In this document: piece after piece, positions 1-43,169 of the stretch
Position numbering within the stretch: position 1 is the stretch's first letter
Layout: each line of letters begins with the position of its first letter
NCBI GenBank assembly: GCA_024278765.1
Contig: JAJRSM010000103.1
Location: 1 to 43,169 of the forward strand
Length of the DNA: 43,169 nt
From: Deltaproteobacteria bacterium
GTDB lineage: Bacteria > Desulfobacterota > GWC2-55-46 > DRQE01
Direction: 5' to 3'
The notes under the pieces: generated by a model
Told to the model about the DNA's origin: nothing
What the model saw: only the letters and a program-made list of their open reading frames with translations
The model's database searches: none
Program-made: the position numbers and the translations under genes

Positions 1-133
1 GATATTTGATTACATAGAGGTCTTTTATAACAGACAGAGAAAACATTCTACTCTCGGCTACAAATCGCCTCTCGCATTTGAAGAACAGCGAAAAGTAGCT
101 TAACTCTGTGTCTACTTTATCGGGGGAAGATCA
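1..133 (+). mobile_element. IS3-family insertion sequence, right (3') end only
   Basis: The window opens inside an insertion sequence. The last codons of an IS3-type OrfB run to a stop at 101-103. They are followed by a terminal inverted repeat of about 25 bp at 109-133, which read inward begins TGATCTTCCCCC and ends GTAGACA. The TG tip and the GTAGACA end are typical of IS3-group termini. The rest of the element lies outside the window, so its completeness and any target duplication cannot be judged. A related but different IS3 end closes the window at 43032-43169. Confidence 0.8.
2..103 (+). CDS. IS3-family transposase OrfB, C-terminal fragment (partial)
   Basis: This is the last 33 codons of a DDE integrase-type transposase, open at the window edge. 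The residues [20 protein letters not shown] are the hallmark C-terminal part of the rve domain in IS3/IS150-type OrfB, where the final catalytic Glu lies just upstream. The frame ends in TAA at 101-103, six bases before the IS terminal repeat, as expected for this family. The upstream part and the OrfA frame are not in the window. In a complete element OrfA and OrfB are joined by programmed frameshifting and catalyse IS excision and insertion. Confidence 0.85.
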
Positions 134-273
134 GCTGACACGATCCACCTTATTCAGCCTGATTTGCTGTCCTAACAATGGGGCTAGGCATAGACAAAAT
201 TGTAGTATTGTTTCGATAGGTATTTTGTTGTTCTGTAAAACTTTGCAGGTTAAGGCGGCTCGGGGGTGAAAAA

Positions 274-468
274 ATGGCATTTATTTTAAGTGTACTCGGG
301 GTGGTGCTTGTAATAGAAGGTGCGCCGTATTTTGCCTTCCCGGCGAAGATCAGGGCGTGGGGCCAGAGCCTTGTAGATATCCCGGATAAGAGTCTGAGGC
401 TGATGGGACTCGCTTCGATGGTCGTAGGGTTGGTAATACTTTATATCGTAAAGAGTTTTCTCGGGTAA
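274..468 (+). CDS. DUF2065 small inner-membrane protein (YjeT-like)
   Basis: A 64-residue protein with two hydrophobic segments, about residues 3-22 and 43-62, joined by a short basic loop containing an FPxKxR-type turn. Size and pattern match DUF2065/YjeT, a widespread small membrane family of unknown biochemical role, often found near hflC and other envelope genes. The ATG is preceded by GGGGGTG at a good distance. The gene lies 16 bp before the SpoIID-like gene and is probably co-transcribed with it. The 140 bp between the IS end and this gene should hold the promoter, but I see no convincing -35/-10 pair there. Confidence 0.75.
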   Translation: MAFILSVLGVVLVIEGAPYFAFPAKIRAWGQSLVDIPDKSLRLMGLASMVVGLVILYIVKSFLG

Positions 469-484
469 AGGCAGAAAAGCAAAT

Positions 485-1630
485 ATGATAAAAAAGAAAT
501 CTATTAACTGTTCCGGCCTTTGGGGGCTGGTCTTTATAACATTGCTTATAGGTGCTACCTTAATTGGTTGTGCCACTTCGCCGAGTACTTATAAAAAGGC
601 ATCTGCGAGCGTGGACCTAAGTGATAGGACTATACGTATCCTTGTGTTGGAGGGTAAGGCCGTCATTACGGTCGACGGCGCAAAGGGTAGTACCCGTCTT
701 GGTATTGAGTATACCGGCGGTAAGACCGTCACCATCAATGGCGAGCTTAAGAGGCTGCCTCTGCGGTTTCATCCGAAGTGGCGTTTTATCTATATAGATA
801 AAAGACCATACAGAGGAGTGGTCGAGATAAGGGAGGCCAAAGGGGCTCTTATAGTTGTAAATGAACTAAGGCTTGAGAACTATATAGCAGGGATAATAAA
901 TAACGAGATATCGTCTAAGTGGCCGCTGGAGGCGATAAAGGCGCAGTCGGTTATCGCACGTACCTATGCGATCTATCAGATGGAGGAGCGCAAGGATAAT
1001 CTCTTTCATATGACCGGCACTTATATGGATCAGGTCTATACAGGGGCGGCTGTTGAGGACCGTGCCTCGTTTAGCGCCGTTAAAAAGACAGTCGGCGAGA
1101 TCCTTGTTTATAAAGGCCAACCGGCCCTGACGCTTTATCACTCAAACGCAGGTGGTGTGACCGAGTTCGCAAGAAACGTCTGGGGAGCCGATGAGCCGTA
1201 TCTTAGATCTGTAAAAAGCCGTTATGATAAGGGTGCGCCGAACTATAGGTGGGAGCTAGCGTTATCAAAGGTTAGTCTTGGCGAGAAGCTTCGCGCGGCA
1301 GGCTATGATATAGGGCCTGTACGTAAGATAAAGATAAGAGAGTATACAAAGACAGGCCGGGTCGTAGGGCTTACGCTCGAGGACAAAGAAGGGCGTATAG
1401 TCGAGGTCAAGGGCGAGAGTCTTAGAAAGATCCTTGGCTACGCGATACTGCGCAGTACGCTCTTTAAGGTCAGCAACAACCGTCGGGGCTTTGTCTTTAA
1501 AGGGCGTGGCTCGGGCCACGGCGTCGGGCTCTCGCAGTGGGGAGCAAAGGGTATGGCCGAGGCCGGTGCAGGCTATAAAAAAATACTCAGGCACTACTAC
1601 GCAGGGACTGCGATAAAGAAACTGTATTAG
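485..1630 (+). CDS. SpoIID/LytB-domain lipoprotein (peptidoglycan lytic enzyme or amidase enhancer)
   Basis: A 381-residue protein. Residues 1-29 form a lipoprotein signal with lipobox LIGC (Cys29), so the mature protein should be anchored in the envelope. The SpoIID domain covers about 110-380. It includes WPLEAIKAQSVIART (146-160) with the conserved acidic Glu141 just before, YHSNAGGVTE, and the closing GRGSGHGVGLSQWGA (340-354). In Bacillus SpoIID is a lytic transglycosylase that cleaves stem-less glycan. In non-sporulating Gram-negatives the same domain occurs in cell-wall remodelling or amidase-activating proteins. Nothing nearby suggests sporulation, so a general wall-remodelling role is more likely. 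The ATG follows an AAGG. Confidence 0.8.
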   Translation: MIKKKSINCSGLWGLVFITLLIGATLIGCATSPSTYKKASASVDLSDRTIRILVLEGKAVITVDGAKGSTRLGIEYTGGKTVTINGELKRLPLRFHPKWRFIYIDKRPYRGVVEIREAKGALIVVNELRLENYIAGIINNEISSKWPLEAIKAQSVIARTYAIYQMEERKDNLFHMTGTYMDQVYTGAAVEDRASFSAVKKTVGEILVYKGQPALTLYHSNAGGVTEFARNVWGADEPYLRSVKSRYDKGAPNYRWELALSKVSLGEKLRAAGYDIGPVRKIKIREYTKTGRVVGLTLEDKEGRIVEVKGESLRKILGYAILRSTLFKVSNNRRGFVFKGRGSGHGVGLSQWGAKGMAEAGAGYKKILRHYYAGTAIKKLY

Positions 1631-2056
1631 TTCACTGTGTTGCTTCCGCCAGGCTATAGAGCGAGAAGTTTGTCATCCTGAATTTATTTCAGGATCTATC
1701 TTTTTCATCTTGATAATAGGTGTTAGCCTTGTATGTTGTTTGAATTTTGAGGTCAGACACAGGCTGTTGGTCATCACATGATGGTCTGCGGTGTACTTAC
1801 TGTTTTGTAGTTGGGCTGTATTTGAGAAAGTTGACAGACTGTAAGGTTCAGGTTGCAAACCTGAACCAGCGTTAGATCTGCGCTACTGCGGTTTTTTTAT
1901 ATCACGATAAAGATAACAAGATAGCAAGGCTAAAGCCTTGCCCTACGAAAAAAGACATTATTTTTCATATGAAAGATAAATGCTGAGACAAACTGTCTAT
2001 GACGGGATGAAGCTTCAGTATGAAAATAAATAGAATTTTTAAGGTTGTTTCCCGGT
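1631..2056. repeat. Intergenic stretch with dispersed palindromic repeats
   Basis: There is no credible gene here. Three palindromes are visible. The first, at 1671-1697, is a TGTCATCCTGAA-type unit with arms ATCCTGAA/TTCAGGAT. The second, at 1845-1867, has perfect 10-bp arms GGTTCAGGTT/AACCTGAACC around a 3-nt loop. The third, at 1924-1941, has arms GCAAGGC/GCCTTGC around TAAA. The first two families recur around mrp (16.4-16.7 kb and 18.0-18.4 kb). These look like REP-type dispersed repeats. The 1845 hairpin is not followed by a T-run, so it is not an obvious terminator. Confidence 0.7.
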
Positions 2057-3091
2057 ATGCAAGCAGAAGATTTTAACTACGAACTTCCAGAAGAACTCAT
2101 TGCGCAGTATCCGTTAGAGAGGCGAGAGGGATCAAGGCTGCTGGTCCTTGATCGCAACGACGGTAGTGTGCTCCACCGGGCCTTCCCTGATATTAAGGAT
2201 TACTTGCACGCTGGTGATCTGATAATCTTCAATGATACCCGTGTTATTCCGGCACGGCTTTACGGTCGGAAGGCAACGGGCGGTAAGGTCGAGCTGCTTA
2301 TTATTCGTCAGCGGGAGGACGGTAAAAACACGCAGCGGTGGCAGGCGATGCTGCGCTCTTCAAAGGCCTTAAAAGAAGGTATGCGCATTGTTATCGGCGA
2401 CGGGCTCAGCGCTGAGGTTATTGGTAAGGATAGTGACGGCCTTTTTGAGGTAGTGCTAACCGGCAGCGATGTAGGCGCGGCTATAAGAGAATACGGTGCT
2501 CTGCCTCTGCCGCCCTATATAAGGCGCGACGCCGAAGAGCTTGATATCGATAGGTATCAGACCGTATTTGCCAAAAATGATGGTGCTATAGCAGCACCGA
2601 CCGCAGGACTACACTTTACGCAGGACGTTATTGATGAACTTGAAAAAAAAGGTGTTGAGGTCGCTTACCTGACTCTGCACACAGGGCCTGCGACATTTCT
2701 GCCTATCAGAGACGGTGATGTTGAGGGCCACAGCGTACCAAAAGAATATTATATGATTCCAGACGTTACGATAGAGGCGATACAAAAGGCCCGGCGAGAG
2801 CAGCGTCGCGTCGTTGCAGTTGGTTCTACATCTACTAGGACTTTGGAGGCGGCCTTTGCAGGCAGCCTTGATAGCCCGGTCTTATCCGGTGCGACCGATA
2901 TATTTATCCGTCCGGGATATGATTTTAAGGTCGTAGATGCCATAGTTACTAATTTTCATCTGCCAAAGTCGACCTTGCTTATGATGATGAGTGCCTTTGC
3001 AGGAAGGGAAAATATTCTGGATGCTTACAAAAAAGCAGTCCAGATGCGCCACAGGTTTTTCAGCTACGGCGACTGTATGTTTATTCAATAA
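2057..3091 (+). CDS. queA: S-adenosylmethionine:tRNA ribosyltransferase-isomerase
   Basis: QueA transfers the ribosyl moiety of SAM to preQ1-modified tRNA, giving epoxyqueuosine, the penultimate step of queuosine synthesis in the cytosol. The protein has 344 residues, the usual size. The N-terminus (DFNYELPEELIAQYP), FNDTRVIPARL, APTAGLHFT and HTGPATFLPI are family blocks. I chose ATG 2057 over an in-frame TTG at 2045. Homologues start at this point, and the AAGG at 2041-2044 directly abuts the TTG, so it can only serve the ATG. The gene ends 18 bp before tgt, which acts upstream in the same pathway, so the two form an operon. Confidence 0.95.
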   Translation: MQAEDFNYELPEELIAQYPLERREGSRLLVLDRNDGSVLHRAFPDIKDYLHAGDLIIFNDTRVIPARLYGRKATGGKVELLIIRQREDGKNTQRWQAMLRSSKALKEGMRIVIGDGLSAEVIGKDSDGLFEVVLTGSDVGAAIREYGALPLPPYIRRDAEELDIDRYQTVFAKNDGAIAAPTAGLHFTQDVIDELEKKGVEVAYLTLHTGPATFLPIRDGDVEGHSVPKEYYMIPDVTIEAIQKARREQRRVVAVGSTSTRTLEAAFAGSLDSPVLSGATDIFIRPGYDFKVVDAIVTNFHLPKSTLLMMMSAFAGRENILDAYKKAVQMRHRFFSYGDCMFIQ

Positions 3092-4246
<1,155 letters not shown>

Positions 4247-4333
4247 ACTCGTAAAGTGAAAAAAATAAAATAGAAGTAAAGGACGCCCTTGCCAGACACT
4301 GACGGGCGCGTCTTATAAAATGGAGGTAGTATC

Positions 4334-4669
4334 GTGTTATATTTATTCCCTGTTTCAGTAGCTCACGCCGCAGGTGAGGGTGGATTATTAGGGGGTGGCA
4401 GCGGCATAGCCAGCATGGCCCCTTTTGTATTGCTTATAGTTGTATTTTACTTTCTCCTTATCAGGCCGCAGCAGAAGACAGCCAAGAAGCATAAGCAGCT
4501 TTTAGCCGCTATTGCTCAGGGCGATAGGATTACCACAAGAGGCGGTATCCATGGTAGAGTTCAGAACGTTAAAGAAGACGTTATAACCGTTGAGATAGCC
4601 AATAATGTCGTTATTAAGTTAGACAGGTCCGCTATCCTTGGTAAACAGACTGGCGGCGACAATAAGTAA
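4334..4669 (+). CDS. yajC: Preprotein translocase accessory subunit YajC
   Basis: A 111-residue single-span membrane protein. The hydrophobic segment at about residues 29-46 is followed by the family signature FLLIRPQQKTAKKHKQLLAA, and then by a small cytosolic domain (GDRITTRGGIHGRV, typical of YajC). It associates with SecDF next to SecYEG. The start is GTG at 4334, with GGAGGT about 7 nt upstream. The N-terminal region before the membrane segment is somewhat longer and Gly-rich. secD follows 127 bp downstream, and the three genes probably form one transcript. Confidence 0.9.
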   Translation: MLYLFPVSVAHAAGEGGLLGGGSGIASMAPFVLLIVVFYFLLIRPQQKTAKKHKQLLAAIAQGDRITTRGGIHGRVQNVKEDVITVEIANNVVIKLDRSAILGKQTGGDNK

Positions 4670-4796
4670 GTAATAAAGGTGGCTGTGGCAGCTTGTTATC
4701 TGCTGCCCTGCTGCCGTTGTTTTACATGACAATAAACAACTTGAGGCTTGGTCTTATTTTTTTAGATCCGGCTTACTTTGAATATCGGAGTAGTTG

Positions 4797-6383
4797 ATGA
4801 AAAGTATTCTTTGGAGGGGCGTACTGCTCGGCGTCTTTGCGCTTGTGGCGTTGTTTTTATTTCTGCCCTCCACCCCCATATCAAATAAATTGCCGTCTTT
4901 CTGGGCTGATGGCATTCCAAAGATAGTCATGGGTCTTGATCTGCAAGGTGGTATGCACTTGGTCCTTGATGTAGATAGGGATAAGGCCGTAGAGACCTAT
5001 GTGCAGAGGATGGCCTATTCGCTGGAAAATATCCTTAAGGAAAAGGGTATAGCCTACGTAAGTGTCAATGCTCGTGGCCAGGACCGAATCGCCATTACCT
5101 ATGAGTCAACGGATGTGCCCGGTGCGGTGAAGGAGATCGTCAGCGAAGAGATCCCTGTGCTCGTATCCCCTAAGGATTCTGGTAATGAACTGGTCTTTAC
5201 CCTTGACGAGGACGAGCATGAGCGGATAAAGGAATGGGCCTCTTCGCAGGCTCTGGAGACTATAAGAAACAGAATAGACAAGTTTGGCGTGACCGAGCCG
5301 CTTATTCAGAAGCAGGGCGAGCGTGAGATCGTCATTCAGCTGCCGGGCCTTAAAGACCCGGCCCGGGCTATTGCCTTGATCGGTAAGACAGCCGTTCTTG
5401 AGTTCCGTATGATAGATGAGGACAATGACCCGGAGGAGGCCGTAAAATATGGCCCGCCATTTGGCTCAGAGCTTGTATTTCAGCACCGTGCCGATACGCA
5501 GTCCGGTAGGATTGCCAAGGTCCCGTATCTTGTAAAACGTGAGGTGCTTCTGACAGGAGACCTGCTCTCGGATGCCAGAGTGGCCTTTGATTCCCAGTTC
5601 AATGAACCTTACGTATCGTTAACCTTTGACGCGACCGGTGCTCGTATCTTTGAGCGTATTACCGGGCAGAATATAAATAAACGTATAGCTATAATTCTGG
5701 ATGGTAAGCTGCACTCGGCCCCTGTCGTACGTGAGAAGATCGCAGGAGGGCGCGCGCAGGTATCGGGCGGCTTTACCTTGACCGAAGCAACGGATCTGGC
5801 AATCGTGCTTCGCGCCGGCGCGTTGCCCGCGCCGGTTGAGATTATCCAGAACGTCACGGTCGGTCCTACTCTTGGTAAAGACTCAATTGATGCCGGTATC
5901 AAGGCTATTCTAATCGGTGCGGGACTGGTACTTATCTTTATGCTCGTTTACTACAGAGTCTCGGGGCTTATCGCTAATATCGCTATAACCCTTAATGTTG
6001 TTATGCTACTGGGGGCTATGAGCTGGCTAAACGCGACGCTTACGCTACCTGGAATAGCCGGAATACTTTTAACCATTGGTATGGGTGTGGACTCGAATGT
6101 CCTTATCTTTGAGCGAATAAAAGAAGAACTCAAGGCCGGGCGTACGCCTCGCTCTGCGGTAAATGCCGGCTATGCCCACGCGTGGTGGACAATCGTTGAC
6201 TCAAACGTAACGACCCTTATAACTGCAGCCGTGCTCTTTCAGTTCGGAAGTGGGCCGATCAAGGGATTTGCCGTTACACTCAGTATAGGAATACTTATAA
6301 ACCTCTTTACCTCGCTTGTCGGCACTAAGTTTGCGTTTGATCTGCAAACTGAAAAATTCGGTGTAAAGAAGCTTAGCATATAG
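4797..6383 (+). CDS. secD: Protein translocase subunit SecD
   Basis: SecD, with SecF, uses the proton-motive force to complete export of proteins through SecYEG. The protein has 528 residues from ATG 4797. A TTG sits one codon earlier, and the SD-like CGGAG suits the ATG. One N-terminal membrane helix (about 8-26) is followed by GLDLQGGMHLVLDV, a large periplasmic domain (RNRIDKFGVTEPLIQKQG), and five C-terminal helices with GIGMGVDSNVLIFERIKEE, the RND-type signature. The gene is 19 bp before secF. Length and motifs are normal. Confidence 0.96.
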   Translation: MKSILWRGVLLGVFALVALFLFLPSTPISNKLPSFWADGIPKIVMGLDLQGGMHLVLDVDRDKAVETYVQRMAYSLENILKEKGIAYVSVNARGQDRIAITYESTDVPGAVKEIVSEEIPVLVSPKDSGNELVFTLDEDEHERIKEWASSQALETIRNRIDKFGVTEPLIQKQGEREIVIQLPGLKDPARAIALIGKTAVLEFRMIDEDNDPEEAVKYGPPFGSELVFQHRADTQSGRIAKVPYLVKREVLLTGDLLSDARVAFDSQFNEPYVSLTFDATGARIFERITGQNINKRIAIILDGKLHSAPVVREKIAGGRAQVSGGFTLTEATDLAIVLRAGALPAPVEIIQNVTVGPTLGKDSIDAGIKAILIGAGLVLIFMLVYYRVSGLIANIAITLNVVMLLGAMSWLNATLTLPGIAGILLTIGMGVDSNVLIFERIKEELKAGRTPRSAVNAGYAHAWWTIVDSNVTTLITAAVLFQFGSGPIKGFAVTLSIGILINLFTSLVGTKFAFDLQTEKFGVKKLSI

Positions 6384-6402
6384 GAAGTTTTTTGGAGAAG
6401 AG

Positions 6403-7347
6403 ATGGATATTATAAAGGGTAAATATTTTGATATATTAGGCAAGCGAAAGTATGCACTGGTTGTCTCGGTGATCTTTGCGATAATCGGTTTTGTAGCAGT
6501 CGTTTCTATTCCGCTTGGCAGGGCTAATCTGGGGACAGATTTTTCCGGCGGTCTCTCGGTACAGCTTCGTTTTGAAAACTCCTTTGAGATGGATGATATG
6601 AGGGATGCGCTCAAGGTCGGTGGTTTCGCCGATGCTGATCTGCAGGAGGTCACAGGCGGCAATAAGTTGATAGTACGCCTGAAGAGGAATGAGGATGTGA
6701 CAGGGACAGGCCTAGCCGTGGGTGAGGTCTTTAAAAAGGCTATGCCTGAAAACCCGTTTATGGTGGACTCTACGACAGAGGTCGGACCAACGGTCGGTAA
6801 AAAACTACAAAAAGATGCCTTCTGGGCTATTGTAATATCCCTTGTTGGTATATTCTTATACGTTGCGTGGCGCTTTCAGATGCGTTTTGGTGTAGCTGCT
6901 GTTGTCGCTACTTTCCATGACGTATTGGCGGTTCTTGGTATTCTCTATATAATGGATAAAGAGATCAATCTTCTAATAATCACAGGGCTTTTGACACTTG
7001 CCGGTTATTCCCTTAATGATACTGTTGTTGTCTTTGATAGAATAAGGGAGAATATGCGCAAGGGCGGTAAGGACAAATTTGAGGTAGTTATAAACAGGAG
7101 TATTACAGAGGTATTGCGACGTACGGTTGTGACCTCGGTTACGACCCTGCTTGTTCTGGTAGTGCTTCTGCTGATCGGTGGTGAGGTCATTCATGACTTT
7201 GCACTGACCTTGTGTCTGGGTGTGCTTGTAGGTACGTATTCATCTATCTTTGTCGCCAGCCCGCTCCTGATGCTCTGGAAAGGAAAGGGCAAGGGGATTG
7301 ATGGCGGTAAGGCGGTACCCGTAAGCCCTGCAAAGGTAGATGCCTGA
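6403..7347 (+). CDS. secF: Protein translocase subunit SecF
   Basis: The partner of SecD in the SecDF proton-driven translocation motor. The protein has 314 residues. The first helix is at about 19-38. GTDFSGGLSVQLRF is the SecF periplasmic signature, and the last five helices include GYSLNDTVVVFDRIRENMRK. GGAGAAG precedes the ATG, and the gene lies 19 bp after secD. It ends with a short Lys/Gly-rich cytosolic tail. No clear terminator follows within the next 75 bp. Confidence 0.95.
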   Translation: MDIIKGKYFDILGKRKYALVVSVIFAIIGFVAVVSIPLGRANLGTDFSGGLSVQLRFENSFEMDDMRDALKVGGFADADLQEVTGGNKLIVRLKRNEDVTGTGLAVGEVFKKAMPENPFMVDSTTEVGPTVGKKLQKDAFWAIVISLVGIFLYVAWRFQMRFGVAAVVATFHDVLAVLGILYIMDKEINLLIITGLLTLAGYSLNDTVVVFDRIRENMRKGGKDKFEVVINRSITEVLRRTVVTSVTTLLVLVVLLLIGGEVIHDFALTLCLGVLVGTYSSIFVASPLLMLWKGKGKGIDGGKAVPVSPAKVDA

Positions 7348-7423
7348 TTTTTATATGTTTATAGTGTGTTATAGTTGACTTTAACACACGTGCCCTTCAT
7401 TTAACTTCTAGTAGAGTTTGTAT

Positions 7424-8149
7424 ATGGCAAATGCCGGTAACGAAAAACGAAAGACAGCGCGTCTCAGGGTTAAATTCGATGTCCTGATAAACGGCTCTGT
7501 AAAGGCCGATGCACTTGATATAAGCGAGGGGGGGATGTTTATTCATACCTCCACGCCTTATCCGGAAGGCTCTGAACTCAGACTTATTTTTACGCCGTGC
7601 CCCGGGTTCGCCCCGGTAAATGTTCAGGCACGTGTGCAGTTTCTGCATACGGGTCTTGCCATAGGTGTTGTCTTCATAAGTCTTGATGAGATGGACACGG
7701 CTATGATTAAAAAGTTCGTCGATGAGTCTCTGAAGGCCAGCGGGCATGCAGCTGAAGGTGTTGGTGCTGATGAAAGAAAGAAGGTCCTTATAGCAGACGC
7801 ATCGCCACCGGCCCGTATGATGGCTAAAAATACCCTTATGTTAAAGGGCTTTGCCGTTATAGAGGCTGAAAATGGCACTGATGCATTTAAGGCCGTTGAG
7901 GCAGGTAAGCCTGATCTTATAATCTTTGATTCGTCGATGGAGGGTATGGGCGGAGAGAAGTTTATGCATATGCTCAGGAGCACTGATCAGCATAGCGATA
8001 TCAAGGTTGTGCTGATGAGCAGTAATGTGCACCCTGAAGAAGTAGCAAAGCTTGCTGTCTTCGGGGTGGATGCGATACTACCAAAGATGACGACAACGCC
8101 GAAAAAATTGGCCGAAAAGGTAGAAGAAATTCTCGGTAAGAATAAATAA
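7424..8149 (+). CDS. PilZ domain fused to a response-regulator receiver domain
   Basis: A 241-residue cytosolic protein with two domains. Residues about 8-105 form a PilZ domain: basic KRKTARLR, then DISEGGMF, corresponding to the RxxxR and (D/N)xSxxG c-di-GMP-binding motifs. Residues about 119-238 form a CheY-like receiver with Asp169 as phospho-acceptor (LIIFDSS), Ser199 and Lys221. The acidic pocket has only one Asp (Asp125), where most receivers have two. No output domain follows, so it probably acts by protein contact, for example on motility or secretion. ATG 7424 is chosen over TTG 7418 because of the GAG spacing and the charged PilZ N-terminus. It sits alone between secF and recJ. Confidence 0.82.
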   Translation: MANAGNEKRKTARLRVKFDVLINGSVKADALDISEGGMFIHTSTPYPEGSELRLIFTPCPGFAPVNVQARVQFLHTGLAIGVVFISLDEMDTAMIKKFVDESLKASGHAAEGVGADERKKVLIADASPPARMMAKNTLMLKGFAVIEAENGTDAFKAVEAGKPDLIIFDSSMEGMGGEKFMHMLRSTDQHSDIKVVLMSSNVHPEEVAKLAVFGVDAILPKMTTTPKKLAEKVEEILGKNK

Positions 8150-8298
8150 ATCACCGCAATAAAGTTTACATTTAACTCTTCGTACTGATCTTTTAGCACA
8201 TACCTTTAGTCGCACACGTACCTCCCTCAATTCTCGCAACTATCAATAACATAACAACTATTACAGCTATCACCTTTAGCTTTAGGCCTAAAGATGGC

Positions 8299-8327
8299 TT
8301 GACCAAAGGCCTATAAATTGATATTAT
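8299..8327 (+). promoter_or_regulatory. Predicted sigma70-type promoter for recJ
   Basis: TTGACC (8299-8304), a 17-bp spacer, then TATTAT (8322-8327), 57 bp before the proposed recJ start. The spacing is ideal and both hexamers are 5/6 to consensus. The otherwise geneless 200 bp between the PilZ-receiver gene and recJ fits a promoter region. Confidence 0.6.
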
Positions 8328-8383
8328 AGTAAATAATTTCTTTAGGTTCTTTGCGATATTTGAGGTGTGGAGAGTCGTACTGC

Positions 8384-10117
8384 ATGGAATGCAACCGGGG
8401 TGAGTCATTGGAGAGGGAGAAAGATTGGACGATAACTCGGGCAGAGGATGATCTGCTTTTATCGTTGCAGAAAACGCTGAATATCTTGCCTATTACAGCT
8501 CAGATGTTAATAAACAGAGGCTTTGTCGATAAATACGCGGCCTCTTTGTTTTTAAGCCCTAGTCTGGAAAATCTGCACGATCCTTTTTTGTTAAGTGGCA
8601 TGCTCGACGGTGTTGATCGCCTGATAGAGGCTGTTAGAGACAACGAAAAGATCGCCATATACGGCGACTATGATGTAGACGGCACTACTTCTACGGCCCT
8701 TTTGTATTTGTTTTTTAAAGAGATAGGGGTAGAGACTACCTGCTATATACCGCAGCGGCTGGTAGAGGGCTATGGCCTTAATAAGGGCGCAATCGAGCGG
8801 CTCGCTGCTGATGGCATAAAGGTGATTATAACTGTTGACTGCGGTATATCCAATAGCGAAGAGGTCGCCTATGCTGCGAGCCTTGGCGTAGATGTAATAA
8901 TTACCGACCATCATGAGATACCGGAGGTATTGCCAGAGGCCGTGGCGATAATTAATCCTCTTAAGAAGGACTCGAAGTTTCCTTTCAAAGGGCTTGCCGG
9001 GGTTGGGGTGGCCTTTAATCTGGTAATAGCACTTCGCTCTGGCTTTAAAGAGGCTGGTATTATTGAAGGAAATGGCCCGAACCTTAAGAGGTTTTTGGAT
9101 ATCGTAAGTATTGGTACTGTCGCTGATGTTGTGCCTTTAGTTGATGAAAACAGGGTTTTGGTCAGCTACGGCCTAAGTGAGCTAAACAATACAAAACGCG
9201 TGGGTTTGCGGGCACTTGTAGACGTAACAAGCGTGCGTATGGGGCAGATAACCGCTGAGAAGATAGCCTTTCAGTTAGCACCTAGGATTAATGCCGCGGG
9301 CAGGCTCGACAGAGCGGACCTGGCCCTGCGCCTTATCATAACCGATGATGAGCAGGAGGCGGCTGAGCTTGCCATTAAGCTCGATAAAGAGAATACGGCA
9401 AGGCAGAGGATTGAGGAGCGCATACGTATTGAGGCTACCGAGATGGTCGAGCAGGCCGGCTGCTTCGCCGAAGATAAGGCGATTGTGCTATACTCTGAAA
9501 ATTGGCACGCAGGGGTTATAGGGATTGTAGCCTCTCGTCTGGTAGAAAAATACCAGAGGCCGGTAGCCATGATTGCGATAGACGGCCCGGTTGGCAAGGG
9601 CTCGCTTAGAAGTATAAGCGGGGTAAGTGTTATAGACGGACTGCATGCAGCCGCAGGTACGCTTGTGCGTTACGGTGGTCATCGGGCTGCGGCAGGGCTT
9701 ACGGTCGATAAAGAAAGGGTAGAAGAGTTTAGGGATGCCTTTATTGGGTATATGCACAGCTCTCTTACTGATGACGATCTTAGGCCTGCACTGCGTCTGG
9801 ACGGAGAGGTGGCTTTGGACGAGCTTGATAGTCGCTTTGTCGCAGAGATCGATAAGTTCGCGCCCTTTGGGCGGGCCAATGAAAAACCGCTTTTATGTGC
9901 CTCAAAAGCAGAGGTGATAAATAGCGAGATAGTCGGTGTTAAGCATCTTAAGCTTCGCATACGGCAGAACGGAAGAAAGAAGGATGCGATAGCCTTTGGT
10001 AAGGCCGCGCTGCATCCACTGAAGGGATTCTTTGATATTGCCTTCTGTCCGTATATGGATGAGTGGAACGGAGTACGGAGTCTTAGGCTTAATGTTAAGG
10101 ATCTGAAAAAAATATAG
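8384..10117 (+). CDS. recJ: Single-stranded-DNA-specific exonuclease RecJ
   Basis: RecJ is a 5'-3' ssDNA exonuclease of the DHH phosphoesterase superfamily. It acts in recombination and mismatch or base-excision repair. The protein has about 577 residues. Visible motifs are YGDYDVDGTTS, TVDCGISN, ITDHHEIPE (the DHH core), RINAAGRLDRAD, WHAGVIGIVASRLVEKY and GGHRAAAGLTV (the DHHA1 part), followed by an OB-like C-terminus. The start is uncertain. The longest frame begins with TTG 8351 and includes a Cys-containing leader not expected in RecJ. ATG 8384 has GGAGAG 9 nt upstream. TTG 8408 after GGGGTGAG is also possible. Confidence 0.94.
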   Translation: MECNRGESLEREKDWTITRAEDDLLLSLQKTLNILPITAQMLINRGFVDKYAASLFLSPSLENLHDPFLLSGMLDGVDRLIEAVRDNEKIAIYGDYDVDGTTSTALLYLFFKEIGVETTCYIPQRLVEGYGLNKGAIERLAADGIKVIITVDCGISNSEEVAYAASLGVDVIITDHHEIPEVLPEAVAIINPLKKDSKFPFKGLAGVGVAFNLVIALRSGFKEAGIIEGNGPNLKRFLDIVSIGTVADVVPLVDENRVLVSYGLSELNNTKRVGLRALVDVTSVRMGQITAEKIAFQLAPRINAAGRLDRADLALRLIITDDEQEAAELAIKLDKENTARQRIEERIRIEATEMVEQAGCFAEDKAIVLYSENWHAGVIGIVASRLVEKYQRPVAMIAIDGPVGKGSLRSISGVSVIDGLHAAAGTLVRYGGHRAAAGLTVDKERVEEFRDAFIGYMHSSLTDDDLRPALRLDGEVALDELDSRFVAEIDKFAPFGRANEKPLLCASKAEVINSEIVGVKHLKLRIRQNGRKKDAIAFGKAALHPLKGFFDIAFCPYMDEWNGVRSLRLNVKDLKKI

Positions 10118-10198
10118 AAGACCCGCGCCTGGCGGCGTTTGTGTTATAGAGAGAAAAATTTCTAGTTATGGGTATTACAGGGATTATTGGGGGGAAGG

Positions 10199-10909
10199 AT
10201 GAAGCTATTTAGGGGAAAAAAAGGCAAGCTCTCTGAGCTTGCACCGCAGGCGTATGACGAAATACCTGCCGCATCGAGTGTAAGGAGTAAGTCATTGCGT
10301 AGTACTGTTGCTAGGAAGGCGGTGCTGGTTGGCTCGGTCGTTGCTATGGTGTTGCTTGTTTTTGTTATATCAAGCGTATCTGTCCCGATTAAATGTACTG
10401 ATACAAATCGAGCGCAGCATTGTATTGATAAGTACTACGTCCTAGATGTTCTAAGGGGTCATCACACGGGGCTGAGTCTTGCCGAAGAGCTTAAGCTCTC
10501 CGGCGTTATAGTCGTAGAGAGCAGGCGTTATAAAATAGAACCCACTCTGATACTTGCTCTAATAGAGACCGAGAGTACTTACTATAATTGGGCCAAGTCC
10601 AGGGTTGGTGCACGAGGGCTTATGCAGGTCAGGCCAAGGACCGGCAGGTATGTTGCGCAGGAGCTTGAGCTTGAGTGGGAAGGCATTAAGACACTTCACG
10701 ACCCCTACAAAAACGTACAGCTTGGCGTATTCTATCTGGCCGAACTCCTTGAGAGGTTCGGTGGCGATACCGATAAAGCCTTGGCCGCCTATAACCGAGG
10801 TCCTACCTACGTAGCTGCCAGAATAAGGCGCGGTCAGACCGTGCCTCAGCGTTACATAAAAAAGGTAATGGCCCGCTACAATAGCCATAAAGAAAAGATT
10901 TTGTTCTAG
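10199..10909 (+). CDS. Membrane-anchored lytic transglycosylase (SLT domain)
   Basis: About 236 residues. A basic cytosolic N-terminus is followed by one membrane helix (about 41-60) and a periplasmic SLT/goose-lysozyme-like domain. The catalytic Glu is Glu125 in IETES, followed by GARGLMQVRP and AAYNRGP, the standard SLT family-1 blocks. It should cleave the MurNAc-GlcNAc bond, leaving 1,6-anhydro ends. ATG 10199 directly follows a G-rich SD (GGGGGGAAGG). An in-frame TTG at 10187 would add four residues. The gene is 81 bp after recJ. Without LysM or other domains its exact subfamily is unclear. Confidence 0.85.
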   Translation: MKLFRGKKGKLSELAPQAYDEIPAASSVRSKSLRSTVARKAVLVGSVVAMVLLVFVISSVSVPIKCTDTNRAQHCIDKYYVLDVLRGHHTGLSLAEELKLSGVIVVESRRYKIEPTLILALIETESTYYNWAKSRVGARGLMQVRPRTGRYVAQELELEWEGIKTLHDPYKNVQLGVFYLAELLERFGGDTDKALAAYNRGPTYVAARIRRGQTVPQRYIKKVMARYNSHKEKILF

Positions 10910-11001
10910 GGTTCGTGCCTATAAACCTTCATCTACGTTGTCGGGCTATCAGATTTGAAGCCTCACGTACTTAAAAGGTGCTGCGTACGGCTAAATTCAT
11001 T

Positions 11002-11279
11002 AACTAAGATTTGTCTTTGCGGCGAAGCCGCTTTGCTCTCCGCAGGAGTGCCCTCCGCATGGAGTGCGCACAGCATATTTATTAATTAGATTCCATGCCA
11101 TGCGTAGCTGAAGATACGCTATTGGACTTTGCCCTCCGCAGGAGTGCCCTCCGCATGGAGTGCGCACAGGTGCTCGCCGCATGGAGTGCGCACAGGTGCT
11201 CGCCGCACGGGCAAATTTATCAACTAAGATTTGTTTTTGCGGCGAAGCCGCTTTGCTCTCCGCAGGAGTGCCCTCCGCA
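11002..11279. repeat. Repeat cluster: 58-bp direct repeats plus a 26-bp tandem
   Basis: The 533-bp gap at 10910-11442 contains no credible gene but is dense in repeats. A 58-bp unit at 11002-11059 recurs at 11222-11279 with one visible difference. It contains the hairpin GCGGCGAAGCCGC. A shorter unit beginning CTCCGCAGGAGTGCCCTCCG (11037-11073) recurs at about 11133-11169. A 26-bp unit beginning GCATGGAGTGCGCACAGG is tandemly doubled at 11153-11204. Fragments of the same family (GGTGCTCGCCGCA and GCGGCGAAGCCGC) occur again at 18428-18512. Open frames across this area are products of the repeats. Confidence 0.8.
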
Positions 11280-11349
11280 CGGAAACCCTTGAGGTATGTA
11301 TTTAGTGGCCGGGGCAGGTAGAAGCCGCGTTCTTTTCCAGTAAGTTTTC

Positions 11350-11377
11350 TTGACTAATCTATGTTTATCCTTATAGA
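11350..11377 (+). promoter_or_regulatory. Possible sigma70-type promoter for the agmatinase operon
   Basis: TTGACT (11350-11355), a 16-bp spacer and TATAGA (11372-11377), 66 bp before the agmatinase TTG start. The -35 is good and the -10 is weaker (4/6). It lies just downstream of the repeat cluster. Confidence 0.4.
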
Positions 11378-11442
11378 TACCTCGCTGCTATGTTAGACTA
11401 GCTTAGGCAAAGTGCTGTATGTAATTTAAAAGGGAGAGAATT

Positions 11443-12396
11443 TTGGCAGATAAGAAAAACTATCCAAACTTTGCAGGCCTTGGTGGTGACGACGACCTCT
11501 CAACACCGGCAGCCTTTAATCCTTATGAACCGACCCCCGCAATATCAAATCGTTACGTAGTTATCTCGGCCCCTTACGAGGGTACGGCCAGCTATGGTAA
11601 GGGCACGGTGCGTGGCCCTGAGGCGATACTCGAGGCCTCGACCCATATGGAGCTATATGATGAAGAGCTCGATAGCGAGCCGTGGCGCGCTGGTATCGAG
11701 ACCTTAGCACCGCTTGATATCGAGAGTCTTTTGCCCGAAGAGATGGTAGATGCCGTCCATAAGGCCTCGGCTGCGGTAGTAGCAGAGGATAATATCCCTG
11801 TACTCCTTGGCGGAGAGCACAGCGTTACGCTTGGTCTTTTTAGGGCCTTAAAAGAAAAATATCCAAAGCTCTCGGTCTTGCATCTTGACGCACACGCAGA
11901 TCTGCGTGCGGTCTACGATGGTACGCAGTTCAGCCATGCCTGTATAGCACGTAGGATGGCAGAAGAGGGTGCGCCCTTGGTGCAGTTAGGCGTAAGGAGT
12001 ATGAGCCAGCTAGAGTCCCTCTTCCTGCGAGACGGTGGTACAAGCGATATTCTGAATGTTCATTCTTATCAGGCGCGCGAGCTGCGAGCGGGAATAGACC
12101 TTAAAGAGGTCATCGCCCATCTTACAGACGAGGTCTTTATAACGATAGATTTGGACGTCTTTGATCCGTCTATTATGCCTGCGACTGGCACGCCGGAGCC
12201 CGGAGGGCTTCTCTGGGACGAGGTCCTGACTATACTTCGTAGTATTATTTCCAGGAAAAAGATAGTTGGCTTTGATATAGTTGAACTCGCCCCGATTGCC
12301 GGCAATCGGGCCCCTGATTTTATGGCGGCACGTCTTGCATATAGGGTTATGGCGTATATTAATAAGTCTTTGGATAGACCACCATCAGATTGCTAG
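11443..12396 (+). CDS. speB: Agmatinase (ureohydrolase family)
   Basis: Agmatinase hydrolyses agmatine to putrescine and urea in the cytosol. The protein has 317 residues. All binuclear manganese ligands are visible: His126 in GGEHS, Asp149/His151/Asp153 in LDAHAD, and Asp236/Asp238 in TIDLDVFDP. The N-terminal segment resembles agmatinases more than arginases. The next gene makes agmatine from arginine, which supports this substrate over arginine or guanidinobutyrate. The start is TTG 11443 with GGGAGAG upstream. No Met occurs before the conserved core. Confidence 0.88.
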   Translation: MADKKNYPNFAGLGGDDDLSTPAAFNPYEPTPAISNRYVVISAPYEGTASYGKGTVRGPEAILEASTHMELYDEELDSEPWRAGIETLAPLDIESLLPEEMVDAVHKASAAVVAEDNIPVLLGGEHSVTLGLFRALKEKYPKLSVLHLDAHADLRAVYDGTQFSHACIARRMAEEGAPLVQLGVRSMSQLESLFLRDGGTSDILNVHSYQARELRAGIDLKEVIAHLTDEVFITIDLDVFDPSIMPATGTPEPGGLLWDEVLTILRSIISRKKIVGFDIVELAPIAGNRAPDFMAARLAYRVMAYINKSLDRPPSDC

Positions 12397-12447
12397 TGTT
12401 ATCTTCAAGACGTATCTGGATAAAAGAAAAAAGGAGTAATCACACCT

Positions 12448-12993
12448 ATGTACGTGCCGACAAAGATATTTTTTACCAAAGGTGTTGGTATCCACAAAGA
12501 TGAACTGCATTCTTTCGAGCTGGCACTGAGAAACGCCCATATCGAGAAGCTCAATCTTGTTCAGGTCTCTAGTATATTTCCTCCGGGCTGTAAGATCTTA
12601 TCCCGTGCGCAGGGGCAGAAGTATTTATCGCCGGGCCAGATTACCTTCTGCGTTATGAGCAGGCTATCGAGCAATGAGCCTAGACGCCTTATGGCGGCCT
12701 CTGTTGGCTGTGCTATACCAGTAGATAAAGGAGCTTACGGATACCTTAGCGAGCACCATGCATACGGGCAGACCGATAAGGTCGCCGGTGATTATGCCGA
12801 GGATATGGCGGCTGCTATGCTCGCCTCTACGCTTGGTATAGAACTGGATGAAGATCTTGGCTGGGATGAAAAAAAGGAAATATATAGGATAAGCGATAAG
12901 ATAGTCAAGACAACAGATTGTACGCAGAGCGCGATAGTTAAGGGCGACGGTAAGTACACGACCGTAGTGGCCGCTGCGGTTTTATTGCCTTAA
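12448..12993 (+). CDS. Pyruvoyl-dependent arginine decarboxylase
   Basis: PvlArgDC decarboxylates arginine to agmatine using a self-generated pyruvoyl group instead of PLP. The protein has 181 residues, a typical length. The cleavage site is the Ser-Ser pair Ser41-Ser42 in [12 protein letters not shown]. Cleavage there gives a short beta chain and an alpha chain with an N-terminal pyruvoyl. Other family blocks are [10 protein letters not shown] and [12 protein letters not shown]. The family is best known from archaea and chlamydiae, with scattered bacterial members. It lies 51 bp after agmatinase, so the pair encodes arginine to putrescine. Confidence 0.9.
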
Positions 12994-13159
12994 GTGGGTT
13001 ATTCCTTGCATACCGTTGAGCTTTGAGCTAAAATAAGAGTTGGTTTTATTAAGTTTTTTCAAGTAAAGGATTGAAAAGTATATATTGTTGAGTTAGATTT
13101 AATAGATTGAAGCACTTTTGATATTTATAATATATTGATAAACCATCGGGAGCGTTAAG

Positions 13160-13807
13160 TTGGAGATAGAATCGGTTAAGAAGATCTATGCGGGTTATTC
13201 AGGGGTCTATGATGCGTTGTTTAAAAGGTTTTTTCATCCTAGAATAAAACATGCCCTGACATCTATGGATATAAAGGCTGGGGAGAAGATCCTTGATGTC
13301 GGTGTTGGCACAGGACTTTCTCTCCCTCATTACCCTAGGACGAGTAGGGTGGTTGGGATTGATCTATCAGGCAAGATGCTTAGCAAGGCGCAAGAGAAGG
13401 TCGATGAGAATAACTACAGTCATATACGTCTCTTTGAGATGGATGCTATGAACCTGTGCTTCGCCGATAATAGTTTTGATAAGGTCTTTATCTCGCATGT
13501 CGTAAGTGTTGTGCCCAATCCCTATACCTTGATGGCAGAGGTCAGAAGGGTCTGTAAGCCAGGCGGTGAGGTCGTAATAGTCAATCACTTTAAGAGTAAA
13601 AACAAGATGCTCGCAGGCTTTGAGAAGGTCATAACTCCGATTAGTGAGAAGATCGGATGGAAGTCGGATCTATGTATGGATGAATTTATATCAAAGGCCG
13701 ATCTTAGCGTCCAGAGGAGCTTTAAGCTTAAGAAACTGGATTTTTGGTCGCTCTTATTTACTACAAATGTAAAAGAATCCGGGAGCGAGCGCGTCTCCTC
13801 CTATTAA
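13160..13807 (+). CDS. Class I SAM-dependent methyltransferase, PmtA-like
   Basis: A 215-residue cytosolic or peripheral methyltransferase. SAM motif I is ILDVGVGTGLS (44-54), followed by VVGIDLSGKML. The post-motif region has DNSFDKVFISHVVSVVPNPY and CKPGGEVVIVNHF. The combination of GVGTGLSLPHY with VVPNP and VNHF resembles Rhodobacter-type phosphatidylethanolamine N-methyltransferase (PmtA), so phospholipid methylation is possible but not proven. The start is TTG 13160 with CGGGAG upstream. A 166-bp AT-rich gap separates it from the arginine decarboxylase gene. Confidence 0.7.
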   Translation: MEIESVKKIYAGYSGVYDALFKRFFHPRIKHALTSMDIKAGEKILDVGVGTGLSLPHYPRTSRVVGIDLSGKMLSKAQEKVDENNYSHIRLFEMDAMNLCFADNSFDKVFISHVVSVVPNPYTLMAEVRRVCKPGGEVVIVNHFKSKNKMLAGFEKVITPISEKIGWKSDLCMDEFISKADLSVQRSFKLKKLDFWSLLFTTNVKESGSERVSSY

Positions 13808-13911
13808 TCGAGAAATAACGGCCTTTGATGGTTTTGTGCCATTTATGGCTGATTATATATAGCTAACTTATAAAATAAGCCGTCTGTCTTAGACGTACTT
13901 AGCTGCCGCCC

Positions 13912-14439
13912 TTGCATACCAAAAAAAATATACCGACTGGTATAAAGATATTACCCATGACAGAGGACGACCTTCAAGAGGTCGTCGAAATAGAGAATAT
14001 ATCTTTTACCAGACCATGGTCGAGGGAGATGTTTCTGGGCGAGGTCTCTAACCCTGTCTCTAATTTATTTGTCGCAAAGGTAGATGGTCTTGCAGGTAAA
14101 GGCGATAAAATTAAGCAAGACTTAGTCGTAGGGTATTCTGTCTTCTGGGTCGTCGTTGGCGAAGGCCATATTATGAATATCTCGGTCGTCCCGGAGTATC
14201 GTTTTATCGGCATTGGGCGAAGGCTCTTACGCTTTACTATAGATTTTATGCGGCAGGGGCACGTAACAGTTGTCTTTCTTGAGGTCCGTCGCACAAACCA
14301 CGGTGCGATAAAGTTATATAAAGACTATGGTTTTGAAGACGTCTACGTTAGGAAGAACTACTACGGAGATGAAGACGCTCTGGTAATGAGGCTTGATCTA
14401 GGCGGTCTTTCCTACCCTGACGAAGACTATGACGACTAA
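13912..14439 (+). CDS. rimI: Ribosomal protein alanine N-acetyltransferase
   Basis: A 175-residue GNAT protein. RimI acetylates the N-terminal Ala of ribosomal protein S18. In many bacteria RimI-like proteins have wider N-alpha targets. The acetyl-CoA motif is ISVVPEYRFIGIGRRLL. The C-terminal block LEVRRTNHGAIKLYKDYGFE followed by RKNYYGDEDALVM is diagnostic of RimI. The start is uncertain: TTG 13912 has no good SD, but ATG 13957 would cut into the first beta strand. It is followed by a short tandem repeat and pyrK. Confidence 0.85.
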   Translation: MHTKKNIPTGIKILPMTEDDLQEVVEIENISFTRPWSREMFLGEVSNPVSNLFVAKVDGLAGKGDKIKQDLVVGYSVFWVVVGEGHIMNISVVPEYRFIGIGRRLLRFTIDFMRQGHVTVVFLEVRRTNHGAIKLYKDYGFEDVYVRKNYYGDEDALVMRLDLGGLSYPDEDYDD

Positions 14440-14487
14440 CCCTTTTCAGGGTGTTAGCCCTCTTCAGGGTGTTAGCCCTTTTCAGGT
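14440..14487. repeat. 18-bp tandem repeat, 2.6 copies, between rimI and pyrK
   Basis: Directly after the rimI stop the unit CCCTTTTCAGGGTGTTAG occurs at 14440-14457, again at 14458-14475 with one change, and partially at 14476-14487. Each unit contains a 4-bp hairpin (CCCT/AGGG). The repeat ends 9 bp before the pyrK ATG and so occupies its translation-initiation region. No normal SD is visible there other than the AGG within the repeats. Confidence 0.8.
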
Positions 14488-14496
14488 ATCCAATAT

Positions 14497-15297
14497 ATGA
14501 AAGAAGCGATCATAATAGAAAATAAGGCCCTTGGTGCTGATTACTTTCTGATCTCACTTAAGTGGGCTTTAGCACCTAAGGTACGTCCGGGCCAGTTTGT
14601 TATGCTCAGGGTTACGGGCTCGATGGATCCGCTCTTGCGCAGGCCCTTTAGCGTCTATAATACAGACGGCGATACGGTAGAGCTGCTTTATAAGGTTGTT
14701 GGTAAGGGTACTACCATCCTCTCGTCTTTAAACCCGGGTGATGATGTAGACTTGCTGGGTCCTCTTGGTAAGGGTTTTTCCATTCCCGGCGGAATGCTCG
14801 GAAAGTCACGTCTGCTTATGGTAGCTGGTGGTGTTGGAATAGCGCCTTTCTATCACCTCGGGCGCAGTATTAAGGACTCAGATTGCGATAACTTGCTTAT
14901 CTACGGAGCGCGTACAAAGCGTGATACCGTCGTTGTAAAACCCTTTAAAGATATTGGTGTAAAAATCAAGATCGCTACCGAGGACGGCAGCCGTGGGACG
15001 AAGGGGCTTGTTACCGGCCTGCTAGAGAGCGAGATGCATTGCGGTGATATTGTCTATGCCTGCGGCCCTTCTTTAATGCTTAAGGCCGTGGCTGAGATGG
15101 CTGAGGATAAAGGGGTAAGATGCCTTGTTTCGCTTGAGCGGGCGATGGCCTGCGGTATCGGGGTATGTCTTGGCTGCGCTCTGCGCACAGTGTCGCACAG
15201 GCCGGGGCGGGTCTTAAAGGATGATAGAACTTATCAGATGGTCTGCTCGGACGGCCCTGTCTTTGATAGCAGAGACGTTGATTGGGATAAGATATAG
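14497..15297 (+). CDS. pyrK: Dihydroorotate dehydrogenase B, electron-transfer subunit PyrK
   Basis: PyrK carries electrons from class 1B dihydroorotate dehydrogenase to NAD+ through FAD and a [2Fe-2S] cluster. The protein has 266 residues. RRPFSVY (48-54) is the FAD motif and GGVGIAP (111-117) is the nucleotide-binding motif. Cys219, Cys224, Cys227 and Cys250 match the CxxxxCxxC...C cluster site. The gene lies 2 bp before pyrD, so translational coupling is likely. ATG 14497 is immediately preceded by the tandem repeat at 14440-14487. Confidence 0.93.
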   Translation: MKEAIIIENKALGADYFLISLKWALAPKVRPGQFVMLRVTGSMDPLLRRPFSVYNTDGDTVELLYKVVGKGTTILSSLNPGDDVDLLGPLGKGFSIPGGMLGKSRLLMVAGGVGIAPFYHLGRSIKDSDCDNLLIYGARTKRDTVVVKPFKDIGVKIKIATEDGSRGTKGLVTGLLESEMHCGDIVYACGPSLMLKAVAEMAEDKGVRCLVSLERAMACGIGVCLGCALRTVSHRPGRVLKDDRTYQMVCSDGPVFDSRDVDWDKI

Positions 15298-15299
15298 CT

Positions 15300-16268
15300 A
15301 TGGGAAGTGTTATGAAAAAGACAGAAAAAGCTAAGGCAATAGCAAAGAAGCCCTCGACAGGTATAGTGCTTGGTAAGGGCAGCCGTGCTCTGCGGCTCTC
15401 TAGTCCAGTGATGACGGCCTCGGGGACATTTGGCTATGGCCTTGAATTTAGTCCGTACATGAAGCTTGAAAAGCTCGGAGCGATATGTGTAAAGGGCCTA
15501 TCGCTTAGGCCGCGCGAGGGTAACCCCCCTCCGCGCACCGTCGAGACCCCGTGCGGAATGCTTAATGCCATCGGCCTTCAAAACGTCGGAGTAGATGTTT
15601 TTATCGACAGTAAGCTTCCGAAGCTGCGTAAATATAAGACAAAGGTTATTGCGAATATATTCGGAGAGACGGCAAGCGAGTACGCAGAGCTTGCAAAGCG
15701 GCTGGACGATGCCAAGGGTGTCCATGCCTTGGAGATTAATATATCGTGCCCTAATGTAAAGAAGGGCGGGATGGCCTTTGGTACAGATCCGAAAGAAGCC
15801 GCGCGTGTAGTGCGTGCGGTTCGGGCAGTGACTGGTAAGCATGTAATGACCAAGCTCTCGCCAAATGTCACTGATATTCGGGTAATGGCTCGTGCGGTAG
15901 AAGACGCAGGGAGTGATTCTATATCGTTGATAAATACCCTGACCGGGATGGCGATAGATATTAATAAACGACGTCCTGTACTTACCACAAAGATCGGTGG
16001 CCTGTCTGGGCCTGCTATAAAGCCCGTTGCTCTTCGTATGGTCTGGGAGGCAGCTGGTGTTGTTAAGATCCCTGTTGTTGGAATAGGCGGGATTGTTACG
16101 GCAGAGGATGCAATTGAATTTTTGCTGGCAGGGGCCAGTGCCGTACAGGTTGGTACGGCTAACTTCCTAACGCCAAATGCCTCCGAGAAGGTTGCAGACG
16201 GTATCGCGGCTTATATGAAGAAACATAATATAGGCAGTGTTAGAAAATTAGTGGGTGCGCTTAATTAG
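15300..16268 (+). CDS. pyrD: Dihydroorotate dehydrogenase B, catalytic subunit PyrD
   Basis: Oxidises dihydroorotate to orotate in pyrimidine synthesis. It is FMN-dependent and works with PyrK. The protein has 322 residues. TASGTFGYG, NAIGLQNVG, and the catalytic Cys150 in INISCPNVKKGG mark class 1B, since class 2 enzymes use Ser. GIGGI and VGTANF are the phosphate-binding end. The frame starts at ATG 15300. ATG 15312 has a somewhat better SD (GGAAG) and is an alternative that would remove four residues of a basic leader. A strong terminator follows at 16291. Confidence 0.94.
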   Translation: MGSVMKKTEKAKAIAKKPSTGIVLGKGSRALRLSSPVMTASGTFGYGLEFSPYMKLEKLGAICVKGLSLRPREGNPPPRTVETPCGMLNAIGLQNVGVDVFIDSKLPKLRKYKTKVIANIFGETASEYAELAKRLDDAKGVHALEINISCPNVKKGGMAFGTDPKEAARVVRAVRAVTGKHVMTKLSPNVTDIRVMARAVEDAGSDSISLINTLTGMAIDINKRRPVLTTKIGGLSGPAIKPVALRMVWEAAGVVKIPVVGIGGIVTAEDAIEFLLAGASAVQVGTANFLTPNASEKVADGIAAYMKKHNIGSVRKLVGALN

Positions 16269-16290
16269 GATTGATAAAGTTAAAATTACA

Positions 16291-16326
16291 AAGGCCGCAA
16301 CTCTTGCGAGTTGCGGCCTTTTTTTG
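16291..16326 (+). terminator. Rho-independent terminator after pyrD
   Basis: A perfect 13-bp stem, AAGGCCGCAACTC (16291-16303) with its complement at 16308-16320, a TTGC loop, and a T-run at 16319-16325. It lies 22 bp after the pyrD stop and closes the rimI-pyrK-pyrD transcription unit. Confidence 0.95.
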
Positions 16327-16858
16327 TTGGTAAATCTGAACCTCATGAGGTTTTAAAGATCGGTATGGGGAGCAACGAAAGGTAAAGCAGTAGATCTCAT
16401 ATCTGTCATGCTGAATTGTGTAATTATAAATACAGATCCTGAAGGATATAACCAGTCTTAGACTGCAAGTTCAGGGTGACAGGTTTGGTGGTAAGGGAAA
16501 AATAATAAATTTGTCATGCTGAATTCAGTTCAGCATCTGTCTTTTTGAAATTCCCCTCAGTCCCCCCGTCTGAGACGGCTACATGCTTTTCCAAAAAGGG
16601 ATGTGAAGACCAAAGACAAGATTGCTTCGTCGTTCTAAAACTCCTCGCAATGACAAAAAACTGCTGTTGGTTCAAGTTTGTAACTTGAACCATTCATTTT
16701 GTCAACTCTAGCAAGCTGTAGTAGATTTTTATTGTTGCCCTTTATACGAAGGGTTATTTTCTTTATTTTGTCGGTGTGTGTGCCGATATCTTGGGAAAGT
16801 TGAAAAAAAGGCGAGATTGCTTCGTCAGCTTTCAGCTTCCTCGCAAAGACAATAACCT
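16327..16858. repeat. Repeat-filled intergenic region downstream of mrp
   Basis: No gene is visible in this stretch. It holds the 78-bp element (16404-16481) and a TGTCATGCTGAA/TTCAGCAT palindrome (16512-16540). A CAGTCCCCCCGTCTGAGACG block lies near 16558-16577. GATTGCTTCGTC...CTCGCAATGACA units lie near 16619-16655 and 16813-16850. A 23-bp palindrome with arms GGTTCAAGTT/AACTTGAACC is at 16669-16691. Every one of these families has another copy at 17978-18526, on the other side of mrp. Confidence 0.7.
16404..16481. repeat. 78-bp MITE-like element with terminal inverted repeats
   Basis: A unit starting TGTCATGCTGAA and ending TTCAGGGTGACA, so its ends are 10/12 inverted complements. The inside contains CAGATCCTGAAGGATATAAC and CAGTCTTAGACTG. 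An inverted, nearly identical copy with an insertion lies across mrp at 18287-18396. Its inner part also recurs at 32835-32853, inside a broken gene. A shorter relative is at 16512-16540. No coding capacity. Confidence 0.75.
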
Positions 16859-17977
16859 TTAACCAGCCGTCATACTTCCAATCTTCCCTGCGACCTTCTG
16901 CGCGATATCCATAAAGGCGCGGGCCTCTTTTGAATCTGGCTCTGTTGTTGCGATGGGTCGTCCTGCGTCGCCGCCTTCGCGTATCTTTAGGTCGAGTGGG
17001 AGCTTACCGAGTAGCTCTACCTCATAACGGTCTGCCGTTGTCTTGCCGCCGCCGCTGCTGAAGATATCGGTTGTCTTATTGCAATGCGGGCAGCAGAAAG
17101 TACTCATATTCTCGACTATTCCAAGGACCGGGACCTCGACCTGCGAAAACATCTGTATAGCACGTCGCGCGTCGATTAAGGCAACGTCCTGCGGTGTAGT
17201 TACTATGACCGCACCTGAGAGCGGGATGTTCTGGACAAGCGTTAGTTGCGCGTCCCCCGTGCCCGGAGGCATATCGATTACAAGGTAATCGAGCTCACCC
17301 CAGTTAACGCCCCTTAGAAATTGCTCGATTAACTTCATAACCATAGGACCTCGCCAGATAAGTGGGGTCTCGTCATCGATCATAAAGCCGACGCTCATAA
17401 GTTTAAGGCCGTCCTTTTCAAGCGGGACGAGTTTTTTTTCTTCTGTGATCTCAAGGTCTTCACTTATGCCCATCATCATCGGAATGCTCGGCCCGTAGAT
17501 ATCGATATCAAGGAGGCCGACCGTTGCACCGCTTCTGACCAGCGATAGTGCAAGATTTACAGAGACCGTTGATTTACCGACCCCACCCTTACCGCTTGCT
17601 ACGGCTATGGTGTGCTTGATGCCCTCGATTGGTGCTTTAACGGGAAGGCCATGCGACCTGTCATTGCCACCGTGGCTATGCCCGCCGCCAGAGCCGCAGC
17701 CGCCACCTTCGTGGCTGTGTTCTTGGCTGCGAGCCGTGACATTGATTTCTATTTCTTCGACATATTCAATGGCCGCAACTGCACCCCGCGATGCGTCTTC
17801 CAGTTCTTTCTTTAGCGGACAGCCGCCGCTTGTAAACTCTAGGGTAAAGGCAACGTTATTGCCATCTACAGTAACGTCCTTTATCATCCCGGCACTTACG
17901 AGATCCTTATTAAGCTCAGGGTCTATTACCTCTGATAAAGCCACTAGTACGGAGTCTTCGGTTATATTGGTTGTCAT
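16859..17977 (-). CDS. mrp: Mrp/ApbC-type P-loop ATPase, iron-sulfur carrier
   Basis: A 372-residue cytosolic ATPase of the Mrp/Nbp35 family, thought to carry and hand over Fe-S clusters. Residues 1-80 form a MIP18/DUF59 domain with EFTSGGCPLKKE. Residues 87-109 form a His/Gly-rich linker (HSHEGGG...GHSHGG). The deviant Walker A is ASGKGGVGKST (127-137), followed by DIDIYGPSIP and MPPGTGDAQL. The cluster-binding CxxC is Cys296-Cys299 in FCCPHC. The His-rich linker is an unusual addition that could bind metal. The gene stands alone between two repeat-filled gaps, on the minus strand. Confidence 0.93.
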   Translation of the reverse strand: MTTNITEDSVLVALSEVIDPELNKDLVSAGMIKDVTVDGNNVAFTLEFTSGGCPLKKELEDASRGAVAAIEYVEEIEINVTARSQEHSHEGGGCGSGGGHSHGGNDRSHGLPVKAPIEGIKHTIAVASGKGGVGKSTVSVNLALSLVRSGATVGLLDIDIYGPSIPMMMGISEDLEITEEKKLVPLEKDGLKLMSVGFMIDDETPLIWRGPMVMKLIEQFLRGVNWGELDYLVIDMPPGTGDAQLTLVQNIPLSGAVIVTTPQDVALIDARRAIQMFSQVEVPVLGIVENMSTFCCPHCNKTTDIFSSGGGKTTADRYEVELLGKLPLDLKIREGGDAGRPIATTEPDSKEARAFMDIAQKVAGKIGSMTAG

Positions 17978-18526
17978 ATTATTTACCTTTAAGCTTTATT
18001 TAGTATGACAAGGCCTGAGCCTTGTTGAAAAAAGAGGCAAACTCGAAGGTTTGTCCCAACGCAGGTGGGATCCCCTTCAGTCCCCCTGTCTGAGACGGCC
18101 ACAAGCTTTTGCAAAGGGGCAGGCTAAAAGACAATAGTAAAGATAAATAGTTAGCACCAGCTGTTGGTTCAAGTTTGTAACCTGAACCAAAGTTAAGATA
18201 AAGAAGAGATTGCTTCATCAGTTTTTAGCTTCCTCGCAAAGACTGCTTGCCACAGGTAGTTGCGTATAGCAAAGAACTACAAAACCTGTCATCCTGAACT
18301 TGCAGTCTAAGACTGGTTATATCCTTCAGGATCTGTATTTATAATTACACAATACATCAAAGCAAGAACAGATGCTGAACTGAATTCAGCATGACAAATA
18401 GGGTGTTATTAGTCTTTGCTTTCAATGGGTGCTCGCCGCACTGCAAAATGTGTTGATGTAATACCTTGCTACGCATAGTACGGAACCGGTCTTTTGCGGC
18501 GAAGCCGCTTTGCCGCGACGCAGTCG
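17978..18526. repeat. Repeat-filled intergenic region upstream of mrp
   Basis: No gene is visible in these 549 bp. From left to right: an ACAAGGC/GCCTTGT palindrome (18008-18025); a CAGTCCCCCTGTCTGAGACG block near 18078-18097; a palindrome with arms GGTTCAAGTT/AACCTGAACC (18166-18188); a GATTGCTTCATC...CTCGCAAAGAC unit near 18205-18243; the 110-bp element at 18287-18396; and fragments of the 11-kb repeat family (GGTGCTCGCCGCA, GCGGCGAAGCCGC) at 18428-18512. The promoter of mrp must lie in the first part, but I could not identify it. Confidence 0.65.
18287..18396. repeat. 110-bp MITE-like element, inverted copy of the one at 16404
   Basis: From TGTCATCCTGAACTTGCAGT (18287) to ACACAAT (18353) the sequence is nearly the exact reverse complement of 16404-16481. 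It then carries an extra piece, ACAGATGCTGAACTG (18368-18382), before ending AATTCAGCATGACA (18383-18396). The extra piece resembles the short relative at 16512-16540, so this copy looks like one repeat inserted or recombined within another. Confidence 0.75.
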
Positions 18527-19249
18527 CTAGCGGTCGGCCTGTTTTTCCGGGATGCGCCCGCCCTTGCCGGAGCGATCTACCTTCTTTGTAAAGGCCTGCT
18601 CACAGCGCGTGTCGCCGTATGCTATTGAGGTGATTTTTGCGTGATCAATATTGAACTTTACGCAGAAGCCTCTTATCCATTCATTTGTATAGTCGCATAG
18701 GACTTCCAAGGGAGCATCTACGCTCTTCCAGTTATCTATACGCATGCATTTATTGTGGTACTCGATCATTTCAAGCCCTGATACGTCTTTTGTCTCGACC
18801 GGTGTCATTTTAAGGGCCGGAGGCCAGCCGTCCAGCAGGTAGTGTTTTAGGATGTTGTAGACGCCGCTTGGTGAGTTGTTGATAAGGGCGTACTGCATAA
18901 CGGCATCTTCGCCGTAGCGTTTACCGTGCTCAAAGGACTCTTTCAGGGCGATTCTTTTGGCTTCGTCCCCGAACTTATCGACAAAGTGTTTGATGAGTGA
19001 TGCCTCTTTTGATTCGGTATCTATTATGGCTTGTTCGAGGTAGACGTATACGTCTATATCTTTTGTGAGCTGATGGATCGTCTTATTGCCTATACATTCG
19101 GGAAAGCCTTCTCGTGATTTTTCGATAAGGGCATTGGCCTCGTCTGGGAATTCTTCTGTATATGCCTCTGCGATAGCCTCTTCGCGGCTATCTACGATCA
19201 TTATCTTATTAAAGAGCCAGAGGTGTTTGGGTTCTATCATTGAGCTCAT
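18527..19249 (-). CDS. Putative ATC-hydrolase-like (L-2-amino-thiazoline-4-carboxylate hydrolase) domain protein
   Basis: A 240-residue soluble protein without signal or membrane segment. The first 120 residues are helical and acidic. The last 110 contain a Cys-bearing pattern: NKCMRIDNW, LCDYTNEWIRGF and GDTRCEQAF. The pattern resembles the ATC-hydrolase-like family, common in anaerobes and usually of unknown substrate, but this is from memory of the pattern only. It ends the minus-strand run of small redox genes, 36 bp after the ScdA_N protein, which suggests co-transcription. The start is ATG 19249, or ATG 19240 three codons later. Neither has a strong SD. Confidence 0.45.
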   Translation of the reverse strand: MSSMIEPKHLWLFNKIMIVDSREEAIAEAYTEEFPDEANALIEKSREGFPECIGNKTIHQLTKDIDVYVYLEQAIIDTESKEASLIKHFVDKFGDEAKRIALKESFEHGKRYGEDAVMQYALINNSPSGVYNILKHYLLDGWPPALKMTPVETKDVSGLEMIEYHNKCMRIDNWKSVDAPLEVLCDYTNEWIRGFCVKFNIDHAKITSIAYGDTRCEQAFTKKVDRSGKGGRIPEKQADR

Positions 19250-19285
19250 TGTGTTGAGTATCCTTTTAGTGTTATTTGGTCTTTT

Positions 19286-19483
19286 TTATTCGCTGACGGC
19301 TTTGTTTAGTTCAGCCATTAGCGCGTCCAGATCTGCGCCGTCGCGCGAGGCCGAGGCCTCTATGCTTGCGGCACCACCGCAGCAGGAATCTATAGCAAAA
19401 CGGGTAAAGACCTCTATCGTAGAGGGGAATTCCTTTATTATGTTATTTACTATTTGATCCTTTGTAATAGGTGTATCTGCCAT
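19286..19483 (-). CDS. Small ScdA_N/DUF542-type protein
   Basis: A 65-residue protein consisting only of the N-terminal domain seen in ScdA/YtfE/RIC proteins. A helix is followed by DSCCGGAASIEASASRDGAD, where the CCGG motif is the family hallmark. Full RIC proteins add a di-iron hemerythrin-like domain and repair Fe-S centres after nitrosative or oxidative stress. Here that domain is missing, which is usual for stand-alone members in anaerobes. A strong SD (AAGGAGG) precedes the ATG. The gene is 15 bp after a DUF1858 gene with a similar plan. Confidence 0.8.
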   Translation of the reverse strand: MADTPITKDQIVNNIIKEFPSTIEVFTRFAIDSCCGGAASIEASASRDGADLDALMAELNKAVSE

Positions 19484-19498
19484 GTTCGCCTCCTTAAT

Positions 19499-19708
19499 CT
19501 ATTCTGATATTGCTTGGTTAAGGTCTGCCATTATGTCCTCTACGGCCACGCCGTGCATGGTACAGCCAAATGCTATGTCTTCGGTCTTTGCGCCCGGGCA
19601 GGTAAAGCAGCCGTTTCCGAAGTACTTCATAAAGATCTTATCTGTCGCGGGGTACTTATCCATTACATCGCCTATGCTCATATCTGATGTTATCTGCGCG
19701 TCTGACAT
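19499..19708 (-). CDS. DUF1858 domain protein
   Basis: A 69-residue protein. The opening ITSDMSIGDVMDKYP and the cysteine pair in GCFTCPGAKTEDIAFGCTMH match DUF1858, a small helical domain with a CxxC, often next to hybrid-cluster proteins, RIC proteins or cbb3-like genes. Its function is not known. The shared design with the next gene (helix, CxC or CC, helix ending in MADLNQAISE/MAELNKAVSE) suggests that the two are paralogues in the same stress-response unit. AAGGAGG precedes the ATG. Confidence 0.8.
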   Translation of the reverse strand: MSDAQITSDMSIGDVMDKYPATDKIFMKYFGNGCFTCPGAKTEDIAFGCTMHGVAVEDIMADLNQAISE

Positions 19709-19750
19709 TAGTGCCTCCTTTCGCCCTTTGTGGGCTGTTGCTTTAAAATT

Positions 19751-20173
19751 TTATTTTTTTGGCGGTGTTCTTTTCGCAGGCGCAGGGGCCGGCTTTATTG
19801 TCTTAAACATATTTACTACAAATAATATAACTGATATAGCCTCTATTATAGAGAATGCGTGTAGGACGTTATTGGTAACACCCTGGCCAATCAATATCCA
19901 CCCGAGGGCCATGCCGAGCAGTCCGATATTGGCAAGCCATAGATGTATAAGAGAGAGCTTCTCGCTCCAGAGAGGTGCTCCGCTAAAGCGCGGTAGTATG
20001 TGGTAGCCCACACCGTAGATCATCATACTCATCCAGCCAAGCAGGTTGAAGTGGGTATGGATGGGACGAAGTGGATAGACGCCACCGGCCTTGCTCATAT
20101 AAATGCCAATCAGTATTGCTGCCACAAAGTAGAGCATGGCGCATTTTAAAAACCATATAGTAATCTTGCTCAT
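19751..20173 (-). CDS. Short CcoN-like membrane protein (cbb3 oxidase subunit I-related)
   Basis: About 140 residues with four hydrophobic helices and a Pro/Lys-rich tail. The segment PIHTHFNLLGW and the later YHILPRF resemble the haem-ligand region of CcoN, subunit I of cbb3 oxidase. At one quarter of CcoN length it cannot be an oxidase. Such short proteins occur in anaerobes near DUF1858 genes and may bind haem or sense NO or oxygen. The start is ATG 20173, with AAAGGAG 9 nt upstream. A longer frame from 20218 lacks an SD and adds a polar leader. Confidence 0.7.
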   Translation of the reverse strand: MSKITIWFLKCAMLYFVAAILIGIYMSKAGGVYPLRPIHTHFNLLGWMSMMIYGVGYHILPRFSGAPLWSEKLSLIHLWLANIGLLGMALGWILIGQGVTNNVLHAFSIIEAISVILFVVNMFKTIKPAPAPAKRTPPKK

Positions 20174-20235
20174 CTGGGGAAACTCCTTTAAAAAATATTG
20201 TCGTAGACTGGAAGCCATCTCCTGCCCGGGCTCTA

Positions 20236-20538
<303 letters not shown>

Positions 20539-20540
20539 TC

Positions 20541-20597
20541 AGCACAGGCCAGCCGGCAATGGGCAGAGCTTGCCCCATAACGCGAGTGGCCTGTGCT
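20541..20597. terminator. Branched hairpin between nifU and ferredoxin genes
   Basis: An 11-bp perfect outer stem, AGCACAGGCCA (20541-20551) with TGGCCTGTGCT (20587-20597), encloses a second stem, GGGCA/TGCCC (20561-20565 and 20571-20575). Transcribed leftwards it would form a strong structure 20 bp after the nifU stop. It is followed by GATTTTAT rather than a clean T-run, so it may be a terminator, an attenuator or an mRNA-stability element. Confidence 0.5.
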
Positions 20598-20614
20598 TAA
20601 TAAGCATCTGGCTT

Positions 20615-20842
20615 TTATACAGAGAGGACTTCTTTGATCTCTGGCACTGCTTCTTTTATAGCTTTTTCCACACCCATTACAAGCGTTATCTGGGCACTTG
20701 GGCAACTCGCACATGCACCCTGTAGCTGAACCCTTACTATACCTTTTTCTTCATCTATATCGACGAGAGCAACGTCACCGCCATCGGCCTGTAGGGCTGG
20801 TCTGATACTGTCGAGTGCTTTTTCTACCCTTTCTTTCAACAT
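20615..20842 (-). CDS. NifU C-terminal-domain Fe-S scaffold protein
   Basis: A 75-residue protein equal to the NifU/NfuA C-terminal domain. RPALQADGGDVALVDI is followed by GACASCPSAQITLVMGVEKA, where the CxxC binds a transient [4Fe-4S] cluster as a dimer. It delivers clusters to apo-proteins in the cytosol. Its presence in the same region as mrp and a ferredoxin supports an Fe-S theme. It is the first gene of the minus-strand run. The 324-bp gap to the divergent cytochrome gene is AT-rich and should hold both promoters. I recognise only the + strand one. Confidence 0.9.
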   Translation of the reverse strand: MLKERVEKALDSIRPALQADGGDVALVDIDEEKGIVRVQLQGACASCPSAQITLVMGVEKAIKEAVPEIKEVLSV

Positions 20843-21096
20843 TAGAAATCCTCCAATTGTTTTTAATTTAGATGTTGTAATGGTACCTGCCTAGTGTGTT
20901 ACGTGTGTGAGTATAGCAGATAATATATATATTTTAAATGATTAAGCACTTGATTTACATGATATTAGTCATATTTTATGCGATAATGAAAGTATGTGTT
21001 TTTTTAGTGGGTTAAAGCTTGGTATTTTTCTTGGAAATAGGCTTTTAAAGGTGCTATAATAATTCAAAATATTGTAGGTGAAAGACGTAAAAAGCC

Positions 21097-21123
21097 TTGA
21101 CAACGTTGATTTTGGGATGTAAT
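21097..21123 (+). promoter_or_regulatory. Possible promoter for the cytochrome c gene
   Basis: TTGACA (21097-21102) is a perfect -35. It is followed after 15 bp by TGTAAT (21118-21123), which is 5/6 to the -10 consensus. The spacer is shorter than ideal. Shifting two bases gives a 17-bp spacer but a poor hexamer. The start codon is 43 bp downstream. Confidence 0.45.
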
Positions 21124-21166
21124 CTAGATTCTTAAAAATCTTTAATAAAACAAGGGAGGTTTTTCT

Positions 21167-21490
21167 ATGCGCAAGTTTATTATTATGGCAGTAGCGGTCG
21201 TAACCTTGGCATTTGCCGGTCAGGCATTGGCAAGTGATGGAGCAGGCATATACTCAGCAAAGTGTGCGATGTGTCACGGTCAGGCAGGAGGAGGCAGCAC
21301 AATGGCTCCTGGACTATCTGGCAATGCCTTTATCAAGGGCGACGCTGGTGCGATAGCATCAGTTATCAAGGATGGACGCTCAGGTGGAGATAAGAAGTAC
21401 TCTAACTTCCCAATCTCAATGCCTGGTTTTGGTTCACAGCTCTCAGGTGGCGATGTTGATGCCGTTGTAAAGTATCTGAAGAGCCTTTAA
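21167..21490 (+). CDS. Periplasmic monohaem c-type cytochrome
   Basis: A 107-residue protein with a signal peptide ending ...GQALA (residues 1-22), so it is exported to the periplasm. The mature part begins SDGAGIYSAKCAMCHG, with the haem-binding CAMCH. The axial Met is probably in ISMPGFG. It is a small class I cytochrome of the c5/cytochrome-553 type, an electron shuttle. It has a strong SD (AGGGAGG), its own promoter and a strong terminator, so it is a single-gene unit and probably well expressed. Its electron donor and acceptor are not in the window. Confidence 0.92.
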   Translation: MRKFIIMAVAVVTLAFAGQALASDGAGIYSAKCAMCHGQAGGGSTMAPGLSGNAFIKGDAGAIASVIKDGRSGGDKKYSNFPISMPGFGSQLSGGDVDAVVKYLKSL

Positions 21491-21512
21491 TCTAATTTTT
21501 TAGTTTTATCAG

Positions 21513-21548
21513 AAAGCCCCTGACTCTTATAGAGTCAGGGGCTTTTAA
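21513..21548 (+). terminator. Rho-independent terminator after the cytochrome c gene
   Basis: A perfect 15-bp stem, AAAGCCCCTGACTCT (21513-21527), with its complement at 21531-21545 and a 3-nt loop. The flanking A- and T-tracts make it potentially bidirectional. It starts 22 bp after the cytochrome stop. Confidence 0.9.
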
Positions 21549-21667
21549 ATTTATATCTGCAAACCATTATTAATTTGCTTGTGCTAATGGGCATGATATC
21601 TTACGCAATATATTTTAAAAGATCTCGTTGCCCCCTTTATTTTATTGTATGAAAATCTTTCTTGCAG

Positions 21668-21696
21668 TTGACAATTGGGCTGAAATCAAAGATAAT
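21668..21696 (+). promoter_or_regulatory. Predicted sigma70-type promoter for the activase-rmuC operon
   Basis: TTGACA (21668-21673), a 17-bp spacer and GATAAT (21691-21696, 5/6). The translation start is about 100 bp downstream. This occupies the 308-bp gap between the cytochrome terminator and the activase gene. I see nothing else in the gap. Confidence 0.65.
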
Positions 21697-21798
21697 AGTG
21701 GAATTGTTCAAGAGTCGTCTTATCCTTCGCAATACCTGTCTTTTAAGATAAATCGGTAAGATATCGACTTAAACCAGAGAGTACTTGGAGGTGGAGTT

Positions 21799-24700
21799 TT
21801 GGAAGGCAAGCATCCTGTTTATGTCGGCATTGACGTTGGATCGGTTAGTGCGAATGTAGTAGTTTTAGATGAACATCTTAACGTCCTGGAAGAGCATTAT
21901 ATGCGTACTCAGGGCGAGCCGCTTCAGACGGCACTCGCTGGTCTGGAAGAAGTAGTCAGTCGTTACGGCGAAGCTGCCATAAAAATAATTTCTGCAACAG
22001 GTACTGGTGGTAAGCTTATTGCCCCGTATTTTGGCGCGACCTTTACAAATGAGGTTATAGCGCAGGCAAAGGCCATTGAGGTCTATCATCCTGAGGTACG
22101 TACTGTTATAGAGATGGGTGGGCAGGACGCAAAGCTTATTATTATGGCCGAGGACGCCGAAGACCCGGAGAAGGTAAGGCTTGAGGACTTTCAGATGAAC
22201 TCGGTCTGTGCCGCCGGTACAGGCTCGTTTCTTGATCAGCAGGCCATCCGCATGGAGCTTACCATTGAGGACTTTGGCAGGCGAGCACTGAAGAGTAAGA
22301 ACCCGCCTAGGATTGCCGGGCGTTGTAGTGTCTTTGCAAAGAGCGATATGATTCATCTTCAGCAGGTAGCAACCCCAGATTATGATATCGTCGCCGGGCT
22401 CTGCTATGCTGTTGCTCGTAATTTTAAGGCTACCATTGGTAAGGGGAAGAACTTCACTCCGCCTGTTGCTTTTCAGGGCGGGGTTGCAGCTAATCTTGGG
22501 GTCAGGAAGGCCTTTAAAGATATCCTTGAGCTAGATGAAACCCAGTTTATAATCCCCGAGCATTACGCCTCTATGGGCGCACTCGGTGCTATTCATAGCG
22601 CGATAGAGAAAAACAAAGGCGTTGGTGATTTTAAGGGGCTCGCTGAGCTACGTAAATTCGTCAAGGCCGGTGGCGGTGAGCGCGAAAAGGGACGTGAGCA
22701 GCTTGTGCGTCCGACAGGGCATCCTTCGCAGCGTGAGAGTTCAACTGGTTATAAGCTTGATAAAGACAATAAGGTCGAGGTCTATATGGGCCTTGATATC
22801 GGATCAACCAGTACTAACGTAATTCTTATAGACAAAGACAGGAAGCTTGTCGCCAAGAGTTATCTGCCGACAGCAGGCCGACCCCTGGATGCGATAAGAA
22901 AGGGCCTTGATGTTATTGGTGACGAGTGTGCAGATGCGGTTACGGTCATTGGGGTCGGAGCTACGGGCTCGGGCAGGTATCTTATCGGCGACTTTGTAGG
23001 TGCTGATATTGTTCGCAATGAGATTACGGCTCAGGCTAAGGCCGCGGCTGCAATCGACTCTGATGTAGATACGATCTTTGAGATAGGCGGGCAGGACTCA
23101 AAGTATATATCTATAAAAGACGGCGTTGTCGTTGATTTTGAGATGAATAAGGTCTGCGCCGCAGGGACGGGGTCTTTCCTGGAAGAACAGGCCGAGAGGC
23201 TTGGCATAAGCATCAGAGGCGAGTTCAGTGAGTTGGCCCTTGATACTATATCTCCTGCTCCTATGGGCGAGAGATGTACGGTCTTTATTGAGACCGATAT
23301 GGTCCATCACCAGCAAAAGGGTGTTGATAAGGGCGGGTTGGTCTCAGGGCTTGCTTATTCTATTGTGCTTAATTATCTAAACCGCGTTGTTGGAGATAGA
23401 AGGATAGGGAATAAGATATTTTTTCAAGGCGGCACGGCAGCAAACCTCGCGGTTGTCGCGGCCTTTGAGAAGGTGACGGGTAAGAAGATACACGTCCCTG
23501 AGAACCATGACGTAACCGGTGCTATCGGTGCGGCTATTTTGGCACTGGATGAGATGGATCATTCAAAACCGACGGTCTTTAAGGGCTTTGATCTTAGTAA
23601 AAAGAAGTATGAGGTCGATTCATTCGAGTGTAGGGATTGCTCAAATATATGCGAGATAAGGCGCGTCTCTGTAGAGGGTGAAGACCCTCTTTATTACGGC
23701 GGGCGTTGTGAAAAGTTTGACTTTAAGAAGGCGGCAGCAGAGAAGACAAAACTGCCGGATCTCTTTAAAGAGCGTGAGAAGTTCTTGTATGGTACGTACA
23801 GAGGTAAAGAGTTGCCGGCTGACGCTCCTGTTGTAGGGCTACCTCGCATACTCATGATCTATGAATTCTATCCATTCTGGAAGGCCTTTTTCCATGAGCT
23901 TGGCTTCAAGGTAAAGCTCTCTTCGCCGACCAACAAATCAATTATAAGCGACGGCCTTGAAAAGACTGTTACAGAGACGTGCTTTCCTGTAAAGGTTGCG
24001 CACGGCCATATTAAAGAGCTTATGGATAAGGGTGTAAAGCGTATCTTTGTGCCGAGCGTTATTGATATGCATAACTCTCGGGGCGTGCAGGGCCACGGCA
24101 TACTGTGTCCTTATATCCAGAGCATGCCTTATGTCGCTAACGCTTCTTTTGACTTTGCGGCAGAGGGCGTGGAGCTTATGGCTCCGATTATCCATTTTAA
24201 TCAGGCAAAAGAACATGTCAGGAAAGAGTTCCATGCGATGAGCAAGATGCTTGAGCGGACAAAGGGTGCGATAACAAAGGCACTGGATGTCGCTTACAAA
24301 ACGCAGCAGACCTTTAGCGATAAGCTTGTCGCGCGTGGTAAGGAAATCATCGATGGCCTTGGCGCAGATGAGGAGGCACTCGTTATAATAGGGCGGCCTT
24401 ACAATACAACCGATAAGGGCATTAACCTTGAGCTCCCCCAGAAGATTACAGACTTGGGTGTTATTGCTATCCCCTTTGATATGCTTCCGATAGAAGATGC
24501 TATCGATGACGTGCTACTTGAAGATATGTACTGGAAGAGCGGGCAGAAGATCCTCGCCGCCGGTAATATCGTAAGGGATAATCCTAAGTTGTTTGGTATC
24601 TATATTACGAACTTCGGCTGCGGCCCTGATTCTTTTATAACGCACTTCTTTAGAGACAACGCCTCAGGTAAGCCGTTTTTGCAGCTTGAGATCGACGAGC

Positions 24701-26013
24701 ACTCGGCAGACGCAGGGGCCGTTACCCGGTGCGAGGCCTTCCTTGATAGTCTGCGTAACGTAAAGGACAGGAAGATACCGGAGAAGAAGATAGAGATCGT
24801 TGAGAGGACGAATATCCGCAATAAGCTCTATATTCCTAATATGGCAGATGGTGCGCACGGAATAGCAGCGGCCTTTCAGGCCTGCGGAATCGACGCGGAG
24901 GTCCTTAATATGCCAGATGACGATTCCCTTGAGATAGGGCGTCGTGATACCTCGGGTAAGGAATGCTACCCGGCGATTCTTACCGTAGGGGATATGGTCA
25001 AGAAGGTCCAGGAAGCTGATTTTGACCCTGACAACAGTGCCTTCTTTATGCCTTCGGGCAACGGGCCTTGCAGGTTTGGCCAGTACAACAGGTATCAGAG
25101 GATGATTCTGGATGAGCTTGGTTATGAGCAGGTCCCTGTCTACGCCCCGGATCAGGATGAAAAATTCTATAAGGAGCTAGGTGTTGTCGAGGGTAATTTC
25201 GCAAAGCTTGCGTGGTGGGGAATAGTCGCGGCTGATCTTCTGGAGAAGAGGCTTCGTGAGGTCCGCCCTTATGAAAAATGCGCGGGTGATACTGAGAAGG
25301 TCTACTGGGATGCCCTCTTTAGTGCCTGTGATGCCATTAAAGAAAAACGTCTGCCGACTAAGGAGCTAGAGGTGGCCAGAGACGCCTTTAATAACGTAAC
25401 CCTGAATGGTCACGGCAAAAAGCCGCTTATCGGACTGGTAGGTGAGATATATGTAAGGAGTAACCGCTATAGTAACGAGGATATTATAAAGGGTTTTGAG
25501 GCCCTCGGTGCTGAGGTCCGTGTGCCTCCAGTATCAGAGTGGATCTTCTATACCAATACGGTCGGTAAGCGTAAGAACTGGGAGAAGAAGAACTATAATA
25601 CGCTGATGAAGATCTACTTCAATGACTTTTTCCAGAACAGGTTTGAGAAAAAGATGTTCTCGTCATTTAAAGGGGACTTTAAGAGTGGGCACGAGCTAAA
25701 GCCTGAGAAGCTTATTGATATGGCATCACCTTATATAGATGGTTCGTTTGAGGGTGAGGCCGTCTTAAGTGTTGGTAAGGTTCTGGATTATATCCAGAAC
25801 GGTGCGCATGGTATTGTAAATGTAATGCCATTTACCTGCATGCCGGGTACGGTCGTAAATGGAATTCTAAAGAGGGTTCGTGAGGATAATCATAATATCC
25901 CGTACCTGAATATGGTCTATGAGGGGATAGAGGATACAAACGGAAAGACGCGTATGGAGGCCTTTGTCCATCAGGCTCGTGAGTTTATGGATAAGGGTGG
26001 TAAGAGGAAATAA
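21799..26013 (+). CDS. Giant acyl-CoA dehydratase activase-related protein (double BcrAD/BadFG ATPase + DUF2229 + C-terminal domain)
   Basis: A 1404-residue cytosolic protein. Two tandem ASKHA-type ATPase modules of the 2-hydroxyacyl-CoA dehydratase activase/BadFG family lie at about 7-270 and 328-585. Each has a phosphate loop (GIDVGSVSANV, GLDIGSTSTNV), a GGQD box and the two cluster cysteines: Cys137/Cys176 in the first and Cys453/Cys493 in the second. Next come a four-Cys patch (611, 614, 618, 637), DUF2229 (about 660-870) and a long C-terminal region. Classical activases are homodimers sharing one [4Fe-4S] cluster. Here both halves sit in one chain. No dehydratase subunits are adjacent and the role of these giant proteins is unsettled. 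The start is TTG, with GGAGGTGGAG upstream. Confidence 0.9.
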   Translation: MEGKHPVYVGIDVGSVSANVVVLDEHLNVLEEHYMRTQGEPLQTALAGLEEVVSRYGEAAIKIISATGTGGKLIAPYFGATFTNEVIAQAKAIEVYHPEVRTVIEMGGQDAKLIIMAEDAEDPEKVRLEDFQMNSVCAAGTGSFLDQQAIRMELTIEDFGRRALKSKNPPRIAGRCSVFAKSDMIHLQQVATPDYDIVAGLCYAVARNFKATIGKGKNFTPPVAFQGGVAANLGVRKAFKDILELDETQFIIPEHYASMGALGAIHSAIEKNKGVGDFKGLAELRKFVKAGGGEREKGREQLVRPTGHPSQRESSTGYKLDKDNKVEVYMGLDIGSTSTNVILIDKDRKLVAKSYLPTAGRPLDAIRKGLDVIGDECADAVTVIGVGATGSGRYLIGDFVGADIVRNEITAQAKAAAAIDSDVDTIFEIGGQDSKYISIKDGVVVDFEMNKVCAAGTGSFLEEQAERLGISIRGEFSELALDTISPAPMGERCTVFIETDMVHHQQKGVDKGGLVSGLAYSIVLNYLNRVVGDRRIGNKIFFQGGTAANLAVVAAFEKVTGKKIHVPENHDVTGAIGAAILALDEMDHSKPTVFKGFDLSKKKYEVDSFECRDCSNICEIRRVSVEGEDPLYYGGRCEKFDFKKAAAEKTKLPDLFKEREKFLYGTYRGKELPADAPVVGLPRILMIYEFYPFWKAFFHELGFKVKLSSPTNKSIISDGLEKTVTETCFPVKVAHGHIKELMDKGVKRIFVPSVIDMHNSRGVQGHGILCPYIQSMPYVANASFDFAAEGVELMAPIIHFNQAKEHVRKEFHAMSKMLERTKGAITKALDVAYKTQQTFSDKLVARGKEIIDGLGADEEALVIIGRPYNTTDKGINLELPQKITDLGVIAIPFDMLPIEDAIDDVLLEDMYWKSGQKILAAGNIVRDNPKLFGIYITNFGCGPDSFITHFFRDNASGKPFLQLEIDEHSADAGAVTRCEAFLDSLRNVKDRKIPEKKIEIVERTNIRNKLYIPNMADGAHGIAAAFQACGIDAEVLNMPDDDSLEIGRRDTSGKECYPAILTVGDMVKKVQEADFDPDNSAFFMPSGNGPCRFGQYNRYQRMILDELGYEQVPVYAPDQDEKFYKELGVVEGNFAKLAWWGIVAADLLEKRLREVRPYEKCAGDTEKVYWDALFSACDAIKEKRLPTKELEVARDAFNNVTLNGHGKKPLIGLVGEIYVRSNRYSNEDIIKGFEALGAEVRVPPVSEWIFYTNTVGKRKNWEKKNYNTLMKIYFNDFFQNRFEKKMFSSFKGDFKSGHELKPEKLIDMASPYIDGSFEGEAVLSVGKVLDYIQNGAHGIVNVMPFTCMPGTVVNGILKRVREDNHNIPYLNMVYEGIEDTNGKTRMEAFVHQAREFMDKGGKRK

Positions 26014-27290
26014 TGGTCTTTGTCGTCGCAGGGCTCTTAGTCGTTGTAATTATTGCTTTGGTCTGGATAGGGCTCGGGCTTAAGAAGAGTGGCCCGGATC
26101 CTGCGTTAATGATGCTTCAGAAAGAGACCGAGTCGCTACGTAGTGATATAGTCGACTCGGTCTCTAAAAATGCTAATCTTGTTAATTTGCAGCTCTCGCA
26201 GTTTAACTCGCAGATCAACACTCAACTTTCGCAGGCCAATGCTCAGGTAAATACGCAGCTTACGCAGGTCAGTGGGCAGATGAACACTCAGCTTACAGAC
26301 GTCGCAACGCAACTTAATAAGCAGCTTTCTCAGGTCACCGGGCAGGTAGGTGAACAACTCAAAAGCATTACTACGCAGCTCCAGACCTCTACTGGTCAGA
26401 TCAATAGCCGTATGGATAACGCCGCAAAGGTCGTTGGCGAGGTCAAGCAGAATCTGGGTGAGCTAAGCAAAGCCACCGAACAGGTATATACCGTTGGTAA
26501 GGATATCGCAAGCCTCCAAGAGATCTTGCGTGCCCCGAAGCTTCGTGGCGAGCTAGGAGAGTTTTTCTTAGGTGATTTGCTCGCGCAGATCCTGCCGACT
26601 TCTCATTATGAGCTGCAATACAGTTTTAAGAGCGGGGCCAGAGTTGATGCCGTAATAAAGCTTCACGGCGGCATCGTGCCGGTCGATAGTAAATTCCCTT
26701 TAGAGAATTTTAGAAAAATAATCGCGGCAGAGGGTGATAAAGATAAGAAGGCCGCAAAGCGGGCCTTTGTAAAGGACGTAAAAAAGCGCATCGACGAGAT
26801 CGCCGATTCTTATATAATCCCTGACGAGAAGACCTTTAACTTTGCGCTTATGTATATTCCGGCCGAAAATGTCTATTACGAGACGATCATAAAAGACACA
26901 GAGTTTGGTGACGATAAGGAAATCTCGGCCTATGCTTTTTCAAGGCGCGTCGTGCCGGTCTCGCCTAATTCTTTTTATGCCTATCTTCAGACGATCCTTC
27001 TTGGGCTCAGAGGAATGGAGATTAGCAAGAAGGCCCAGTCGATACTGTCAAGCCTTGAGACGCTCGGTAATGACTTCGAGCGTTTTACAGATGACTTTGA
27101 TGTGCTCGGACGCCACCTTAGCAATGCCAGAACAAAGCACGAAGACGCGCAGAAGAAGGCCGAGCGTTTTGGCGAGAAACTAAACGGCCTTGCAAGCGTT
27201 GAGCTTCCCTCTGACGAGCTCGCGTCCGACGACCCCCCGACCGATGGACTGGTTACTGGCGATGACCGCCAAGGTAAGCTCGGCGTCTAA
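26013..27290 (+). CDS. rmuC: DNA recombination protein RmuC homologue
   Basis: A 425-residue protein. One N-terminal membrane helix (residues 2-22) is followed by a long coiled coil and the RmuC nuclease-like domain (about 165-370: LRGELGEFFLGDLL, VDAVIKLHGGIVPVDSKFP, YIPAENVYYE). RmuC limits inversions and short-repeat recombination. Residues 60-125 are six consecutive 11-residue repeats of the type QLSQANAQVNT. The ATG overlaps the stop of the preceding gene by one base, so translation is coupled. The C-terminus ends in an Asp/Pro-rich tail. Confidence 0.9.
   Translation: MVFVVAGLLVVVIIALVWIGLGLKKSGPDPALMMLQKETESLRSDIVDSVSKNANLVNLQLSQFNSQINTQLSQANAQVNTQLTQVSGQMNTQLTDVATQLNKQLSQVTGQVGEQLKSITTQLQTSTGQINSRMDNAAKVVGEVKQNLGELSKATEQVYTVGKDIASLQEILRAPKLRGELGEFFLGDLLAQILPTSHYELQYSFKSGARVDAVIKLHGGIVPVDSKFPLENFRKIIAAEGDKDKKAAKRAFVKDVKKRIDEIADSYIIPDEKTFNFALMYIPAENVYYETIIKDTEFGDDKEISAYAFSRRVVPVSPNSFYAYLQTILLGLRGMEISKKAQSILSSLETLGNDFERFTDDFDVLGRHLSNARTKHEDAQKKAERFGEKLNGLASVELPSDELASDDPPTDGLVTGDDRQGKLGV
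26190..26387 (+). repeat. 33-bp tandem repeat within rmuC (six hendecads)
   Basis: Six in-frame 33-bp units encode the 11-residue repeats QLSQFNSQINT, QLSQANAQVNT, QLTQVSGQMNT, QLTDVATQLNK, QLSQVTGQVGE and QLKSITTQLQT. The codons differ between units, so the repeat is kept at protein level rather than being a recent DNA expansion. Confidence 0.85.
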
Positions 27291-27347
27291 GTAGCAGCCC
27301 CTTTACCTAAACTCTGGCAGGCCATTAGCTGTTATACAAAGACATTT

Positions 27348-27380
27348 AGGACTAAGAAGTCCTCAGGACCAAGAAGTCCT
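27348..27380. repeat. Doubled 16-bp palindromic repeat
   Basis: AGGACTAAGAAGTCCT (27348-27363) and AGGACCAAGAAGTCCT (27365-27380) lie side by side. Each can form a 6-bp hairpin (AGGACT/AGTCCT, the second with one G:U-type pair). They sit 58 bp after rmuC and 104 bp before asd. They could act as a weak processing signal or operator. There is no T-run. Confidence 0.6.
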
Positions 27381-27483
27381 AGGTGCAATGCCGTTTCGGT
27401 GGTATTCTATTAAATGGTTTTATATTGATGTGTCGCAGGTGTTTTCATACTGCCTTTTGGCGATTTCTACGGAGGAATAGTAG

Positions 27484-28506
27484 TTGAGTAAAGATTTATA
27501 TAATATTGCTGTTGTCGGTGCTACAGGTGCTGTTGGTAAAGAGATACTGAATGTTCTGGAACAGAGGAAGTTCCCTGTCGGTGAGTTGACCTTGCTGGCC
27601 TCGGAGAGGAGTGCTGGCGAGACCCTTACCTTTAAGGGGCAGCACTACGTAGTTGGTCTGCTGGATAAGGCCGATTTTAAGGGGATAGATATAGCCTTAT
27701 TTTCACCGGGCGGCTCGGTATCGGCCAAGTACGCCCCTATAGCAGCCGCAGCAGGTTGTGTTGTGGTGGATAATACTTCGCATTTCAGGATGGACCCGGA
27801 TGTGCCGCTGGTCGTCCCTGAGGTCAACCCTGATGACGTTGCGGGGTACGTAAAGAAAAATATAATCGCCAATCCCAATTGTTCGACGATTCAGATGGTC
27901 GTAGCTCTAAAACCCATCCATGACGCATTTGGTATAAAGCGGATAGTCGTCTCGACTTATCAGTCGGTCTCAGGGTCGGGCAGGGTTGCTATGGACGAGC
28001 TTTCCGCTCAGGTAACCGCGATATATACGATGAAATCCCCTGAAAAAGAGGTCTATCCGCACCAGATCGCCTTTAACTGCCTGCCCCATATTGATGATTT
28101 CCTTGATAACGGCTATACTAAGGAAGAGCAGAAGATGGTTGATGAGACCAAGAAGATATTTGGCGACGACTCTGTTAAGGTCTCGGCGACTGCCGTACGC
28201 GTGCCGGTCTTTGTTGGCCACGGTGAGTCGATAAATATAGAGACAGAAGACCCTATTACACCAGAAGAGGTAAGGCAGATCCTATCGGAAGCTCCAGGTG
28301 TCGAGGTCGTTGATGACCCTGAAAAGTCCCTTTATCCGCAGCAGCTGACAAGTGCCGAGTGTGACGAGGTCTTTGTCGGCAGGATTCGCACTGATGATAC
28401 CGTAGAGAACGGCATTAATATGTGGGTCGTCTCGGATAACCTTAGGAAGGGTGCGGCATTGAATGCCGTTCAGATCGTCGAGCTTCTTATAAGGGACTAT
28501 ATATAG
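27484..28506 (+). CDS. asd: Aspartate-semialdehyde dehydrogenase
   Basis: Reduces aspartyl phosphate to aspartate semialdehyde with NADPH, the branch point to lysine/diaminopimelate, threonine and methionine. The protein has 340 residues. The nucleotide loop is GATGAVG (12-18). The active-site Cys133 lies in NPNCSTIQM. Later QSVSGSG and the conserved His in the GHGES region are present. The start is TTG 27484, with GGAGGA 7-8 nt upstream. The gene lies 11 bp before truA, so the two are co-transcribed, an association seen in several Gram-negatives. Confidence 0.95.
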   Translation: MSKDLYNIAVVGATGAVGKEILNVLEQRKFPVGELTLLASERSAGETLTFKGQHYVVGLLDKADFKGIDIALFSPGGSVSAKYAPIAAAAGCVVVDNTSHFRMDPDVPLVVPEVNPDDVAGYVKKNIIANPNCSTIQMVVALKPIHDAFGIKRIVVSTYQSVSGSGRVAMDELSAQVTAIYTMKSPEKEVYPHQIAFNCLPHIDDFLDNGYTKEEQKMVDETKKIFGDDSVKVSATAVRVPVFVGHGESINIETEDPITPEEVRQILSEAPGVEVVDDPEKSLYPQQLTSAECDEVFVGRIRTDDTVENGINMWVVSDNLRKGAALNAVQIVELLIRDYI

Positions 28507-28517
28507 AGTAAAGAAAG

Positions 28518-29291
28518 ATGCGCAACATAAAGCTTACCATTGAGTATGACGGTACGAACTACTCTGGCTGGCAGATCCAGCCAGATTGCCCGACGATACA
28601 GGGTGAATTAGAGGCCGCAGTAATAACGATTATAAATTTTAGTATTTCTCCGGATGGTCTTCCGTCTGATCCAATTTACGACGGTATCCACGGGGCCTCA
28701 CGCACAGATGCCGGAGTACACGCCTTTGACCATGTTGCGACCTTTAAGACAGAATCAGCCATACCTATTTACGGAATCATACGCGGCCTGAACTCGGTCT
28801 TGCCGCGCGATATAGCAATAAAGGATGCAGTAGATATGCCGCTGGACTTTGATGCGCGTAGGCACTCAAAGGGCAAGACTTATCTATATAAAGTCCTTAC
28901 AGGGCCGACACGTAGCCCTGTATATCGCAATAGGGCCTGGTATTTGCGTCAGAGCCTTGATCTCGAGCTTATGCAGGAGGGCGCGAGGTTGCTCGTCGGT
29001 GAAAAGGATTTTTCGTCCTTTAGGGCCTCAGGTTGCGGTGCAAAGCATCCGATAAGGGAGGTAATATCTTTTATTGTTGAGTGCAAGGACGATGGCTTTA
29101 TAGAGTTTACCGTAAATGGCACGGCCTTTCTTCGCCATATGGTAAGGATTATGGTCGGCACGCTGGTAGAACTAGGCAAAGGCAATATTTCTATTGATGA
29201 ATTTGAAAAAATAATAGAGGCAAAGGACCGAACCCGAGCCCCTTATACCGCTGTGCCAGAGGGTCTGTACTTAGTTAAGACCAAGTACTAG
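28518..29291 (+). CDS. truA: tRNA pseudouridine(38-40) synthase TruA
   Basis: Isomerises uridines 38-40 in tRNA anticodon stems. The protein has 257 residues. The catalytic Asp64 lies in GASRTDAGVHA. LPRDIAI, FDARRHSKGKTYLYKV and FLRHMVRIMVGTLVELGKG are family blocks. A short loop insertion rich in Ser/Pro/Asp (about residues 41-56) precedes the catalytic motif and is longer than in E. coli TruA. The ATG has AAAGAAAG upstream. Confidence 0.94.
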   Translation: MRNIKLTIEYDGTNYSGWQIQPDCPTIQGELEAAVITIINFSISPDGLPSDPIYDGIHGASRTDAGVHAFDHVATFKTESAIPIYGIIRGLNSVLPRDIAIKDAVDMPLDFDARRHSKGKTYLYKVLTGPTRSPVYRNRAWYLRQSLDLELMQEGARLLVGEKDFSSFRASGCGAKHPIREVISFIVECKDDGFIEFTVNGTAFLRHMVRIMVGTLVELGKGNISIDEFEKIIEAKDRTRAPYTAVPEGLYLVKTKY

Positions 29292-29377
29292 TCAGGACAG
29301 TTTGCGATTTTTTAGTTTTTCATGAAGTATTGTTTATAATTTCCCCAAACCACCCTTCAATCAATAGGACTTATTTA

Positions 29378-30742
29378 GTGCGACGTATTACAGAAGAGAC
29401 GATAATTTTTATCAGCGTATTTAAGTGGTTTTTTATAGCCACCTGCGTTGGTATTATCGTTGGTTTCTCTACATTTGCGTTTTTGTATATCCTGGAGTGG
29501 GGCATTGCCTTTTCTACTCAGTACTCTTATTATTACCTCTCTATGCCGATAGGGTTGCTGGCAAGTGCAACGATAATAAAGTACTTTGCTCCGAACGCAA
29601 AGGGGCATGGTACGGAGAAGGTCATTGAGGCCATTCATAAGCGATACGGTAAGATCGAACCTATGGTTGTGCCGGTTAAGCTTATAGCGACTGTAATTAC
29701 CTTTATGTCCGGAGGCTCTGTTGGTAAGGAAGGCCCTTGTGCGCAGGTCGGTGCGGGGCTTACCAGTATCGTGGCGGATCTCTTTAGGTTTAACGATGTA
29801 GACCGCAAGAAACTGGTTATCTGTGGTATTAGCGCAGGCTTCGCCGCTGTCTTTGGTACGCCGGTCGCCGGGGCTATTTTTGCAATTGAGGTGCTCTTTG
29901 TAGGGGCTATGATGTACGATGTGCTGCTGCCATCATTTGTCGCCGGCATGGTTGGCTATCAGGTCGTAACGGCGCTTGGCATGACATTTCCTTATATCTC
30001 GATGGACGTCATAAATGTTGTGCAGTCAAACTCGCTCTTCTTTGCGGCGGCACTTGGCGGAGTGTTTTTCGGTCTTTGTTCTCTCTTATTTATAGAGTTC
30101 ATGGTTTACTGTGAAAAGTTGATTAAGCGGTATAAAATCAACCCTGTATACAGGGCCGTGGTCGGCGGCTTTGCCCTGATTTGCTTAACCCTTATTTTCT
30201 CTACCGAGTATCTTGGCCTTGGCGAACATATGATTATGTCCTCATTAATGGGCGAGGATGTTGTTGTATATGCATTTCTGCTTAAGATGCTTTTTACTGT
30301 CATTACCCTTATCTGCGGCGGTTCCGGCGGTATAGTAACCCCGATATTCTTTATCGGAGCAACGGCAGGCTCTGCCTATGCAACGATCTTTGGCTTAACT
30401 AGGCCGGTCTTCGCAGCCATAGGACGTGTAAGCCTGCTGGCCGGGGCTGCTAATACGCCTATTGCTGCTACCATTATGGCAGTTGAGATCTTTGGATCAC
30501 CTATAGCCCCATATGCCGCTGTGGCAGCGGTTATAAGCTTTCTTATTACAGGGCATCGCAGCGTCTATCCTTCGCAGGTCATGGCCTTTAAAAAATCCGC
30601 ATCTCTTAATATCCAGTTAGGCACCGAGGTCGAGAACGTCATCACAGAATATGAACGACGAAAGCGTTCGCTGGTAGATATTGTCTGGGGCTATTGCACA
30701 AAGATAAAGGAGATCTTTGGCAAGCACAATCCGCAGGGCTGA
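29378..30742 (+). CDS. ClC-family chloride channel or H+/Cl- antiporter
   Basis: About 454 residues with 10 or more hydrophobic helices. GSVGKEGPCAQVGAG carries the gating Glu of the GKEGP motif, which favours the exchanger type. GISAGFAAVFGTPVAGAIFAIE and GGSGGIVTPIFFIGATAG are the other pore segments. The classical first motif GSGIP is replaced by a GHGTEKV-type sequence. There is no CBS domain at the C-terminus. GTG 29378 has AGGA 8 nt upstream. The longer frame from 29330 adds a Pro/Asn-rich leader with no SD. It is 86 bp after truA. Confidence 0.88.
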   Translation: MRRITEETIIFISVFKWFFIATCVGIIVGFSTFAFLYILEWGIAFSTQYSYYYLSMPIGLLASATIIKYFAPNAKGHGTEKVIEAIHKRYGKIEPMVVPVKLIATVITFMSGGSVGKEGPCAQVGAGLTSIVADLFRFNDVDRKKLVICGISAGFAAVFGTPVAGAIFAIEVLFVGAMMYDVLLPSFVAGMVGYQVVTALGMTFPYISMDVINVVQSNSLFFAAALGGVFFGLCSLLFIEFMVYCEKLIKRYKINPVYRAVVGGFALICLTLIFSTEYLGLGEHMIMSSLMGEDVVVYAFLLKMLFTVITLICGGSGGIVTPIFFIGATAGSAYATIFGLTRPVFAAIGRVSLLAGAANTPIAATIMAVEIFGSPIAPYAAVAAVISFLITGHRSVYPSQVMAFKKSASLNIQLGTEVENVITEYERRKRSLVDIVWGYCTKIKEIFGKHNPQG

Positions 30743-30799
30743 TCTGCTCTAGCAGTTGTCTTGATCTGTTTACAGGGTTGTTTTTTATCGATCAAATAT

Positions 30800-30828
30800 T
30801 TGACAAATCGGCTTTAAACCCCTAAAAT
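30800..30828 (+). promoter_or_regulatory. Predicted sigma70-type promoter for the FmdB-like gene
   Basis: TTGACA (30800-30805, perfect), a 17-bp spacer and TAAAAT (30823-30828, 5/6). It lies 55 bp before the ATG at 30884. This is one of the best promoters in the window. Confidence 0.75.
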
Positions 30829-30883
30829 ATATAAGTTATGGTTATTTAATAAAACTGCTTTATGCAGTTGGAGGTCTTTGAGT

Positions 30884-31159
30884 ATGCCCATCTATGAATA
30901 TAAATGTAAGGACTGCGCCCTAGAGTTTGAGGTGATGCAGCGTTTTAGCGATGCACCTATAAAAGAATGTGAGGACTGCGAAGGCCCTGTCGAGAAGATG
31001 ATATCTTTATCGTCATTTCACCTTAAGGGCGGCGGCTGGTACGCGACCGAGTATGGCAATAAAAAGGCCGACTCTGCGCCGGCTGCTTGCGGCGATGCTG
31101 ATACTGGTAAAAAAGCCGCAAAGCCGGACTGCAATGGATGCCCTTCCGCGCAGAAGTAA
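30884..31159 (+). CDS. FmdB-family zinc-ribbon protein
   Basis: A 91-residue small protein. MPIYEYKCKDCALEFEVMQR and ECEDCEGPVEKMIS give two CxxC knuckles forming a zinc ribbon, the mark of the FmdB regulatory-protein family, whose true role is unknown. The C-terminus is Ala/Lys-rich with an extra Cys pattern (CNGCPS). ATG 30884 gives the canonical MPIYEY start with GGAGG 9 nt upstream. TTG 30878 is too close to the SD. It has its own promoter, and a hairpin with a T-run follows. Confidence 0.9.
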   Translation: MPIYEYKCKDCALEFEVMQRFSDAPIKECEDCEGPVEKMISLSSFHLKGGGWYATEYGNKKADSAPAACGDADTGKKAAKPDCNGCPSAQK

Positions 31160-31211
31160 TTAGTAGCCGGAATGCGCGGTTCGTATTTTAGTTGAAGTTG
31201 TTTTAGGTAAG

Positions 31212-31241
31212 GGCCCTAGGATATTAAGGGCCTGTTTTTTT
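31212..31241 (+). terminator. Rho-independent terminator after the FmdB-like gene
   Basis: The stem GGCCCT (31212-31217) pairs with AGGGCC (31227-31232), followed by a TG and seven Ts to 31241. It sits 52 bp after the fmdB stop and just before suhB. suhB translation starts 15 bp downstream, so read-through or an internal promoter must serve suhB. Confidence 0.7.
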
Positions 31242-31255
31242 AAGGCGGTTTTTTT

Positions 31256-32068
31256 ATGGAAATAATAGATGCGGCAGTAGAGATGGCACGCAGTGCCGGA
31301 GAGTTATTGCAAGGCAGGCTCGGTGCGGTGGACTCGGTAGAGTTTAAGGGTGCGGTCGATATCGTAACCGAGATGGACAAGGCGGCAGAGCTCCTGATCG
31401 TTGATGCTATCAGGGAGCGGTTTCCAGAGCACGGAATCCTTGCGGAAGAAGGTAGCGAGGTCGTAAGCACCTCGCCGTACCGCTGGATAATAGATCCGTT
31501 GGACGGCACTACGAACTACGCGCACGGCTTTCCTATTTATTGCGTCTCTATCGGCATTGAAGAAGGCGGCGTGATGGTAGCGGGCGTTGTATATGCGCCG
31601 GCGTTGGACGAGATCTTTACCGCAGAGCGTGGCAAGGGTGCTTTCCTAAACGGCGACCGTATCCGGGTCTCAAAGACCGCAAAGCTCAATACCAGCCTGC
31701 TTGCTACGGGTTTTCCCTATGATATAAGGACCTCAAAGGATACCAATCTAGATCACTTCGGTAATTTTGCCGTGCGCTCTCAGGCTATAAGACGTGCGGG
31801 GGCAGCGGCTTATGATCTTTGTTCGGTCGCAGCGGGGCGTTTCGACGGCTTCTGGGAGATGAAGCTCAGGCCTTGGGATATCGCAGCGGGCTTGCTTATT
31901 GTCGAAGAGGCGGGCGGAGTACTAACGGACTTTAATAACGGGCAGGTCGATCTGGAGCGCGGCGAGGTTCTGGCGACAAACGGCCTGATTCACCCGGAGA
32001 TGCTGGCGGTCCTTCAGTCTAAGACCGGTTGCCGCGATATGAGCGGGCAGCAGGCGAAAAAGCTCTAA
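31256..32068 (+). CDS. suhB: Inositol monophosphatase family protein
   Basis: A 270-residue Mg2+-dependent phosphatase of the IMPase/SuhB family, acting on inositol-1-phosphate or related sugar phosphates. Some members also bind RNA polymerase. The metal-site residues are Glu64/Glu65 in LAEEGS and Asp80/Asp83 in WIIDPLDGTTNY. A third Asp lies in RPWDIAAGLLIVEEAGG. The length is normal. The ATG has only a weak AAGGCGG upstream. It is followed 10 bp later by a YvlD-type gene, probably co-transcribed. Confidence 0.9.
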   Translation: MEIIDAAVEMARSAGELLQGRLGAVDSVEFKGAVDIVTEMDKAAELLIVDAIRERFPEHGILAEEGSEVVSTSPYRWIIDPLDGTTNYAHGFPIYCVSIGIEEGGVMVAGVVYAPALDEIFTAERGKGAFLNGDRIRVSKTAKLNTSLLATGFPYDIRTSKDTNLDHFGNFAVRSQAIRRAGAAAYDLCSVAAGRFDGFWEMKLRPWDIAAGLLIVEEAGGVLTDFNNGQVDLERGEVLATNGLIHPEMLAVLQSKTGCRDMSGQQAKKL

Positions 32069-32078
32069 TGGAGCTATA

Positions 32079-32429
32079 TTGATCAAGGCAATTATTATAC
32101 GTTTTGTCGCGGTAGTCGTAACGATCTTGATCCTGCCGCAGGTAGTGCCGGGCATAAGCGTAGAGCTTGCAACCGATGCCATTGTAGTCGCTATCGTTCT
32201 GGGCTTTTTAAATATCTTTCTCAAGCCCATTATGCGCCTTGCGTCTTTTCCGTTGCGATGCTTGACCTTGGGTTTATTTGCATTTATCATAAACGGCGTG
32301 CTGCTCTGGGTCGTGGCAGAGCTCGTAGCGGGCTTTACCATAACCGGCCTCCCAGAGGCGATTATCGGTGCTATTATCATTAGTACTGTCTCGCTTTTCG
32401 CTCGCATGGTCTTTGGCGGTAAGAGGTAA
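32079..32429 (+). CDS. Phage-holin family 4 / YvlD-type membrane protein
   Basis: A 116-residue very hydrophobic protein with four predicted helices and positively charged ends. The pattern ILPQVVPGI...ATDAIVVAIVLGFLNIFLKPI...LTLGLFAFIINGVLLW fits the YvlD/DUF360 family, called phage-holin family 4 although most members are chromosomal and of unknown function. The start is TTG 32079 with GGAG upstream. It is the last core gene before the tRNA pair. Confidence 0.85.
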   Translation: MIKAIIIRFVAVVVTILILPQVVPGISVELATDAIVVAIVLGFLNIFLKPIMRLASFPLRCLTLGLFAFIINGVLLWVVAELVAGFTITGLPEAIIGAIIISTVSLFARMVFGGKR

Positions 32430-32462
32430 GGCCGGTTAATTGTTTAATACTTACTGTAGATA

Positions 32463-32491
32463 TTGACACAGCTCAAGCGGTGTGTTATTAA
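32463..32491 (+). promoter_or_regulatory. Predicted promoter for tRNA-Lys
   Basis: TTGACA (32463-32468), a 17-bp spacer and TATTAA (32486-32491, 4/6), 54 bp upstream of the tRNA 5' end. Confidence 0.55.
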
Positions 32492-32545
32492 TAATAATTA
32501 CGCTTCGGTGGCAGGTTATCTATGATAAGCTGCCGTTTGAGTTAT

Positions 32546-32621
32546 GAGTCGCTAGCTCAGTCGGTAGAGCACCTGCCTTTTAAGCAGGTGGTGCCCGGTT
32601 CGATCCCGGGGCGACTCACCA
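32546..32621 (+). tRNA. tRNA-Lys (anticodon UUU)
   Basis: A 76-nt cloverleaf. The acceptor stem is GAGTCGC with GCGACTC. The D-arm contains AGCTCAGTCGGTAGAGC. The anticodon stem is CCTGC/GCAGG with loop CTTTTAA, giving anticodon TTT. The T-arm is CCCGG-TTCGATC-CCGGG. Discriminator A and an encoded CCA are at 32618-32621. An open frame that begins inside this gene is spurious. Confidence 0.98.
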
Positions 32622-32683
32622 TTAAATGCAGGGTAAAGGTTATAAGGAAGAAGGCTAAGGGAAAGACGGAGCAGGTGGGTATT

Positions 32684-33102
32684 ATGAAGCCAGGGTATAA
32701 AAACAATATTGCCTGGCAGAAGAACCAACAAGCTATAATCAAAGCATTAATACTTGTTGAGAGTTTCCCTGGAACAGCACCGTTTAAGAATATAGCCTCT
32801 CAGCTTTTTTCATCGATTACTACCGTGGTGCAAACAGTCTAAGACTGGTTATAGTCATTGCGTAAGGTTACAGTGATTTTGAAGGTGCCGAGTATCCGCA
32901 TTACCTTAAGATAGCGATACGGTCTGCATATGAGACAGACCACTGGTTAACAACCTTGCTATCGATTGCAGAAGTAAAGAAAGATATTGACGTAGTTTTG
33001 ATAAAAGAGCTTCTTGAGTTGAATCTAGAAGCAATAAAAATATTAACAAAGATAAAGCAGACAATAGAGGCAAAGAGAAAGGCGAGTAAGAAAGGTTTGT
33101 AG
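32684..33102 (+). pseudogene. Four-helix-bundle (23S rRNA IVS-type) protein gene, frameshifted
   Basis: Two pieces of one small gene lie in different frames. From ATG 32684 the frame reads AWQKNQQAIIKAL...FKNIASQLFSSITTVVQTV and stops at 32842. After a shift, a second frame resumes near 32880 (EGAEYPHYLKIAIRSAYETD) and ends with TAG at 33100. Together they resemble the ~120-residue four-helix-bundle family often encoded in rRNA intervening sequences and elsewhere, whose function is unclear. The join contains CAGTCTAAGACTGGTTATA (32835-32853), identical to the core of the dispersed element at 18287. The gene was therefore probably broken by repeat insertion or recombination. Confidence 0.65.
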
Positions 33103-33114
33103 TTTGTTTTTTAG

Positions 33115-33156
33115 CCTTATGCCTTATGCCTTACGCCTTTCCCCTTATACCTTGTT
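33115..33156. repeat. Degenerate heptamer tandem (CCTTATG, six units)
   Basis: Six consecutive 7-bp units: CCTTATG, CCTTATG, CCTTACG, CCTTTCC, CCTTATA and CCTTGTT, ending 7 bp before tRNA-Glu. It lies where the tRNA promoter would be expected. No clear -35/-10 pair is visible in it. Confidence 0.7.
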
Positions 33157-33163
33157 TTACTAT

Positions 33164-33241
33164 GTCCCCATCGTCTAGTCTGGCCAAGGACACCGCCCTT
33201 TCACGGCGGCGACCGGGGTTCAAATCCCCGTGGGGACGCCA
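33164..33241 (+). tRNA. tRNA-Glu (anticodon UUC)
   Basis: A 78-nt cloverleaf. The acceptor stem is GTCCCCA with TGGGGAC. The anticodon stem is CCGCC/GGCGG with loop CTTTCAC, giving anticodon TTC. The T-arm is CGGGG-TTCAAAT-CCCCG. Discriminator G and an encoded CCA are at 33238-33241. The gene marks the boundary between core and accessory DNA and is a plausible integration site for the downstream element. Confidence 0.97.
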
Positions 33242-33262
33242 TATTATCTGTAATAAAATTAA

Positions 33263-33293
33263 GGGGTTATCCTATACGGATAGCCCCTTTTTT
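33263..33293 (+). terminator. Rho-independent terminator after tRNA-Glu
   Basis: A 10-bp stem, GGGGTTATCC (33263-33272) with GGATAGCCCC (33278-33287, one G:U pair), followed by six Ts (33288-33293). Confidence 0.9.
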
Positions 33294-33421
33294 GTGTCCC
33301 CAGAGTGTCCCCAGACTCATGTTCCGGATTCTTTTTCAGATGTGTTTTACATTCTCAAATTTGATATTGGCACAGTAGTAAGGTGTAAATTTTAGTCTGT
33401 ATGTATATGGCTATTTTATGC

Positions 33422-33450
33422 TTGACAAATAGCTATTAAATAGCTATTAT
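33422..33450 (+). promoter_or_regulatory. Promoter with twin palindromic operator for the RHH-GNAT-ImmA-Beta operon
   Basis: TTGACA (33422-33427), an exact 17-bp spacer and TATTAT (33445-33450). The perfect palindrome AATAGCTATT occurs twice, at 33428-33437 and 33439-33448, filling the spacer and overlapping the -10. Ribbon-helix-helix dimers bind such short tandem palindromes, and the first gene downstream encodes one. Autorepression is therefore the likely design (inference). Confidence 0.8.
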
Positions 33451-33477
33451 CTGTATAGTCAATAAGAGGAGGTCGTA

Positions 33478-33690
33478 ATGGAAAAAAAACGGACTATGAC
33501 TTTAAATCTAAGCAAGGTTGAAATGGAAGTCTTAGAGGCACTTTGTCATAAAAAAGGTTTAAGTAAAACAGCTCTTATTAGGCAGGCCTTAAGACTATAT
33601 CAGTCTGTTGATGTTCGTTTAGAAAAGGGTGAAAAATTGTTTATTGAGGATCCTATTAAAAAGGAAAAGTTGGAGCTTGTAGTTATATGA
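33478..33690 (+). CDS. Ribbon-helix-helix (CopG/Arc-type) regulator, putative antitoxin-like
   Basis: A 70-residue protein. MTLNLSKVEMEVLEALCHKK followed by GLSKTALIRQALRLY is a typical ribbon-helix-helix fold: a beta strand and two helices, with the GLSKTALIR turn. The C-terminal 25 residues (EKGEKLFIEDPIKKEKLELV) may be a partner-binding tail. It is the first gene of a tight operon under a promoter with twin palindromes, so it probably represses it. The SD is GAGGAGG. The stop overlaps the next start by 4 bp (ATGA). The small size and position resemble toxin-antitoxin regulators. Confidence 0.85.
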   Translation: MEKKRTMTLNLSKVEMEVLEALCHKKGLSKTALIRQALRLYQSVDVRLEKGEKLFIEDPIKKEKLELVVI

Positions 33691-34316
33691 GTGAGCTAGT
33701 TGGCAAATGTCTTCTTAAGGGTGTTCCACCTGATGATATTGTTGATGCTTTCTTATATGAGGGTATTGAAGAAAGACACCTTGAAGACCTTGAACAGCAC
33801 TGGAAGCCCGTATTTCTGGAAAAGTCTGAAGAAAAGAAATCTAATCCTAGTTTAATAAGTTCCCTTCATCTCGAAGACTTACAGTGGCATTGGCCAAGTA
33901 AGATCTCGGATATTGACGGTCAGCTCTCATATAGGACATTTAGCATAGAGTGTGGAAGCATAACTCAAGGCCTAATGATAATTAACATTTCTTCAAAGCG
34001 ATGTCGTATCGAAGAACAGCGAAATCAGCATCTAGCCTATATAGAGTACTTAGCTACAGCTCCATGGAATCGTAAACCATTAATGGCTCCAGAGCCAGCA
34101 AGATATAGGGGGGTTGGTAAAAATATGATAGCAACCGCAATTCAAGTAAGTCATGAAGAAGGATTTAATGGGAGAATCGGACTTCATGCCCTTCCTCAAG
34201 CTGAAAATTATTATGGGGGTTATTCTGGCATGGCTGACTTAGGTATAGATGGAGACTGTCAAAACCTACGGTATTTCGAAATGACTCCTGAATTGGCAAA
34301 AGACTTTTTAGGGTGA
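33687..34316 (+). CDS. GNAT-fold acetyltransferase-like protein with duplicated N-terminal motif
   Basis: A 209-residue protein. The C-terminal half is GNAT-like. IEYLATAPWNR (119-129) is strand 4. YRGVGKNMIATAI (140-152) is the acetyl-CoA R/QxxGxG loop. GRIGLHALPQAENYY with GYSGMADLG forms the rest. The N-terminal 75 residues are not typical GNAT and carry the same nonapeptide-like motif twice: HLEDLEQHW (31-39) and HLEDLQWHW (61-69). GNAT enzymes paired with RHH proteins include tRNA-acetylating toxins (the TacT type). This one is larger and its substrate is unknown. It overlaps the RHH gene by 4 bp. Confidence 0.7.
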   Translation: MSELVGKCLLKGVPPDDIVDAFLYEGIEERHLEDLEQHWKPVFLEKSEEKKSNPSLISSLHLEDLQWHWPSKISDIDGQLSYRTFSIECGSITQGLMIINISSKRCRIEEQRNQHLAYIEYLATAPWNRKPLMAPEPARYRGVGKNMIATAIQVSHEEGFNGRIGLHALPQAENYYGGYSGMADLGIDGDCQNLRYFEMTPELAKDFLG

Positions 34317-34326
34317 GGTGAAAGAT

Positions 34327-35310
34327 ATGAAATTTCAATTAAGTGAAAAGCAATTACTCAATTTAATAGATACAGAAGAAGACCTTGAGGTCTGTGCAGG
34401 TCGTCCTTTACCTCAAGAAATGCTTTTCGAAGCGTTAGACGAGAAGGCACTTGACGATGCGTGTAATAACTTTCCTGTACTTGAAATGATAAAACGCGGA
34501 TGGATAAAGGCATTAGATGATAGTAGAAATTTGGCAGAACTTGTCCGAGAATTTCTTGAACCATTGGTGCGCCGTCAATCATCACGTGTCTTGTGCCGTC
34601 GCACATTCCATCAACGTTCTGCTGATAGGATGGATAAGTTTGCGCTTCTAGCCTGGACAGCTAAAATTCTTATTGAAGCAGAAAAAGAAAATTTACCTGC
34701 GTATACCCCTGGAATAATAGACAGCAACTTTTTAGCTTATTTAGTTAAATTAAGTACTGACTCAGAAGGGCCTATACTTGCAAGAAAATTTCTTGCCGAC
34801 AATGGTATTCATTTGGTTATATTACCCCACTTACCAAAAATCAAACTGGATGGTGCTTCTATGTTGGATGAAAATAGACAGCCAGTTGTTGGATTAACCC
34901 TGAGGTACGATCGTATAGATTACTTTTGGTTCACATTAATGCATGAGCTTGCTCATGTAGCTTTACATTTAGAGGGCTCTAATGACCCTAATGAAGTGTT
35001 TGTTGATGACCTTGATGGTCTTATTGGCAACGCTGGACTGAACACTAAAGAAGTAGAGGCTGATATGTTTGCTAGAAATGCATTAATTCCTATCTCTGAT
35101 TGGCGGCCTAGTCGCGTAAAGCGACAAAAAACGCCAGAAGCAATCATTGACTTTGCAGAAAAAATGAAAATTCATCCTGCTATTGTTGCCGGAAGAATTC
35201 GATATGAGAGCGGAAATTACAGTATACTTAATGATTTAGTTGGTATTGAAGAAGTGCGAAAGCTTTTTCAAGATATTGACTGGCAAACTAAGGAGAGCCG
35301 CGATGTTTGA
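34327..35310 (+). CDS. ImmA/IrrE-type zinc metallopeptidase
   Basis: About 327 residues. The zinc site is HELAH (206-210, within FTLMHELAHVALHLEG). The third ligand is expected in KEVEADMFARNALIP. ImmA/IrrE peptidases cleave repressors or antitoxins to switch on mobile elements or stress genes. Many relatives carry an N-terminal XRE helix-turn-helix. Here the N-terminal 170 residues are helical but I see no HTH, so DNA binding could be supplied by the RHH protein (inference). ATG 34327 follows GAGGTG. GTG 34318 is an alternative. The end overlaps the next gene by 8 bp. Confidence 0.85.
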   Translation: MKFQLSEKQLLNLIDTEEDLEVCAGRPLPQEMLFEALDEKALDDACNNFPVLEMIKRGWIKALDDSRNLAELVREFLEPLVRRQSSRVLCRRTFHQRSADRMDKFALLAWTAKILIEAEKENLPAYTPGIIDSNFLAYLVKLSTDSEGPILARKFLADNGIHLVILPHLPKIKLDGASMLDENRQPVVGLTLRYDRIDYFWFTLMHELAHVALHLEGSNDPNEVFVDDLDGLIGNAGLNTKEVEADMFARNALIPISDWRPSRVKRQKTPEAIIDFAEKMKIHPAIVAGRIRYESGNYSILNDLVGIEEVRKLFQDIDWQTKESRDV

Positions 35311-36394
35311 TTCACTACACTATGTGCCTATTCTTAAGGGCAAGCAGGGAGAGTTTGGGGCATTAAAAGAATTGAGTATGTCAGTAAGGCTACATGTTAC
35401 TCCCTTAATCGAGATACCTCCTGTTGGCTGGAACTATAAGGATAGTTGTCCAAATAAAACTATAGATGATCATATAGAATCTTTTCCGGATAAAATTTGT
35501 AATTCTTGGGGCACGGACAAGCCAGTTTTCGTAGATCTTTATTTTGTTGAGCCTGGAGATCGCACGGCAGATGGGCAACACCCTCTAAATGTACTAATGC
35601 TATCTGTTCATGCTAAGGGCATAAAGGCGATTCCTGTCACAAGCCTTGACCGCTCCCCTGACTTTCAGAAGGCTGTTAGTGATATTGTTAAGGCGCAGGG
35701 GCAAGGAGTATGCTTGAGACTTTCCAGAGAAGAGCTTGACAACTTTGTATCAGATGAAAGTACGGTTACTAAACTGTTAAGTGATCTTGGCCTTTCGTAC
35801 AGGGAGTGTGATTTGATCCTTGATTTACAAGATATATCCTCTTTAGACATTGGTGACGTGGTCGCATCTTGTTGTAAAGCTATCCAAACTCTTCCAAATG
35901 TGAAAGAGTGGCGAACCCTAACACTTGCAGGGTGTAGTTTTCCTTCGAGCTTGGCAGTTATACCTGCTAACAGCTCTAAAATTTTAATTCGTAAAGAGTA
36001 TATACTATGGCAGAGATTAGTTGCTATAGCTCAAGAGTTACCTAGAGTGCCTTCATTTGGTGATTATGGTGTTTCTCATTCCGACTTTCCAGATATTGAT
36101 CCTAGAAAAATGAAAATGAGTGTGAATCTCAGATATACAAGCGATAATTCATGGTTAGTTCTGAAAGCCCGCGGAGCCAACAGCTATGGCTACACTCAGT
36201 TCAATGGTCTTTGCCGAGTTATTGTCTCTAAGGATGAATACTTGGGGAGGGATTTCAGTTGGGGAGATAAATATATTTATGACTGTTCTTGCAGAAATGA
36301 TCGTCCGGGCAATGCGTCAACCTGGCGGCAGGTAGGTACTAGCCATCACATTGCATTTGTGTCGAAGCAGATCGCCAATTATCCCTTGCTTTAA
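35303..36394 (+). CDS. Beta-family (PF14350-type) protein
   Basis: A 363-residue soluble protein of unknown function. The opening YVPILKGKQGEFGALKEL and VTPLIEIPPV is the signature of the Beta protein family, found in phages, islands and defence neighbourhoods. A second part with RRYTS-like strands (MSVNLRYTSDNSWLVLKARG) and a Cys/Trp-rich end (YDCSCRNDRPGNASTWRQ) follows. ATG 35303 has AAGGAGAG 6 nt upstream and overlaps the ImmA gene by 8 bp. The longer frame to 35240 is not supported. Its 3' end overlaps the convergent sce7726-type gene by 56 bp. Family members are commonly found next to sce7726 proteins. Confidence 0.78.
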   Translation: MFDSLHYVPILKGKQGEFGALKELSMSVRLHVTPLIEIPPVGWNYKDSCPNKTIDDHIESFPDKICNSWGTDKPVFVDLYFVEPGDRTADGQHPLNVLMLSVHAKGIKAIPVTSLDRSPDFQKAVSDIVKAQGQGVCLRLSREELDNFVSDESTVTKLLSDLGLSYRECDLILDLQDISSLDIGDVVASCCKAIQTLPNVKEWRTLTLAGCSFPSSLAVIPANSSKILIRKEYILWQRLVAIAQELPRVPSFGDYGVSHSDFPDIDPRKMKMSVNLRYTSDNSWLVLKARGANSYGYTQFNGLCRVIVSKDEYLGRDFSWGDKYIYDCSCRNDRPGNASTWRQVGTSHHIAFVSKQIANYPLL

Positions 36395-36929
36395 GTTTAT
36401 CTCTTACAGTTGTTTGTAAATCTTTAAGTGTAAGCTTAGTTGACAGCCTCTCCCATAATATCGAACGAGGCTTACTTCTAAAGCCCTTGTCGAAATCGTA
36501 TTCTTCTAAGGTCTCAAGAGCTTCGTCACGCCAAAGAAGCTGAGCAACGGCCAATGGGTCAATATCTGTGTTCTTACCGCAAGGGCGAATATCATTAAGT
36601 TGAATTCCACCTTCGACTCTTTTTGCCTCACAAACGCCCCACCAGTCAGGAATTTGCTTTAAACTTTTTTCTAGATGACTTGTACTAACAACTAAAGTAA
36701 CATGGTCAAAAATTTTATTATAAGATTCTATTTGACTTGATAGTCTTCCTAGAGTGTCACGAGCACTTTTTATCTCATATCCATGTAGATAGCTGTTAAT
36801 AACGGCGACATCTATTCGGGCATCGCCTTGACATAATCCTAATTCCTCAACAATTAATGATTGAGAAGGTTTATCGCAATCTTCGGTAATCAAATCTAAC
36901 AAAATTTTTCTAATATCTATATCTCTCAT
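36339..36929 (-). CDS. sce7726-family protein, PD-(D/E)xK nuclease-like
   Basis: A 196-residue protein. RDIDIRKILLDLI, EELGLCQGDARIDVAVIN, LHGYEIKSARDTLGRL and PDWWGVCEA are the blocks of the sce7726 family. Asp40, Glu52-x-Lys54 (YEIK) and Gln66 have the order and spacing of a PD-(D/E)xK nuclease core, with Glu29 in the preceding helix. A DNA- or RNA-cleaving role is inferred from this motif. It is transcribed convergently to the Beta-family gene and overlaps its last 56 bp. The SD is GGGGTGGA. The AT-rich 287 bp upstream, to 37216, holds its promoter and that of the next gene. Confidence 0.8.
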   Translation of the reverse strand: MRDIDIRKILLDLITEDCDKPSQSLIVEELGLCQGDARIDVAVINSYLHGYEIKSARDTLGRLSSQIESYNKIFDHVTLVVSTSHLEKSLKQIPDWWGVCEAKRVEGGIQLNDIRPCGKNTDIDPLAVAQLLWRDEALETLEEYDFDKGFRSKPRSILWERLSTKLTLKDLQTTVRDKLKARDNWRSASTQMQCDG

Positions 36930-37216
36930 TAATCCACCCCGGAAAATATATAAAAGCTATATGCTCTACTACAATTTCATTTTAGCATAAAACGCTTTTA
37001 TAAGAATTAAATTTTCATAAAGTGACCTATACGAAAAAGCAATTGATTCCTTTATATATTATTGGCCTAGCTCACTTTTTTAATTCTATATACTTACCTA
37101 TATCTTCGGCAATTTCTGCTATAAATTAAGTCTCATTGAGCTGGCCAGAATAAAAGCTTGACAGAGTGTGGTGGATTCGATAAGCTATGTTAAGCATTTA
37201 TTGGAGGGGGTTGGAT

Positions 37217-37840
37217 ATGGCTAAGAAAACAGAGTTTATTGGAGTAAGGGTGAGTAAGGAGCTGAGGGCTTCCTTGGAGAAAAAGGCCGAGGAAGAGGGC
37301 ATGTCTCTGTCTAAATTTGTTGAGCAAGGCCTTCACGACACCTATCGCTCAGATAAGGACATAATATTAAACCTTATTGCCAAAAGAAAACAGGAAAGAC
37401 CTGAGTACTGGAAGGAATTAGAAAAATCCCCTATTGTTAGGGAGTTTGAGGATTACATAGGAACTCTTTTTACTGAATTTGTAAATCCAGGATGCAAAGA
37501 CCCTAAACAGCAACCTGTTATTCTCCTTTATTGGATCGAGCATATTTTAAGATCGACCATTAAGCATTTTGATTCAGTACCAGAAGCACAAAAGGTTGAA
37601 GCTGCGCGTCATTTTATAACCTCGGTAGGCGAAGCTCTGGTAGACGGGTTGACTCATATAAAATCTAAGAATAAAAAAACTCAGAAAGAGCTAATAGAGA
37701 TAGAAAAGGACTTTGTAGAAAAGGCCTGTTTTCATTTTACGTCATTAACCCTTGCAAAAGAATCATATAACAATATTGTAGCTGAACTTAAAAAAGTACA
37801 GGCTGAGCTTATGTTAGCCAGACTAGAAGAAAAAGCCTGA
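37217..37840 (+). CDS. RHH-domain protein with helical C-terminal extension
   Basis: About 207 residues. The N-terminal 45 form a ribbon-helix-helix module (FIGVRVSKELRASLEKKAEE, then GMSLSKFVEQGL). The remaining 160 residues are helical and Lys/Glu-rich, with no family I recognise. It probably binds DNA as a dimer. ATG 37217 has GGAGGGGG 6 nt upstream. A TTGACA about 60 bp upstream, near 37158, could be its -35, but I see no good -10. It is followed by a small zinc-ribbon gene 20 bp downstream. It may control element maintenance or transfer. Confidence 0.6.
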   Translation: MAKKTEFIGVRVSKELRASLEKKAEEEGMSLSKFVEQGLHDTYRSDKDIILNLIAKRKQERPEYWKELEKSPIVREFEDYIGTLFTEFVNPGCKDPKQQPVILLYWIEHILRSTIKHFDSVPEAQKVEAARHFITSVGEALVDGLTHIKSKNKKTQKELIEIEKDFVEKACFHFTSLTLAKESYNNIVAELKKVQAELMLARLEEKA

Positions 37841-37860
37841 TATCAGGCTAGGATATTATT

Positions 37861-38049
37861 ATGATAGATAATACAGCGAAAGAGATTTATTCACTCCTTC
37901 CAAACGGGAAATGCCCTAATTGTAAAAAGCAGATTAAGGTTGTTGATCGGGACGATACGCTTTATAAAATAAGGCTCTTGAAAATTAATCGTCACAATAA
38001 GCCGATGGTAAAATGTCCGAGTTGTAGAGAAATGGTTCTTTTTAGCTAA
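37861..38049 (+). CDS. Small zinc-ribbon protein
   Basis: A 62-residue protein with two CxxC knuckles, KCPNCKKQI (17-25) and KCPSCREMV (51-59), making a stand-alone zinc ribbon. The middle is basic (RLLKINRHNK). The function is unknown; nucleic-acid binding or a protein-contact role is possible. It is 20 bp after the RHH gene and is followed by a terminator at 38099, so the two form a bicistron. Confidence 0.65.
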   Translation: MIDNTAKEIYSLLPNGKCPNCKKQIKVVDRDDTLYKIRLLKINRHNKPMVKCPSCREMVLFS

Positions 38050-38098
38050 AAACTGAATAATTCCTAAAAGGCAAAGAAGTCTCTTGCAGACAAAGAAG

Positions 38099-38143
38099 CC
38101 GAGATCGTAGCTAGTATTACTAGCTATAGTCTCGGTTTTTTTT
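38099..38143 (+). terminator. Rho-independent terminator after the zinc-ribbon gene
   Basis: The outer stem is CCGAGA (38099-38104) with TCTCGG (38130-38135). The inner stem is TAGCTAGTA/TAGCTATA-like, around TTAC. Nine Ts follow from 38136, interrupted once by G. Confidence 0.85.
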
Positions 38144-38245
38144 GTTTGTACATACAAAGGGTGTATCGACAAGGTTACTCAGTCGGTCAGAGTAAGGGCG
38201 CATAAGGCGCACAAGCTAGTTAACCTACACAGGGGTATTTAATCG

Positions 38246-38677
38246 ATGAAAACAAATAAGCATCAAACATTACTGTTAGTAAAAAATGCGTTCGCAGTCA
38301 GAGCAAAGCACTTGGTCTTGCAATTTAACTACTCGGCAGGAACAGCGCGTTCTTATCTCTCGTATCTTGCTAGGCAGGGGTTACTTGAACGAACAACTAG
38401 AGGATATGTGCTTTCTAGCAAGGGAAGGGATCGCTTGCAGTTCTTTGGGGTTACTGGATGTACCAGCTTTGACTGTCCTATCTGTATCGATCAGAAGGCC
38501 GGGCACTTCACATGCCCAAGGTGCGAGCATCACTTGCCTAAGAAGGAGGCTCAGATCAAGCCTGAGTGGGACTTCCTCGTCGGTGTACGGAATGCCGGAG
38601 TCTACTGCCCCTTTTGTCAAAAGCTTATCTTTACAAAGAAACAAGCACAATTAATCGGAATTCCAAATGAGGTATAA
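38246..38677 (+). CDS. Winged-helix DNA-binding protein with C-terminal zinc ribbons
   Basis: A 143-residue protein. Residues about 5-70 form a winged helix-turn-helix (LVLQFNYSAGTARSYLSYLA, RQGLLERTTRGYVLSSKGRD). The second half has paired cysteines in DCPICIDQ, TCPRCEHH and YCPFCQK, forming one or two zinc ribbons. It is probably a transcription regulator of the mobile element, upstream of a small membrane protein and the integrase. ATG 38246 has a weak AGGGG-type SD. Its end lies at the first of three TAACGTTA palindromes. Confidence 0.65.
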   Translation: MKTNKHQTLLLVKNAFAVRAKHLVLQFNYSAGTARSYLSYLARQGLLERTTRGYVLSSKGRDRLQFFGVTGCTSFDCPICIDQKAGHFTCPRCEHHLPKKEAQIKPEWDFLVGVRNAGVYCPFCQKLIFTKKQAQLIGIPNEV

Positions 38678-38879
38678 CGTTATGAATAATACTGGATGGA
38701 AGGTTACTCCATTAGGATGGATCGCACTAGCTACAATAACGGGGCTTGCTGTCTATTTTCTAAGTAAAGGCTTGCCTTACGTAATGTTAGGCAAGCGGTC
38801 TAACGTTACATTGGACAAAAAGACAGAAGAATAAATACAAAACCCGTAACGTTACGTATGTATTCAAATACTCATACGT
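38675..38879. promoter_or_regulatory. Cluster of TAACGTTA palindromes before the integrase gene
   Basis: The 8-bp palindrome TAACGTTA occurs three times: 38675-38682, 38801-38808 and 38847-38854. The last is extended to the 12-bp palindrome CGTAACGTTACG (38845-38856). An inverted pair ACGTATG/CATACGT (38854-38860 and 38873-38879) and a further ACGTTACGTAT follow at 38884-38894. They could be operator sites for the winged-helix protein or arm-type sites for the recombinase. Confidence 0.55.
38682..38834 (+). CDS. Small single-span membrane protein (50 residues)
   Basis: MNNTGWKVTPLGWIALATIT opens a 50-residue frame with one hydrophobic helix (about 11-33) and a charged C-terminus ending KKTEE. 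It lies 4 bp after the winged-helix gene, in line with it. The ATG overlaps the TAACGTTA palindrome at 38675-38682. No family is recognised. A small holin-like or regulator-type membrane peptide of the element is possible. The SD (AATGAGG) is moderate. Confidence 0.5.
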   Translation: MNNTGWKVTPLGWIALATITGLAVYFLSKGLPYVMLGKRSNVTLDKKTEE

Positions 38880-40174
38880 TCGTACGTTACGTATACAATG
38901 TGGCAACAAGGAGAGCTGAACCACAAGGCGAATATCCATTGACAAAAGACGCTAAAATCGATTATTCTCTGTCCATGGCCGGAAAAATCAGGACAAAAGA
39001 AAAGTGCCCGAAGTGCAATGGAAACTTTAAAGGGAGTCCTTTGCGTTGTTCCACCTGTCTTACCACGCCAGAAAAATGTTTTATAGACATATTCTGGAAG
39101 AAGCGCATAAAGATTTACTCTACTCGTGACGGTATTCCTCTGGATTCATGGGCAAGGGCTTCGAGGCTTCTTGAGAGTATACGAGGGGAGATAGATAGGA
39201 AAGTTTTCGATCCGGAAGATTATCTGCCCGATCGTAAGACCCGCTTTTCTTTTGAGACCAAAATCAATGAATGGCTGAGAGAAAAGGAGATACGGAAGGA
39301 GAGGGGAGACCTTGCGCCTTCATATTTAGAGAAACTTGAGGGGTATGTTAAAAGCCGCTATATTCCTTTCTTCAGGATAACTGATATAAGGGAGATACGC
39401 ACCGGTGATATAGAAAAGTTTTATCAGGATCTACCCAGAAAGCTATCCTCAAAGACCGTTAAAAACATTCTCGATGCACTGCGCAATTTTTTCTTTGAGA
39501 TGCAACGTAAGGAGTTTACACGGCGGTGTCCTCAGTTCCCCAAGATAAGCCCACCTGAACCTGAATGGCGGTGGATTGACGTTGGCACGCAGAACTCGCT
39601 TATAAAGGCTATTCCAGAAAAGCACAGGCCCATTTTCCTGTTTATGGCAAGGCAGGCAGTACGTCCGGGTGAGGCGAGGGCCTTACATTGGGAGGATATA
39701 GATTTTGACAGGGAGACCGTCACTATTCGTCGGTCTTTTTCGCTCAACGAGCTAAGGAACTTCACCAAGAGCAAGCGTATTAGGCATCTACCCCTGCATC
39801 CTGAAGTTTTAGATGTTCTGAAGCAGCACAGGGGCCTCTCAGGGCTAGTTTTCAGGTGCAACGCGAAGTCTTATAGTAAAGAGACGCTGTTTTACTGGTG
39901 GAAGAAGGCAAAGGATGCTGTGGGGATAAAGACCCCTTTAAGGCTTTACGACGGGACACGCCACAGCGTAGCAAGTCAGGCGGTGAACCGTGGGGTTGAC
40001 TTGAATCTGATAGGCAAGGTTTTAGGACATTCTCAGAGTGCCATGACAAACAGGTACGCTCATGTGATGACAGATGTGCTTAAGAAAGTAATTATCTCCT
40101 CAGAGGCCTCTGAGGACTCTAAAGAAGGCACTTATGGCAGGGTGTCTGTAATAAAGAAGAAAGATCAATCATAG
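38858..40174 (+). CDS. Tyrosine recombinase/integrase
   Basis: Up to 438 residues. A zinc-finger-like CPKCNGNFKG...RCSTC (50-67) precedes an arm-type region. A SAM-like core-binding domain lies at about 125-230 and the catalytic domain at about 240-410. Catalytic residues are Arg269 (VRPGEARAL), a Lys near 304-306 (TKSKR), Arg368 (YDGTRHS), His391 (GHSQ) and Tyr400 (NRYAHV). The box-II His three residues before Arg368 is Asp here. It probably integrates the element, perhaps at tRNA-Glu. The start is unclear: ATG 38858 lies in the palindrome cluster without an SD, and ATG 38975 is an alternative just before the zinc finger. Confidence 0.88.
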   Translation: MYSNTHTFVRYVYNVATRRAEPQGEYPLTKDAKIDYSLSMAGKIRTKEKCPKCNGNFKGSPLRCSTCLTTPEKCFIDIFWKKRIKIYSTRDGIPLDSWARASRLLESIRGEIDRKVFDPEDYLPDRKTRFSFETKINEWLREKEIRKERGDLAPSYLEKLEGYVKSRYIPFFRITDIREIRTGDIEKFYQDLPRKLSSKTVKNILDALRNFFFEMQRKEFTRRCPQFPKISPPEPEWRWIDVGTQNSLIKAIPEKHRPIFLFMARQAVRPGEARALHWEDIDFDRETVTIRRSFSLNELRNFTKSKRIRHLPLHPEVLDVLKQHRGLSGLVFRCNAKSYSKETLFYWWKKAKDAVGIKTPLRLYDGTRHSVASQAVNRGVDLNLIGKVLGHSQSAMTNRYAHVMTDVLKKVIISSEASEDSKEGTYGRVSVIKKKDQS

Positions 40175-40245
40175 TACGACTGCACACCTGAATGACTCCT
40201 AGCTGTTATTGATTACACCTACTACTAAACAGTTTTGTGGGCATG

Positions 40246-41013
40246 CTACTTCCTGTTCACGATTGCGGTCTCAACGTCCTTAATTGCACTGTAACGGGTT
40301 TGGAACATCGCCTTGTCCGTATTGACGTAGGCATTTCGCGGATCGTCGTGTTCCGTGATGCTCAGCTTTGCGTAAAGATCCCTCAGAGTCTGAGCTTCAG
40401 CAGGAATAAGCGGAACTACTTTAGTAAAATCGTTGAAGGCCGATACCTGCTGGCTTTTCTGTTTAAACTGGTGCCGTTGGTTGTTGAATACGTGGGTATT
40501 TACTACTGCCTCTATTAGTCGGCGCATCTTCGCGGCCATAATTTCTTTCTGTGGCTTGGTCGGTTCGCCCACAATGTCAAGGGTCGCGTCGATATCAGTC
40601 TTCAAATCATCAACTTTCTCACTGTATTCATCGATTGCGACACAGCTCTCCAGAACATGCACAGCCATATGATTGCTCAATTGTGAGATATTCAGAGTTG
40701 TCTGAATTTGAACGAAAAACTCCCAATTGTGCGTGAGGACAATGATCTGTCGATTGGGGTACGCCTGAATCAAATCACGTAGCCGATTGCAGTAGTTGCC
40801 GATGTAGTTGTAGTCGAAACTAGAGACCGGATCGTCAAAGACTATTACCAGTTGTTCGCAGGTATCAAGCTCTGCAAAGAACAGAGCAAGGGCATGGATG
40901 CGTTGCTCCCCCTCACTCAGAACCAGCTCAATTTTATGGCCTGCCACGTGATGATTGACAGTAACAGCTCCATCGCCCCCGACATCCTTCAACTCGACGC
41001 CGAATGCACTCAT
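40246..41013 (-). CDS. AAA ATPase (SMC/RloC-like), C-terminal part after an in-frame TAG
   Basis: 255 residues from the first ATG after the stop at 41047-41049. It carries the ABC-type signature LSEGEQ (32-37), Walker B VIVFDDP (56-62) and the switch His in VLTHN (95). It is thus the second half of an ATPase whose Walker A lies in the upstream frame. The final 100 residues contain RRLIE and EHDDPRN, reminiscent of the Arg/Glu/His residues of PrrC/RloC anticodon nucleases. That assignment is weak. The two frames are the same phase, so the whole gene (40246-42777) is one 843-residue frame with a single TAG. AAAAGG lies just before this ATG, so re-initiation is conceivable. Confidence 0.75.
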   Translation of the reverse strand: MSAFGVELKDVGGDGAVTVNHHVAGHKIELVLSEGEQRIHALALFFAELDTCEQLVIVFDDPVSSFDYNYIGNYCNRLRDLIQAYPNRQIIVLTHNWEFFVQIQTTLNISQLSNHMAVHVLESCVAIDEYSEKVDDLKTDIDATLDIVGEPTKPQKEIMAAKMRRLIEAVVNTHVFNNQRHQFKQKSQQVSAFNDFTKVVPLIPAEAQTLRDLYAKLSITEHDDPRNAYVNTDKAMFQTRYSAIKDVETAIVNRK

Positions 41014-41046
41014 ATCCTTTTCAGCGAGCGCAATATATTCAGCATC

Positions 41047-42777
41047 CTATCGGGTTCTAAAATTCTCCACCACAAGCTCCTTGTGGGCCTTCTTTGCTGT
41101 AGAAGTAACCTTGCGGAGCACTGGCGTAAAATTCGGCAAGCTAGAATCCCAAAAGGCTGAGTCTCTCATGCGCCCGTAGGCATCCTTTAGCAATTCAATG
41201 TTTTTCGAAATTGCCTTTGAGTAAAGCAGACCTTGGCATTCCGTTGTAATATCAGTCAACAGTTTGATAAGCTCTACACGGCTCTTTCCTGCTTCTTCGA
41301 CTAGCTTTTCCTTCTCCTTCAAGGACTTTGAAAGATCATCGCTGAGGCCTCGCATCAACGAAGCCGCATCTTTGCAATCTTGGTCGATTTCGCCACCCAC
41401 CACAAACCGCGTCTGAACTGCTCTTCCAGTATCCTTGGTCGCATAAACTGTCTCTTGAGTTAAAACAGAATCTTTCGCCCAATCGTCGGGTGCTGAATCG
41501 GCGATCACTTTGAGGTTTTTCTCAGACGTTTTGAGAAGATTCCGGATTTCAGTGATGATCGCGTCCAGCTCTCCGGTTAGTAGAGCGGCGTATTGCTTGA
41601 AGAGTTCAAGTTCGCTTTCCCGAAGCTTTTGCTTGCAGAGGGGACAATCTCTGGTCTCTGGGTAATTAAAGCTACAAATCTTGTTCGCTGGACGGATAAG
41701 CGCCATCAATTTGTCGAGGGTTGCACCCGATGGGATGAGTGACTTAGCGAGAACTTCGAGCTCGTCTTCTTTGGACTTCAAGGTTCTAGCCTGCGCAACC
41801 GGGTCAATCTCAATGAGCTTTTCGCATGCAATGAGAATGGGTTCAATTTCCCCGTGCAGTGCTTTCAGGGCAGCAGCTTCGCCCTTGAGGAGTTTGAGCC
41901 CTTCTTCTGATGTTGCCTTCTCGAGTTCGGCCTTCCTTTTCAGTTTTTCATCCAAGACACTCTTATCAGTATAACTATCTCCCAGCTTAATCTCAACCTT
42001 TAGCGCCGCCGCAGCTGTACTTGTCAAAGCGGCGAGCACGGTGTCTTCGAAAGTTTCGAATTTGTTCCGGATTTGCTCTAAAACGTTCGTGAGCAGAGTC
42101 GCATTCTCGGTCTGCCTCCTTTGAAGCTCGGTGCGTAAGTCTATGCAGTGATCTTTTGCGGTCTCGAATACATCCAATTTGAACGGAGAAAGCTCGATGA
42201 TTCGACCCGGCTGGACAGAATTATGAATGTTGTTAATGGCAATCCCAGCATCGAAATACTTGAGGACGGTTGAGTGTGACCCGTATGCGGCCGATAATGT
42301 CCATAACTGAGATGTGCTATCCGATGTGAATCTAAATGAGAAAGAAGGCGTTGTGGTCGTCGGGGCATGAACATCATGGAGCGGGCGTCGTGGAGCATCA
42401 TGGGATGCCAGAATCTGTAATGCTTCGCACAGGCTGGATTTTCCGCTTCCATTGGCTCCGAAAATGATAGTTGCTCGTTTCGGGAGCGACACCGCTAACG
42501 CATTGCTTAGCCCTTTGAATCCGTTGAAGGGTCCTATGGTTTCCAGACGTTCGACGGCTGGTGCCGCCGCTCCGGCGACAGCAGCGGCAGTTGGAGGTGC
42601 CGGCTGCCGAAGGTAGCTAGCGCGTGCTAAGAAAAGCTGAACGATAATCTCCAGATTTGTGGGGCTGAGCGTCGTTTGTCCAGATGAGGCAAGATCGCAG
42701 ATCATCTCTAACCAAGGAATGTCCTCGGAGTGTCCTAGGTCTCTAATGTAGCCGATTGCATCTGGATGGATTGGCAT
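41047..42777 (-). CDS. AAA ATPase (SMC/RloC-like), N-terminal part ending at an in-frame TAG
   Basis: 576 residues. An N-terminal helical and Ala/Pro-rich region precedes Walker A GANGSGKS (107-114). A long coiled coil follows with a zinc-hook-like CPLC (378-381), and a second coil ends at TAG 41047. The plan (split ATPase head, long coil with CxxC hook) is that of Rad50/RloC-type proteins, several of which are phage-defence ATPases. Alone it lacks the signature and Walker B. AAAGGA precedes the ATG. Base and codon use is visibly more GC-rich than the neighbouring AT-rich island genes, which suggests separate acquisition. Confidence 0.8.
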   Translation of the reverse strand: MPIHPDAIGYIRDLGHSEDIPWLEMICDLASSGQTTLSPTNLEIIVQLFLARASYLRQPAPPTAAAVAGAAAPAVERLETIGPFNGFKGLSNALAVSLPKRATIIFGANGSGKSSLCEALQILASHDAPRRPLHDVHAPTTTTPSFSFRFTSDSTSQLWTLSAAYGSHSTVLKYFDAGIAINNIHNSVQPGRIIELSPFKLDVFETAKDHCIDLRTELQRRQTENATLLTNVLEQIRNKFETFEDTVLAALTSTAAAALKVEIKLGDSYTDKSVLDEKLKRKAELEKATSEEGLKLLKGEAAALKALHGEIEPILIACEKLIEIDPVAQARTLKSKEDELEVLAKSLIPSGATLDKLMALIRPANKICSFNYPETRDCPLCKQKLRESELELFKQYAALLTGELDAIITEIRNLLKTSEKNLKVIADSAPDDWAKDSVLTQETVYATKDTGRAVQTRFVVGGEIDQDCKDAASLMRGLSDDLSKSLKEKEKLVEEAGKSRVELIKLLTDITTECQGLLYSKAISKNIELLKDAYGRMRDSAFWDSSLPNFTPVLRKVTSTAKKAHKELVVENFRTR

Positions 42778-42818
42778 TGCAGTCCTTTGTTTCTATTCGC
42801 ATAACCTATGTTTATATC

Positions 42819-42852
42819 GCAAAAGTGCCATAATATATTACCGCACTTTTGC
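42819..42852. promoter_or_regulatory. Inverted repeat upstream of the AAA ATPase gene
   Basis: Perfect 10-bp arms GCAAAAGTGC (42819-42828) and GCACTTTTGC (42843-42852) flank an AT-rich centre containing TAATATATTA, itself a palindrome. It lies 42 bp upstream of the minus-strand ATG, where an operator overlapping a promoter would be expected. A second imperfect inverted repeat (CACAAATTGCTC/GAGCAAATTGTG) lies at about 42914-42961. I see no other features in 42778-43031. Confidence 0.5.
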
Positions 42853-43031
42853 AAAATATCATTAACCGTTTTGATGCAAGCTAAACATATCACATTCGAA
42901 AGCAAAATACGCGACACAAATTGCTCTTTTGCTTTTTTTTGGGGAAAGGAGCAAATTGTGTTTATTTGTAGTTGAAATGCTGTATGTGGGAAAGTAATTG
43001 AAAAATCACACTTACAGGAAGAAATAAGTAT

Positions 43032-43169
43032 TGGACTTCCCTCAGTTTAGTAGACAACTACCCTTTACCTGATGAAGCCATTTCAAAGTCATGCGGGCTC
43101 AGCTGACCGAGGTAGCTGTGACGCCGGGTTTTGTTGTAAAAGACCTCGATGTAATCAAAGAGGTCAGCC
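43032..43169 (-). mobile_element. Second IS3-family insertion sequence, right end only
   Basis: The terminal inverted repeat is at 43032-43056 (inward TGGACTTCCCTC... ending GTAGACA), followed by the 3' end of an OrfB on the minus strand up to the window edge. It differs from the element at 1-133 in both protein and terminal sequence, so the two are related but not copies. The body lies beyond the window. Confidence 0.8.
43058..43168 (-). CDS. IS3-family transposase OrfB, C-terminal fragment (partial)
   Basis: 36 codons open at the window edge. [20 protein letters not shown] is the conserved C-terminal part of the IS3-type integrase domain, followed by LSPHDFEMASSGKG and TAG (43058-43060). 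The stop lies inside one base step of the terminal repeat region, as in intact IS3 elements. The remaining transposase, including the DDE residues, is outside the window. Confidence 0.85.
   Translation of the reverse strand, partial: ADLFDYIEVFYNKTRRHSYLGQLSPHDFEMASSGKG

Follow-up and report, generated by a model that had tools for sequence, protein, structure and literature searches.

An RloC-like ABC-HEPN nuclease gene with a single in-frame TAG: a probable recent nonsense mutation

An interrupted gene at the end of a contig

The window, the whole 43,169-nucleotide stretch of DNA analysed here, is the entire contig C1 of a fragmented genome assembly (2.23 Mb in 123 contigs). Read on the minus strand from 42777 to 40246, it contains an 843-codon frame whose terminal codon is TAG and which holds one internal stop, likewise a TAG (translated as X), at codon 577. 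Under translation table 11, the same frame appears as two ORFs in one phase, 42777-41047 and 41013-40246. The gene and its features, all on the minus strand, are as follows.

40246..42777, minus strand: RloC-like ABC-HEPN gene (PDC-S06) of 843 sense-equivalent codons, with a stop at codon 577
41047..42777, minus strand: N-terminal ORF of 576 aa, with the N-terminal region, Walker A, coiled coil and zinc hook
42433..42459, minus strand: Walker A, GANGSGKSS, residues 107-115
41635..41646, minus strand: zinc hook, CPLC, residues 378-381
41047..41049, minus strand: in-frame TAG, codon 577; the homologue column has Leu in 15/16 and Phe in 1/16
40246..41013, minus strand: ORF of 255 aa from ATG589, with the signature, Walker B and nuclease triad, made only if translation re-initiates
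40906..40920, minus strand: ABC signature, LSEGE, residues 620-624
40819..40842, minus strand: Walker B, VFDDPVSS, residues 646-653
40510..40524, minus strand: RRLIE, residues 752-756, holding R752-x3-E756 of the nuclease triad
40348..40350, minus strand: H810 of the nuclease triad

An earlier note, made from the letters of the DNA, had described a single in-frame TAG at 41047-41049 that leaves the phase unchanged, with Walker A on its 5' side and the signature and Walker B on its 3' side; our re-reading of the frame, the matches of both halves to PDC-S06 models and the motif positions listed above all agree with that description. The flanking sequence it gave, FRTR-stop-DAEYIALAEKD, stands as well (we read ENFRTR-stop-DAEYIALAEKDM around codon 577), but its orientation needed correcting, the gene being on the minus strand, and the downstream in-frame ATG589 lies 12 codons past the stop rather than 14.

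The interrupted frame is a real gene and not a chance arrangement: its N- and C-terminal halves each match the same PDC-S06 models among the PADLOC HMMs, in register, 16 homologues span the site, and conservation of the frame extends to either side of it. The gene is present once in the assembly, so the base at codon 577 has no cross-check within it.

Identity of the encoded protein

The PADLOC model PDLC04892, for the candidate single-gene phage defence PDC-S06, matches the read-through frame at E = 1.4e-50 over residues 6-778 of 844, nearly the whole length; the window copy differs in being interrupted, and PDC-S06 is itself a predicted system. Pfam matches are to AAA_13 and SMC_N. Published descriptions define the RloC family by ABC motifs, a CXXC zinc hook set in a coiled coil, a C-terminal Arg-x3-Glu-x36-52-His motif and lengths of 658-897 aa (PMC2610378), with a nuclease domain that is a member of the HEPN superfamily (PMC3710099). 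Compared by these descriptions with RloC of Geobacillus kaustophilus and Acinetobacter baylyi, the 843-residue window protein falls within the length range and shares the Rad50-like ABC head, the coiled coil, the CXXC zinc hook and, spacing apart, the C-terminal R-x3-E...H triad. CPLC is kept in every homologue that covers the region and is flanked by long helices in the predicted model. R752, E756 and H810 are invariant across 17 near sequences, and E756 and H810 are kept in 30/30 aligned sequences, including relatives at ~20% identity. The H-loop histidine, H683, lies within LTHNW (681-685), past the stop. When modelled separately (pLDDT 77.5), the C-terminal half matches the C-lobes of Rad50 and SMC proteins (1f2t_B, 1xex_B), while the full-length model (pLDDT 69, pTM 0.43) is too weak for a whole-chain fold comparison.

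Several features set the window protein apart from RloC. E756 and H810 are spaced by 53, which exceeds the published range of 36-52 by one; a region of ~80 residues precedes the Walker A lobe; relatives of the gene lie mostly in type I restriction-modification (R-M) loci, where RloC is rarely found; and RloC is a single uninterrupted polypeptide, as the homologues are, whereas this copy carries the stop. The additional N-terminal region (residues 1-80, window 42538-42777) has the sequence HPDAIGYIRDL..., is conserved in the subfamily and is predicted to form helices at 7-17, 21-31 and 39-49. PrrC shares the ABC motifs and the R-x3-E...H triad, together with a position after hsdS that most homologues of the window gene also occupy; it differs in lacking the coiled coil and zinc hook (PMC2610378), an insert that the window protein has, and in its weaker HMM match (1.2e-06). 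Lamassu LmuB and other SMC-like defence ATPases resemble the protein in ABC head and coiled coil (LmuB HMM, 3.7e-13). LmuB acts together with a separate nuclease subunit, whereas the triad of the window protein sits in the same chain.

These sequence features make the intact protein an RloC-like ABC-HEPN nuclease, in which a predicted Rad50-like ATPase is joined to a domain that probably cuts tRNA; its anticodon-nuclease function we infer by analogy with RloC. The original product would have been a single-chain RloC-like anti-phage protein whose HEPN-type nuclease, bearing the RloC/PrrC triad, lay C-terminal to a Rad50/SMC-type ABC ATPase head split by the zinc-hook coiled coil. By the same analogy, DNA breaks would be sensed by the ATPase, which would then free the nuclease to cut tRNA anticodon loops and thereby halt translation.

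Origin and age of the stop at codon 577

We compared the site across 16 homologues, drawn from a collection of prokaryote genomes and 41-80% identical to the window protein. An internal stop is absent from all 16, and the column of codon 577 holds Leu (TTG, CTG, CTC or CTA) in 15 of them and Phe in one; the two nearest, L029 (79.5%) and L030 (73%), carry TTG, one base from TAG. A plasmid-borne homologue beyond this set (L096) is likewise intact, with Leu CTT at the site. A natural split of the family at this point, which the earlier note had named among the findings that would count against its view of an interrupted gene, was not seen in any of the 16. The nearest relatives belong, by their record titles, to other phyla, and the host's own order offers no close relative (best match, 25% identity), a pattern that suggests horizontal acquisition of the gene.

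Two lines of evidence bear on the age of the stop: i) dN/dS for the pair formed by the window gene and L029 is 0.28 before the stop and 0.16 after it, values that point to purifying selection on both sides of the stop over this pair, and ii) when changes are polarised with L030 as outgroup, amino-acid and synonymous changes after the stop number 22/22 in the window gene and 20/19 in L029. An old pseudogene was rejected on the constraint on both sides and these near-equal post-stop changes. The frame carries no frameshift or further lesion, and the nuclease triad is intact. On these counts, neutral evolution is unlikely to have occupied more than about 10-44% of the branch, the range being set by the assumed dN/dS; selection thus acted over most of the branch, and the stop is either a recent change or a base error. 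Before the stop, the counts are 42/18 in the window gene and 38/34 in L029 (Fisher p = 0.05), and 7/12 residues at 571-582 differ between the two, a density matched in just two further stretches of the gene; D572N in the window gene affects a position that every other full-length homologue conserves. We regard the small pre-stop excess and the cluster at 571-582 as weak signals.

A sequencing or assembly error at one base, leaving the real gene intact, would account for one changed base where the rest of the gene is intact and undecayed, and the assembly is fragmented, with the gene in single copy. Substitution errors are nevertheless rare in assembled contigs, and the core genes of the window showed no further broken gene; we consider such an error unlikely.

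Constraint after the stop is explained by a very recent event, but it is also compatible with retained function, for which two routes come into question. In one, translation would end at codon 577 and re-initiate at ATG589, giving separate chains for the N- and C-lobes, which would pair in the manner of the Rad50 lobes in crystal structures. The earlier note had offered this option, and its elements exist: ATG589 is in frame and preceded by AAAAGG, the downstream part is under purifying selection, and the Rad50 and SMC C-lobes that match the post-stop part were solved as separate chains. The AAAAGG, however, ends 2 nt before the ATG, a poor spacing for re-initiation, and lies within the codons that specify the family's conserved E-K-D-M; none of the 16 homologues is split, and the stop interrupts a predicted helix (550-585). 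Two subunits are accordingly a remote prospect.

In the other route, low-level read-through of UAG would yield rare full-length protein and so limit a dangerous nuclease. The constrained downstream part fits this reading, as does the toxic, self-limiting behaviour of wild-type RloC in E. coli (PMC2610378). Against it stand the decoding machinery of the genome and the finding that no relative has a stop at codon 577. A genome-wide search, which the earlier note had proposed, found neither a suppressor tRNA nor a PylS match above the cut-off: no CTA anticodon occurs among the 40 tRNA matches of the genome (39 named by ARAGORN), the weak tRNA-like match that ARAGORN did not call (L082:124-195, G000:C93:18623-18694; 37.6 bits) has the loop UUCGCAC and anticodon CGC, and PylS scores 28 bits against a cut-off of 178 bits. 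PylS matches were also given by 13 of 14 control genomes, with just one exceeding the cut-off. RF1 is present (526 bits), and TAG ends 13 of the 34 window genes, in line with the earlier judgement that TAG is not generally reassigned. General reassignment, a suppressor tRNA and pyrrolysine decoding were rejected on these grounds, and dedicated UAG decoding is unsupported because CTA tRNA is lacking, PylS falls below the cut-off, RF1 is present and so many genes end in TAG. We also recognised no read-through signal in the codons adjoining the TAG, which is followed by G. Read-through is the least probable of the readings weighed here, re-initiation hardly more probable; even taken together, as a functional stop that would keep the nuclease low where the R-M partner is missing, they are very improbable.

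That an RloC-like gene recently acquired a nonsense mutation, the first of the options in the earlier note, is the best reading (probability roughly 0.8), in keeping with Leu or Phe at the site in all 16 homologues, TTG in the two nearest and no decay elsewhere in the frame. The stop at codon 577 would stem from a single substitution that turned a Leu codon, probably TTG, into TAG. From the sequence, translation now ends past the Walker A lobe and coiled coil, and the signature, Walker B and nuclease would no longer be made; most likely, then, the mutation abolishes the nuclease.

Restriction-modification linkage, insertion sequences and neighbouring genes

The homologue adjoins hsdS, with hsdM and/or hsdR nearby, in 10 of the 16 cases (L031, L032, L034-L037, L039, L040, L042 and L043), hsdR lying directly upstream in L043; some of these neighbours were identified by Pfam and others assigned through BLAST clustering with those. 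Type I R-M linkage is known for prrC. Mapped on the tree, linkage requires about five changes and is not clustered. The homologues in L029 and L030 are not next to R-M genes, yet HsdR is encoded elsewhere in both genomes. The window gene differs from its linked homologues, and from prrC, in having no such linkage, and its genome has no match to HSDR_N and only a weak 23-bit match to N6_Mtase. That loss of a partner might render the gene harmful is a hypothesis. In Acinetobacter, RloC was not silenced by the R-M system (PMC3874168), and partner loss therefore need not have this effect.

The contig ends in an insertion sequence (43032-43169) whose edge at 43032 lies 255 bases upstream of the start codon. 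The genome holds 26 near-identical copies, this one included, many of them at contig ends, a sign of a recent expansion that broke the assembly. Gene loss is commonplace during insertion-sequence expansion. No direct repeat of at least 16 bases was found between the tRNA genes and the contig end, and relatives of the gene were not found in viral contigs and phages.

The window thus probably holds a recent loss-of-function allele, an RloC-like nuclease gene caught soon after inactivation in a genome that has no detectable type I R-M partner and shows an insertion-sequence expansion. Inactivation here is an ordinary event, and the protein type is already known. The more useful side result, and one worth following, is the subfamily itself: PDC-S06 members with RloC features that adjoin hsdS in 10/16 homologues suggest an R-M-linked branch of RloC.

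Other defence-related genes were seen nearby and in a relative. In Chlorobium ferrooxidans (L030:7736-11916), the homologue is followed by HamA (Hachiman) and a DEAD-box helicase. Two overlapping genes at 34318-36394 of the window match the B (7e-90) and C (4e-69) components of the anti-phage system PD-Lambda-2 in PADLOC, with no match to component A among the genes searched, and a sce7726-family gene (36339-36929, minus strand; 1.3e-51) is convergent with the C gene and overlaps it. At 33479-34316, a short ORF that by eye looks ribbon-helix-helix-like runs, through an ATGA overlap, into the start of a 209-aa ORF; the latter has no Pfam match and resembles, again by eye, a GNAT acetyltransferase, and the two are possibly a toxin-antitoxin pair.
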